From assembly GCA_948146395.1 (NCBI GenBank), contig OX411552.1, positions 13,128,957 through 13,192,956 on the forward strand: a stretch of 64,000 bases of DNA, written 5' to 3'. This document shows, one piece after another, positions 1 to 64,000 of the stretch (position 1 is the stretch's first letter; each line of letters starts with the position of its first letter). The DNA comes from Fragum whitleyi (Eukaryota; Mollusca; Bivalvia; Cardiida; Cardiidae). The position numbers and the translations under genes were made by a program. The notes below the pieces were generated by a model. The model saw only the letters and a program-made list of their open reading frames with translations. It was not told the origin of the DNA and did no database searches.

Positions 1-1361
1 CCTACAGTCATGATTTTAGCTATTTTTATTAATGTCAATATATTGATCACCCATGACAATTTTCAAGTAAGGTTCCTGATCCAGGAGAAGAATAAGGTTA
101 AAGATTTCAAAATTGATCCAAAGTACTACCCACTCCCCCCTATTGCATCTGGTGGCCCTACATTCATGATTTTAGCAATTTTTTTTAGATCCACATGTTG
201 ATCATCCATGCCAATATTGAAGTCTGTATGGCTCCTGGTTCATTAAAAGATGAAGATTAAAGATTACAAAATTTTCACAAAAGTACTACCCTCTCCCCCG
301 GGTGCTCTGCACCTGGTAGCATTACAGTCATGATTTTACCTATTTTCATAAAGGTCTATGAGCTGATCCTCCATGCCAATTTTCAAGTCTGTAGGGCTTG
401 TGGTTCCAAAGAAAAAGAAGAGGGTTAAAGATTACAAAATTTTCACAAAAGTACTACCCTCTCCCCCCAAGTGCACGCACCTGGTGAATCTACAGTCATG
501 ATTTTAGCTATTTATATTAAGGTCCATATGCTGATCATCCATGCCAATATTCAAATCTGTCGGGCTCCTGGTTCAGAAGAAGAAGGTTAAAGATTACAAA
601 ATTTTCACAAAAGTACTACTCCCTCCCCCCTGGTGCTCCACACCTGGCAGCCCAACAGATATGATTTTAGCTATTTTTATTAAGGTCTATGAGCTGATCA
701 TCCATGCCAATTTTCAAGTCTGTAGGGCTCCTGAGTCCGAAGAAGAAGAAGCTTAAAGATTACAAAATTTACCCAAAGTACTACCCCCTCTCCCCTGGTG
801 CTCCACACCTGGTGGCCCAAAAGATATGAATTTAGCTATTTTAATTAAGGTCTATGAGCTGATCCTCCATGCCAATATTGAAGTCTGTATGAATGTGAAA
901 TGTGAAAATTTTTTGCACTTTTTCTTAATGTACGTATTTTTCACATGATTTCTATACAACGTTCATGCACGGAGACGTCTTTTATTAGACTCCCCTAAAA
1001 TGACGTCACAAAGGGTAAAATTATCGAAAGCGGGGTATAAGTATTTGATATTTACACAGGTTAAGCAAAGAGTTTATCAAATGATGATTTATCCTAATTT
1101 TTCAAAAATCCACTGAAAAGCATTAAAGAAACAACAGTAACTCGATACTGGCGCACGTCATGACGTGACGTCGTTACTCGTAACGTTACTTATGGTCAAG
1201 ACCATTAAGAAAATTCGCACCATTTTAGTCAAAATCCAATCTACGGACCCTTTTCTTCGCTCCATTTTTGAATAACGTATATTTTATTCTGCAAAATGAG
1301 AAAAAAATAAAGAAATTTATTGTGAATGATCTCATTGCAGAGATCCTTATATGATCAACAG
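1..1361. repeat. Segmental duplication copy A: 163 bp satellite plus unique tail
   Basis: Positions 1-893 are about five and a half tandem units of roughly 163 bp. Each unit has a core like ATGATTTTAGCTATTTTTAT, then GCTGATCATCCATGCCAA, then AAAGTACTACCC with a C-rich stretch. 894-1361 is a non-repetitive tail with several TGACGTCA-like motifs. The whole segment recurs at 7662-9027 with about 99% identity by eye, differing by a few substitutions and short indels. Short open frames inside the units are by-products of the repeat. Confidence 0.92.
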
Positions 1362-1415
1362 TTTGTCTTTATACTTTACATTTTCTCTGTTATGCAATTT
1401 AGTTCACAAATACAG
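1361..1415. repeat. 55 bp direct repeat, left copy
   Basis: The stretch from GTTTGTCTTTATAC to CACAAATACAG is repeated, identical as far as I can compare, at 5817-5871. On the minus strand it contains the last codons and stop of the protease ORF. It sits exactly at the right edge of segmental copy A. It is much too long for an LTR target-site duplication. Confidence 0.9.
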
Positions 1416-1805
1416 GACAATTGTCACCAAACTCAGTACCAGGTACCACAAGTATAGGGACATTTAAGTCAAAACCTGGAAAGGAACTAAGCTGGATTGA
1501 TGTCTCGATGTATCCTCTCAAAGATAACAAAGAACCATCTGCAATAGAAACATTAAGTCCTAAATTATCAATGCTGTGCAAAGGTGGTCTATCAGGAATA
1601 CTCCTGAAAAAGGGCTCTGAAATTGTAGTAACCATGGAACCAGTATCAACAAGGGCTTTGGTAGAGATACCATGGACAACAATATTTGTTGTATTACTGG
1701 GTCCAATAAGTCTATCAGCAATACTCTGGCCTTGAAAGGTAACACCATCCCCAGATTGGCCAGCATCAGGGGAGGTCACTAGTTTGACGATGGCTTCTTG
1801 TCATG
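1399..1805 (-). pseudogene. Retropepsin-like aspartyl protease of an LTR retroelement
   Basis: The frame encodes about 130 residues with the aspartyl-protease active-site motif ALVDTGSMVT near the middle of the reading frame, flanked by hydrophobic strands (NIVVHGI, PILVV) as in retropepsins. It lies downstream of the gag frames and is shifted -1 relative to them. The two frames overlap by about 25 nt around 1779-1805, the usual gag-pro arrangement. The ORF stops after DNCPVFVN, where homologous proteases, as I recall them, continue, so the C-terminus is probably truncated at the 55 bp repeat. No reverse transcriptase, RNase H or integrase follows. Family knowledge: this protease matures Gag in LTR elements. 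A domesticated protease is possible but unlikely given the broken gag. Confidence 0.8.
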
Positions 1806-2813
1806 AGTATCTGACTTGTTGCCTTTACCTGCTTTCTGGTTTCCTTTCTTTTTCCACCTTGGCTTCCATGGAGGCTTGTTTTGGCTCTGGTTCAGATTAA
1901 CAGAAGATGACTCGGGGGTTGATGAACTTATCGAGTGTAACTTAGTCATGATCTTCGAGAGCTTGTCATCAAGTCCCTGATTCAGTCGTGTTTCCATGGC
2001 CTATAACTGACTCTTCTTCTCCAAGGCCTGAAGTTTTTCTTCCAAGGTATCATGTTGAACAAGGTGGTGTTGGGCACTCTTACCAGAAGAAGGGGTAATA
2101 GAAATCTCTTTCTCAACCTGACGAATCTCTCTAAGTAGCAAATCGAAGTCAGTCAAGCAATCATATTTGTGTCTTGTTTGGCTCTTGAGTCTCTCGGAGC
2201 TGAGGCCTGTCCAGAACTTGTGGCGCAGCAGGTCATTCTTTGCAGTCCGTTGGATATGACCGTTGTCAATCGCAGTCTGAAGAATGGATTCAAGACGGCA
2301 TCCAAAGGCTGTAACACTCTCCGATGGTTTCTGGGATGAGTTAAAGAATTCCTACATGACCATCCCTTTGGAAGAAACTTCACCAAACATGACATCCAAT
2401 TTGTTCAAAATCTCATTTGTGGTAGCTTTCTCTCCAAGTGTAATAAGCATCTTGCGGGCAGTACCTCGAAGGGATCGTCGAATGGCCTGAACCAGCTGGC
2501 TAGCCAAAACATCGTCATCACTGACCAAACAGCTGACCTCAAACCACCATTCCTGGTAAGTCACGTCACCCTTCTGTGGTGGCTCATCTCCAGAAAAAGA
2601 GGGCATCCTTGGTACAGTTGCTGGAGAGACATGGTGTGTCTGGCCATTGGTATGTGATGTCGAAGCCAAGATATCAGCAAGAGACCTCCGCGTAAGGGTT
2701 GAAGTCAGTGGCTCGATCCTGTATTTCTTCTGTAAAATGGCTAACATCTCCTTCTCACTTAAAGGGGATTTGATCTCATCAGGTATACTGTCTTTGTCCT
2801 GTCCAGTAGCCAT
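1777..2813 (-). pseudogene. Gag-like polyprotein of a Ty3/gypsy-type element, broken
   Basis: The frame opens at an ATG at 2813 (protein start MATGQDKD) and reads FSGDEPPQKGDVTYQEWWFEV about 75 residues in. Family knowledge: this is the hallmark of PNMA/ARC-like Gag capsids of gypsy-type elements. The same frame continues as SVTAFGCRLESIL and LLRHKFWTGLSS, again typical capsid sequence, but is cut by stop codons near 2350 and 1998. A basic, Lys/Asn-rich tail (residues read from about 1900 to 1777) takes the place of a zinc knuckle; I see no CCHC. The open frame also extends upstream of 2813 without an obvious better start. Two in-frame stops make it non-functional as written. Confidence 0.85.
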
Positions 2814-2894
2814 TGTTAAAACAATGCAAGGAAAATTTACAAAAGGGACTAGATAGGCAAATTTTACAGATCGGATAAATGGGTGAACAACGGT

Positions 2895-3010
2895 AGCAGG
2901 GTTGGTAAGGGTAAGGGTTACCAAGGTGAACGGTTACCAATGATAAGGGCATTCAAGTATAACGGTTACCAAGGATAAGGGTTACCATGGATATCGGCTA
3001 TCAAGTATAA
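2895..3010. repeat. Degenerate minisatellite of AAGGGTTACCAAGG units
   Basis: Units such as GGTAAGGGTTACCAAGG, AACGGTTACCAA and GATAAGGGTTACCATGG recur with an irregular 15-25 bp period. It lies just upstream of the gag start on the minus strand. Confidence 0.75.
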
Positions 3011-5167
3011 GGATGATATGGTAAAGAGCCAAGTGTATACAGGCTTGTTCCTTTCTATATGGTATGCACAGGATAAGGGTTTAGCAAGGTTCAGGTGTCA
3101 CTTTCACAAAGCATTCATATTCAAAAAAAGAAAAATTCACAAGTTCCTGAAGAGTATAAACACTCAACACAAAAGAAAACCCATTATCCTGAAATAAACA
3201 CATATAAGATAAGGGTCAATACACTTGATAACTATTTATCTGTACTCAATCATCCGTGACATGAAAACATACTGGCTCAAATAGGTCCGCTATGGTACGA
3301 GTCTACACTGTAAGTTAGTTTAAATCACTACCTGAAAATGCTTTAAAGAAATTTGGGCAAAAAATTCCAAATTTACAGGGTACCAACAACATAGGTCATT
3401 GATATAGTCTATTGACGGACATACACTAACTACAACACAGTAAAGGCCTTCATCTCCTTGACTGCGATGCAAAATTTGAACAACGCTTGACAGCCACGCT
3501 ATTGCTGTTAAGTTAACAACATAATGCCGAGCTGTGCAGTATGACCTGGGTATATCACTCGTATAGACAGGGCTTGACACCTAATAAAGCAAATTCACTC
3601 TTCAGTAACGCTGAAACATTTTATTTACGGGTCTGAAAAGTTAAAATACTTTAGTTTCGAACTCTAAACTGACGAAAACCTAAAACTTCTGCGTTCTGAA
3701 ATGATGACCTGAAAATAACTATCTCTCGCACTCAATCATACAAAGTGGTGTTTGTGAAATGTTAGGGAGTGAATGCTAAAAGGAAAGATTGATTTGTTAG
3801 ATCATGCAAAGAGTAAAGGATCTGTCAGTCTGTCATTGTCATAAACATGAGAACAACACTTAGCAAATATTCTAAATATATAAATTCAAATATGAATAAT
3901 TCAAAATTGAGCAAAATTTTCAGACAAATCTATGCATTTAAAACAGTAATGGGGCAGTAATAACGCAGTCAACAGTTTTAAGGTAGTATGACCCTGATCA
4001 GCCAGCTACAACCAATCAATGATAAATCACCTAGGCGAAGTCTGCAGTTTACCTATATAACCATGATAATTATGACCTATACTAGACAATTAATCAACTT
4101 TTGAAGTGATAACTGAATTCTAGACGATTTATTACATGTACTTTAAGGTATCAGGAGTCGCTGTAATTAGCAAAGGATACAAAAGGTGAAATGTGCAATC
4201 TCCATGTCAAGAAAATAAATGCTAATATAATCTGACATCAATAATGGCACAATCACTAGTATCAATAGACTAGGGCAAATACGGGGTTGGCTGATAATGA
4301 CAAAATTGTTGAAAGTGCGATTACGGCTATGAAAACACATAAAAACATGAGCAAATTCAAATATTCCATAGCATCCCGAGCATCATGTAATAACGTAACT
4401 GAGGGTTTTACCTTCTGAAACTTTTTTTTTCAAATTCTGAACTAATGAATTTTAAATGCAGAAAAGGCAAAAATCACCGCATCTGATAAGCTGCAAAATT
4501 GATGGGCAAAATAATCAGGATTATATCAACCATCTTTTCTCAGCAAAACAGATGTTTAACCAAATATGAATTATCAGGTAAAGGGCTGATATTCAATTGA
4601 CCTTGATAAATTTGAAAATACTGTGCAAAAGGATCGATCGCTTTACGATGCAACAAAATAAAGCATTGTGAAGAAGAAAGTTTCAGAAATAATTAAATAC
4701 ATACGTGATTTATCCTAATTATCCCTTAATCACAATATCGCAAATAACACAATTTACACAAGTTTCCAATCTCCTGTAGATCCAGATTATCCTGATCCAA
4801 CGTAGGTTTATCACAGTAAACTATTGCATGTTCACGTTTAAATGAAAGAAAAGGGCTTTCTGTGAAGAAAGTCCAAAATAACAGTGTGGCACATGATTGA
4901 ATCGCGGCGCGATGAAGGAAAATGATGTAGCACACTGATCTGGGTAAACACTAGTTATAGTGCTGCTGCAAACTGTAGAAGGTGGCAGACTGGGGATTCA
5001 GTCTAACCGTTCAAGCGCTCGATGTTTAATCGCTCCGGAGCATGATGAGAACTCTCTACACTGTGGATATTGGTAGAGAAGAAGAAAATGGCCCAAACGT
5101 TCGTGAGTGGTCTAGATTTGGGATCTCTCCATTTCCAACTGTCGACCCTGGCTAGTATGCACGTACA

Positions 5168-5185
5168 GTCTCGTCGTGGTCGCCA
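5168..5185 (-). promoter_or_regulatory. Putative tRNA primer-binding site
   Basis: On the minus strand TGGCGACCACGACGAGAC starts two bases after the LTR end TTACA. Its position and the TGGCGACC start match primer-binding sites of gypsy-type retrotransposons. The priming tRNA was not identified. Confidence 0.6.
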
Positions 5186-5187
5186 AA

Positions 5188-5555
5188 TGTAACCCAGTGA
5201 AAATAATGAAAGACTTATATCAGGGTTTGATGTTTTACTGCGCTATGTACATTTTAGCCAGAATACGATGTAATTGCAGCTATAACATTCTAATAGGTAA
5301 AATAAAGAACCCAAAATAGTTTTAATCTACGGTCTGTCCTTTCGCAAGGTCTAGAGCAGAGTGAGGGCTGCACAGAAGATTAGGCGGGAAACTTGTTAGG
5401 AAAAGCATGCAGGGGCGGAGTTATGTGAACAGAACCCAAGCTCATGACTTTCTCATTCATCTCACTCTCACTCACACATGAAATCTACATGATAGCATGA
5501 CTTTATACATGAGATGAAATGTATTCACAAATACCAACAACTTAACCCTTCTACA
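5188..5555 (-). mobile_element. Single 5' LTR of the gag-protease element
   Basis: Read on the minus strand, a 368 bp block begins TGTAG and ends TTACA next to the primer-binding site. A TATAAAG box lies near 5502-5508 on the minus strand. No second LTR copy is found beyond the protease gene, so this is the only LTR. The outer (upstream) boundary is inferred from the TG...CA rule. Confidence 0.6.
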
Positions 5556-5816
5556 TCAGCTTAGACGTAGCTGGCTTGAGCAAGGGCGAACCTCTCATTG
5601 TGTTGCAAAAAATGCAACATATTGTACAATTTGCTGTTGGATCCACTGTTATCAAAATTAAGCTGTCAGAATGTGTGTCTGTAACACATTTCTGGTGTTT
5701 CTGTTTACACAACAATTACTATTTTCTTTCGTGTAAATTACAGGGTATTTGTGGGGTCATAAAAAAGCTTCTTTTACAATATGACGCAAATTTGATGGCA
5801 CACACAGGAAAAAATC
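5556..5816. other. Sequence between LTR and 55 bp repeat
   Basis: About 260 bp of AT-rich sequence with no coding match. By position it may be 3' untranslated sequence of a second, tandem element copy that shares the LTR, because the 55 bp repeat with the protease end lies just beyond it. Confidence 0.3.
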
Positions 5817-5871
5817 GTTTGTCTTTATACTTTACATTTTCTCTGTTATGCAATTTAGTTCACAAATACAG
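5817..5871. repeat. 55 bp direct repeat, right copy
   Basis: Same 55 bp as 1361-1415. Together the two copies bracket the whole gag-protease region and LTR. Confidence 0.9.
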
Positions 5872-6608
5872 TAAATGTTGTAACCACTTTCAGGACCACC
5901 AAATAGTGATCGCTCATTGGAATGGTCCCTTTGAGCGATATTTCATGATAAATAAAACAGGTCTTTTTCATAGAAAATATAGATTGTCATGTAAGTCTGA
6001 CTGAATTCTATGATTTTCAAACACACTGGGATCATCTCGTTTGATTCAAATTACTGGGTTTCATCAAGAGAAGATTCAATAATAAACAACTGTTCATCAC
6101 AAAGTACCCATATTTACAGAGATTTTGCAGTGTTTTATTCTAGGCAGAGGGATTGGGGGATTCCCCAAATTTCTTCAAGGATTCACCATTTTTTCTGGAT
6201 TAGTGGGGGATTTTTTTACTTTAATCAAAGAGAATGGATAACCACATTTCTCAATTGCATTAATTTTCGTCCTGAAATTTCCCACATTTTTGAAATCCTA
6301 GAATAAACACTGATTTTGCGTCATTAAACAGACTTTTTTTATAATGGTCAATTATTAAATCGGTCACCCTATAGAGGTGGTCGCTTGAGCAATATCAAGT
6401 GAATAATCAAGTAAATTTCACCGGATAATTCTATGGTTATTAGCAAGGTTTTGTGTGAAAACTTTATGAAAACTCAGGAAAAGGAGCTCTTAAGATTATG
6501 GCTAAAAATTTATGGGGAGAAAGCCCACTCGGTCATTTTCATGTAATAAGAATACATTGGTTGTTAAAAAATCAAACTGATTTGAATCATCAGTGAAAGA
6601 TAAAAAGT
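5872..6608. other. AT-rich spacer
   Basis: No conserved coding sequence seen. Short open frames at 5576-6306 have no recognisable motif and cross the 55 bp repeat, so I treat them as chance. Confidence 0.5.
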
Positions 6609-6855
6609 TTAACCCTTGTCATGCTGAACCCAGAATATTCCTGCTTTGGCAGAAGCTATAGGCAAATATCAGCCTGCTCATATGTGTAGTCTGATGTTAG
6701 TCTACACCACCTGTTTCTTACTTTCAAACAAGAATTGTCAATAGATTTGGTTTTTCAAATAAAAATTGACCTACAGTTTGTACTTTCAGTGCATTTTGCC
6801 CTTTGATTTTGATGAAAATTTTTAGCCAAAATTTATTCGGCATGACAAGGGGTAA
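6609..6855. mobile_element. MITE with TTAACCCTTGTCATGC terminal inverted repeats
   Basis: It begins TTAACCCTTGTCATGC and ends GCATGACAAGGGGTAA, a near-perfect terminal inverted repeat. It contains the phrase TTCCTGCTTTGGCAG that marks other copies at 12016-12264, 27052-28125 and 53903-54124. No coding capacity. Confidence 0.75.
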
Positions 6856-7440
6856 TTTAAGATCACTTCAACAATTGCATTGGAAATATGCTATCATGAA
6901 ATTGTTTTTTTAAGGTGGCAATGGACATGGCCTCCCAACTCCCCAAACCGGAAGTAGGTTTTCGTTTATTTTACGGCTTTTTTTGCCCTTTGTTTAAAAA
7001 GACGGGTTTTCACAAGATTCTGCAAATGGAAATAACATAGAAAAATGATGGTAAAATTTCACAATTTTGCTTCTTTTCAACATTTGATATTAATTGAATG
7101 ACTGGGTCATTGAATTAAACAATAAAAGTATGTTTTAAGGTCATTTAATTAGGAGGAGTTACTATATAATAACGAAAAACTTTCTTATTTGCATTGAAAG
7201 GTATGCTGAATTATTTACCAAATAAAGGAAAAACATGTTTTTTAAACATATCAGAAAATAAAGCATTGGGTAATTTCTTGAAACAAGAGGGACGTTGGCC
7301 CTGGGTCGCTCACCTGAGAAAAAAGCTTCATTACCTAGGTATGTCCATGCAACCACAGAAAAAGAGATTTTCACTTATTCAATCAGATAACATTTGAAAT
7401 AATCATTCCCCCTCAATCCATGTCAAATATATAGGCTGTA
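6856..7440. other. AT-rich spacer before satellite copy B
   Basis: I see no gene, hairpin or repeat of note here. Confidence 0.5.
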
Positions 7441-7661
7441 GGGATTCAAAATTCTCAACAAAGCACTCGCCCTCTCCAAAGATGCTCTGCACCTGTTGAA
7501 TCTACAGTCATGATTTTAGCTAATTCAATTAATGTCCATATGCTGATCATCCATACCAATTTTCAAGTCTGTAGGACTCCTGGTTCATTAGAAGAAGTTT
7601 AAAGATTTCAAAAATGATCCAAAGTTCTACCCCCTCCCCAAGACACTCAGCACCTTGTGAC
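7441..7661. repeat. Diverged leading units of the 163 bp satellite
   Basis: About one and a half further satellite units, more diverged (CTCCAAAGATGCTCTGCACC, CATATGCTGATCATCC). They precede the well-conserved copy B and have no counterpart in the window before copy A, which is cut by the window edge. Confidence 0.75.
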
Positions 7662-9027
7662 CTTACAGTCATGATTTTAGCTATTTTTATTAATGTCAAT
7701 ATATTGATCACCCATGACAATTTTCAAGTAAGGTTCCTGATCCAGGAGAAGAATAAGGTTAAAGATTTCAAAATTGATCCAAAGTACTACCCACTCCCCC
7801 CTATTGCATCTGGTGGCCCTACATTCATGATTTTAGCAATTTTTTTTAGATCCACATGTTGATCATCCATGCCAATATTGAAGTCTGTATGGCTCCTGGT
7901 TCATTAAAAGATGAAGATTAAAGATTACAAAATTTTCACAAAAGTACTACCCTCTCCCCCCGGGTGCTCTGCACCTGATAGCATTACAGTCATGATTTTA
8001 CCTATTTTCATAAAGGTCTATGAGCTGATCCTCCATGCCAATTTTCAAGTCTGTAGGGCTTGTGGTTCCAAAGAAAAAGAAGAGGGTTAAAGATTACAAA
8101 ATTTTCACAAAAGTACTACCCTCTCCCCCCAAGTGCTCCGCACCTGGTGAATCTACAGTCATGATTTTAGCTATTTATATTAAGGTCCATATGCTGATCA
8201 TCCATGCCAATATTCAAATCTGTCGGGCTCCTGGTTCAGAAGAAGAAGAAGGATAAAGATTACAAAATTTTCACAAAAGTACTACTCCCTCCCCCCTGGT
8301 GCTCCACACCTGGCAGCCCAACAGATATGATTTTAGCTATTTTTATTAAGGTCTATGAGCTGATCATCCATGCCAATTTTCAAGTCTGTAGGGCTCCTGA
8401 GTCCGAAGAAGTAGAAGCTTAAAGATTACAAAATTTACCCAAAGTACTACCCCCTCTCCCCTGGTGCTCCACACCTGGTGGCCCAAAAGATATGAATTTT
8501 GCTATTTTAATTAAGGTCTATGAGCTGATCCTCCATGCCAATATTGAAGTCTGTATGAATGTGAAATGTGAAAATTTTTTGCACTTTTTCTTAATGTACG
8601 TATTTTTCACATGATTTCTATACAACGTTCATGCACGGAGACGTCTTTTATTAGACTCCGCTAAAATGACGTCACAAAGGGTAAAATTATCGAAAGCGGG
8701 GTATAAGTATTTGATATTTACACAGGTTAAGCAAAGAGTTTATCAAATGATGATTTATCCTAATTTTTCAAAAATCCACTGAAAAGCATTAAAGAAACAA
8801 CAGTAACTTGATACTGGCACACGTCATGACGTGACGTCGTTACTCGTAACGTTACTTATGGTCAAGACCATTAAGAAAATTCGCACCATTTTAGTCAAAA
8901 TCCAATCTACGGACCCTTTTCTTCGCTCCATTTTTGAATAACGTATATTTTATTCTGCAAAATGAGAAAAAAATAAAGAAATTTATTGTGAATGATCTCA
9001 TTGCAGAGATCCTTATATGATCAACAG
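7662..9027. repeat. Segmental duplication copy B: satellite plus unique tail
   Basis: Aligns with 1-1361 from end to end, direct orientation, about 7.66 kb apart. Alignment stops sharply at GATCAACAG: copy A continues into the 55 bp repeat, copy B into unrelated sequence (ATTGCAAGTTTTACAACC). Small differences, such as AGAAGAAGG versus AGAAGAAGAAGG, show the copies are separate rather than a simple sequence repeat error. Confidence 0.92.
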
Positions 9028-9170
9028 ATTGCAAGTTTTACAACCCAAAAACGTGAAATTCCGTAATCATGGCAACAGAATTCCGTCCATGATCATACTA
9101 AACTCCTTGGATAACTTGTTTTCGTTTACTGATATTAAGATCACATTTGATTTTTGTACTTAAATATTTT
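9028..9170. other. Short unique spacer
   Basis: Single-copy sequence between copy B and the next repeat. No feature seen. Confidence 0.4.
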
Positions 9171-9380
9171 TATGCCCCTGATAGGGAGGCATAATAAATT
9201 TGACTTGTCCGTCCGTCCGTCCGTCTGTCCGGCTGTCCGTCCGTCTGTCCGTCTGTCCGTCCGTCCGTCATTCCGTCCAAAAACTTTAACATTGGCCATA
9301 ACTTCCTTATTACTATCAAAGCGGTGTCGGGGGCATTGTCATCTTACAGTGACAGCTCTTGTTATTTATGTTTTAAATCA
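9171..9380. repeat. GTCC-rich microsatellite within a TATGCCCC-type repeat
   Basis: TATGCCCCTGATAGGGAGGCAT is followed by tandem GTCCGTCC/GTCTGTCC from about 9208 to 9278. The mirror form (GACGGACAGAC then ATGCCCCC...GGGGGCAT) is at 25075-25160, which marks it as an interspersed repeat. Confidence 0.7.
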
Positions 9381-9564
9381 TTAAATTGGAAAAATCTCAA
9401 TTTTGGAGATACATGTTGTGGTTGCCATGGCAACAACAATAATCCATTTTCACAATTTTTAATACCAGGTTTAAACTTTTAAACTTTAGACGTCTCATGC
9501 AGCTACTTTCGAATAATTATTTTACAGGGCCATTTTTGGCCATTCGTGAACCTTGTCCTTTCAC

Positions 9565-9829
9565 TGTAATGATCCTTGAGTGACCCTTTATCAGTGTACC
9601 AAAAATTAATTTGATTGGATGAAAAATATGCATTTTATTGGCGGAGGTCATTCCTCAATATGTTAAATAGTGGAAACTATGAAAATCATTTTCTCAGAAT
9701 GTAACTGATGGAATCATTTTTAACATCAGTTGAACCCCAAATATCTAAAAATCTAGTCAAAACATTTATTTGCTTTTACAAGAATTTCATGCCTGTGGAG
9801 CGACTCAAGCCATTCATGGCTTTCTAGTT
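9565..9829 (-). mobile_element. Pearl-like element P1, left-end fragment
   Basis: In minus orientation it starts AACTAGAAAGCCATGAATGG at 9829 with the conserved GCTCCACAGGC motif, then one and a half core units. The microsatellite and right end are missing, so it is a fragment. Confidence 0.8.
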
Positions 9830-10070
9830 ATTAAGGTCTATGAGCTGATCATCCATGCCAATTTTCAAGTCTGTAGGGCTCCTGAGTCCGAAGAAGAAGA
9901 AGCTTAAAAATTACTAAATTTACCCAAAGTACTACCCCCTCTCCCCTGGTGCTCCACACCTGGTGGCCAAAAAGATATGATTTTAGCTATTTTAATTCAG
10001 GTCTATGAACTGATCATCCATGCCAAGTTTTAAGTCTGTAGGACTACTGGTTGAGAAGAAGAAGAATTTT
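9830..10070. repeat. Satellite fragment (163 bp family)
   Basis: About one and a half units of the same satellite as in 1-893, abutting the left end of pearl-like P1 without a gap. Confidence 0.8.
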
Positions 10071-10589
10071 AAAGATTTTCTTACAAATTCAACTTTTGTT
10101 GCCATAGCAACCAGAGTTTTTCATGGATTTCAATTCTTTTAGCTATTTTTGAAGGGGACCACCTAAGCAACATTTCTGTAAAATTTGGTGTTAATATAAA
10201 AATTGTGTTTTTTTGGCATTTTTCTCAGGTAAAATTACAAAAATCGGTACAATATCAGCTTTTGAAGGCATATAATGCAAATGCAATTGATCAAAGAGAA
10301 TTTTCTTTGACAACAGCCATTGTGTACATGTTTAAGGTCTATCTACATGTATGTGTTTTATAGCTATCTGATTGTACTGCTTTTATACTAAACCTAAAAC
10401 TAATTTAAACATTTAACTGAATTTTAAAATTGGCCAGTATCACTCAAGAGCAGATAACTCTCGCATGAATATGAGCATGGAAAGGAACCTTCAATTTTTT
10501 ATATAATGACTATACAATGTAATTCTACAACATATGTGAACAAGAAAAACATTCATTGGGTGGTAAAAAATGATGCTCTGTGTCCATTG

Positions 10590-10747
10590 CAGGGCTTGAA
10601 ATTTCTACTTGTCCTGCCATATAAGAAAATATAGTGATGCATTTAATTCATAAGTGAAATTTTGCAAAATCCACTTGTCCTGCTTATATAGACAAAGAAG
10701 GAAAAAATCATGCAGGACGAGTGGACAAGTAGAGTTTTCAAGCCCTG
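10590..10747. mobile_element. 158 bp MITE, CAGGGCTTGAAA terminal inverted repeats
   Basis: Begins CAGGGCTTGAAATTTCTACT and ends AGAGTTTTCAAGCCCTG. CATTG flanks both ends and may be the target-site duplication. The interior also pairs (ACTTGTCCTGC against GCAGGACGAGTGG). It lies 200 bp upstream of the first recognised UQCRFS1 exon. Confidence 0.75.
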
Positions 10748-10949
10748 CATTGCTACCATAAAGATCTGGTTTAAGGAATGTTGTATTTTTTTGCCAAATG
10801 AAAAAAATTGGAGCCATAATTAACTTTAATTCGCCAATTGCGAATTTGGCTATCGGCAGCGTGAACTTTGCTAATGACAACATTTAAGACTTTACATCCT
10901 ACCTGGTGATCCCATCATCTGACAGGTCATCATATTTTATTCATTTCAG

Positions 10950-11069
10950 GATCCACTCAAGTCCGATTTGCACATACAGATGTAAAAGTTCCAGATTTCT
11001 ACTCATTCAGACAAGATGAAATAGCTAAGACAAAAGAAACAGCTGTATTTTCATATGTTCTTTCTGGAG
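10950..11069 (+). CDS. UQCRFS1: UQCRFS1 exon a: mature N-terminus
   Basis: Acceptor TTCATTTCAG before 10950, donor GAG|GTCAGT after 11069; 120 nt. It begins with the last two bases of a split codon and ends with one base of the next. It encodes [20 protein letters not shown] through FSYVLSG, the start of the mature chain and of the membrane helix. Confidence 0.95.
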
Positions 11070-14000
11070 GTCAGTTTCACTATGTTAGAGCTACAGATTG
11101 AGGGGATATTTTGGATTACAAATTTAATTATTTAAACAATTCTTGCATGTCTATTGAGACTATTCAAATAAGTACCCAAAGCATAGGCAGGGATAAACCT
11201 GGCTCAGGGTGGCATGTGCAAAAAAATCTCATTTAGCTGAATCTAATGAGAAATTAAGAATTTTAGTGAGAAATTTCAACTAATTTGTTGGCTCAGCACA
11301 AAACAGTTGTAACTTCCTATATAATAATAGGCAGTTACAACTATTTTGCTCTGAGCCAACTAAAGTTTTTACTATGTTAATAGTTTGCTTGGATATTTTT
11401 TCTCTCATTAAGCCAGTTTCAATGAGCTTTCTGGCACAAAAGTGAGAGAATCTGAATATCTTGCCCAAAAAATGATCCCTGCATAGGGATTTGATGAGAA
11501 ATACAGATTTTAGGCTGGAAACACACCCCCCCCCCCTCCAGTTATCTGTACCTCTGCTATGTTATTTCATCACTATTTGATGGTTAGACTTAGTCAAATT
11601 TATTCTATACTTTTCAGCATATAACAAAATTGTTCAAGCTGGGATCACAAGGGTCTGGTTTCCCATCAAGGATAAACAGGAAAGATCTTAAATAGTTTTC
11701 AAATAAATTATTAAATAGCTTACCACAGGGTTTTCTTTAGTACGTGTAAATGTGCAGAAAATTTCTCGTAGCACCCAAGGGATTCAAATCCAGGACCCTC
11801 CAATCCCTAACCCTTCATCTTACCACTGAATAACATACTCCACTGTATTGTGTTAAGGTAGTAGAACCGTAATAGCTGTGCAACATTTTGAACTCATGGT
11901 CTACCACAATGTTAACCAAGATTTCCTAAATAAATCATTAGGAAACCTCGGTTAACAATGTGGTTATGACTTCTGGAATGTTGCGAAACTATTTTGGCTC
12001 CTCTACCTTAATGATTTAACCCTTGTCATGCTGAGTAAAAATATCAGCAAAGTTGAAATAAAATCAAAGTTCTGAAAGCATTGGGTGCACTGATGGTGTG
12101 TCAATGTTTTAATTTGAAAATAGAATTTTCAAACTGTTTTTGTTAAGAAAGGAAAGTCAGGGGATATAGACTAAGATCAAACTGCACATGTGTGCACCCC
12201 TGATCTTTGCCTATACCTCCAACATATGCAGGAATATTCAATGTTTAGTTTTAATAAGGGTTAAACAAGAAACTGTGACATAGCTTGTTGTCACTTACTA
12301 TAACCAGATAAGAATTGGATATTTTATTCAAGCCCTCTTTATAAGCTATTGAGAGTCTCACTTTTTAGGAGTCAAAAATGCTGTTGAATGGGTCAAATAA
12401 ACAAAATAATTTGATAATGAGTAAGGGTTATAGTCATTATTGCTTGTATTATAATGACTGACTTCTATAACGGTATCTTTCCTATCTGTATAAAAGATTC
12501 ATATATATACTATAAGCTGAAAGTTAATCATATTTTTCTGACAAATGTTTTGAATCTTAGCTAATTTCATTAGATTAAGATACAGGAGAAGGTATTTGGA
12601 TTTCTCATGTGTAAGACACATTATTCAAAATTGTGTCTTAGATGATAAAAATAAGCAGAGCAGTTGTTCAAATTGAGGAGGCTTTACACAGTGTTAACGG
12701 GAAGTGGAAGGAGCCACGGACTGCAAGTTAAAATTTTGCAAATGATTCTTAAAGTGTTACCAAAAATGATTTTTTTAAAAAAAGTTTTTTTAAGATTTCA
12801 GCAATGGTATGGTGTTACCTTAAGAGATTTTATGTGTATTGGCCACCAAGATTATGTGAATCAAATGTGAGCCTGTGCATGACATATCCAACAATTTCAA
12901 ATATGTGCAAAGCAAAGACTTTGACCAGCCTTTGCAATATTGACTAGAGTTGTCACAGTGCTTTTTGTAGATAGGTAAGGTCTCAAAGTATCCGTAGACA
13001 ATTGGGTAGTTTTACATTTACAGTATGTGGCTTTCTACGCTGTTCTGTGTTTGTGGCTCACGCACATTCCAAATTGTTGGAAATGTCACACACAGGCTCA
13101 TGTTGAAATAAGAGTTTGACACTCAATTAGTTTACTCATTTAATGGTTACTTATCTGGGGCCTGTTTTACTAAAAATCTTACTATCACTTTTTTGGTAAA
13201 TCAAAAATTAAAGTTGCTTCTTCAGTAGATACTAATTATGGAATTCTGCCATGCATCATCTCATTAGAATCATCTTTAGAAGACGATTCTAATGAGAAAT
13301 TGCAAGGCAGAATCTAACAATAAATGAAAACACCATGTACAATTTGTTTTTTTTTGACTCACAATTGATTTTTTCGTATGAAGTTTCGTAAAACAGGCCC
13401 CTAGTCTTGAAATGCCGGTAGATTGAAATTCAAGTTTGGTCACAGAACATTGGTTTCATTTTTATTAGTCCCACACATTCCATTGGTATTTCTAAATATG
13501 ATATGTGTAACTTTAATATAAAATATGAACCTCTTAAAGATTCAAAGTAGAGAATTTATCTTAATACATTTATGATTTGCAAGAATACCAAGGCACACTA
13601 CCAAAAATTGAAATAGTGGCCAAACAGTTTGCACAGTTTTGTCATCCTGAACACAATGCTAGTTTTAGAGTCAAACATGAGCCCTGTTTTATCTTTATTT
13701 ACAGTGGGTGCTGTAGCAGGGGTTTACACAGGAAAATCTCTTGTACAAGGTATTGTGGGGTCGCTATCCATCTCCGCCGACGTCTTGGCTTTGGCAAAAA
13801 TTGAGGTCAACTTAGGGGAAATTCCGGAAGGAAAGAACATGGTGTTTAAATGGCGTGGAAAGCCTCTTTTTGTACGACACAGGTCAGAGGCCGAGATTGA
13901 AACAGAGAGAAATGTAAATCTTGGAGAACTCCGAGACCCTCAACATGATGCTGACAGAACCCTTGACGCTAAATGGCTTGTAGTATTGGGAGTGTGTACA

Positions 14001-15721
14001 CATTTAGGTAATGTTGGAATACTTTTGTAGAGCTTTTTTGCAGTGAGAGAGATATAGTTGCCTTATGGTAGTTATCCTGAAAAAATTCCATAAATTTTTG
14101 TCATAAAAAATAAAGTCATAAACTTATTTCATGAGGAAACCATTGCTAACATTGTGAAAGATCATGAGTTCCGAAATGTTGAGGAACTATTACAGGTCTA
14201 CTACCTTAACATTACTTCCTAAATATGTATTAGTACATTGGTCTATTCATAATATTTAACTGTACAATTATTGCAACATAATGAATAGATTAGTTCCACA
14301 GAAATTTATTTTTATTTCATTACTGTTATTGGAAATAAATGGCAATACCTGGACAAGTTCTATGGTAATGGTTCTCCATCATTGTATGTTTTTGAAATAA
14401 AGTTGAACGATCATTACAGGCCTGGAGGACCTTTATGCAGGGATCGACACAAACACCAGTCCTCGGGGCCTGAGACCTGTGGATTTTAGTGAGGACTGGT
14501 AGATGTTACAATGCTGCAGGTCCTTCATGCCTGTTGTAAAACGCAGAACTAAGTATTTCAAATCTGTCCAGTTTTGAAAAATAATTACCGTTCCAATACT
14601 AAAATTGGCATTACCATATGATAAAACATTGTAGAAAAAGTAGAAATTGCTTGTCAAAAGCAATTTCTTCTTTTCCTACAATGTTTTCCTTGCAATTTGT
14701 GCCTTAAATTGTTAAAAATCAAACATGGTTTTCATGCAGGACCTGTTGTTATCAGGCAGGACCTGTAATATTTAGGGCTAACAGGTCCTTCAGGCTGGCG
14801 GCAAAAAGTAGTTAGTGTCAAACCCTGCTTTATGTGTAGAAAAATAAAGCTTTTTTGGTCTAGAAAAAATCAGAGAAAAGGAGAAATTACTTTTTATGAG
14901 TAATTACTTGTAATGCTTCCTATAATTTGTTACCCTAGTTTGATGATGAACCTAATAGGGAGTTATGTATTTGGGTCAACAGATTCGAATTACAGGTTTT
15001 CTCAACTTGTCCCTGAACAAGTAAGATATGATTTCTACTTGTCCAAGATCAAAATTAGCCTGACCACAAAAAAAGTGAATTGATGATTTTGTATAGAAAC
15101 ATAGCTTTTAAAGAAGAAAATGCTGCAATCCATCTATTTAGTGTCTTTCTTAGATTTGCCCTGGTATTTACTTATCCATGGACATCTGGCCTAGAAAAAC
15201 GTATTTTTCCTCAAGAAGACTAGTTGGGCATGGGAATTCCACACCCGTTTTGTTGATTTACTTTCAGGCTGTTTGCGGGTGGAAAATGCCAGTTTATTTT
15301 GCAGTTATTATTGTCTCAGTTACAGTTCTCAATTACAACAATAGATCACTTAAATTTTTGATAAAAAACTTTGCAGTAAAATTAAGTATTTATACAGGTT
15401 TTTGAATGGGTATAAGAAAATTTATTCCTGACTGAAAAAATGATGACATCCTTTACCTTTTGTTTGGGCAATATCATTTTTTATTTGTTATCATCATTTA
15501 CCCTGGAAAAAAACCCCCCAATATAACTGATTATGTATTTTGATTATTTTCTTTCAGGCTGTGTGCCCGTCGGAAATGCAGGTTTATTTGGCGGTTATTA
15601 TTGTCCATGTCACGGTTCTCACTATGATGCATCAGGAAGAATCAGAAAAGGCCCCGCCCCCTTGAATTTGGAAGTACCTCCCCACTCATTTCCTGAGGAT
15701 GGATTGTTAGTTGTTGGATAA
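10950..15721 (+). CDS. UQCRFS1: Rieske iron-sulphur subunit of cytochrome bc1 complex (gene span, 3 exons seen)
   Basis: Three exons (10950-11069, 13705-14007, 15558-15721) join with matching phases into the mature Rieske protein. Family knowledge: it carries the 2Fe-2S cluster of complex III in the inner mitochondrial membrane and passes electrons from ubiquinol to cytochrome c1. Seen in sequence: [11 protein letters not shown] at the mature N-terminus; a glycine/alanine-rich membrane segment (SYVLSG, then [10 protein letters not shown]); the hinge [12 protein letters not shown]; and both cluster loops, CTHLGC and CPCHGSHYD, with all four ligands (two Cys, two His). It ends in [11 protein letters not shown] and TAA. 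The mitochondrial presequence exon and start codon are not recognised upstream. The neighbour on the other strand is CTNNBL1, tail to tail. Confidence 0.97.
11285..11363. repeat. Hairpin (inverted repeat) in UQCRFS1 intron
   Basis: TTGGCTCAGCACAAAACAG pairs with CTATTTTGCTCTGAGCCAA, with inner arms GTTGTAACT and AGTTACAAC. The inner part resembles the hairpin at 22587-22650. Confidence 0.65.
11526..11538. repeat. Poly-C tract
   Basis: A run of about 13 C in UQCRFS1 intron sequence. Confidence 0.8.
11755..11852 (-). mobile_element. tRNA-derived SINE head
   Basis: On the minus strand, TTCAGTGGTAAGATG matches a pol III A box and GGATTTGAATCCC a B box, spaced as in tRNA-derived SINEs. It does not fold as a complete tRNA and lacks a CCA-ready acceptor stem, so I call it a SINE head, not a tRNA gene. 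The palindromic MITE at 11853 abuts its start. Confidence 0.6.
11853..12011. mobile_element. TTAA-flanked palindromic MITE, copy M1
   Basis: TTAAGGTAGTAGAACCGTAAT pairs with the right end TTGGCTCCTCTACCTTAA. The centre, TTCCTAAATAAATCATTAGGAA, is the turn of an almost full-length hairpin. Same family as copies at 18073, 26516 and 29351. Confidence 0.85.
12016..12264. mobile_element. MITE of the TTAACCCTTGTCATGC family
   Basis: Left end TTAACCCTTGTCATGC is intact. The right end (TTAATAAGGGTTAA) has decayed. It lies directly after M1. Confidence 0.65.
12869..13099. mobile_element. MITE with GAGCCTGTG...CACAGGCTC ends
   Basis: GAGCCTGTGCATGACATATC and CCAACAATTTC at the left pair with AATTGTTGGAAATGTCACAC and ACAGGCTC at the right. 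A second copy is at 19084-19316 and single ends at 21712 and 22880. Confidence 0.7.
13157..13401. mobile_element. MITE with GGGGCCTGTTTTAC ends and internal hairpin
   Basis: GGGGCCTGTTTTAC is matched by GTAAAACAGGCCCC at the right end. 13241-13316 is a further inner hairpin (TTCTGCC...TCTCATTAGAATC against GATTCTAATGAGA...GGCAGAA). It lies 300 bp before the second UQCRFS1 exon. Confidence 0.7.
13705..14007 (+). CDS. UQCRFS1: UQCRFS1 exon b: transmembrane end, hinge, Rieske fold, first cluster loop
   Basis: Acceptor TTTATTTACAG, donor TTAG|GTAATG; 303 nt, phase 1 in and out. Encodes [16 protein letters not shown], the hinge with [12 protein letters not shown], the stretch [15 protein letters not shown] that is nearly invariant in the family, and VCTHLG, with the first Cys and His ligands. 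The last Gly codon is split across the intron. Confidence 0.97.
14131..14209. mobile_element. TTAA palindromic MITE, half copy M2
   Basis: Only the right arm remains (GAGGAAACC...GTGAAAGATCATGAG...CTACTACCTTAA). In UQCRFS1 intron. Confidence 0.75.
14438..14827. mobile_element. hAT-like non-autonomous element, 390 bp
   Basis: Ends CAGGGATCGACAC and GTGTCAAACCCTG are inverted repeats. The 7 bp CTTTATG directly repeats on both sides (14431-14437 and 14828-14834). CAGGG ends with a 7-8 bp duplication suggest hAT. A hairpin of another small family (GTAGAAATTGCTTGTCAAAA around 14626-14690) is nested inside. Confidence 0.78.
14995..15250. mobile_element. Interspersed repeat with ACTTGTCC/GGACAAGT arms
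   Basis: AACTTGTCCCTGAACAAGT at the start and GGGCATGGGAATTCCACACC at the end recur at 21850-22195 and 54470-54830. The right end sits 17 bp before the decayed Rieske exon copy. Confidence 0.6.
15251..15336 (+). pseudogene. Decayed partial copy of the UQCRFS1 2Fe-2S exon
   Basis: TTTACTTTCAG|GCTGTTTGCGGGT at 15257-15280 matches the real acceptor and exon start at 15547-15571. The next 70 nt align to the real exon without gaps at roughly 74% identity by eye. In the matching phase it reads ...[17 protein letters not shown] against the real [18 protein letters not shown]. The second-loop Cys and His ligands are lost (CPCH becomes CLSY). Similarity ends after about 23 codons, so the C-terminus is absent. 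It lies in the intron 290 bp before the intact exon. Confidence 0.85.
15558..15721 (+). CDS. UQCRFS1: UQCRFS1 exon c: second cluster loop and C-terminus
   Basis: Acceptor TTATTTTCTTTCAG before 15558. Two bases complete the split Gly, then [40 protein letters not shown] and a TAA stop at 15719-15721. It carries the Cys that pairs with CTHLGC and the CPCHGSHYD loop. No polyadenylation signal can be fixed; ATTAAA at 16020 and AATAAA at about 16224 are candidates. Confidence 0.97.
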
Positions 15722-16689
15722 AAGTGATAGGACTCAAATTTGTATAGAAAATTGTTTATTTATGGTTTTACAACTGGATAAATTGGAGAACAAAGTCTAA
15801 ATCCTATTTTAATTGGCTTATTTTTATGCTTAATTGACAGTCACATTTCTGTATTGAAATAGAGATTAGTTCAAATATTATGAAATTGATTTTCAAAGGC
15901 CCCTCAAGTAAAACATTATTTTTATGAGAAAGATTGTTCCACTCTCTCAATCCAAATTTTAATGAAAAAAAAAATACTATGGGTGTTTTATACAAACCCT
16001 GTAAATGAAAAGGAAATGTATTAAAATGTTTTGATGTTAAAAGTCTTGTTTATTGTTTATTAAACAATTTATTTTCATATCATTAACTGCATATGAAACC
16101 TATTTTCACACATGATTCCAAAGCTATGGCCAATCATAAACAAAATTGACCTTGAAAAATGACCATGGCTTTGAAGTTGGCACTTTCAGAAAGGTCTTGG
16201 CACATGCAATATTCACACAATATATGAAGGCTAAATAAATTAAAATTCTTAAGTCATGGCTAATTTAATTTATTTTACAAGGAAAATTACACCAACCGTA
16301 AGGACTACCTTTGAAAATTTGATTTAAAGCTGAAAGAAAGCATAAACACAATTAGAACATGCACTACCCCCAATTGGGAACCTTCAGCAGACCTCAAAAA
16401 TAATGAGGAGGCTGATATGAAAGCGCATCATATCGCATGTGGATTTTTGTGATGTCACAAATATTGCTGAAGATGATGTTATGAAAAAAATCAATGTAAG
16501 GTTAAAACTGGACATTTTATAATTTGATAACAAAAGCAGTGATTTACTGCATTTTGTCTTCAAATTATAATATACCCAAAAGATATCAACAGACAATCAC
16601 ATTAATGTAACAAATTTTTCTTCAAGCCTATTAACTGAAATACCTTAATACCACCAGAAGCCAAATTACCTAAAATGATCCAAAAATAC
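15722..16689. other. UQCRFS1 3' UTR and intergenic sequence
   Basis: AT-rich, with candidate ATTAAA/AATAAA signals as noted for the last exon. No other gene seen. Confidence 0.5.
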
Positions 16690-16935
16690 TAAACTTGCTT
16701 CCGAGGTTCTTTCCAGTTCTTTTCAATCAACAAAGGGCAATATCTCACAAAATGAGTAGAGTTATGTTTTTTAGCACTGCACTTCTCCTAAATGAGATCT
16801 TTTCACCTGTGAAGTTTCATGATTCTAGCTTGCATACTTTCTGAGATATGCTCTGGACAAAAACTGTCTACGGACAGACACACTAACAAGTGCAAAGCAA
16901 TATAACCCCTCTTCTTTGAAGAGGGGCATAAAAAA
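16690..16935 (-). repeat. Interspersed repeat, 'GGGCAATA...GAGATATGCTC' family
   Basis: Shares CAACAAAGGGCAATA, GCACTGCACTTCTCC and GAGATATGCTC with 18625-18965, 42815-43025 and 53281-53745. Ends in GGACAGAC and a CCCTCTTCTTTGAAGAGGGG hairpin. Confidence 0.65.
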
Positions 16936-17350
16936 AATTGGTCTTAAATTAGGAAAAGGTTGAGCAATGTATGGGATAGAATCTGAACTTTGCCATTTCA
17001 ATGATAGTTCAGATTCATAATCTATAAATTAAAGTGTGAATAAAAAGTAACACAAATATATTGTATTCTTACAGAGCTTTTTAATTGCTTTTTTTACTGA
17101 TCAGTAACAAATGTAAAGGTAATATATGACACTGAACAAAAATTTTAGAAATATCAATACAAAGTATTATCAGATTTTAAAGCTTTCCAAATCATTGACT
17201 TCAATTCTAAGTGAGCAAGATTTGTTTGTGAAACACACCCCAAAACCTGCAAACCATTTGTTTGACCTATTTGTTGGTATCAGCAGATGCATATCAATAG
17301 TAGCTACCATGTATGTCATATGTTAGCACTATTTCAATTATTTTTTTAAC

Positions 17351-17585
17351 ATGAACTTGGATTGATTGATTGAATGGAATTTAACGCCGCTTTAAACATT
17401 TTACACTTATATCGCAGCAGCTAGAGCACCTGGCAATGGATTCCTGGTATTTCTCTCACCAATACAACCATCACATCCTTTCCTAGCCTCCAGCTACTAT
17501 CTCACATAGGTCTACAATGATCAACCCATTTGTGAGAGACAAATAGTCGGAAAGAATGAGTGCCACCATCGGGGATAACATGAAC
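17351..17585. mobile_element. SINE-like repeat fragment
   Basis: GATTGATTGATTGAATGGAA then TTTAACGCCGCTTTAAAC, and CCTGGTATTTCTCTCACC, phrases also found in the SINE at 26366-26820 and at 24321-24420. No clear pol III boxes in this fragment. Confidence 0.5.
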
Positions 17586-17619
17586 TTGGACATAATAGTA
17601 TCTGTTGTGAGATTTTATT

Positions 17620-17735
17620 GGAGACAAGCTGATCCTAACCAAGTCTAGAATAGAAATGTTTTTAAGCGAGCCTTGGCAAGCTTAGTAATTTTTCTATTCT
17701 AGACTTGGTTAAGATGAGATTGTCTCAAATAAAAT
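17620..17735. mobile_element. Palindromic MITE
   Basis: GAGACAAGCTGATCCTAACC and AAGTCTAGAATAGAAA pair with TTTCTATTCTAGACTTGG and TTAAGATGAGATTGTCTC around the loop GCGAGCCTTGGCAAGC. Confidence 0.75.
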
Positions 17736-18072
17736 TGAGTAACTTATTCCTTTTCTCACATTAACAACAGTTTGTACCTTAAAAATCAATATATGAAACA
17801 CTTTGATGACGGAAATACTGCAAAAACATGCCCATTGTAATGACGTTTTTTGGAATGTGATCTAATATGTGTAAGACAAGGATATCTCTGTTTGTTATAG
17901 AAGACAGGGGGAGCTATGTGAAAAATATATTTCTCATAAATTGCCTATAAATTTTAAAATTTTATCTTAGCTTTGAGCTATTCATATTTTGGGATCCTCA
18001 TGGTCCTGGGACACTGTTAGTGCCAAACCTTGCAAGTTGAACAAGTCTTCAACTTTGTCGTCTAGCAATAAG

Positions 18073-18236
18073 TTAAAGTAGTGCACCTGTAATAGCTCCC
18101 GCAATATTTCAGAACTCAAAATCTTTCACAATGTTAACCGAGGTTTCCTAATGAAAATCATTAGGAAACCTCGGTTAACACTGTTTAAGTTAATTACTTC
18201 TGATATGTTGCGAAACTATTATGGGTCCACTACCTT
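18073..18236. mobile_element. TTAA palindromic MITE, copy M3, in CTNNBL1 3' region
   Basis: Nearly perfect hairpin: AACCGAGGTTTCCTAATG and CATTAGGAAACCTCGGTT flank a 4-base turn. It begins 120 bp after the CTNNBL1 stop codon (minus strand) and so probably lies in the 3' UTR. Confidence 0.85.
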
Positions 18237-18355
18237 TGGGAAACAAATGTGATCATAATGTTCCCAACCAGATCTACCCCAAACATATTTTGCTGACGGT
18301 CGATAAGGCTGTTACACATTTATCAAACAATATCTTGCGTTGAAGATCTCCCGCC

Positions 18356-18444
18356 CTAAAATTTATCCACCAGTGCCAGTATGTGACTTTGTTCTTCTTC
18401 CCGTAATTCTGGATCTTTGGCATCACCGATATTACCTGCATACT
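18356..18444 (-). CDS. CTNNBL1: CTNNBL1 exon 15 (last)
   Basis: Acceptor ATAATTTCAG, 89 nt. Completes a split Glu, then YAGNIGDAKDPELREEEQ and HILALVDKF with TAG at 18356-18358. Matches the family ending EYAENIGDGRSPEFRENEQ... closely in length. Confidence 0.97.
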
Positions 18445-21400
18445 CTGAAATTATATCAAATATAAACAGGATATTGAATAAGTGGTCATGGAATGCCAAA
18501 TTTATTAAACATGTCATCTATAAACAGATAAAAACAAGGCCGTTTTTATCTGTTTTAGATGACGAGTTTAATCAATTCCGTATTTCAGACATGGCCATCC
18601 CCCGCCGTGAAAGCTTGATAGTAAACTGAAGCCTAATAGATAAATGATTCTGCTCCATGAGATCTATCCACCAATAAAGTTTCAAGTTGATAGCTATTAT
18701 ACTTTAGGAGATATGCTCGGGACAAAATCTAAGTCTTAAAAATAACAAAGGGCAATAACTCCAAAATTATGCAAGCAAGAGTTGTAGTTCTTGTGCACTG
18801 CACTTCTCCTCCATGAGATCTATCCACCTATAAAGTTTCAAATTGATAGCTATTATACTTTAGGAGATATGCTCCGGACAAGTTTAGTGACGGAACCTCG
18901 GAATGATGGAATGACGGACGGAGACCATTACTATATCCCCTCGCCGAAAACAGCTGGAGATAATAAGAAAATTATTATTATATAAGCAATAAAGATGCCA
19001 TATAAAAATTATTGTTCATGTTATTAAACTATTGACCTTGACTGGGTCACTTTATACTTATCCTGCTGAATTTAAATGATCCCGTGTGTGACATTTCCAA
19101 CAATTTGACGGGCGCATAAAGTAGAAACATTGAGCAACTAGTCAGACATATAGTAGTGCATTAGAAGATTATCTGACTGTCAAAAGACATTTTGAGACCC
19201 TATCTGTCTACAAAGTGCATATTGAGGACTATGTTCAGCCTGTGCAGACGCACAGGCTGGCCAAAGGCATTGCTTGATGCACTTATGAAATTGTTGAAAA
19301 TGTCACACACAGGCTCAAATATTGTTTCAAAAGAATTAACTATTTTTGAACATTTCAGCCAGCGTGTCAGATTTTTTTCCACATCTTTTGAGAAGATACT
19401 GGCAGTATAGGCAAAGATCACTCAGCACTTATGCACAGACTGATCTGAGTCTAAATTATAAGCAAGAAATTTGTGTACTGCAGGAATATGCTGCAAACAG
19501 CTTACGAAAGGATTTTTTTTTTAATTTTGACCTCAATAATTGACCTTGACCTTATCAGATGACATTTCATTGAAATATGTGGATTGATGAGATGAACCTT
19601 TACACCAAATATGAGCATTGTCAATATCAATTTTCAAAAGTGTTGAAGTTATTGGATAATGTCTAGTTTGCTAATTCAGTTTGCAAGTTAAAAACTTTTA
19701 ACAGCCAAAAAGACAGCCAGGGGGACACAGGTATATAATTACAATATGCCCTGATCTATTTGGGGGGGGGGGGGCGCAAAGTGCATAATACCCAGTAAAA
19801 CTCGATTTGAAATCATTTTCCTACCTCTCATAATACTTCTTATAGATTTTACTGATCCACCACGCATATTTAAGATCTGCATTACCCTTTGTCTTACCTG
19901 AAACATAAATAGAATTCACAATCAAAATAATCAAATTTAAGACATATCAGTTCCATACAAGCATGAACTTGACCCCTTATTCAGTTTATTGGGAAGACCT
20001 ATGAATCCCTAAATAGTAATTTGAAAGTAATGAACTTTAACAGTGTTAGCAAAGGTTTCCTAATGATTTCCATTAGGAACACTTGGTCAACATTGTGAAA
20101 GATCACGAGCTCCTAAATGTTGAGGAACTATTACGTTTCCTCTTTCTTAAAGTGATATTTTTAAAACAAGTGAAGCTTACTAAATGTCCTTCATCACTGG
20201 CCTAACAACAGACATTTTATCCATCTCTTTCTTTTTTCCCTTATTTAAAAGGATTGATGCATTAAAATATCTATCATCAGGGTTATTTGGCGCAAATTCA
20301 ATGTCTCTAAAATACAAATCAATCATGACTGATGAATTACATATAGAAAATTAACCATTGCATCTCATTCCAGTGAAATTAGGTTGATATCCATCAATTA
20401 GATTATGAGAAAATGATTTCAAAGTTTCTACTGTATCACATGTAGAGAAATAAACTCGGCCCATAAAAGACATACTTTTCATCTGATTACAATAGTTTTT
20501 TGTAGACTGATAAAGGGTAACCCAAGAATTGTTTATGTGAAATTTGGTTGATATCCATTTGTTAGATTCTGAGTAAATGATTTTCAAAGTTTCTAATATT
20601 TGAAAAATAGAGAAATGCCCTCCACCAATAAACTACATATTTTTCATCTGATCACAATAATCTTTTGTAGACTGGTTAAGGGTCACCCAAGGATCACTTA
20701 TGTGAAATTTCGTTGATATCCATCAGTTAGATTCTGAGAAAATGATTATATCATGATAACAAGAAAATGTAACAGACGGACAAATAGGAAAAAGTGTATC
20801 ATTATAGCTCTTGTGACTTTCAGTCAGTAGAGCTAAAAACTGTCTTTACTTACACTGTCAGATCCAGATGAACATATTTCTAACATGATATAATCTATCA
20901 GCTGTAGTGTAAACAGACCAGCATCAAGTCTACGGAGATAAAAACTATCTTTACTTACACTACTGGAGCCAGATGAACATATTTCTAACATGATATAATC
21001 TATCAGCTGTAGTGTAAATAGACCAGCATCAAGTCTACGGAGATAAAAACTATCTTCTAAATCATCATCCACATCCTGGCCTAGGTATTTCAATTTCTGG
21101 ACAAGAAAACAAGGTAATATTTGAGTTTTTCATGATTTTAAAATAGATGTAAAACTATGTAAACTTTGAGGGAATTTCTTTGCTATTGATCCCTGAAATT
21201 ATGATTTACAATGCCAAAGAAAAGTAATTCAACTTAGTGCATACTATTCTCTAAATAGCTCATACTTTGCACATTTCAATTCTGAAATTGTGCCCACAGA
21301 AGGAATCTGGACAAAGAAAGAATATACATGTATATTATTGAATTAAACTTTACCTTTACTTCAGAAGATTATAAGTAAGGTTGAAGATGGCAAAATAGTG

Positions 21401-24400
21401 TATTATTGTGATTATGATCTGTTGCTCTTATGATTGGACAAAAGCCTCTATACTTACAAATAATTATATGTAAATAGAAACATTCACCTACTGTCCCAAA
21501 GAAGTACAAACAATGGGAAAAAGGATCTAGAATTGTCTCATATAATTCTACAACCCACAGAAAAAGTAAATATTCCTACTTTGCACAGGACAGTTTCATA
21601 ATTGTACCAATTCCCACTATGCCCAGAACATAAATAACATCCATGTTTTTCACATTGATATATATAATAGAGCAATAATGGTGCTAATTAATGGCATGAA
21701 CAAAATATTTGAGCCTGTGGCTGATATTCCCAACAGCTTCATTGGTGAATGATGAGTAGACATTGGACAGCCCTAGATACCAACATAGTGCATCAAAGAT
21801 AGTCTGCCTTTTAACAGAGACTTTAAGCCCTTACCCACGGGAGTGGAAACACAGAATTTCTCCACTTGTCACCAGACGAGTAAAAGATGATAATCTATTT
21901 GTTCTGGATCAAAAATAGCTTGTCATCAAGAAAGAAAATCAATCAATTTTGAGAAAACATTGTTCTTAAGGAAGAAAATTCTAGACTAAAGCATTTTTTT
22001 CAATAAAAAAACAATGTTTTTAACCCTTTAATATTATCATTAATATGACCATTCTCTTAGATCTGTTAAGTAGAAACTGATATTTGTCCTGGTATTTACT
22101 TGTCCATGGCCAAGTGGCATAGAAAAAATTACTTGTCTGAAGGTAGACAAACTCATGTCAGACAAGTCAGGCATGGAAAAACCACACCCCTGCCTTACCT
22201 ATCTATTAATCATGTAGTAAAAACTATAATTAGACTGTGCAGAGTTTAAACGTTTTGTATACTGTAAATGGCTTTACACTGGCGGTGTCCACATTTGGCG
22301 GTTTTTCGATTACGATTCATTGGCGGTGATTTATTTCGGCGCATCTTACTTTAACGCCTTAATTAAACACTTTATCTATATTTTACATTTTTTGTCGTTT
22401 AAAACAATGTAAGTATAAGAAAGGCAATTTCTAGAGTTATGTCACTTTCTGCAAACTTGTCAATAGTTTGTTTTCACACCTTTTGTTATAGTTTTAACGC
22501 GCGTATAAGTTTTTCACACCTTTTGGCTGTGATTTCATCGCAATGTATCAACCTACTTGGAACTGGAATCTTGAAATTGAGGGATCAGTGCAATACTATT
22601 GTAAGTGCCTATAATTTATAGGCAGTTACAATAGTATTGCGCTGACCTGTCGAAAAGTCAATGTTGTCAGCATTATAATAAGTATGGTCTGCATATCTTT
22701 GATATTAATTTAATTAACATTGACTAAAAATGTAAAGATTTCATATCTATCATAATAAAGAAATTTCTTATTCAATAATGACAAATATTGGCGCTGGATT
22801 AATTTTGGCGATCTTTAGCTTGCCCGCCAATATAGCCAAAATAAAACCACCGCCAAAATTACCCAATTTACAGTATATGAAATTGTTGGAAATGTCACAC
22901 ACAGGCTAATTTGATACCACTAGATGTACATACGTTTTTCTCCTTCTCTATTTGATGATCCACCTGACGCACCTTGTCCAAGTATTTGAAATGAAGTTCT
23001 AAAAGTCTTTCTACCTGAAATACAAGATATAACATGGTAGTGTCTTATATACCAATGTTATCTGCTCGAAGTTGGGAGAACCTATCATGACCAGGCTTTG
23101 CTCGCAGCCTAGACCAGATAACATTGATAACATTGATATTGTAAGACACTTACATAACATTGTACCAAAACAGCAATCAATTAAAACTTTGACCTTGACA
23201 GATGACATTGACCTTCTCATGTGCCTTTGACCTTGGTATCTGTAGATGTGCATTGTTGAAATCTATCATCATACCAAATATGAGCATTGTATTTTGAATA
23301 GCATTGAAGTAATTGCAATGTTAAGTTTTGCAGGCAGACAGACAACAGTAAAACAATATGCCCCTGATCTTTCTATGCGAATCATAAACATTGTATTCAA
23401 AGCTCACTTAACTTGTTAACATTATTAGTTATACGGTTTCTTGCCGGGGTATATGACGATTTATTCCCGGCTGGAAAAATGATGTCACCCGAGCCGTAGG
23501 CGAGGGTTGACATCATTTTTACTGCCAGAAATAAATCGTCATATACCCAGGTAAGAAATCGTATTACGAATTTATTATACTTCAAAGTTTTAGGGCTAAA
23601 TATCTGTCTTTTGCCTATTTTAGGCGTTCGTATAAACCGATTTCTTTTAAACCACCAATATCCCTTAATGCGCCCCTATGAAAAATAAACATGTACAAAG
23701 TGACGTCATATATAGTTGTGACGTCACACTACTACACTCTGCGCTTTGTTGGCTGAAACTGCGAGAAACTTGGCACTTTAAATGGACAGATTTGTACAAA
23801 TTTAAGGTATTTATTGACATCTATATCATTTTTTATTTGCACATTATTAACTGACATCCTTTTCAACTGTATCCTAGTGTGTATATTTGGATTGTGTTAT
23901 CAGCGAAGCAAGAGAAACATGGCTGCCATTTCCATTTCGATTTTTTTGTCTATGTTCATGTCAAGGCGCCTTAAGGAAACATTAGAGGTAATACCGGAGC
24001 GGCCATAGCTATCAATGTTTGTCAGGTCAACATTAACCAATGAAAATGCTAGAACTTTCTTTGCAGTATAACAAAGGTTTATGATTATGGATTCAACATG
24101 AAAAGTGTCAATCACAATCAAGAATGAGCAATATTTGTTTTTTGATGAGTAGTTTACCTTTTCATGGTCATTTTCTGTAAACTTGTTTAACAATCTCTGT
24201 CTTTGTGTAGCCTGGCAGTTTCTCAACATGGAACAGATGATGGATACAATGTGTTCTGAAATAAACACATTCACATCCATGTTGTACAGTTTAAGATCAC
24301 TTTCAATATTATTTCAGATTTAAGGAAGTTGGAGCATCTAACTATTGACTCTTGGTATTTCTCACACAAATAATACCAAAACATCCTATCTGAGCTCCAG

Positions 24401-27400
24401 CTGCACTTTAGGCTGTGTGGGCTGTGCAGGCTGACCAGGGTTGAAACTTTTATCTTTATGGAAATTAATGAATTTAGATGAATCATTCTACTGCCCTATA
24501 AAGTAATTTTTAAAATGCCACTTCAATTCGACATCTGCTTGATCATCATCTCTTTTTCAAATGATCACTGTATGGAGTCCCTGGATGGTCCTTTATCATA
24601 TGAACAGTCACAAATTTTCATTGGAATCATGGTATTTTTTTTTCCACATTTTCAAGCATAAAACAAGTTATAAAGGGTAAAACTCTTATTTCCAAACCCA
24701 CATCAGTGCTTTATCCAAGTTCCGTACCAGTTTTCCAAGATAGTTTAATCGTGACCTTGACCTTTGTGACCCAAATACAACAGGGCAACTCAAACCTGGT
24801 TGGCAACTTTGTATAATGGTTAAAATTAAAAGAAGTTGCAGACATCAATTGTTGAACAAGATGTGTTTGTGAAACACTAATGCCCCCATCACAGCATTTT
24901 TTTTTCAAAGTTTGACCTTGACAGATGACCTTGACCTTGTCACATGACCTTGACTTTGGTATCAGCAGATGTGGATCACTGAGATCTATCATCATGCCAA
25001 ACATGAGCCTTGTATCTTGAAAAGGCTTGAAGATATTGGCAAAGGTTAAGTTTGGTTAAGTTTTCGGACAGACGGATGGACAGACAGACGGACGGACAGA
25101 CAGACAGACGGACATGAGTAAAACAATATGCCCCCAAACTCTCGATACGGGGGCATAAAGATTGTGGGAAATGCAGAAAAAAGAAAAAAGCAATTTCTTC
25201 ATTTTCACAATGTTTTCCTTACATCATTTTTTTGAGGGGCTTCAAAAGAGGGATTGTATGGGAATGGGTTAAACTCATTATACCTTCCAATTCTTCAGGT
25301 GGGGGCCCTGCCTTGGCCTGTTTTGGAGTTTTCATAAAAAGAGGAAACACTGTTCGGAGTCCCAGAATATCCACAAACTTTTGGCAGTTATCAGACCCCT
25401 CTGGACCGGTCATGGCGTGGTTTAAAACTTTGATTGCACAATTTCGAGACAGTTTCTTCTCCCTAGAAAATAAAACAAAATTTGTACAAATACATTGCCT
25501 AGCCATTCCATTATACCTGTTCACCTGTAAACACCTGGGTAAATAAGTAGAATTTATTTTCCTCTGAAAAAAATCTCTTAAACTCATTAAACAACTTTAG
25601 AATTGTGAATTTGTCTAAGTACTATTTAATTTTCTACTAAGTTCAAGAGTAACACAAATCCGTATAATTTGAAAAAATACAAGGAAACTGTTTCTCATTA
25701 ATAGCAAAGAGAATAAAAACTATCAAGAATATAATCACCTTAACATGAGATTCATAAGTTGAAGCCCTTCTCCCTTAAGGAAGCGGCCCCTATTAATAGG
25801 GGACATTAAACATGAACACAAACAGTTAAATATGTTTTCCATCATCTCGGTTTCTTCTTTAGACTGGGGGTCATGGCGCTTGAAAAACTGAAATATAGAA
25901 AATAAAGATTATTTGAGTCTATGCATAAGAATACCAACAATTTCATAAATGCATAGTGTGGCCTTAAAAAAATCTTTTAAATAGACTCTTATCATCTTTA
26001 CCCCTATACTGCTACATTAAAATTTTGTTCAACACAAATTACCAATTTTTGAAGCATTTCAACAAGTTTTTCTCATAATAATTTAGAAGAGGACAGAAAT
26101 TAAAAGCTAAGACCAGGCTGCATATCTGTGCTGACTCATGTTAGTCTACACTGTCTGCCAAAGCTTCGTGTACAGGAAAAATATGTTGTAAACAGCATGA
26201 GAAAGAATTATAACATGCCATGAGCAGGCTCATTTAATAAATACACAAATTGTGTCTGTGTGCGATATTTAAAACAATTTCAAATGTGTGTGATAGACAA
26301 ACAATAAGCATTCTATTCTGCCACCTAGTCAATAAAGAATATCCTTTTTTGCATTTTGAGAATTTTGTTTGTTTGTATGGGTTTTAATGCCAATTTCAAC
26401 AATATAGCAGTTACATAGTACAGCTAGAGAACCTACCCATAGTTTCATGTTATTTCTCACAACAGTACAACTACAACAGGTCATCTGAGCCACTATGAGC
26501 CACTGATCATCCCTTTTAAGGTAGTGGACCCGTAATTATTTCACAACATTTCGGACCTCATGATCTTTGGCAATGTTGACCAAGGTTTCCTAATGAAAAT
26601 CATTAGGAAACCTTGATTAACACTGTTAAAATTCATTACTTCTAAAACATTGTGGAACTATTATGGCTCCGCTACCTTAAGAGTACTACTTATCATACAC
26701 CCAAACTTCTGTCACATTGACTTTTGTCAAATGCCAGATGAAAGTTGACAGAGCCGGGGTTCAAATTCAAGACCCAAAGATTGACAGCCCAAGGCATTAC
26801 CGCTGACCTAGGCTTCATTGTAAGAAACTTGAATTTCAGATGCAAAAGTGCAGTCTAATCTAAGTCATCACCTCTTGCTCATATGAAATTGTTGGAGATC
26901 CCATAAAGATTCACATCAAATTGCATTATTCCAGTCATTTATTCTCTTAGGATATTCACAGGAATCATTATTTTATACAGTGGTAAGATTAAGAAAACAA
27001 CACAATGATGGAATCTGTGAACAGACTATTTCATTGGGAAGTGAAATTATTTTAACCCTGTTATGCTGAATAAAACCTTGGCAGAATTGTACAAAGTTCA
27101 AAGCACTGAAAGCAGTTGATGCACTTGCAAGTCAGTATTTATTTTGAAAATATAATTCTTGAAATTTTCTTGAACTTTTCAAACTAAAAAACAACTAGAA
27201 AGCCATGAACGGCTTGAGTCACTCCACAGGCTTGAAATTCTTGTAAAAGCAAATCTAAGTTTTGACTTAATTGTAAGATATTTTGGGTTCTACTGATGTT
27301 GAAATGATTTTCAAAGTTTCCACTATATAACATATAGAGAAATGACCTCCGCCCATAAAAGACATACTTTTCATCCAATGCCAATGACAATAAACTTTAG

Positions 27401-30400
27401 CTACATGGTAAAGTTTGATTGATATCCATCTGTTACATTCTGAGAAAATGATTTTCAAAGTTTCCACTATAGAACATAAAGAGAAATGACCTCCGCCCAT
27501 AAAATACATATTTTTCATCCGATCATAATTAATATTGGTAGACTGATAAAGGGTCACTCAAGGATCATTCCAGTGAAATTTGGTTGATATTCATCAATTA
27601 CATTCTGAGGAAATGGTTTTCAAAGTTTCCACTATATAACAAATAAAGAATTGACCTCCGCCCATCAAATACACATTTTTCACCCGATCACAATAATTTT
27701 TGGTAGACTGATAAACGGTCAACCAAGGATCATTCATGTAAAATTTAATTGGTATTCATCACTTAGAATCTGAAAAAACTCACTTTTTACCATATTTGGA
27801 AATTAGCCAGGCCCATTAAATCCATGTTTTTCATTGGATCCAAATTTCTTGAACAACTTTGAAAGAGGGTTACCCAAGGATTATTGCTGTGAAGTTTGGG
27901 TGAAATTCATCCAGTAGTTTCTGAGGAGAAGATTTTTAAAGAAAAAGTTTACAACCGGACACACTGATGCACAGACAGACAGACGGATGCACTACGGACA
28001 CAGCAAGAGGAGCTGAAAATCAAGTGGTATAAAATTAGATTAGACTGCGCATTTTTGTAGGTTGATCTTTTTATATGCCTCCTTCCAAAGTAGGAAAATT
28101 CCAGGTTCAGCGTGACAAGGGTTAAAAGATTAAAATCCACTTACAGCTAACTGTTGAAGAATGACATCAATCCCATCAACATCTCCTAGAATCTGTCTGT
28201 TATCTGAAACAGGTAAATTCTTGCTGGTACCAAAGGATGGCTAAATCCAGGATTTACATTTCATATCAATCCTATACTTCAATGCTTTTTGGTGGATTAT
28301 CGAGAAATAATATTAGAATATCACTTGATAATCTCACCACAAAACAACTGAAAGTACCAAACTATTATAAGCTGATTTTGTTTGTTTCACTCAATTAGAC
28401 GTTGTTAAAGGTTAGCCAAATTAACAAATGACATCCTTGCATTTCTTAGTGAGCAAGTGCAAAATGAAGCGCTTTAAGTGAATTTGTCCAAGTTTTTTCA
28501 CATTTTGTATTATTTTTGACTTAAAGAAAAAGAATAATCATGTTTTTTGTGTAGGACCAATAAATCTATCATTTTGTGAACAACAAAAGCTATGTTTCCA
28601 CTCAATGGCTTCGCCATTGGTTAAAATACAGCTTTTGTTGCCCATGAAAGATTTATCAATTCCATACTGAAATAAACAATTATCCTCTATGCATTTTTTT
28701 TCTAATGAAAACTAATTCTGTGTTTAAAATAAGTAGAGAGATGAACAGAGGACAGAGATCAACAATAGCACCACACAACTTTTCTTGGATACAGGCTAAA
28801 TAATTTGAGTCCAAAAAGAGGTATTGTTTGTACGAAAGGCATCTAGAGATATCACCTTTGATGTTGTAAGTTGTTCTTTTGTCCAGTGAACATGTCATAC
28901 AAGTTTTTATCTAGTGTCTTTAGTAATACCACAGATATTAGAAGATGTCAAAAGTCTTGCACAGTAAAGTTGATCATGATGCCAAGGCTATAGCAATACT
29001 TTGGTGTTTCAATAAAACAGTGGAACTAAAAAGAAATAACTAAATGCAGTTTCCATGCTACATCAAGATTTCCTTAGTTTTAAGATGAAAAAGAACTCAC
29101 CATCACTGTTCTGTACAAGTATGGCTAATATTTCTGTTGCATAAAGCTTGTTAGCATCAAATGGTAATTTTGCCTGGAATTATATACATTTAAATGATCA
29201 TTTAAACTTATAAGACCAATAACTTCAACAATAACTCAGCTTTTAATTCCTTTGTTGACAATGAATATGGTGTCAAACATTCAGATCGTAAGCATTGAGG
29301 TTAACTTATTTTCATTACCTGGCCAACAAACCAGACTTCTATATTGACCCTTAAGGTAGTGGACCCTTAAAAGATCCACAACTTTTCGGCGGTCATGAAC
29401 TTTAACAGTGTTAACCAAGGTTTCCTAATGATTTTCATTAGGAAACCTTGGTTAACATTGTGAAAGATCACAAGTTCTGAATTGTTGAGGAACTATTGAG
29501 GTTCCACCATCTTAATATTCTGACAAACAGGTACAGATAGGAGCAGTTAGATAAGGTTTTACTTTTTTTGCTGCTCTTTGAGCTTCAGTGTGTTTCTACA
29601 TATTTCCATTCTGGACACTCTTCATGAATTTTAGATCCATTTCTCGTCAGACTTTGATCTGTCTGATAGCTTATAGCATTTACAATACTTTCTGAACTAT
29701 CAATATATGATCATGTTCATTTTAATGCCATATACATTTGTCTTTTGAGATTATGCTAACAATATTTCTTCTAATAATAGTGCCCTCCCTAATAGTAGCA
29801 CCCCTACATTTTTACTAAGAAAACCCACTTCAAATGCCTAAAATTTAGGAACTTTTTTTAGGACTTCTTTTTTAACTTGAGGTGAATTTCCTCCAAACAA
29901 TAATTTATATGATTGTTTTGAGGAAATTCACCTCAATTTAAAGGGAAAAGGGCCTAAAAGACATCAAATTTAATGATTTTTAAATCAGAAAATGCATACT
30001 AAATTAAAGCTCCCTTACCATGTTATGTATAGATTCAGGGAGCATTTATTAGGAAAAATACAGTACCTTAATTCTCTTTAGTAACCAGTTCATAAGACCT
30101 TGTTGTGCTGCGTCTGTACACATGTCTGGCTGGAATTCTGTCATATTCTCTATAACAGCTGGAAGATAAAAACATAGTCAAAACACTTCACAGTTACTAT
30201 ACAGAGCTGCTCAAGACAGTGGGAGTTGTTTTGCCTAAACAAGAGCATTGCCTGCGGGTACCTTAACTCGGCTGTTGATTGCTGAAAGGGGCATAATTTT
30301 CACAAAAAGCATTTAGAGTTATTCCTATTGGTAGTATTTGTTGCTCTTTTGATGGTGAATATGTATGCAAAGTGAATGCATTCAGTAGAACCAGAGATAT

Positions 30401-33400
30401 CACAAAATGTCAACATATTTGCATGACCATGACAACAACAGCAATGCCAAGGCTAAAACAATACCTCAATATTTCTCTGAAAACAGCTGAGCTAAAAATG
30501 ACCTTGAACTTGGTACCAACAGAAAGCAATCATCATATAAAATATGAAGGCTCTATCACTTACCATTCAAAAGTTACGACCATTGTCAATGTTTTGTTTT
30601 TTTTGACAAATGAAGTAACAGACTAACAGAGAGGTCAAAAACATAATGTTCCAATCTATCGATGCTGGGCAGTACTATCAGCTGTATTTCTCACCTAATG
30701 TATTATGTACCCCATCTCCCTCCTCCTTCACATTTTCATCTAATCTCTCTAAATTCTGTACTAGAAGGGCTACTACCTGACCATCCAACTGAAATAAAAC
30801 ATGACATTGAATTTTCTACTTATTCAGTGAATTAGCAATTATGTATTACAAGAATCAGGATGTCAAAATACTTTTATCAAAATTTACAGAAAAAAGAATA
30901 TCATTATATAGACAAGTTTCAGACCAATCACTCTACTTATGGCCAAGTAAAACGATGTCATATTGATTCTTTTAGCAGTGCTTCGATATCATTAAGACCT
31001 TGCTGGAAGTTCTGATTAAAAGGATTTTGTTCATTTTTGATATAAGGCATTCTGTACCACATGTATAGTGTAAAAATAAGAAATCTATAAGCAAATGCTC
31101 ACTGCCTATACCTCCTTTTTCTGAGATAAAAGTAAAATTTCTGACATGCATAATTGCTGAGAAAAGAGCAACAGAATTTTTGGTTACAGACGGATGGACA
31201 GACAGAGGTAAACCAGTATACCATCCCCCCCATCTTCTTTGAAGCAGGGGTACAATAATTTTCTTTAATGCATTTCAGAGGTGCATCAAGAATTAACAGT
31301 AGATTATCATTTGTTAATCGCACTGCAAAGTTGAATTATCAAAAACATATACCCTGATTTTGATCAATTCACTCTTCTTAATGTTATCGAAGCGGAACCC
31401 TAAAACAAATTTTAATGATGTCAGGATGATGTTGCCTAGAAAATCACATGCAAAATGACGCGCATAGAGTAGCTTTGTCCCATAATTTTCACAGTTTGGC
31501 CAATTTTTGCATGAAAGAAAAGGAATAACCATTTGTCTTTCGTGTAAGATCGATGAAATATTCATTTTGTGAACAACAAAAGCTAAATATTGACTAGTGA
31601 AAATATAGCTTTTGTTGTTCACTTAATGCAAGATAAATTGATATTACACTGAAACAAACAATTATCCTCAATATATTACCAAAGCCCCTATCAAAGCTGT
31701 TGCCCCTTCTTCACTCTCATTCAGTGTGTCTACATCTGTCAGTTCCTGCATCAGATCTACTGTGGCTATAGAAATGTCTGTGTTCTCATGTGTGAGAAGT
31801 TGTAATAATGACTGTACAGTGTTTAGATCCACAAGGATATGATACAGTTCTGGTACTGTAGCTATAACATGCATCTCTTGGACAACATCATTCAGTTCTA
31901 TCTCTGACTCCATAAACCTGAAAGTATATGTATGTATTACTTGAAAGTATATGTATGTATTACTGAATTGTGATAAAGACTGTACAGTGTTTAGATCTAC
32001 TAGGATATGATACAGTTCTGGTACAGTAGCTTTAACATGCATCTCTTGGACAACATCATTTAGTTCTATCTCTGACTCCATAAACCTGAAAGTATATGTA
32101 TGTATTACTTGAAAGTATATGTATGTATTACTGAGTTGTGATAAAGACTGTACAGTGTTTAGATCTACTAGGATATGATACAGTTCTGGTACAGTAGCTA
32201 TAATATGCATCTCTTGGACAACATCATTTAGTTCTATCTCTGACTCCATAAATCTATAAGTACAGAATCATTTTAAAAATGTTAAAGCATTTAAAAATCC
32301 TTCATTAACAACTGTAGCAAAAATCTAATTAGGACAAAACTTTCTGCGAAAACAGCTTACAATATAACTGTATATATACATAATATGTACCTAGTGTTTT
32401 GTATGAAAAAAAATATCTAACAAGGTTGGGAGAATTGATCATTGTCCAGGCTCTGCCAAGACAATTATCAATTCTCACAACCGAGTTAGATATTTTTTCA
32501 AACAATACACTTAGTATGTATTATATTTATCTTATTACCTCTATTTGTATTGTTTTCGTCGATGTTTCTAACTGAAATGCAAGTTTCTAAAAATAACCGC
32601 ATTGTATCATTGTTCTGAAAATAACAATGTGATATCATAAAAAATATCATACAGAATGTTATCACACAGATATTTGTATAGTTATAAGATAAAAACTATA
32701 CCAACCAATACCAACACAAGCAAAACTTAATCAATTTAAATTTCAACATTTTGTTAACTAAGTAGCACTGCTGGATGTCCAACTTGTGCACTGCACCTTG
32801 TAATCATGAGAGGAACATAACTGCCAAGTCTCAAGTCAGTCAAACATATTTATCAACCCTTTCCTGTTTTACAAAATTTTGACCTGTCCTAATTCAAAGG
32901 TTTTGCAGACGAAAATTTAAAGTGCATTTAATTTGAAAAATAACCATTCAGTTAGGGTAGAAAAAAGTGTGGAAAAAGAAGAAATTGCTTGTCAGAAGCA
33001 ATTTCTTCTTTTTTTCACAATGTTTTCTCAATTATAAAATGACAGACTCGTAAAAAGCAGGGATTAAACAGTAAAGGGTTAAGGTAATAAGAGTTTCACT
33101 CCAGACAAAGAAGTGGACATTTAGACACCATGGGTGATCACGTATGTCCCTCTTTCGTCAAGTGTTTAATTGTAGTAATGATATACCTAGAGTATTAATC
33201 ATTGGTCAATGCTTTACTCTTGGTCATAGTAATCCCTGGTTATTCCTGCTTTGGCAGGAGATATGGCTACGGTCAGCCTGAACATATGTGCAGCCAGATC
33301 TTAGTCTATACCACCTGATTTCCCATTTTGAACCAGAAAAAATCAAGAGGACCAATCCCATGATGGTCCTAGATCGCTTACCTGAGTCTCTTTCAACCCT

Positions 33401-36400
33401 GGGACATCACATCAATTAAATAAGCAGATGTTAACAAGAATGCTATCAACAAAGATTATGATCAAACTGTTTCCTGCTTTTTTTTGTAAAGAAGATATGC
33501 CTTGACACAGACCTTATTTGAACAAAGGCATATGTAATGAAACTAAAGTGAAAAAAAGAAATTCAAAATCTTCATCAAGGTCTGTGAAATGGCAGGGATC
33601 TTTCCAATTTTCTATAGGTTTTTTCATCCTTGGGACCTGACAAACATTCTGACCAAATTTCAAATAGTTTGGGCCACACTTAATGCCTCTCTAGAGTAAA
33701 GAAAAACTAGAAAGCCATGAATGGCTTGAGTAGCTCCACAGGCTTGAAATTCATGTAAAAGCAAATAAATGTTTTGACTTGATTTTTAGATATTTGGGGT
33801 TCTACTGATGTTGAAAATGATTTTCAAAGTTTGAACTATATAACAGATAGAGAAATGACCTCCGCTCTGAAAAGATATTTTTTCATCAAATCAAAATGAT
33901 TTTTGGCTGCATAATAATGGGTCACCCAAAGATCATACCAAAATTTTTTGATTGATATCCATCAGTTACATTCTGAGAAAATGATTTTCATAGTTTCCAA
34001 TATTTAACTATTTATTCACCAATAATTTTTGGTACACTGATAAAGGGTCACTCGAGGATCATTCCAGTGAAATTTGGTTGATATCCAAAAATTAGATTCT
34101 GAGAAAATGATTTTCAAATTTTCCATTATATAACATATAGAGAAATGACCTCCGCCCATAAAATGCATATTTTCCATCCCATCACAATGATTTTTTGTAG
34201 ACTGATAAAGGGTCACTCAAGGATCATTCCAGTGAAATTTAGTTGATATCCATTGGTTACATTCTGAGAAAATAATTTTCAAAGTTTCCACTATATTATA
34301 ACATTTAGTGAAATGACCTCCGCCCATAAAATGCATATTTTCCATCCGATCACAATGATTTTTTATTAACTGATAAAGGGTCACTCAGGGATCATTCAAA
34401 TGAAATTTGGTTGATATCCATCAGTTACATTCTGAGAAAATGATTTTCAAAGTTTCCACTATATAACATATAGAGAAATGACCTTCGCTCATAAAATGCA
34501 TATTTTCCATCCGATCACAATGATTTTTTCTTAACTGATAAAGGGTCACCCAAGGATCATTCATGTAAAATTTAATTGGTATCCATTGATTAGAATCTGA
34601 GAAAACTCACTTTTTACCATATTTGGAAATTAGCCACGCCCCTTAAATCCATGTTTTTCATTGGATCCAAATTTCTTGAACAACTTTGAAAGAGGGTCAC
34701 CCAAGGATCATTCCTGTGAAGTTTGGTTGAAATCCATCAAGTTGTTTCTGAGGAGAAGATTTTTAAAGAAAAGTTTACGACCGGACGGACGCACGCACGG
34801 ACGGACGGACGGACTCACGACGGACACAACACCATGACAATAGCCCCAGTGGCTTTCAGCCAGTGGAGCTAAAAAAACATTAAAGCCCTTTTCCATTGAT
34901 ATGGCATGCATCCTTCCCATTTTCAAAAAGGATTATCCTTGAGTCCTTACAAACATCCTGACCAAGTTTCAAGAAGATTGGGCCATATTTGTGACTTCTA
35001 GAGTGTTGACAAGAAAATCATTATTAAGGCCCCTTTCCCTGTAATATGGCATGGATCCTTCCAATTTTCCTTCATCTTTGTGACAGGGACATTCCGACCA
35101 AGTTTCATGAATTTAGGGCCATATTTGTGGCGTCTAGGGTATAAACAAGAAAATTGTCATTAAGGCCCCTTTTTCTGTGATATTGTATGGATCCTTCCAA
35201 TTTTCAAAAGGATTCATCTTTGTTACCTGGCAAACATTCTGACAAAATTTCATGAAGTTTGGGCTATATTTGTGGCCTCTAGAGTGTAAACAAGAAAATT
35301 GTCATTAAGGCCCCTTTTCCTGTGATATGGCATGGATCCTTCTCATTTCAATAGGGTTCATCCTTGTAACCTGACCAACATTCTGACCAAGTTTCATGAA
35401 AATTGGATCATATTTGTGGCCTCTAGAGTCTAAACACTCAAGTTGTTGATGCATGATTAACGACACACAACAGACATTCAATGATCACAAAAGCTCACCT
35501 TGAGCACAATGTGCTAAAGTACGTTAAAAAAAATCAAAATAGTACTTTCAAAATCAAATGCTGACTAGCAATTTGGAAATACAGAGATTTCCGCACTCTG
35601 ATTTTAAAGCAATTTTGGCAAAAATTTTATTCACTGATTTCAGCATAATAGTCCGGCAGATATTGGGGTGAATCTGGATTTGGAGTACATAGAAAATGTT
35701 TTTACATATTCAGAAAGCTGAGGCTTTCTACTTTAAGAATCCGTCGGATGACACCTTGTCATCCTTGAGCAATTTGAGAAATTAAAGATGGCGTCCAAGA
35801 TGGCCGCCAGAAATAGAAAAATGTCAAATTCCTCGTATTTATATATTTTTCGCAGGAAATGAAGCATAAAACATATGCATTCTGATAATGATGAAAGTCT
35901 GGTTGTTTTAAGAGGTAATCATGCATGTAATACCAAGATGGGAGCCAAGATGGCAGCCAGTTTGAGAAAAAAACACTTTTTTTCGATGGTTTTCTTAATA
36001 TTGGATCTTATTTCAATATTAATCTTTAAAATAAAATTATTTTAATACTTTACCATTTTTTCTCTATATTTTTTGTATTTTTGCTTAATTTTCTTTATCA
36101 ATAGAACAAATTTCATCAAGAGAATGACTTGATAAACATGCCGGCGAGAATACTTTTGACGGATTCCAGCAGACATGAGAATGAAGCTACTTGTAGATTT
36201 GGAGTACATTGAAAATAAATTCTTAAAACAGAGGCTCTCTACTTTAATTAAGAACATATCAAAAGCACCTTGTGACCCTTGCGCATTTGACAATTTAGAA
36301 ATGGCATCCAAGATGGCCGCCAGAGATAAAAATGCCAGATTCCTGGTATGTGGATACTTTTTGCAGTAAAATGATTCATAAGACATCGGCATTTTAATGA

Positions 36401-39400
36401 TAGATGGAGGACGCTTGGCTTTGGGTGAACATCATGCAAATAAAGCCATGATAGCAGCTAAGCTGGCAGCCAAAATGAGTAAAAGTCACATATTTTTTCC
36501 AAAGATTTCTTCAATTTAAATCTAATTTCAGTATCAATCATGGGAACAACAATTATTTTTGAATACTGTTTCAATGCTCTCTCTCTCTTTTTCTCTCTCT
36601 CTCTCTCTCTGTAGCCCCCTCTCTCCCTACCTCTCTCTCACCATTTCTCTTCCGCTTTTTTTTATTTCTTAAAACTTTTCAACATAATTTTTCTTATTCA
36701 ACAATAATCGATATTAGCTTTTTGTGTGATTATTGTAGCATATGGCTGATCCTTGACTGGAGCAAAATATTGTACAAGACAATCAAGCTTTATTGCAAGT
36801 ACATTGTAATAAAACACACGGCGACTGACTTTCACAAGAGCATTTTATCTGTTTCAATACATTCTCAGGAGCAAGGGGCATGTTTTTTGGAAGCATCACA
36901 GGGACAAGCTTCTTCTGCTCATCATTTTTTTTTGATCCAGCCATGCCCATGGTTTTCTTTATGCTTTTTCAGAGTTACATGATCGTCAGATTCTGAAAGG
37001 CAGTCAATGTCCTGTTCAAGTCTACTACAAATGTAGAGACTCAAAGACCACACTTTTAAAGTCTCCGGTTTGAGAGTGACATCAATAATACCATGTTTTC
37101 CGTGCCCGTATCTCATAAATGTAGTTTCAATATACATATTGCTCCAAACACCATTCCAGATTCCAGGGACATGGCGCATAACATGCTTTTCCTTCACGAA
37201 TTTATCCTGACAAAGCCCTGACATTGATTCCATTGATCTCAGATAATATAAGCCATACCTAGCATAGTTGAAATGACCTACAGCCAAAAAATATGGTTTC
37301 ATTGCTTTCATTGCCACCAAATGCAAACCCCAGTCACCCTCTCTTTCGGCCCGAATATACATCATAATGATGAAAACGGCTCTTATGGTACAGTCAATCC
37401 AAAGTTTAGATGTTTTACTTTTGCTACTGATGTCAAACAATAATTGATCTAGTTCAGTAAAGTCTCTTATATCATTAGCTGAAAATAATAGTCGAAACAA
37501 TTCGTCTGCCACTAATCTCAACGCTCTAACATTCTGGGGAAATTTCTTGCCTGACATCGTCTTTTGAACTCCAGCGAACGTAGATTCCAAAAGTTCGTGA
37601 AGGCCACTACCGGCCATCAATGTACCTATAGAACCAACATAACTCATTAAGGTGTGCATACCACCTAACCGAAGTATTACATCACTAAACTGTTCTGGGT
37701 ATGACCATAGTATATTCACTGCTACTTTGTAAAGCTGCAAGTCTCCTGTGTATATTACAAATTCTTGGCCACAATTTGTTGTAATTTTATGAGCTTGTCT
37801 TAGAGATGTAATGATAGTATCAGGGTCAGAGGGAGTCATGTCAATCAACGGTAAGTACATGGCCTTTGTTTGTGACTATGATCCATGACCTTGTTCTCTA
37901 CAAATCTTGGTATTAAATCCATTAAACTCTGGACAATCACCACTTGTTAACATATTGTTTATGAAACGAGTGGCCGTTTCTCCTGCTCTATTCCGAGAAA
38001 CTGACATTGCGGAAAGAATTTTCATGGGCAAAACCTGTATTGCTATACATTTATCTGGCATTTGGGGTTTCTTAGGACCATAGTAACGATCAATACACAC
38101 ATCATATTCAATGGCTTTAGTCATTTCAATTTTATCAATGCGCTTAATAGTATTATCAATACTGGGGTCAGGGAGCTTATTAGGGTCTAAGGGTTGTGTT
38201 ACCAAGATGGCTAAGGAATGAGTAGATAGCTTCCCATTCTGGGATTAAATGTACGCATCAAAATTGTCAACGACAACTTCAATTAAACCTGGTTTTGTAT
38301 CTGAAATGCCTTGTAACGCCGGTACTGAGGTTGCTGCAACTGCTGCTGACTTCTTGAATCTTAAGACCTCATCGTAAGTACAGGTTACCCCAAATGCATT
38401 TAACTGTCTGACTAAACTTTTAGAGTTCCTCATAAGAACCCAAAGAGCTAGTTGCAAAGCAAACCAAAATATTTGTTACTATGCTGATGGACTGTAATCT
38501 AGTTTTTTGTACAACACCCGCATAAGCGTTGAACTTAATACATTTTCGACAGTTTCTGTATCAATTCTTGTTTGTAATGCGCTTTGTCAACTTCAACGCT
38601 TTTGACCTCCTTCATGATTTGATTGGACACTGTATTTACAGCTGAATCTAGTAACAACTCTGAATCATGAGTATCATTTACCAATTTCAACATCACATGT
38701 GCTTTATGTCGAAAAACAATGATACTAGCCACTCCAGGAGCTGATAAAACTAGTAATTGTCACCAAAATTGTCGATTAACGATTGAACCAATATTCTTCG
38801 AGTGAGGATACTGACCCCTTCAGCTACGTATATCGGAAATAATTCTAAATTTTACTCTCATTTTCTGACAGTAGCTCAACTAGGTGATCAAAAGTAGCAT
38901 CTGATTTAGGTTTTTCATAAGTATGTGATGTACTTGCAGCAGCTGCATGGATATTCTTTGGAGACATAAAATTTAGTTAACAAGTTGCATGGTACCTGCC
39001 ATCAGCTGCAAACATGTCACTTACTGCTCCTAGTAACCGAAGTAGGACTTCTGTAGACCATTTATCAGCTCAAGCGTCACAAGTATTCAAGATCTCTTGT
39101 TTAACATCAACCTGTCCACTCAAACTTTCTCCAATAGTTCAGCATAAATGGGCTCTACGCCACCACCCAGGATTCTTAGGATCTTTTTCTAGATTGCATG
39201 TTTCACCACAAAACAAACAGTGTTTTTTAAAATCAAAATCCTGCGCAAAGGAGCGTCTAGATTTTTTCTGTAATAGAATTGAAGTATCAATTTAAGATTG
39301 TTGCTTTCTTTTCAAAAAGCGGGAAATATGTTGTTTGGACGAATATGTTGACAGACATGCCCTATGTGTGTAGACAAAATAATTACTTTTGGAGATTTTC

Positions 39401-42400
39401 CTCTAATTCTTGATATAATTCTTGATATGAATTGTCGCCATATTGTTTGCTATAGTCTTTAATTGAAGCGATTCTCTGTGGACCAGACTTTATCAAGTCA
39501 CAATAGTCAGAACACGAACATTTACCAATCCTAGAAAAATAGCACAACTCCATATCTATCAGTTATGTAAAATTACACAATCTCAAGCAAATACTGGTGA
39601 ACTGAAATGTTACTGGCGGAAAAATTCGCTAGCATATTTTCTGAACTTGGCTACAGAAAAATACTTTTGATTCCAATTATACTAAAACTAGTGAAATGGA
39701 CTTTCGCGATATATTATTTGGACTATGGACGTTGACCTTGACTGACATTGTGACATTAGCTTATAGGAACGACCATGGCATTGTCTCATAACAGATACCA
39801 TTCAACCGAATCAAAGAAAAAACACTTAAATAATGTGGGAGCTTAAGAAGAACGAAATGAAGAGGGATAAAAAGACGGTTTGACAGATGGACACATAAAT
39901 GGGCACACATGCTTGAAAATATATCGACAAAAGACATACGGGCAAATTAAGACCTGTTTTATCCAATTTATCGATTTAGGAGAAAACAAAGGATAACAAT
40001 TTAAGATGTTATGAAATATAGGACATTTTAACATTTTGGCTGCCATTTTGGCTGCCATTTTGGCTGTCATTTGGCTAACATTTTGATACTGTGAACAAAA
40101 TATCAAATATAATTTTCAGGGATAGAATGTATTTTGAAAAGCTTCTGGTAAAGCCTCGTGTTGCCTTAAATATTTTCAAATAAAGAAATGGCATTTTTAA
40201 GATACCCGGCTGCCATCTTGGATGCCACTTTGAAGTTCTCAAAATGCATAAGGGTGACAAGATGTAATTCGCGATTTCTAAAAGAAATAAGCCCCAGCTT
40301 AAAGATCATATAAAACTTTTTCTATCTCCATCAAATCCAGCTTCACCCTTAATTCTGACGGAATAGGAAGTAGAAACCAGGAGTATACTAGCCATGTTAC
40401 TTAATCAATTAATTTCTCATCATGAAATTGGTTCTATTTATAAAGAAATTAAAAAAAATCAGAAAAAACATAGGAAAAGCATTTAAACAGTTTTTACCTA
40501 GGTTTGATATTAAGCAAGATCCAAAATATAAAGAAAACTTTCAAAAAGGTGATTTTTTTGCCCAATCTGGTTGTCATCTTGGCTGCCATCTTGCCTTTTC
40601 TTGAAGGATGACCACTCAGTTCAACGTGACTTTCATCTATTATGTGAATGCATATGTTTTATGATTTATTTTACTGCAAAAAATATGTAAATACGAGGAA
40701 TTTGACATTTTCTTATTTCTGGCGGCCATCTTGGACGCCATCTTGAATTTCTCGAATTGCTCAAGGATGACAAGGTGTCATCCGATGGATTCTTAAAGTA
40801 GAAAGCCTCAGCTTTAAGAATATGTAAAAACATTTTCTATGTACCTCAAATCCAGGTCCAGCTTAAAATCCCACAATATCTGCCGGACTATAACAATGCT
40901 TAAATTTGTCTTCTTTAATTTTCATCTTATATTAGGCTACAGTTACTTTACTTACTTTTCTGGCATGTCAGGGAATTTGATTCTCATTTCCTGATTTTTA
41001 TAGACACCCTTTTCAAATTTGAGTAACAACTTCTTCATGTTTGTTTCATCTAAAGCTTCCACCTGTTAATAAAATAGATTCTTTAGTAATATTTAAAATA
41101 TGTCATCTTTAAAGTTGTTGACAGAAATATTTATTTTGGTATATCAAATGCCAATTTATGCGTATTAATTGACCACTTACAGGATCACCAAAACACTGTT
41201 GTTAAAGAGAATGTTTTGCCACAAATAAGAAACATCTTTTTTATTGAATGTTTATGTTATTGCAAATTTCTCAATAGTGCTAAGTTGTTAAAACTCAAAA
41301 GGATTTTCTCATTGAGACGATTCTAATGATTTAAAACAACACAGGATTCATTTATAATATTTTAGTCAAATAAAAACTACTTAAAACAGTCACTAAATAA
41401 ACTAGAAAGCCATGAATGGCTTGAGTCGCTCCACAGGCTTGAAATTCTTGTAAAGCAATAAAAGTTTTGACTAGACTTTTAGATATTTTGGATTCTACTG
41501 ATGTTGAAAATGATTTTCAAAGTTTCAATTATATAACATATAGAGAAATGACATCCGCCCTTAAAATGCATATTTTCATCTGATCACAATAATTTTTTGT
41601 AGACTGATTAAGGGTCACTCAAGGATCATTCCAGTAAAATTTGGTTGATATCCATTGGTTAGATTATGAGAAAATGATATCCAAAGTTTCCACTATGTAA
41701 CATATAGAGAAATGACCTCCGCCCATAAAATACATACTTTTCATCCGATCACTATAATTTTTGGTAGACTGATAGAGGGTCACTCAAGGACCATTCCAGT
41801 GAAATTTGGTTGATATCCATTTGTAAGATTCTGAGAAAATGATTTCCAAAGTTTCCACTATATAACATATAGAGAAATGACCTCCGCCTATAAAATACAT
41901 AACTTTCATCCGATCACAATAATTTTTGTTAGACTGATAAAGGGTCACTCAAGGACCATTCCAGAAATTTGGTTGATATCCATCAGTTACATTCTGAGAA
42001 AATGATTTTCAAAGTTTCGACTATATTACATATAGAGAAATGACCTCCGCCCATAAAATGCATATTTTCCATCCGATCTCAATAATCTTTTGTAGACTGA
42101 TAAAGGGTCACACAAGGATCATTCATGTAAAATTTCATTGGTATCCATCAATTAGAATCTGAGAAAACTCACTTTTTACCATATTTGGAAATTAGCCACG
42201 CCCATTTAATCCATGTTTTTCATTGGATCAAAATTTCTTGAACAACTTTGAAAGAGGGTCACCCAAGGATCATTCCTGTGAAGTTTGGTTGAAATTCATC
42301 CAGTAGTTTCTGAGGAGAAGATTTTTAAAGAAAAAGTTTACGACCGGAAGCACGGACGCACTGACGCACAGACGCACGGACCGACGCACGACGGACACAA

Positions 42401-43278
42401 TGCCATGACAATAGCCCCAATGGCTTTCAGCCAGTGGAGCTAAAAATGGTCGTGTAACTGACATGATCGCTTGAGCAAGATTGACTGTACTTCTTTTTTC
42501 TTTTCTTTTAAAACATGGATCCATAATACAAATCCCAGATTTAACCCTTATCCTGTTGAATTCAAGTTTTGTATTTGACAAATAAATTAAAATGTTTATA
42601 ACAAAAGATTTAATTTGACAATCTTTAAATTTTGTCACTTTAAATTTTCATCTGCAATATCTTTCAATTTGGATCATTCTAAAAAAGTGTCAGTTGGTGA
42701 TTGGCTAAACTAAAACTTGTCATGATTATAAAAACACTTGCAAAGTGTGCTCTAAGCAACAAAACAAGATATGTTTGTAAAACATTTATGGATCCCCCCC
42801 CCCCCTAAAAGCAGGTCAATGGCTAATTCATTGTCGATCAACAAAGGGCAATAACTAACAAAACATGATTAGTAGATTAATGGTTCTTGTGCACAGCAAT
42901 TCTCCTCAATAAGATCTATTCACCTGTGAAGTTTCATGATTCAAGCTTGCATACATTTTGAGATATGCTACATACAAAAAAAGTCTACAAATGGATGTCC
43001 ACCCGACAAGTGGAGGCATAATTAAAATTTTCAAAATATTCTAGTTTTAAAGTTTGAAAAGTTAAGATCAGCCTGAATATATAATTTCAAGAAGTTATTG
43101 ACTACATTCCTACCTCTGGTCCATTTTCAACCATTTCTAGAATTCGGTCTCTGTCTTCAGCGCTGATGTCTGATTTCTTGGATTTCTCTCGTCCGTCGTC
43201 TCTACGATAATCCTCTGCTTCCTCTTCATCCTCATCATCTTGTCGATGTCGACGCTTTTTAGGGTTTGGTTTATCTGG
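18356..43278 (-). CDS. CTNNBL1: Beta-catenin-like protein 1 (gene span, 14 exons seen)
   Basis: Fourteen minus-strand exons join with fully consistent phases into 544 codons; human CTNNBL1 has 563 residues. Family knowledge: a nuclear armadillo-repeat protein bound to the Prp19-CDC5L complex of the spliceosome, where it recognises nuclear localisation signals of partners such as CDC5L. Seen: a basic plus acidic N-terminus (KKRRHRQDDEDEEEAED), KFEKGVYKNQEMRIKFPD, a run of ARM-type helices (ELNDVVQEMH, SMLRNCQATQRQRLLNKF, FYLRRLDAGLF), and the C-terminus ILALVDKF. The short first coding exon (family start near MDVGELL) was not found upstream. Introns are loaded with transposons; exons 4 and 13 have in-frame tandem duplications. 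Confidence 0.98.
18517..18562. repeat. Hairpin in CTNNBL1 last intron
   Basis: CATCTATAAACAGATAAAAA pairs with TTTTTATCTGTTTTAGATG around ACAAGGCCG. Confidence 0.7.
18625..18965 (-). repeat. Two-unit tandem-core repeat, 'GATCTATCCACC' family
   Basis: Two units of about 165 bp (CCATGAGATCTATCCACC ... TTTAGGAGATATGCTC), then GACGGACGGAG and the end ACTATATCCCCTCGCC. Unit, microsatellite and end are arranged as in pearl elements but the sequence is different. The same family in the opposite orientation is at 53281. Confidence 0.7.
19084..19316. mobile_element. MITE with GTGTGTGACATTTCC ends
   Basis: GTGTGTGACATTTCCAACAA at the left and TTGTTGAAAATGTCACACAC at the right pair. The middle has a small hairpin (CAGCCTGTGCAGACGCACAGGCTG). 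Same family as 12869-13099. Confidence 0.65.
19762..19774. repeat. Poly-G tract
   Basis: About 13 G in a row, 50 bp from CTNNBL1 exon 14, in the intron. Confidence 0.8.
19825..19897 (-). CDS. CTNNBL1: CTNNBL1 exon 14
   Basis: Acceptor TTATGTTTCAG, donor GAGAG|GTAGGA, 73 nt. Encodes VRQRVMQILNMRGGSVKSIR then SIMR, matching the family's IRQRVHQILNMRG. Confidence 0.96.
20036..20150. mobile_element. TTAA palindromic MITE, diverged copy M4
   Basis: Centre TTCCTAATGATTTCCATTAG and right arm GTGAAAGATCACGAG...TCTTTCTTAA are recognisable; the left end is lost. Confidence 0.7.
20352..20839 (+). mobile_element. Pearl-like element P2, lacks left end
   Basis: About three diverged core units (GTTGATATCCAT..., ATTCTGAGAAAATGATT...), a vestigial GACGGAC microsatellite, and the right end GACTTTCAGTCAGTAGAGC then TAAAAA. 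The right end lies 14 bp from the distal donor of CTNNBL1 exon 13. Confidence 0.8.
20854..20958 (-). CDS. CTNNBL1: CTNNBL1 exon 13, duplicated 105 bp extension
   Basis: An in-frame tandem copy of the 3' two-thirds of exon 13. It reads VSKDSFYLRRLDAGLFTLQL ... EICSSGSDS and ends in its own intact donor AGT|GTAAGTAAAG. The period is exactly 105 bp (35 codons). Using this distal donor would add 35 residues. Either donor leaves phase 0 to join exon 14. Which is used cannot be told from sequence. Confidence 0.85.
20959..21096 (-). CDS. CTNNBL1: CTNNBL1 exon 13
   Basis: Acceptor TTTTCTTGTCCAG, proximal donor AGT|GTAAGTAAAG, 138 nt, phase 0 both ends. Encodes KLKYLGQDVDDDLEDSFYLR then RLDAGLFTLQLIDYIMLEIC and SSGSSS, matching the family's FYLRRLDAGLF block. 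Confidence 0.96.
21097..22260. other. CTNNBL1 intron with repeat remnants
   Basis: A single MITE end at about 21712 (GAGCCTGTGGCTGATATTCC) and, at 21850-22195, a copy of the ACTTGTCC repeat also seen at 14995 and 54470. Otherwise AT-rich intron. Confidence 0.6.
22261..22874. mobile_element. 614 bp MITE with ACTGTAAATGG ends
   Basis: Left ACTGTAAATGGCTTTACACT and repeated GGCGGT motifs mirror right ACCGCCAAAATTACCCAATT and TACAGT. A second hairpin at 22587-22650 (GCAATACTATTGTAAGTGCC ... GGCAGTTACAATAGTATTGC) is nested. TATA flanks both ends. It lies 60 bp from CTNNBL1 exon 12. Confidence 0.72.
22934..23014 (-). CDS. CTNNBL1: CTNNBL1 exon 12
   Basis: Acceptor CTTGTATTTCAG, donor AAAAAC|GTATGT, 81 nt, phase 0. 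Encodes VERLLELHFKYLDKVRQVDH then QIEKEKN, matching VDRLMELHFKYLGAMQVADK of the family. Confidence 0.96.
23024..23155. mobile_element. Palindromic MITE
   Basis: Arms AACATGGTAGTGTCTTATAT / CAATGTTATCTG and CAGATAACATTG / ATTGTAAGACACTTACATAA. It starts 10 bp upstream of the exon 12 acceptor. Confidence 0.7.
23432..23568. mobile_element. Palindromic MITE with GAGCCGTAGGCGAGG loop
   Basis: Arms of about 58 bp (TATATGACGATTTATT ... AAAATGATGTCA on the left, the reverse complement on the right) around GAGCCGTAGGCGAGG. No coding capacity. Confidence 0.8.
24158..24255 (-). CDS. CTNNBL1: CTNNBL1 exon 11
   Basis: Acceptor GTGTTTATTTCAG, donor GAAAAG|GTAAAC, 98 nt. Completes a split Glu, then HIVSIICSMLRNCQATQRQR and LLNKFTENDHEK, a near-exact match to the family's LLNKFTEND. 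Confidence 0.97.
24321..24430. mobile_element. SINE-like fragment
   Basis: GGAGCATCTAACTATTGACT and CTTGGTATTTCTCACAC resemble the SINE at 26366-26820. No pol III boxes remain. Confidence 0.45.
24853..25160 (-). mobile_element. Repeat with TGACCTTGA clusters and GACGGACAGAC tract
   Basis: Bounded by GAAACACTAATGCCCCC and GATACGGGGGCATAAA. It holds three TGACCTTGA motifs at 24913-24953 (TCAAGGTCA on the minus strand), then a GACGGACAGAC microsatellite at 25070-25115. A short hairpin repeat (GCAATTTCTTC...ACAATGTTTTCC) follows to 25215. Confidence 0.65.
25284..25462 (-). CDS. CTNNBL1: CTNNBL1 exon 10
   Basis: Acceptor ATTTTCTAG, donor GGAAG|GTATAA, 179 nt, phase 1 at both junctions. Encodes EKKLSRNCAIKVLNHAMTGP, EGSDNCQKFVDILGLRTVFP and LFMKTPKQAKAGPPPEELE, the best-conserved stretch of the protein. 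Confidence 0.98.
25739..25887 (-). CDS. CTNNBL1: CTNNBL1 exon 9
   Basis: Acceptor CTATATTTCAG, donor TTAAG|GTGATT, 149 nt. Encodes FFKRHDPQSKEETEMMENIF, NCLCSCLMSPINRGRFLKGE and GLQLMNLML, matching VFKRHNPSTAEEQEMMENLF. Confidence 0.97.
25888..26365. other. CTNNBL1 intron
   Basis: AT-rich, with a fragment related to the TTCCTGC-type MITE around 26105-26180. No coding sequence. Confidence 0.5.
26366..26820 (-). mobile_element. tRNA-derived SINE split by a MITE
   Basis: The minus strand reads a pol III A box (TAGGTCAGCGGTAATGCC) and B box (GAATTTGAACCCC) near 26755-26815, then a body continuing to GTTTGTATGGGTTTTAATGC at 26366 (+ strand). The body is interrupted by the palindromic MITE at 26516-26680. 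Confidence 0.65.
26516..26680. mobile_element. TTAA palindromic MITE, intact copy M5
   Basis: TTAAGGTAGTGGACCCGTAAT ... ATTATGGCTCCGCTACCTTA-A, arms about 75 bp, turn at AATGAAAATCATT. TTAA flanks both ends, and removing the element leaves one TTAA in a continuous SINE, which is direct evidence for a TTAA duplication. Confidence 0.88.
27052..28125. mobile_element. TTAACCC-family MITE split by pearl-like P3
   Basis: Left half 27052-27190 starts TTAACCCTGTTATGCTGAAT. Right half 28030-28125 ends AGCGTGACAAGGGTTAA. The pearl-like element at 27193-28019 sits between them. Confidence 0.7.
27193..28019 (+). mobile_element. Pearl-like element P3
   Basis: Left end AACTAGAAAGCCATGAACGG, about four core units, the closing block with TAGCCAGGCCCATTAAATCC, a GACAGACGGATG tract, and a decayed right end AGAGGAGCTGAAAA. 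Confidence 0.87.
28145..28203 (-). CDS. CTNNBL1: CTNNBL1 exon 8
   Basis: Acceptor ACCTGTTTCAG, donor TTAGCT|GTAAGT, 59 nt. Encodes NRQILGDVDGIDVILQQLA, matching NRELLGELDGIDVLLQQLS. It begins only 20 bp from the MITE at 27052-28125. Confidence 0.97.
28545..28675. mobile_element. Palindromic MITE, 'AACAACAAAAGCT' family
   Basis: ATTTTGTGAACAACAAAAGC pairs with GCTTTTGTTGCCCATGAAAG around TGGCTTCGCCA. A second copy is at 31540-31672, also in this gene. Confidence 0.72.
29101..29173 (-). CDS. CTNNBL1: CTNNBL1 exon 7
   Basis: Acceptor ATAATTCCAG, donor GTGATG|GTGAGT, 73 nt. Encodes AKLPFDANKLYATEILAILV then QNSD, matching AKMPFDANKLYCSEVLAILL. Confidence 0.97.
29351..29515. mobile_element. TTAA palindromic MITE, intact copy M6
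   Basis: TTAAGGTAGTGGACCCTTAA ... GGTTCCACCATCTTAA. The centre AACCAAGGTTTCCTAATG / CATTAGGAAACCTTGGTT is perfectly paired. Confidence 0.87.
29874..29942. repeat. Hairpin in CTNNBL1 intron
   Basis: TTGAGGTGAATTTCCTCCAA and ACAAT pair with ATTGTTTTGAGGAAATTCAC and CTCAA. Confidence 0.75.
30067..30158 (-). CDS. CTNNBL1: CTNNBL1 exon 6
   Basis: Acceptor TTTTTATCTTCCAG, donor ATTAAG|GTACTG, 92 nt. Encodes (A)VIENMTEFQPDMCTDAAQQG and LMNWLLKRIK, matching IVENMAEFRPEMCTEGAQQG. Confidence 0.97.
30695..30788 (-). CDS. CTNNBL1: CTNNBL1 exon 5
   Basis: Acceptor GTTTTATTTCAG, donor ACATTAG|GTGAGA, 94 nt. Encodes LDGQVVALLVQNLERLDENV then KEEGDGVHNTL. Confidence 0.97.
31540..31672. mobile_element. Palindromic MITE, 'AACAACAAAAGCT' family, second copy
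   Basis: CATTTTGTGAACAACAAAAG pairs with CTTTTGTTGTTCACTTAATG. It ends 8 bp from the CTNNBL1 exon 4 donor. Confidence 0.72.
31680..31917 (-). CDS. CTNNBL1: CTNNBL1 exon 4
   Basis: Acceptor TATACTTTCAG, donor GCTTTG|GTAATA, 238 nt. Completes the split Lys, then FMESEIELNDVVQEMHVIAT, VPELYHILVDLNTVQSLLQL, LTHENTDISIATVDLMQELT and DVDTLNESEEGATALIGAL. Nearly every position matches the family, so this is the canonical exon. Confidence 0.98.
31918..32253 (-). CDS. CTNNBL1: CTNNBL1 exon 4, two in-frame partial duplicates with acceptors
   Basis: Two further 168 bp tandem units lie upstream of exon 4. Each holds a 3' splice acceptor (TATACTTTCAG at 32085, TGTACTTATAG at 32253) and the first ~40 codons (MESEIELNDVVQEMH, then V/I-K/I-ATVPELYHILVDLN). 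168 is divisible by 3 and the frame stays open through all three copies, 193 codons in all. Using an upstream acceptor would add 56 or 112 residues, with an intron-derived linker (QVIHTYTFRF) between copies. The copies differ at several bases (HVK versus HVI versus HII), so they are not a simple assembly echo. Confidence 0.85.
32379..32530. mobile_element. Palindromic MITE
   Basis: Arms TGTACCTAGTGTTTTGTATG / AATATCTAAC ... GAGAATTGAT and their complements GTTAGATATT / CAATACACTTAGTATG, with loop CAGGCTCTGCC. It lies about 125 bp upstream of the outermost exon 4 acceptor. Confidence 0.75.
32960..33030. repeat. Hairpin repeat, 'AGCAATTTCTTCTTTT' family
   Basis: AGTGTGGAAAAAGAAGAAAT and TGCTTGTCAGAAGCA then ATTTCTTCTTTTTTTCACA. 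Copies or pieces occur at 14626, 25153 and 59838. Confidence 0.7.
33031..33704. other. CTNNBL1 intron with repeat remnants
   Basis: Contains a fragment of the TTCCTGCTTTGGCAG MITE (33240-33320) and one unit of the 125 bp repeat found at 34880-35420 (33585-33700). No gene. Confidence 0.55.
33705..34877 (+). mobile_element. Pearl-like element P4
   Basis: Left end AACTAGAAAGCCATGAATGG, about six core units, the closing block (TAGCCACGCCCCTTAAATCC), an ACGGACGG microsatellite at 34782-34815, and the right end GTGGCTTTCAGCCAGTGGAG then CTAAAAA. Confidence 0.9.
34880..35425 (+). repeat. Tandem repeat, about 125 bp, 4-5 units
   Basis: Units read AAGGCCCCTTTTCCTGTGAT, then ATGGCATGGATCCTTCC, then GACCAAGTTTCATGAA, then TGGCCTCTAGAGTGTAAAC. 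It directly follows the pearl-like element P4, and one lone unit precedes that element. Confidence 0.85.
35648..36540 (+). repeat. Left compound terminal inverted repeat of the long-TIR transposon
   Basis: Starts ATAGTCCGGCAGATATTG. Two diverged units follow (about 35690-36060 and 36180-36540), each with GAGTACAT(A/T)GAAAAT, TTCTACTTTAA, CACCTTGT(C/G)A and AAGATGGCCGCCAGA. The outer ~250 bp match the right end (40640-40891, inverted) almost base for base. Confidence 0.9.
36575..36650. repeat. CT microsatellite
   Basis: Interrupted TCTCTC tract, inside the long-TIR transposon at the inner edge of its left TIR. Confidence 0.9.
36922..39553 (-). pseudogene. Decayed multidomain ORF of the long-TIR transposon, family unnamed
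   Basis: Pieces read in order on the minus strand. 39553-39383: KCSCSDYC, then GPQRIASIKDYSKQYGD. 39290-38980: FDFKKHCLFCGETCNLEKDP then KNPGWWRRAHLC, and RLLGAVSDMFAADGRYHATC, in one frame with three stops. 38732-38535, an alpha-helical piece. 38457-38245: ALWVLMRN, VTCTYDEVLRFKKS, and EVVVDNFDAYI. 38205-37876: MVTQPLDP. 37860-36922: 312 codons open, with VIYTGDLQLYKVA, RLGGMHTLMSYVGSIGTLMA, GSGLHELLEST, and RAEREGDWGLHLVAMKAM. Cys/His clusters suggest N-terminal zinc binding. D-N-F-D, T-G-D, G-G-M-H and H-E-L-L-E could be parts of an RNase-H-like catalytic core, but that is inference. Several stops look like CGA-to-TGA changes. Confidence 0.75.
39990..40891 (-). repeat. Right compound terminal inverted repeat of the long-TIR transposon
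   Basis: Mirror of the left TIR: inner unit around 40020-40330 (GGCTGCCATTTTGGCTGCC, GGCTGCCATCTTGGATGCC), outer unit 40580-40891 (GGCGGCCATCTTGGACGCC ... CTGCCGGACTAT). Confidence 0.9.
40956..41062 (-). CDS. CTNNBL1: CTNNBL1 exon 3
   Basis: Acceptor TTTTATTAACAG, donor GAAAA|GTAAGT, 107 nt. Encodes VEALDETNMKKLLLKFEKGV then YKNQEMRIKFPDMPE, matching TFEKRSYKNQELRIKFPDNP. Confidence 0.97.
41400..42446 (+). mobile_element. Pearl-like element P5
   Basis: Left end AACTAGAAAGCCATGAATGG, about five core units, closing block, GACGCACGGACCGACG tract, right end TGGCTTTCAGCCAGTGGAGC then TAAAAA. In CTNNBL1 intron 2. Confidence 0.9.
42787..43025 (-). repeat. Poly-C tract and 'GGGCAATA...GAGATATGCT' repeat
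   Basis: A C10-11 run at about 42787-42797, then GATCAACAAAGGGCAATAAC, GATCTATTCACCTGTGAAG and GAGATATGCTACA, related to 16690-16935. Confidence 0.6.
43114..43278 (-). CDS. CTNNBL1: CTNNBL1 exon 2
   Basis: Acceptor TTTGCATTTTCAG, donor CCAGAG|GTAGGA, 165 nt, phase 0 both ends. Encodes PDKPNPKKRRHRQDDEDEEE, AEDYRRDDGREKSKKSDISA and EDRDRILEMVENGPE. A basic cluster next to an acidic run is as in the family N-terminus and is a likely nuclear localisation signal. An in-frame ATG upstream at 43377 lies in intron/MITE sequence and is not taken as the start. Confidence 0.93.
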
Positions 43279-43300
43279 CTGAAAATGCAAAAAGTGACAA

Positions 43301-43381
43301 TTAAGGTAGATGACCTGTAATAGTTTTGCAAAATTTCGGAACTCATGATCTTTCACAATGTTTACCAACGTTTCCAAATGA
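43301..43381. mobile_element. TTAA palindromic MITE, half copy M7
   Basis: TTAAGGTAGATGACCTGTAA through GATCTTTCACAATG, then cut off by pearl-like sequence. It starts 22 bp upstream of the exon 2 acceptor. Confidence 0.75.
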
Positions 43382-43383
43382 AA

Positions 43384-43869
43384 TCAAGAATTATTCAAAT
43401 AAAATTTGGTTGATATACTTTGATAAGATCCTGAGAAAATCAATTTCAAAGTTGCCACTATTTAATAGAGAATTGACATCTGTCCATTAAAGACATATTT
43501 TTCATCCTAACATAATGATTTTTTGTAGGATGACAGATGGCCTCTCAAGGATAATTCATGTGAAGTTTGATTTAAATGTATATACATTTATTAGTTTCTT
43601 AGAAAAGCCACCTATTACCATAATTTATATGGAAAATAGCCATGCCTACTACAGCCATGATTTTCAACCGATTAAGTTTTTTTGAAGGAATCTGATAGAG
43701 GGATACCCAAAGACCATTCCTGTGAAATTTGATTGAAATCCATCCAGTACTTTATGAGGACATGATTTTTAAAGTAAAACTTTACAGATGGACGGACAGA
43801 TGCACCCACGCACAGACAAACTCTGCCATGACAATAGCCCACTGGCCTTTTGGCCTGTCGAACTAAAAA
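43384..43869 (+). mobile_element. Pearl-like element P6, subfamily b, lacks left end
   Basis: Two diverged core units, closing block (TAGCCATGCCTACTACAGCC), GATGGACGGACAGATGCACC, and right end ACTGGCCTTTTGGCCTGTCG then AACTAAAAA. Confidence 0.8.
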
Positions 43870-44935
43870 TGAGTGTGCTTACACTTAAAGAGGTCAGTGC
43901 AAAAATATGTTTAATGCTAATTATATATTTAGGCCCTTACAATAGTTTTGTGCCGACTCCTAGATTTTTCTTCTCTGTACATGGATATTCAGATTCAAGT
44001 TTGAATGAGTCTCAAGAAAATGTTATCCTCTTCCATTTTAAATTAAATATAGAATTGGTCTTTGATCATTTACTCATTTTTTTTCTAAATTTGAAATTCA
44101 TTAGAGACATTGAAACTTAGGCTTTTACAAATCTACAGTTGCAGTGATTTAAAAAATGTCAAAATTTGTTATTTTGTGTCTGAGGGAGTTGAGGATGTGT
44201 CAACTGAAGTTTCACACTTTGTGCTCTATGATATGAAACAGTCGTGTCCAAAACAAAGCAATAAATCAGTAGCATATGACAATTGCATTTGGTGTATGGT
44301 CGTGGTCAGAAGATTAGGATTGTGGTCTGAAATGTTGTGTAAAAAAGCGGTGATCTTTATGACACACACACATGTGCAATTAGCGGCAAGTGTGTTATTG
44401 ACATGGAAATAAAATTGGCTCTTCATCACAGACAGATAAATGAACTTTTGGCATGAAGTATGGTATGTCACTTAAGAAAAGACCATATGAATGACACATA
44501 CAATGTGGATTGCTGCTGATAATTTCATGCCCTGTTTTGAAAATGTGTGCTTTTGTTATGCTTTTTGCAAAACATAGTATAAATGTATGTACTGTAAAAA
44601 TTCTAACAGAACCCTATGGTCTAATAAAACCCCACCCCCTTCAAACGTCATATCTACCAAATTTCAACTGATTTTCAGAACTAGCTTTTAATAAACTCCC
44701 ATCCCAACTAAATCAATGTTATAATGATTTTAACAGAGGGTCAGTATAAATTTTCTTGGCCATTTTTTAAGCTTTTGTGTTAATTAAAATGCTTAAATAA
44801 ATGAGTTGATATAAGATATTCTAAGGTTTTCTGTGTGTACTGAACCCTACATTATCATTGATTCTACTTCTATTTTAGATAAGCTGTTTTTGTCACTCCC
44901 TGAAATGTGGAATTTTGAAAATTGGGGCTTTTCTA
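43870..44935. other. AT-rich spacer
   Basis: No repeat or gene recognised. Open frames at 43788-44471 have no known motif and differ in codon pattern from the two real genes. Confidence 0.5.
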
Positions 44936-46596
44936 AACTAGAGGCGCTTGAGCGCCTGATTCGCTCCACAGGCCTGAATATCCAAATAATGACTATTAGA
45001 GGATGATAAAGCTGTTTAAATGAGAATTGAAGTGAATGAATGAGTGAATGTTTATTTCAAGTAAATAAGGGTCATATGCTGAAATATTTCTGCATAAAAA
45101 ACTCATGATCAGTGAATAACAAAATTGACCTCTACCTGTTACAAATATTTTTCATTTAATCACAATAATTTTGTGCAGTCTGATAATGGGTCACCCAAGG
45201 ATCATTCTAGTGATATTTTGTTAAAATCCAAATATAAGAATTTCAAAACTAACAGAATGTTACTGCACAATATACTGGTGTTGGTCTGCAAAATTTTGAT
45301 TGTAGATCTTCCACTTTTAATTAAACACTACAAAAGATGTTACTTCACAATTCCTTGTCATCAAAACAAAATTCTAACTAATGATAGTTTGAAGTAAAAT
45401 ATTCAATCCAATATATTTATTTTATTCTGCCCAATGCCTTAGAGTGCAGTAAACTCAACTCTTTCAACCCCACTCTGAATGTCAGAACATCATTTTACAC
45501 TCTGCTCAGATTCACCCTTCGTTCAACTAAACTCACCAATTCTGAGTGGGTATTCTCAGGCTACTTATTTCAACTAATGTTTCTATACATTTGAATTTCA
45601 ACAAAGGTTTTGTTCCTTCTAATCTATAATCATTACACCTATTAAATTCAACAAGTCTAGAAAAATTCATCATAGAGAAGATACCAAAAGGGTGATCAAA
45701 TATTCACTTTATATGTTATAATACCCTCTACCAATAAAAAAAATATGCTGTTCATCTAATCAAATATTTTTTTGCCGACTGATACAACTTCACAGAAATA
45801 AAATTTCCATGATATCTAATCCATCTGTTTAACCTTTCAGGATACATGTAGTTTGTTTTACCCTATATATGAAGAAATGACCTCTGCCCATAAAAGACAT
45901 ATTTTTGGTCTGATCACAATATTTTTAATAGACTTATAAAGGATCACTAAAGAATCATTCCAGTAAAATTTGGTTGATATCTATCAATTAGGTTCTGAGA
46001 AAATGATTTTCAAAGTTTACACTATATAACATATAGGGAAATGACCTCCGCACATAAAATACACATTTTTCATCCGATCACAATAATTTTTGCTATACTG
46101 ATAAAGGGTCACTCAAGTATCATTCAAGTAAAATTTGGTTGATATCTATCAATTAGGTTCTGAGAAAATGATTTTCAAAGTTTTAACTATATAACATATT
46201 GAGAAATGACCTCCGCCCATAAAATACATATTTATCATCTGATCACCATGATTTTTTGAAGGCTGATAGAAGGCCCCTCAAGGATAATTCATGTGAAGTT
46301 TGGTAAATATCCATCAATTAGTTTCTGAGAAAAGCCACCTATTACCATATATGGAAATTAGCCACGCCCACTACAGCCATGATTTTCAACCGATTAAAAA
46401 TCTTTGAAGGAATCTGATAGAGGGTCACCCAAGGAACATTCCTGTGAAATTTGATTGGAATCCATCCAGTACTTTATGAGGAGAAGATTTTTAAAGTAAA
46501 AGTTTACAGACGGACAGACGCACGCACGCACGTATGGACGACGGACACCTCGCCATGACAATAGCCCGCTGGCCTTTCCGCCAGTGGAGCTAAAAA
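44936..46596 (+). mobile_element. Pearl-like element P7, subfamily b
   Basis: Left end AACTAGAGGCGCTTGAGCGC then CTGATTCGCTCCACAGGCC. A ~900 bp unique 5' block is followed by tandem core units, closing block, GACGCACGCACGCACG tract and right end TGGCCTTTCCGCCAGTGGAG then CTAAAAA. Nearly the same sequence as P9 at 56232-58089. Confidence 0.9.
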
Positions 46597-46719
46597 TCAA
46601 GGGGTTTCAATATCATTTGACAAACAATCATTTATTTGCATTCTGTACCTGATTTTTTTATGTTTGATTCATGTTCATATGTAACTGAATGGGAACACTG
46701 ATTATTTCTCGGTCCCTGT

Positions 46720-47145
46720 CTGCCATGCCCATATTTGGGGGTCAATCAAAATTTCACAAACAACTTTGGAGAAGGGTCACCTAAGGAACATTTATGTCAA
46801 GCTGCCACACCCATATTGGGGGGGGGGCAAGTTTGGTTGAAATCTGCTCAATGGTTACTGAGGAAAAGATGTTAGAAAAGATTTTAGGGTAAAAAAAAAT
46901 GTCCCGCTCTGCCGCACTCATATTTGGGGGTCAATCAAAATTTAACGAACAAATTTTCAGTAGGGTCACCCTAGGACCATTTCCACCAAGTTTGGTTCAA
47001 ATCCTCCCATTGGTTACTGAGGAGAAGATGTTTAAAGATTTCAGGACCAAATACTGCCCCAAATTTTGAGAAGTGTCACCCAAGGAATATTTCTGCCAGG
47101 TTTGGTTGAAATCCACCCAATGGTTACTGAGATGTTTAAGGAATT
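46720..47145 (+). repeat. Diverged tandem repeat, about 130-160 bp, 3 units
   Basis: Units share ATATTTGGGGGTCAATCAAA, AAGGGTCACC(T/C)AAGGAACAT and TGGTTACTGAGGA(A/G)AAGATG. Possibly an old relative of the pearl-like cores. Confidence 0.65.
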
Positions 47146-47825
47146 TTTAGTTTAATATTTTATTACTTTGGAAATGAAAAGAGCCCCTTTTCTGGATGAA
47201 ATAATTTGTGAAACGTTTACTGAAATGCAATTCTGCTCTCACATGCCAAGCAAAGGTTAATGTCCAAATGTTCGAAAAGTTGTTGCATCCTAGACGCAAG
47301 CATGCCTAGGTTTTAGAGTAAAAATTAAATTGAATGCTTTTAAAAAAGTAACAACCAAGCTCATCATGAGAAACTTTTAAATATATATTTACATGTTTCT
47401 AACTCTTTAACCAATTCTATTATACTGTATTGCACAAGCTTGGCATCATCCACATATAAAGTGACAAGAGGGATGGTTGGATTGTATTTTGATGGAAGGA
47501 TGGATATATGAATGCTTCCACCAACATGCAGACGTATGACATAAAGATACTTCAATTGAGACCGAAAAGGCAAATGGACTTTTAAAAGACAAATCCCCTT
47601 TTTTGGTTGAAATGAGATTTTTGCTGTTAGAACAACTATATAAATCAGGGTGGACCATACAGTCTGTGCATTTTTTTGGCAAGACCCACGGAGGGGTAAA
47701 GAATCTTATCAAATGGATGATAAATTGTTGAATGAATGGTTATAGAAATTGGTTCATGAAAAGAAAATAAAAGAGTTCAGTGTCTTCCACAAAAATCAGC
47801 TTTTCTGTTCGATACTACGATTGGC
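47146..47825. other. Spacer
   Basis: No supported feature. Open frames at 47364-47712 (minus) have no recognisable motif. Confidence 0.4.
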
Positions 47826-48035
47826 AACAAAAATAATCCCCAGTGAAAATTGAAGTGAAATTTCAGTGAAATTTCACCAAATTTCAGTGAAATTTCAGTG
47901 AAACGTTAAAATATCACTGAATCTCAGCAAAATGACCAAATTTCAGTGAAATTTCAGTGAAATTTTGGCAAAAAATTTTGAAATTTCAGTGAGATTTTTT
48001 TTCTTTATGAGGCTAGAATTTCAGTGAAATTTCAG
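47826..48035. repeat. TTTCAGTGAAA minisatellite
   Basis: Many copies of AAATTTCAGTGAAATTTCAG and variants, preceded by CCCCAGTGAAAAT. The same motif in the opposite orientation makes up 55227-55690. Confidence 0.9.
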
Positions 48036-48699
48036 TATTTTTTTTTTACTTGGGATATTTCTGTGAATATGCCAACTTAAAAAAATGTGTTTATAATAAT
48101 ACTGAATCTTTATAAAAGCACTAAAAAAAGTAGGAACACAACAGATTCACAACATAATTGTAGCAAAAGACATGTTTATTAAGATTGTCAGAAGCATTAT
48201 ATAGCCTAAAATGAATATACTTTTGTGAACATTGTGGACTATTCCGTTCCTAAGCTTAAAGGAATGAACATGTTTAAAGAAATGCATGGTTTCTTCCCTC
48301 TTATGAAGCTTTATATTTCTCAAATTGCTTGAAAATGTCAATTAAAAAAAGATACAGACAAAAATAAATAAGAACAAAAAACACACATATATATACTATG
48401 AATATTTTTTGTTAACACAACAAGAATGTTTTTTTCTTCATTTATGCAAGGAAATGTATCATACTACAACCACAATATCTGTTACTTTAGCATTGATATA
48501 TTTCACGACTATACTTATTATCTGATAAGGCTGGGACAATTTCAAGTCAAAAGAATCTCTTAAAAAATATTACAGAATAATAAATGATATAACGTGATTT
48601 GTAATGAACTATTTCTCATGCAATTAACCATTTTCATTTTTAATTTGTCTATTAGTATTATTTTGTTAAATAGCAAATTTAAATGGTAAAATGAAAATT

Positions 48700-48964
48700 T
48701 TCTTTATGCCGTCGAGTAAACAGAAATTTCCAGTCTATAATTTCTAGTCTAGATTAAGTCATGTGATCGATAAGAACCAATGAAAATGTTACACGGCTAA
48801 ACTTATCACGCGCCATGATGCAAACGACGGAGGTGATATTGTGGGCTCATTTTGTGTACAATAAAAAAATATCCGTAAGAGATGGCTACGTTATGCTATT
48901 GATATGCTGTTAATATCATAATCCAACCGAAAGACGAGTAACAAACCGGAACGTAAAGAAACAC
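48700..48964 (+). promoter_or_regulatory. Possible promoter and noncoding first exon
   Basis: This stretch is richer in CpG than its surroundings. It carries CATGTGATCGATAAG and AACCAATG (CCAAT box) at 48760-48782 and ends in a strong donor AAACAC|GTAAGT at 48964. It could be the 5' exon of the + strand candidate at 52670, and, being upstream of CTNNBL1 on the other strand, part of a shared bidirectional promoter. Both are inference. Confidence 0.35.
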
Positions 48965-50345
48965 GTAAGTTTTTGAAGTGAAAATAAACAACTTTCGTTA
49001 TCAACTTGACCTTGCTATTTCGCGGATTTGTGCAATATTTGGCCACAGTTTAAATTCTTATTCCGTAACGAAAAAAATTAAAATAAATAAATTTGATTAA
49101 ATAAATATTCTTTACTTGTCTTTTCAGCAGTAATAAAATCCTCAACCAATTTCATTAAATCGTATTTCAAAATGAAATTCTTTCTTTGGAATGATTATCA
49201 AAATGGTGGTCAGGAATTCTCGTAGAACAAACAGTCAACTGATTCTATTTTTAGACTACACGGAATTCCCACAGCTGTTAAAGTATCTTACCCTTTGGAT
49301 GTCCGGTGAAATAGAATAAATATTTTAAACCTCGAAATCGTTTTTAACAAGTAAAGAGTGTTTATAAATGTAGATGATATCAAGGTATTTATGACTTGTT
49401 AGTATTTTACTGGTCATTGGTAGTGATTTTGTGCCAGGAAAACATTCATCTGCACCATTGTTGTAGAAAAATTTTAATTAAAAAAATGATAGGAAAAGAA
49501 AGTGTAGAATGTCTTCTTCCCTTAATTATCAACCTCCATAATATTTTCAAAATCATCTAAATATTACCTTAACATGACTTAAATAATTCGTAGCTGACAG
49601 GTAAAGTGTAATAGTAACTGGACAAGTCATTTTTCGGATATTGATAAACAAAGAGACATTTATTCGCTAAACCAAACAAATGTATTTATACCCATCAGAA
49701 TTTAGGATTAATACATTAAACTGAAATAGAGTTGACAAATAATTTATGAATCACAAAAAGGAATATAGATTTTTTTTCACATTTTTGAAAAAAAATATCT
49801 TTCTTAGATTAAATTTGACAAAAATAACATCAAATATCAATTTAGCATTTTATATGAGAAATGATAATCTCCCCTTTTGATAGTTTTATTAGAAAATGTA
49901 TTTAGAAATTTGCTGATTGGGAGGCTTTCATATATAGTCTCTCAAAACTGAGTAAAATTCACAACAGATTTCTCTTATTAGTATCAATAAGAATAGATAG
50001 ATCATATTCAGTGATATTTAATAATTTAGACTTGGTATTGTATTATTTTGAATAAATACAAAAAAATTCATTTCAGATAAATGTCACTCAGACATGTAGG
50101 CCTAACAGCATTACTGGTGCCATATATACATGCAAGATTGTCACTGTGAAAACAGATATGTTCAAGTAATTTGTAAGTAGAATAAGATGACACTGTATTC
50201 ATTATTTTACTACATGTCCACACATAAAAAGATCAAGGGTGTAATGTTTTATGCTATTTGTCCATCTTTCTGACTGTCTATGAAAACTTGATGCGCCAAC
50301 TAAAAATTTTTCTATAACCTGGACACTATTCAAGTTACAATGTAA
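48965..50345. other. AT-rich single-copy sequence
   Basis: No repeat or gene recognised; probably intron if the + strand candidate is real. Confidence 0.4.
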
Positions 50346-51892
50346 AACTAGAAAGCCATGAATGGCTTGAGTCGCTCCACAGGCTTGAAATTTTTGTAAA
50401 AGCAAATAATTGTTTTGACTAGATTTTGAGCTATTTGGGGTTCTACTGATGTTGAAAATGATTCCATCAGTTACATTCTGAGAAAATGATTTTCATAGTT
50501 TCCACTATTTAACATATTGAGGAATGACCTCCTCCTATAAAATTCATATTTTTCATCCAATCAAAATACACTGATAAAGGGTCACTCAAGGATCATTCCA
50601 GTGAAATTTGGTTGATATCAAAAAATTAGATTCTGAGAAAATAATTTGCAAATTTTCCACTATATAACATATAGAGAAATGACCTCCACCCATAAAAAGC
50701 ATTTTTTCATCTGATCACAATGATTTCTTGTTAACTGATAAAGGGTCACTCAAGGATCATTCCAGTGAAATTTGGTTGATATCCATCAGTAACATTCTTA
50801 GAAAATGATTTGCAAAGTTTCCACTATATAACATATAGAGAATTGACCTCCACCCATACAATTCTTAATTTCCATCCGATCAAATGATTTTTGTAGACTG
50901 ATAAAGGGTCACTCAAGGATCATTCCTGTGAAATTTGGTTGATATCCATCAGTTACATTCTGAGAAAATGATTTTCAAAGTTTCCACTATATACCATATA
51001 GAGAAATGACCTCCACCCATAAAAAGCATATTTTCCATCCGATCACAATGATTTCTTGTAGACTGATAAAGGGTCACTCAAGGATCATCCCAGTGAAATT
51101 TGGTTGATATCCATCAGTAACATTCTGAGAAAATGATTTTCAAAGTTTCCACTAAATAACATATAGAGAAATGACCTCCGCCCATAAAATGCTTAATTTC
51201 CATCCGATCACAATGATTTTTTGTAGACTGATAAAGGGTCACTCAAGGATCATTCCTGTGAAATTTGATAGATATCCATCAGTTACATTCTGAGAAAATG
51301 ATTTTCAAAGTTTCCACTATATAACATATAGAGAAATGACCTCCGCCCATAAAAAGCATACTTTCCATCCGATCACAATGATTTCTTGTAGACTGATAAA
51401 GGGTCACTCAAGGATCATCCCAGTGAAATTTTGGTTGATATCCATCAGTAACATTCTGAGAAAATGATTTTCAAAGTTTCCACTATATAACATATAGAGA
51501 ATTGACCTCCGCCCATAAAATGCATATTTTCCATCCGATCACAATGCTTTCTTGTAGACTGATAAAGGGTCATCCAAGGATCATTCATGTAAAATTTTGT
51601 TGGTATCCATTGATTAGAATCTGAGAAAACTCACTTTTTACCATATTTGGAAATTAGCCACGCCCATTAAATCCATGTTTTTCATTGGATCAAAATTTCT
51701 TGAACAACTTTGAAAGAGGGTCACCCAAGGATCATTCCTGTGAAGTTTGGTTGAAATCCATCCAGTACTTTCTGAGGAGAAGATTTTTAAAGAAAAGTTT
51801 ACGACCGGACGCACGCACGGACGGACGGACGCACGACGGACACAACGCCATGACAATAGCCCCAGTGGCTTTCAGCCAGTGGAGCTAAAAAA
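50346..51892 (+). mobile_element. Pearl-like element P8
   Basis: Left end AACTAGAAAGCCATGAATGG, about seven core units of ~163 bp (the longest array here), closing block TAGCCACGCCCATTAAATCC, ACGCACGGACGGACGCACGA tract, right end TGGCTTTCAGCCAGTGGAGC then TAAAAAA. Confidence 0.92.
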
Positions 51893-52669
51893 TGCATAAA
51901 AGTTTCTTTCACCATTCCATTCCACATATTTTGATGTCAAGGTCATCTTACCAAGTCAAATTTATCAAAACTAAAAATACTGTTTCAGGTCTTATTACAT
52001 GCCATCAGGGGTGGACACATGTTCATCTTGTATCTCTGATCTTAGTGAGGAGAAAGAATTGCAGTATCTAAGGACCCTTATTCTCGCTAGCTTCAGTGTA
52101 TTGTACCCCCAAAAACTGTGGGGGTGGGGGGGTATTAGGAGTTAGCTTGTTGGTCAGTTAATCTGTCTGTTCATCGTTTAGTCCATCCATCCATTTGTAG
52201 TTTTTATGTGTCCATTCAGTTTCTCAGCAACTAATGGGAAGATTTCCATTAAACTTTACAGATGTGATCAGTATCAGGTAGAGATGTGCAAGTGATATTT
52301 TGGTTATGATCCATTCATTGACTTTTGTGTTTTGACAGAGTTATGGGATGATGGAAAATGGCTTTACATTATTGACAAGCACTTTTTTTGGGGTAATATG
52401 GTATAAGTCGACAGTCTAGTTTATCAAGCTTTTGCAGTTGGGATGGTCATACCCAACATGACTCTTAAAGATCGATTTCAATATGAAGTATTCACACTTA
52501 CAACAGTCCTTTTATCATTATATCATTAGACCTTGAGCTTTGACCTTTGAGATTTAAGAAAAATTCGTTCAAATGGTAGTAGGCTTAAGAATAATTGTAA
52601 TTGAAATCCATAAGTGCAAGCTATTATATATACTTACCTCCACATTTTCAGTTTTCTTTTATATTGCAG
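51893..52669. other. Spacer with GTCCATCCATCC run
   Basis: A short G-rich repeat (GGGGGTGGGGGGG) at about 52120-52140 and ATCCATCCATTTG at 52184-52200. No gene. Confidence 0.4.
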
Positions 52670-52824
52670 ATACAACTCAAAATATAATAAAGGGATAAAC
52701 CTTATAGTGTAACTGCTGAATATTTTGGAGTCTTGAGAAAAACATGAGTGAAGAAGATAACAACTGTAGCCTTGAAAAAACAACAATATTAAGTTAGATC
52801 TGGAACAAAATTATGTAGTTGAAG
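52670..52824 (+). CDS. Candidate exon of an unrecognised small gene
   Basis: Acceptor TTTTATATTGCAG before 52670, ATG at 52744 (MSEEDNNCSLEK), and donor GTTGAAG|GTAGGT after 52824. In the ATG frame a stop comes after 17 codons. In another frame, entered at the A6 run near 52775, the exon reads on as NNNIKLDLEQNYVVE to the donor. Either a base is missing in the A run or this is not coding. The phase at the donor fits the candidate last exon at 60135. I do not recognise the protein. Confidence 0.3.
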
Positions 52825-53280
52825 GTAGGTAAGTGTATTGAAGTTAAATGCTTTCCAGTAGATCCTCAAAATTTCTAGATGGAGTATCTTATTAAATTTA
52901 AATGTCACACCACTAATATTATCATAATTGTAAACTCGCTGTTTTTAATCACTCTTCTTTTCATTCTATCTCCTGAGGTATAAGTGCTATTTACTTGAAA
53001 CTTTATAGTTGAATAGATCTTATTGAAGAGATGCACAGTGCACATTTCTTAAGAGACGCCAATCTTGCTTTATTTTACCCCACTAAGGCACTATATATAT
53101 AACAAAGTAAAGTGGCTATACTGGAGTCACCATGTCAGTCTGTTCATCAATCTGTCTGTCCCATGTTTTTTAAACAGGTATTACTTCTTTACTAGTAAAG
53201 CTTTTAACTCGATGCACTTACACAATTTGACTAGGATAAATGCAGTATAATAAGAATAACTTAGTTATTGCCACTTGGTT
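52825..53280. other. Spacer
   Basis: Contains a partial 'ACTTGAAACTTTATAG...GATCTTATTG' repeat (52970-53060) of the family at 53281. No gene. Confidence 0.4.
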
Positions 53281-53745
53281 TTTTAAAATTTTTTATCCCC
53301 CACCGTTTTTTGCTAAGGGGATATAGTAATGGTCTCCACCCGTCATTTCGACATTCTGTTGCTAAACTTGGCTGGAGCATATCTCCTAAAGTTCAGTGGC
53401 TATCAACTTGAAACTTTAAAGATGGATAGATCTCATGGAGAAGTGCAGTACTGCACAAGAACAATAATTCTCGCTTGCATAATTTTGGATTAATTGCCCT
53501 TTGTTATTTCTTAACTCTTACTCTTTTTTTGGGCATATCTCTTAAAGTAAAATAGCTAGCTATCAACTTGAAACTCCATAGGTGGATAGTTCTTATTGAA
53601 ATGAGCAATGCACAAGAACTATAACTCTTGCTTGCATAATTTACCAGTTATTGCCCTTTGATATTCTAAAGACTTATATTCTGAAGGGGGCATATCTCTT
53701 TAAGTAAAAAAGAATCTTTAATAGATTAAGCTTCAGTTTACTATC
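53281..53745 (+). mobile_element. Tandem-core repeat, 'CCCCACCGTTTTTTGC' end
   Basis: Starts TTATCCCCCACCGTTTTTTG, then GGGGATATAGTAATGGTCTC, then two to three ~190 bp units (CTATCAACTTGAAACT, GCACAAGAACTATAACTC, GGGCATATCTC). Same family as 18625-18965, here on +. Confidence 0.7.
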
Positions 53746-53902
53746 AAGCTTTCATGATTGGGGATGGCCATGTCTGACATTGCTATTGTCATTTTTTCCT
53801 TTGCTTATCCTTATTTAAGAGAGTTTTCAATATATTGCTCCATACACTATAACCATATGTAATATATTTTAAAACCATAACTAATATTTTGGATCTTACC
53901 TT

Positions 53903-54124
53903 TTAACCCCTTGTCATGCAGAATAAAAACCATAAAATATTAAATTGAAATCGATATCCTGAATGCACTTATTGTGGGTAAAATAAGTTTCATTTCAAAA
54001 ATATTGTTTTTAAAGAAAAATCAAGTGGTCAGGATTTAGATTAAAATGCTCACATGTGCAGGCTAATCTTTATCTTTACCTTCTGTCAGAGCAGGAATAT
54101 TTTAGATTGAGCTTAACAAGGGTC
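53903..54124. mobile_element. MITE of the TTAACCCTTGTCATGC family
   Basis: Left TTAACCCCTTGTCATGCAGA, right GAGCTTAACAAGGGTCA, with TCAGAGCAGGAATATTTTAG inside. Confidence 0.68.
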
Positions 54125-54469
54125 ATTTTTTATTTTGTTTTTCAATAACTTCAGAAAGTGGAAGAATTCAACAGAAGAGGAAAAAAAATGTGATCTTTGC
54201 TTTTTGTTTCAACTTAACCATTATAACCTAAATACCAACCACTACAACAAGAGGTCATGGCATGAAGTTTTGGGTACCACAATCAACTGTGAATGAGCTC
54301 ATACACTATATGGAACCAGCCTAGAAACAGAAGAGACTGCTTCAGAAAATAATTAACCTTGTTATATAAATAGCTGTTTTTAAAGTTTGAAATGTATTTC
54401 TCTGGTTTAAACTGTTTGTAACTTCACCTTCCTCTCTTGTGTGGCTGCAAAAACTTAAAAAGTACCCAG
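54125..54469. other. Spacer
   Basis: A 20-codon open stretch at about 54262-54324 (MKFWVPQSTVNELIHYMEPA) has no splice-site support and is not called. Confidence 0.35.
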
Positions 54470-54830
54470 ATATCTGAGGGTAAGATCTTTTGGTATTTGA
54501 ACTTGCTACTACTTGAACTTTCTACTTGACCATGAACAAAATGAACATGTCTGCAAAAAAGTAAATTGATACATTGTGAGAAGATATTGCTTTTAATGAT
54601 AAAAATGTGGAACTAGCATTTTCATCATTTAAAACAATTTTTTCCATCCTTTTACATGAATATATATTAGTGAATAATTTATCACTTAGATCTATTGCGT
54701 AACATTCAAAGATTTGCCCTGATATTCACTGGTCCATGGACAAGTAGCCTTGAAAAATGTACTTGTCTGCAAGTACAAAAGCCCATGTTGGACAAGTTAG
54801 GACATGGGAATTCCACATCCTGTGTTTTCA
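54470..54830. mobile_element. Interspersed repeat with ACTTGTC arms
   Basis: TTGCCCTGATATTCACTGGT and GACAAGTTAGGACATGGGAA then TTCCACATCC, shared with 14995-15250 and 21850-22195. Confidence 0.6.
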
Positions 54831-55129
54831 TATAATCAAGTGATTCATATCAGGCTATGTTAGGGTAAACACAGTTGTCAGATTGATAGTTCAGTGTATG
54901 TGCCTTACAGTGCTGTCTTTTCATCCATTAGTCTATCCATCCATCCATCAGATTTTGTCAAGACAAATACTCCTAAATCAATGAATGGATTTCAAAATAG
55001 CTCATTATGTTCTCAATCATGAGGAGATGTGATTTTTAAAAAAAATCTTAAAGTTCCTATGTCAAGGTCACATCTCAAAGTCAAACATCTGGTTTGGAGT
55101 CAGTCGTATTCGGACAACCATATAGATAC

Positions 55130-55200
55130 TAGTATGTAATTATATTTCCCTCCTATGGAGTAGAGGGGTATTTCCCTCCTATGGAGTAGAGGAGGAATAT
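55130..55200. repeat. Short tandem duplication, about 32 bp, two units
   Basis: TATTTCCCTCCTATGGAGTA then GAGGGG is repeated once. Confidence 0.85.
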
Positions 55201-55226
55201 TGGCTTCAACTTGTCTGTCCAGCTTG

Positions 55227-55690
55227 ATGAAATTCAGTGTTAATTCTTTTAAATTTTCAGTGTAATTCAATGAAATTTTGATGAAAATTCACTGAGATTT
55301 TGGTGAAATTCACTGTTAATTCTTTGAAATTTTTGTGAAACTTTGGTGAAAATTCACTGATATTTTGGTGAAATTCACTGTTATTTTGCCCCTTTCTTTC
55401 ACTGATATTTTGCTATATCTCACTGAAATTTCACTGTTATTTCACTATATTTCACTGATATTTCACTATATTTCACTGATATTTCACTAAAATTTCAATC
55501 CATAATTTCAATTTCAATAGAATCTTGGTGAAATTTTGGTGAGATTTCATTGAAATTTTGATGAAATTCACTGTTAATTCTTTGAAATTTTGGTGAAACT
55601 TCAGTGAAATTTCACTGTTATTTTGCCCCTTTCTTTCACTGATTTTTCACTGAAATCTCAGTGAAATGTCAGTGAAATTTCAATCCATAT
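55227..55690. repeat. TTTCACTGAAATT minisatellite
   Basis: Many units such as TTTCACTGATATTTCACTAT and GGTGAAATTCACTG, ending at TTTTCACTGGGG. It is the reverse-orientation relative of 47826-48035; TTTCACTGGGG here mirrors CCCCAGTGAAA there. Confidence 0.9.
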
Positions 55691-56231
55691 TTTCACTGGG
55701 GATGTTACATCAGCTTTTTCCAAACTGAATCTGTAGTTATCATATTTCTGTTAACAATTGATGATAAGTCATACTTGGTGCTTGATTGTTTTTTAACCCT
55801 GTCCAAGTCTTAAAAGAACAAATCACAGGGTATGATGTAAATGTGCTTGATTGGTGCATTGTCGCATCAATCAAAGTAACTAGACAAAAAGACATTATCA
55901 TCCAACATGTGGGGTTATGGTTTTTAGATCTCCAGTTAATTACTGTTAGATTTTTTGCAAAACCTTTTTCTATCAACAAAGCTAAATCATTTTGGAGTTC
56001 AGTATGTGTTTAGTGAAAAAATATTTTAATTTTAAACTCGCATTTAATTTTTTTCTTTTTTCTTTTTAAAGTTTTCAAAAATACCAGAAGAGAAATAATA
56101 ATAAGCTAGATTAGATTATTCTGAAAAGCTTGATTTTTGTTGTTAATAGCAGGAAATGAGTTGCAAGATTTTTTACAATAGAGAAATTTAAAATGTAAGG
56201 TTTCTTTAAAACTAAATGAATTGTATCTCTT
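55691..56231. other. Spacer
   Basis: No gene recognised. Opposing open frames at 55740-56013 overlap each other and show no motif. Confidence 0.4.
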
Positions 56232-58089
56232 AACTAGAGGCGCTTGAGCGCCTGATTCGCTCCACAGGCCTGAATATCCAAATAATGACTATTAGAGGAT
56301 GATAAAGCTGTTTAAATGAGAATTGAAGTGAATGAATGAGTGAATGTTTATTTCAAGTAAATAAGGGTCATATGCTGAAATATTTCTGCATAAAAAACTC
56401 ATGATCAGTGAATAACAAAATTGACCTCTACCTGTTACACAAATATTTTTCATTTTATCACAATAATTTTGTGCAGTCTGATAATGGGTCACCCATGGAT
56501 CATTCTAGTGATATTTTGTTAAAATCCAAATATAAGAATTTCAAAACTAACAGAATGTTACTGCACAATATACTGGTGTTGGTCTGCAAAATTTTGATTG
56601 TAGATCTTTCCACTTTTAATTAAACACTACTAAAAGATGTTACTTCACAATTCTTTGTCATCAAAACAAAATTCTAACTAATGATAGTAAGAAGTAAAAT
56701 ATTCAATCCAATATATTTATTTTATTCTGCCCAATGCCTTAGAGTGCAGTAAACTCAACTCTTTCTACCCCACTCTGAATGTCAGGAGGTCAAAACATCA
56801 TTTTACACTCTGTGCAGATTCACCCTTCGTTCAACTAAACTCACCAATTCTGAGTGGGTATTCTCAGGCTACTTATTTCAACTAATGTTTCTATACATTT
56901 GAATTTCAACAAAGGTTTTATTCCTTCTAATCTATAATCATTACACCTATTAAATTCAACAAGTCTAGAAAAATTCATCATTGAGAAGATACCAAAAGGG
57001 TGATCAAATATTCACTTTATATGTTATAATACCCTCTACCAATAAAAAAAAATATGCTGTTCATCTAGTCAAATATTTTTTTGCAATATGATACAACTTC
57101 ACAGAAATAAAATTTCCATGATATCTAATCCATCTGTTTAACCTTTCAGGATAGTTTGTTTTACCCTATATATGAAGAAATTACCTCTGTCCATAAAAGA
57201 CATATTTTTGGTCTGATCACAATATTTTTTAATAGACTGATAAAGGATCACTAAAGAATCATTCTAGTAAAATTTGTTTGATATCTATCAATAAGATTCT
57301 GAGAAAATGATTTTCAAAGTTTACACTATATAACATATAGGGAAATGACCTCTGCACATAAAATATATATTTTTTATCCGATCACAATAATTTTTGCTAT
57401 ACTGATAAAGGGTCACTCAAGTATCATTCAAGTAAAATTTGGTTGATATCTATCAATTAGGTTCTGAGAAAATGATTTTCAAAGTTTTCACTATATAACA
57501 TATAGAGAAATGACCTCCGACAATAAAATACACATTTTTCATCCGATCACAATAATTTTTGCTATACTGATAAAGGGTCACTCAAGTATCATTCATGTAA
57601 AATTTGGTTGATATCTATCAATTAGGTTCTGAGTTAATGATTTTCAAAGTTTTCACTATATAACATATAGAGAAATGACCTCCGCCCATAAAATACACAT
57701 TTTTCATCTGATCACAATGATTTTTTGTAGGCTGATAGAGGGCCACTCAAGTATCATTCATGTGAAATTTGGTAAATATCCATCAATTAGTTTCTGAGAA
57801 AAGCCACCTATTACCATATATGGAAATTAACCACGCCCACTACAGCCGTGATTTTCAACCGATTAAAAATCTTTGAAGGAATCTGATAGAGGGTCACCCA
57901 AGGAACATTCCTGTGAAATTTGATTGGAATCCATCCAGTACTTTATGAGGAGAAGATTTTTAAAGTAAAAGTTTACGGACGGACGGACGGACGCACGGAC
58001 GCACGCACGGACGCACGCACGAACGCACGTACGACGGACACCTCGCTATGACAATAGCCCGCTGGCCTTTCGGCCAGTGGAGCTAAAAA
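56232..58089 (+). mobile_element. Pearl-like element P9, subfamily b
   Basis: Left end AACTAGAGGCGCTTGAGCGC, unique 5' block as in P7, core units, closing block, a long ACGGACGGACGGACGCACGG tract at 57976-58035, and right end TGGCCTTTCGGCCAGTGGAG then CTAAAAA. About 200 bp longer than P7, mostly one extra core unit. Confidence 0.92.
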
Positions 58090-58712
58090 TTGATTCTTAA
58101 CCATAATGCCAGATAATTTTATAAGTAGTGGTAGTTTCATTATTGATTACTGTGAAGGATTAGTATCTTGCTGATTGTGTAAACACAAATTGAGGGTTAA
58201 GGTAAGTTTTAAATCCGATTAGATCATTCACAGTAGTGGATTCAGAAGGGGTTCAGGAATGGTATGTTCCAGAGATCCAGGAATCCCCACTGATAATTAT
58301 GCCCAAACATAAGGTTATCTTTTGAAAGATTTTTTTTACCTACAGAATGACAGGCAATGACATCCACATAATCATTTTTAGTAATATTCATTTCTTTTTC
58401 TTTCAATGTCAAATATTAAGCCTATTTTACAAATATATTTTAAAACAGAAGGAATTTAAATCATAAAGGCTAGTTCAAAATACATACAAAAAAGCTTGAT
58501 TTTTTGATAGACCTCACAGACACCTGTAACAAAGACTCCAATTTGAAATTTGGCGGAATTTCAGACAATTTTTCGATACTCAAAAACGTTACAGAACTAA
58601 TTCTGCACAACAAACAAAAATTTTCATGGGAAAATTTACTAAATTTGGAGAAGATAATTAAGCTGTTTTCATTGATTTTTCTAGGTGACGCTATCATTCA
58701 TTCCTGATGGCA
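58090..58712. other. Spacer
   Basis: No feature supported. Opposing open frames at 58470-58707 mirror each other without known motifs. Confidence 0.4.
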
Positions 58713-60094
58713 AGGGTTGACACTAACTCCTGAGGTTAAGGAGTCAACTGGACTCCTAACACATGAAATCAAGGAGTCCAAGCTCAAAGTAAGGAGTCTG
58801 AATTTTCATCAGCGTTTTTATTCCTTCTCTGAATGGGTCCGGTATACGGACCCGTTCCCAATGACGTAAAACTACTATTTTTTCCCAAAATGAGAGAATG
58901 AAATTCCCAATGCAAAGCTAATTCTTGAAGTTGATATAAACTTTGATTATTTCCTATTGGAAAACCTGACAGTACTTTTAGCAATAAATATCACTGTTGT
59001 AATTTGTCAACAAGAGGGGAATTTCCGAAGATCAGTTTATTTGTCACATGGTTCTGGATTTCATTGGCAGAAACTATTATGAAGCTGGAACCCAGTGTAT
59101 TTTGGCGTACTAGGAAGTTATCTCAGTACAAAACTGAATATTTTTGTGAAGCAAAGATATAGCTGTTTTTTTACCTGATTTGCAGTAGACAATCATTTTG
59201 CATTTATTTATTATTGATTAAATATGAATTTAAGGAAGATACTTAATAGGGCAAAGGAATTTTGGTCATGGTTGAACAAATTATTTTCCTGTAATATAAC
59301 TCAAAATATAAATGATTATCTTTGTTTAATTTTCGTAAACAAAGTTGACTGTTCATCCCAATCTCGGTACATCTCAGAACCTACCTGAATTGTCTTTCAA
59401 ACATTCTACAGCAGGTAGAACTTATGAGTATACGATTTATTTTGAAAATATTTTTAAGAAGTTTCCATGATTTAAGTAGAAACATTCATTTATAGCTGTT
59501 TTAAAAAACATTACGATTGGAAATGTATTTATTTTCTGCTGATTCGTACTCAAGAATGTTCAACCCATAGATATATCACAGAACTTGATTTATCTATTTT
59601 TTAGGTTTAACCATGATTTTTTTAAACAAAAAACTCAGTGACATTTCTAGATTTTATTCAAAATAGTTATTCCAGAGCAAGCAGACTAATTGTTTGTCAT
59701 TGTTTTGCTCAGATTCCTTGTTTAAAGACCATGCTTTGCTTTTTAGTAAACAATGACTATAGAGGCAAAGGAACTTCAATTATACATATTGTAATGATAT
59801 TAATAAAAGAAATGTTTTTGAAACAAGCGTCACAATGAAATTTCTAAAAGCAATTTCTTCTTTTCCATAATGTTCTTACAAGCAGAGATTTTTTTTCTCA
59901 AAACACTACAGGGTGCAAGCATATGTTTTCGTCAGCATTTTTGATATGAATAGATCTACAGTTTTGGCAAGTGTTAAAAATGGACACTGCTCTGTGAATT
60001 CGTTTTTCAAATATTCTCAGATGACCCATGGAGTCCATCGGACTCCTTATTTTCAAATGGAGGGAGTCCCAGACTCCGCTTAGTGTCGAACCCT
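58713..60094. mobile_element. hAT-like element 1382 bp, contains nested element A
   Basis: Ends AGGGTTGACACTAACTCC and CTTAGTGTCGAACCCT. Flanks TGATGGCA (58705-58712) and GGATGGCA (60095-60102) differ by one base, fitting an 8 bp hAT duplication. Same terminal motif as 14438-14827. Element A occupies most of the interior. Confidence 0.75.
58810..59845 (+). mobile_element. Element A, right end missing
   Basis: Starts CAGCGTTTTTATTCCTTC, then the hairpin GGGTCCGGTATACGGACCC. Matches the reverse complement of element B (60441-61527) over most of its length. After TCACAATGAAATTT it switches into a hairpin-repeat fragment (AAAAGCAATTTCTTCTTTTC), so the right terminus is lost. Confidence 0.8.
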
Positions 60095-60134
60095 GGATGG
60101 CATTGTGTTTTGCCATATTTTGGCTTGTTTCCAG

Positions 60135-60217
60135 GCACTGCATCCACCAATCCCTATGAGAAGGCATGGATTGATGAGAAACAGGAATATTGGGGCCAAG
60201 TTATTAGATGGGCCTAG
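60135..60217 (+). CDS. Candidate last exon of an unrecognised + strand gene
   Basis: A good acceptor (TTGGCTTGTTTCCAG) is followed by 83 nt. In the phase that begins with two bases of a split codon, these read TASTNPYEKAWIDEKQEYWG and QVIRWA, then TAG. Composition (W, Y, charged residues) is protein-like, unlike chance frames here. It would join in phase with the donor at 52824. Neither family nor function is recognised; no further exons were found between. Confidence 0.35.
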
Positions 60218-60267
60218 TTGACTGGCAACTTTTGATAGTGCCCTGCTCTAACTTCATCAATATAAAT

Positions 60268-62074
60268 GGTTTAGGGTCAAAAAGGCCCAATGACAAAAAA
60301 GCCCAGTGTACAGAAAGGCCCAATACAAAAAGGCCCGGGTCAAAGAGGCCCAGTCCAAAAAGGCCCACTTTGAAAAATGACCAAAAAGGCCCACTGTCAA
60401 AATTGAACCTAAGAGGATTAAAACGTGATGTCATAGAGAGCAGCGTTTTTTCTTTTAGCTTTGGGAACGGGTCCAAAACCGGACCAATTGGGAAAAATGC
60501 GTTGTTTTCTCAAAAATTGGGAATTTTCATTGTGACACTTGTTTAAAAAACATTTCTTTTATTTATATCATTACAAAGTGTATAATTGAAGTTCCTTTGC
60601 CTGTATAGTCATATCTTAATTGAAAAGCAAACCATATATTCCCCTTAAACAAGGAATCTGAACAAAAACAATGACAAACAATTAGTCTGATTGCTCTGGA
60701 ATAATTGTTTTAAATCAAATCTAGAAATGTCACTGAGTTTTTTGTTAAAAAAAATAATGGTTAAACCTAAAATATAGAAAAACCATGTTCTAAAATAAAT
60801 TCAAGGGTTGAACATTCTTGGGTACGAATCAATAGAATACAAAAATATTTCCAATCCTAGTGTTTTTTCAAACAGTTAAAAATGAATGTATCTACTAAAA
60901 TCATAGAAACTAATTAAAAATATTTTCAAAAAAGATCGTATACTCAAATTTTCTACCTGCTGTAGAATGTTTGAAGGACAATTCAGGTTGGTTCTGAGTG
61001 GTGCCGAGATTGTGAATAAACAGTCAACTTTGTTTACGAAAATTAAACTAATGTTATCAATTATATTTTGGGTTACATAACAGGAAAATAATTTGCTTCA
61101 ACTATGACCATAAGTACTTTGTCCTATTAAGTATCTTCTTTAAATTCATCTGTCATCAGTTGATAAATAAATGAAAAAAGATTGTCTACTGCAAATCAGG
61201 CCCAAACATTGCAATTTCTTGGCTTCACAAAAGTATGCAGTTTTGTACTGAGATAACTTCTGACTTACCCAAAATACACTAGGTTCCAGATTCGTAATGG
61301 TTTCTGCCAATTAATTCGAGAACCATTGATTAAAATAAACTGATCTTCGGAAATTCTAAAAGGTAACTACCAGGTTTTCCAATAGGATATTATCAAAGTT
61401 TATATTTACTTAAAGAATTAGCTTTGAATTGGGAATTTCATTCTCCATTTTAGGAAAAAATTGAAGTTTTCGTCATTGGGAATGGGTCCGTTTACCGGAC
61501 CCGATCAAAGAAGGAAAAAAAACGCTGGAGAGTCAACTTTTGGTTATTGTCTGAAATGAAAATGAAACACAAGTGTCAAAGCCTGGGAGATATTTCAACA
61601 AATGACAATGTATTATATTGCATGTCTTCTGCTTTGTGGTGTCGTTCCCAATCCACACATCTGTTAAACTTCATGTCAAGTTAAGATATTTTTACTTATT
61701 GATGATACATGTACCTGACAGATTAACATGAAACTGTTATTTCATGACTGAGATTTGTAAAAAATGTTTTAATCCATTTAGTGTTCAAAGTGAAACTAAA
61801 AGGATAGTTTCCGATGTTTTTAGAGTGAATTTATTTCAAATGATTTAAAGGTAAGGTGCAACATAAACATATACCTAAAAGGTATTTGAAGCATTGCAGG
61901 TCAGTATTTGATGGCATATTTGTCACATTCTAGAGTGGGCCTTTTTGGACTGGGCCTTTTTGGTCAACTCTGATAGTGGGCCTTTTTAACCCGGGCCTTT
62001 CTGACCTGGGCCTTTCTGACCCGGGCCTTTCTGACCCGGGCCTTTCTGTCACTGGGCCTTTTGGACCCGACACC
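60268..62074. mobile_element. hAT-like transposon with inverted AAAGGCCC arrays, 1807 bp
   Basis: Ends GGTTTAGGGTCAAAAAGGCC and GGCCTTTTGGACCCGACACC match as inverted repeats in 19 of 22 positions. An exact 8 bp duplication ATATAAAT lies at 60260-60267 and 62075-62082. Seven AAGGCCC/AAGCCC motifs fill 60277-60402 and eight in the opposite orientation fill 61938-62070. The interior holds nested element B. No transposase ORF; an apparent + ORF at 60208 is only the motif array. Confidence 0.88.
60441..61527 (-). mobile_element. Element B, complete, 1087 bp, nested
   Basis: Ends CAGCGTTTTTTC and GGAAAAAAAACGCTG are inverted; GAGAG flanks both sides (60436-60440 and 61528-61532). GGGTCC/GGACCC hairpin motifs lie about 40 bp inside each end. 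Reverse-oriented relative of element A. Confidence 0.85.
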
Positions 62075-62094
62075 ATATAAATTCAAAGGTGTGT

Positions 62095-62150
62095 AAATAA
62101 AAAAATAAGATAGAGAAAAAAAAATAAATAAATACAAAAAAACATTTCAA
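62095..62150. repeat. A-rich tract
   Basis: TAAATAAAAAAATAAGATAG then AAAAAAAAATAAATAAATAC. Confidence 0.8.
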
Positions 62151-62184
62151 ATCCGGTTTGCTGTGCAGAAACGAATTGACCTTA

Positions 62185-62424
62185 GGCCAACTTATTTCAG
62201 GCCCGGGCGGGGCCTGTTGTTGTTGTTTTCTCAGCTTGAAACCAGCTCTGTGTTCAGGCTAAAAAGATGTTTCACACTGTTTTCAAATTATATCCCGCTT
62301 TACACGCAAGTGCACGAGTAAAGCGGGGTATAACTTGAACCCCATGTCATCCTAAACACAGGGCTGGTTTCAAGCTGAAAAAACAACAACAACGGGCCCC
62401 GCCCGGGTCTGAAATAAGTTGGCC
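62185..62424. mobile_element. 240 bp palindrome (MITE) with GTTGTTGTTGTTTTC arms
   Basis: Left arm GGCCAACTTATTTCAGGCCC / GGGCGGGGCCTGTTGTTGTT / CAGCTTGAAACCAGC pairs with the right arm over about 80 bp. The centre has a second palindrome, TATCCCGCTTTAC / GTAAAGCGGGGTATA at 62291-62332. Confidence 0.85.
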
Positions 62425-62475
62425 CATTATGAATCGGGTCTTCAAAATAATGCGGGGTCGTTTCGGTCGGGGGCC

Positions 62476-64000
62476 AAGTCAAGTCAAGTCAAGTCAAGTA
62501 AAATTTATTTACAGAAAGTCGGGAGTACATAACAGATAACACAAGCTCTGGTGAGCTTTTAACACCGACTTGACAATTAAAGACATATAAGAAATTACAT
62601 TATTCATCAAAAAAGATAAGATAAATACTGCCGTAAAAATGGAAAAAGACGCATTTAAAAGATTTGTTTGAGCAGGGGAGACCACTCGTGCATAAGTTTA
62701 TCAGACATATCCACTTGTTGCCTCCCTTGTACTACATTTTGATCACAGATTTAGTATGTGAAAATTTTATAAAATTTACAACATTGATAAAAGTTACATA
62801 TATTAAAAGGTAAAAATAAATTACTTAAGGTATTGTTCATTGATACTAGAGATATTTGCACGCTAGAAAACTTTATTGCACATTTTTGTTTTGTCAGGGG
62901 ACAAAATTTGCAATGATCAACGCTGCAGACAGTGATCCCATCCTTTCCTTCATTTTCAACATACATCTATGTTAAAAGATTTAAAGAAAAAACACAATTC
63001 ATGCACACAGGAATTCATTTATCATGCAGTAAACTAATAAAGCAGATTATGATAAGCAACTAAAGAGAGAACACAAATGAAAAGGCGGAAAAAGGCAAAA
63101 CCAAATTAAAAAGCTAAAGGAAAAAGCAAAATCAAAAGCAAAGCAAAATCAAAATTCATGAAAAAAAAAGGTAGAAAAACAGAAGAAACAGTATCCCAGA
63201 CCCACAGCAGCAGCCCAATTAACTCTGTATCAGTGCTGACAAGAGGAGCATACACATCTCTCTCCATCCCATGAATTTAAAAGATTTCGAAATTGATTGA
63301 ATGAAGAGACCTCTTTAAAATGTGCAGGAAGGGAGTTCCAAACAACTGCTGCTGTGTATCTGAAAGACCTTCTGCCATACCTTTCTGTCCTTGGTTGCGG
63401 AATCTCTACTGTATTTTTGCGCCTAAAATTATATTTAGAATGTTTGTATTTAATGAGGTCATGTAGATATTCAGGATTTAAGTGATGCAAAATTTTGAAA
63501 GTTTCTTGGGCGATTGATCTTAAATGTCTTACTTTTAGAGACGGCAAGCCAGATTTAGTTAAAAGAATCTCGTAGCTACTTTGATAATCCTCGTAAATGA
63601 ATCTTAAGGCGCGTTCCTGGACTTTTTCAATCTTTTTTGTATTTGTTTCGTTTGTAAAGTGCCATGTTAAAGGACAATAGTTAAAGTTAGACATAATGAA
63701 TGAATAGTAAATTGTTAATCTGCCTAGTTTATTTAAGTGCTTCCCAATACGTTTAAGAACATTTAGTTGTCTTGAAGCTTTTTTGCATATAGAACTTATG
63801 TGCGAATTGAAAGATAGTAAAAAATCCAAGTTTGCGCCAAGTAGCTTAACCTCCTCATCACTTTGAATAGATATATTATTGAAATTGAAGTTTAGATTCT
63901 GTTTATGTGTCTTATGACCCAAAGAAATAGCCTGGAATTTTTCAGGGTTTGCTTTCATCTGATTTATTGAGAACCAGTTTATTAAGGAGAGACTTTCATT
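62476..64000 (-). mobile_element. 3' part of a non-LTR retrotransposon (LINE)
   Basis: The minus strand carries the end of an ORF2-type protein, about 750 bp of 3' UTR, and a pentamer tail of five GACTT units (AAGTC on +) at 62476-62500. A tandem short-repeat tail instead of poly(A) is common in CR1/Jockey-group LINEs. The element runs out of the window at its 5' side. Confidence 0.85.
63230..64000 (-). CDS. LINE reverse-transcriptase ORF, C-terminal part
   Basis: The frame is open from the window edge to the stop at 63230, about 256 codons. It reads LINWFSINQMKANPEKFQ, then KLLGANLDFLLSFNSHIS with CKKASRQLNVLKRIG, SNFNYCPLTWHFTN, KIEKVQERALRFIYED, and SFRYTAAVVWNSLPAHF, closing with CVCSSC. 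Family knowledge: these are the thumb and C-terminal segments of CR1/Jockey-type reverse transcriptases; the catalytic FADD box would lie upstream of the window. No stop or shift is seen in this part, so the copy may be fairly young. Confidence 0.88.
   Translation of the reverse strand, partial: NESLSLINWFSINQMKANPEKFQAISLGHKTHKQNLNFNFNNISIQSDEEVKLLGANLDFLLSFNSHISSICKKASRQLNVLKRIGKHLNKLGRLTIYYSFIMSNFNYCPLTWHFTNETNTKKIEKVQERALRFIYEDYQSSYEILLTKSGLPSLKVRHLRSIAQETFKILHHLNPEYLHDLIKYKHSKYNFRRKNTVEIPQPRTERYGRRSFRYTAAVVWNSLPAHFKEVSSFNQFRNLLNSWDGERCVCSSCQH

Follow-up and report, generated by a model that had tools for sequence, protein, structure and literature searches.

The window analysed here, a 64-kb stretch of Fragum whitleyi DNA, contains a transposon copy lodged in a host gene (Table 1). 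Segments 40958-41065 and 31671-31967 match PDB entries for beta-catenin-like protein 1 and place the element in an intron of CTNNBL1, with the exon at 40958-41065 and the right TSD 64 bases apart and the minus strand common to CTNNBL1 and the transposase gene. An earlier note on this DNA gave the outer limits as 35648..40891; the element is real, but its boundary has to be moved inward by a single base at either end, to 35649-40890, where the TSD is TAA; no other symmetric choice yields one of at least 3 bp.

The inverted ends described in that note are present, both as outer ends (35648-35668/40871-40891; 21 nt, 95%) and as longer ones (35659-35859/40670-40870; 201 nt, 91%). Four related units of ~0.5 kb, two per side, make up these ends, and unit-versus-unit alignments agree with the claim that each consists of two diverged units. 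Matches to CCAAGATGGCNGCC with at most 2 mismatches number 12 in the window, and every one falls inside the ends; shuffles give an expectation of 0.46. Across the ten family copies scanned, the motif recurs in pairs. Distances from the left tip are ~135/147 and 287/299 bp, single members of these pairs being absent from some copies, such as those in the window and at L015; on the right side the pairs lie ~145/157 and 297/309 bp inward of the tip. The tips, TAGTCCGGCAGATA, are identical over 14 bases in all 21 copies compared, the window copy included.

Between the ends lies the minus-strand gene that had been recognized as a broken reading frame, and stops and frameshifts are indeed found in it. 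What had gone unnoticed is a large internal deletion: family protein P0001 aligns to 39553-36955 and 36938-36720, and its residues 868-1387 are absent. The missing part, also overlooked, is a nuclease in full-length relatives.

Table 1. Coordinates of the element and its parts in the window.
Feature	Position	Strand	Remarks
Left TSD	35646..35648		TAA
Whole element	35649..40890	- (coding sense)	5,242 bp; non-autonomous copy with an internal deletion
Left outer terminal unit	35649..36130	+	Motif copies 35795, 35933, 35945; 80% to right outer unit over 493 columns
Left inner terminal unit	36160..36592 (start approximate)	+	Motif copies 36308, 36458; 36196-36592 71% to left outer unit over 409 columns
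C-terminal remnant with CXC cysteine motif	36720..36938	-	tblastn to P0001 1388-1460, 64%
Deletion junction, nuclease region gone	36943..36944		Positions 1248-2799 of L011 (1,552 bp) missing here
DDE transposase core, in-frame stops	36955..38586	-	P0001 319-867, 61%; D, D, E codons still there
N-terminal part with Cys/His motifs	38562..39553	-	P0001 1-326; four frame-shifted pieces
Right inner terminal unit	40014..40365	-	Motif copies 40038, 40050, 40208; 77% to right outer unit over 135 columns
Right outer terminal unit	40414..40890	-	Motif copies 40569, 40581, 40721, 40733
Right TSD	40891..40893		TAA

Other features of the window were seen in passing. At 31668-32267 a CTNNBL1 exon and its upstream edge form a 168-bp tandem (2.7 copies, 96% alike), so that a single open frame runs through three partial copies of the exon. 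Arrays built on a repeat of ~165 bp occur at 1-889, 7483-8555, 20373-20747, 27408-27778, 33895-34605, 41506-42167, 45873-46333, 50459-51629 and 57176-57802, and open frames on the minus strand at 1399-1800 and 2352-2933 resemble, by eye, pieces of retroelement protease and gag.

Copies and related families in the genome

The genome searched (38 contigs, 1.22 Gb) was queried with a 453-bp end sequence, which returned 67 matches, inner units included, from 40 of 819 candidates scored, a sampling from which no copy number can be derived. In 20 of 20 loci fetched, the two ends were present and each had its inner unit. A 3-bp TSD flanks 18 of 21 copies (window included), and the three exceptions, L015-L017, have in common, on one side, a flank identical over at least 556 bases. 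At L015 and L016 this flank extends as far as another right-type end; the whole units of 5,284 and 5,321 bp have TSDs of TAT and ATG, respectively (the L015 unit being read except for a 399-bp stretch). With L030, which has the same tips and the TSD ATA, the count for the family rises to 21 of 22 copies, the remaining one, L017, being read at one side. L015 and L016, taken with L039 and L040, make up chimeric units of ~5.3 kb that are bounded by a right-type end at either tip and contain a left-type end.

The earlier note had suggested that the gene product is a transposase, whose intact homologues should lie between inverted repeats. A search in this genome bears this out: L011 is a 6,833-bp element in which an intact open frame of 1,476 aa sits between the same inverted ends, flanked by a 3-bp TSD, and the proteins thus belong to mobile TIR elements.

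Two kinds of shortened derivative are found beside it. L014 carries the deletion of the window copy and differs from it by 6 mismatches over 5,242 positions, with no gaps; its 60-bp flanks are different and it has its own TSD. The stop tally of the main coding piece is identical in the two (2 TAG, 2 TAA), which suggests that the breaks predate the transposition of at least one of them and that the protein was supplied from elsewhere. The window copy lacks the nuclease, yet its like moved recently. Conversely, ten copies (L018-L027) lack P0001 residues ~323-1027, which hold the DDE core; nine of these are 97.1-99.3% identical to L019, and all ten have 3-bp TSDs. The deletion junctions printed have little shared sequence. 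On contig C6, matching sets of transposase matches with the same stop tallies lie ~15.8 kb apart (52285576-52290006 and 52301406-52305836), suggesting a tandem duplication that included one element.

Related families extend the picture. L031 and L032 have TSDs of TAA and TAT; the ends of L031 are simple (~0.17 kb) and only one side of L032 carries a repeated unit, which makes compound ends at both tips a trait of the family described here. The motif CCAAGATGGC is kept near the tips in both of these nearer families and was found in 0 of 5 copies of a second clade (L029, L035-L038). That the motif tracks the transposase clade would fit a binding site.

Proteins of this second clade, typified by P0127, are ~30% identical to those of the first, and matches to them fall at 22 places in the genome by our grouping. 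The five copies fetched, 6.7-7.7 kb long, all have TAGTCCAGTCAA at both tips and TAGTCC ends; 2 of 5 have a 3-bp TSD, and L037 and L038, both without one, have no long TIR past the tip. The 16-base tip TAGTCCAGTCAANATA occurs 439 times in the whole genome versus 2 for a reversed control, and this number, set against 22 coding places, suggests many short non-autonomous copies. In the stretches fetched around decayed relatives no clear end pair was found (none at L033, one plausible end at L034).

The protein family and its predicted domains

A read-through query of the window gene gave 216 proteins at E<=1e-3 among 7,993 candidates scored, with a full length of ~1,460 aa. The expectation that relatives exist beyond this genome was correct: they are widespread in animals, Nematostella and Holothuria being among the named matches, and named relatives of the second clade come from Mytilus, Porites, Dysidea, Littorina, Argopecten and Lytechinus. 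Among the 120 of the 216 matches listed, 14 of the 16 proteins of at least 1,400 aa have a longest contig of 4.8-6.5 kb, a pattern that assemblies breaking at the borders of repeated elements would produce, as would short metagenome contigs in general. Scans of IMG/VR and GTDB contigs found no relative, and PDB sequence searches likewise, with one match at E 0.98.

Intact members encode a single protein of ~1,460 aa with a Cys/His-rich N terminus, a predicted DDE core bearing an all-helical insertion, a predicted nuclease of the Exo1/FEN1/XPG type and a C-terminal CXC domain. Structure prediction for the core (36955-38475, two stops read as Q; model m43422d77b572, pLDDT 87) yielded a putative RNase-H-like fold with D, D and E in order, as the earlier note had anticipated. 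Foldseek alone found no match to this model at E<=0.001; VIA-align recognized the predicted RNase-H topology, with Hermes, a hAT transposase, as best structural match. The predicted catalytic residues (D443, D618 and E823 in the L011 open frame) are conserved in 48, 48 and 46 of 48 sequences, respectively.

The nuclease matches Exo1/FEN1/XPG in structure, and all seven of its acidic residues are kept in 28 of 28 A1 members, residue-by-residue equivalence with FEN1 being assigned by motif order. No match to the Pfam XPG families was found among 7 proteins, 28 proteins (an overlapping set) and two genomic open frames. Longer fusions, a helicase form for example, were looked for by a length-shifted search, which gave 8 proteins; the two distant ones (P0127 and P0128) show nuclease motifs, and the four scanned had no helicase match.

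Pfam DUF6589 (PF20231) and the DDE core overlap in the C-terminal part of the latter. P0019 scores above the cut-off (28.4 versus 27) and P0127 just under it (26.4 bits, profile positions 142-408). The cut-off was passed by 1 of 6 proteins in one scan, proteins of other scans being below it or without a match; at E<=0.01 the profile matches 10 of 28 A1 members (best E 1.3e-4), and the second-clade genomic open frame at L029 has no match. No mention of DUF6589 was found in the literature searched.

A possible division of labour in transposition

Taking as established the ends, the 3-bp TSDs, the intact gene between ends, the conserved catalytic residues, the predicted folds and the spread of broken copies, a mechanism can be sketched. 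The protein would bind the paired CCAAGATGGC motifs, spaced by 12 bp, near both tips; the DDE core would cut at TAGTCC and join the ends to the target with a 3-bp stagger; and the nuclease may act on a 5' end, flap or hairpin while the element is being excised or joined. Incomplete repair after excision might account for the internal deletions. We tentatively suggest, as an idea somewhat less probable than its negation, that the nuclease is a working partner in transposition. The DDE core would cut one strand or form a hairpin at each tip, the fused FEN/Exo1-type nuclease would make or resolve the other strand, copies lacking one half would be moved in trans by an intact relative, and DUF6589 would be the DDE core of the group. 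In Tn7, TnsA acts beside TnsB, which offers an analogy for such a partner nuclease.

For a large number of animal 'uncharacterised proteins', and probably for DUF6589 as well, the family described here provides an identity at the level of mechanism. L011 is an intact, testable element, natural derivatives split the catalytic halves (the window copy and L014 without the nuclease, L018-L027 without the DDE core), and the fixed subterminal motif array is a concrete predicted binding site.

Classification and comparison with known systems

The nuclease of AcademX elements is of the XPG type. We consider it probable that the window element is an internally deleted, non-autonomous cut-and-paste member of AcademX, in the Academ superfamily, matched by description. 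A published account gives AcademX a TSD of 3 or 4 bp and AcademH one of 9 or 10 bp, and ties this difference to the encoded nuclease or helicase (PMC10045372). The family here, in which a DDE protein is combined with a nuclease and a 3-bp TSD, matches this description. A TSD of 3 bp is seen in 18 of 21 copies, in both whole units at L015 and L016 and in all three of L030-L032; in the second clade it is seen in 2 of 5.

The earlier note had raised the possibility of an undescribed superfamily, and the agreement in DDE core, nuclease and TSD speaks against this, as a good fit by description rather than proof. That the family is a separate superfamily, like Academ in no more than the nuclease and short TSD, is in our estimation unlikely. 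It could draw on Pfam offering the name DUF6589 alone, on the silence of the literature searched about that name and on the comparison resting on printed descriptions of Academ rather than its sequences; against it stand the TSD length, the nuclease and a size near that of printed Academ elements.

A KDZ, hAT, MULE or Kolobok element is very improbable. Among structures, Hermes matches the DDE model best, and cysteine clusters occur in KDZ proteins too, whose reported fungal insertions have TSDs of 4-8 bp compared with 3 bp here (PMC12810828). No Pfam family of hAT, KDZ or MULE was matched, and at GGMH, where H is found in 48 of 48 sequences, the residue three places earlier is G in 48 of 48, so the C/DxxH signature of hAT, Dada, Kolobok, MuDR and P is lacking. 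The TSDs of hAT and MULE elements are longer than 3 bp. On TSD length, motif and the lack of profile matches, KDZ, hAT and MULE were rejected. That a host gene family or fragment was caught between unrelated repeats is scarcely credible: database relatives are filed as ordinary uncharacterised proteins, but in this genome the combination of ends, TSDs and gene is found again at many sites, one copy between such ends is intact, all five second-clade copies fetched are bounded by TAGTCC ends of their own, and the window copy lies within an intron of CTNNBL1; together these observations contradict that reading for the family here.

Academ is reported to be expanded in bivalves, a curated mollusc library holding 100 Academ consensus elements with a mean of 5,565 bp (PMC10294476), near the size of the elements here, and fungal members of AcademH are known (PMC10799480). 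The likeness to AcademX, by description, is in the DDE-type transposase with an encoded nuclease and in a 3-bp TSD within its 3-4 bp; the compound, double-unit ends are a trait of the family here. AcademH belongs to the same superfamily but has a helicase and TSDs of 9-10 bp, neither of which was seen. FEN1, Exo1 and XPG share the catalytic acidic residues and the predicted fold of the nuclease, whereas identity to them is 10-17%, the nuclease here is fused to a DDE transposase, and it has no Pfam XPG match. Finally, Hermes and RAG1/Transib likewise carry in their RNase-H core a large all-helical insertion, placed ahead of the last catalytic residue; they differ in identity (7-10%), and the family described here has a 3-bp TSD and no CxxH at the corresponding place.
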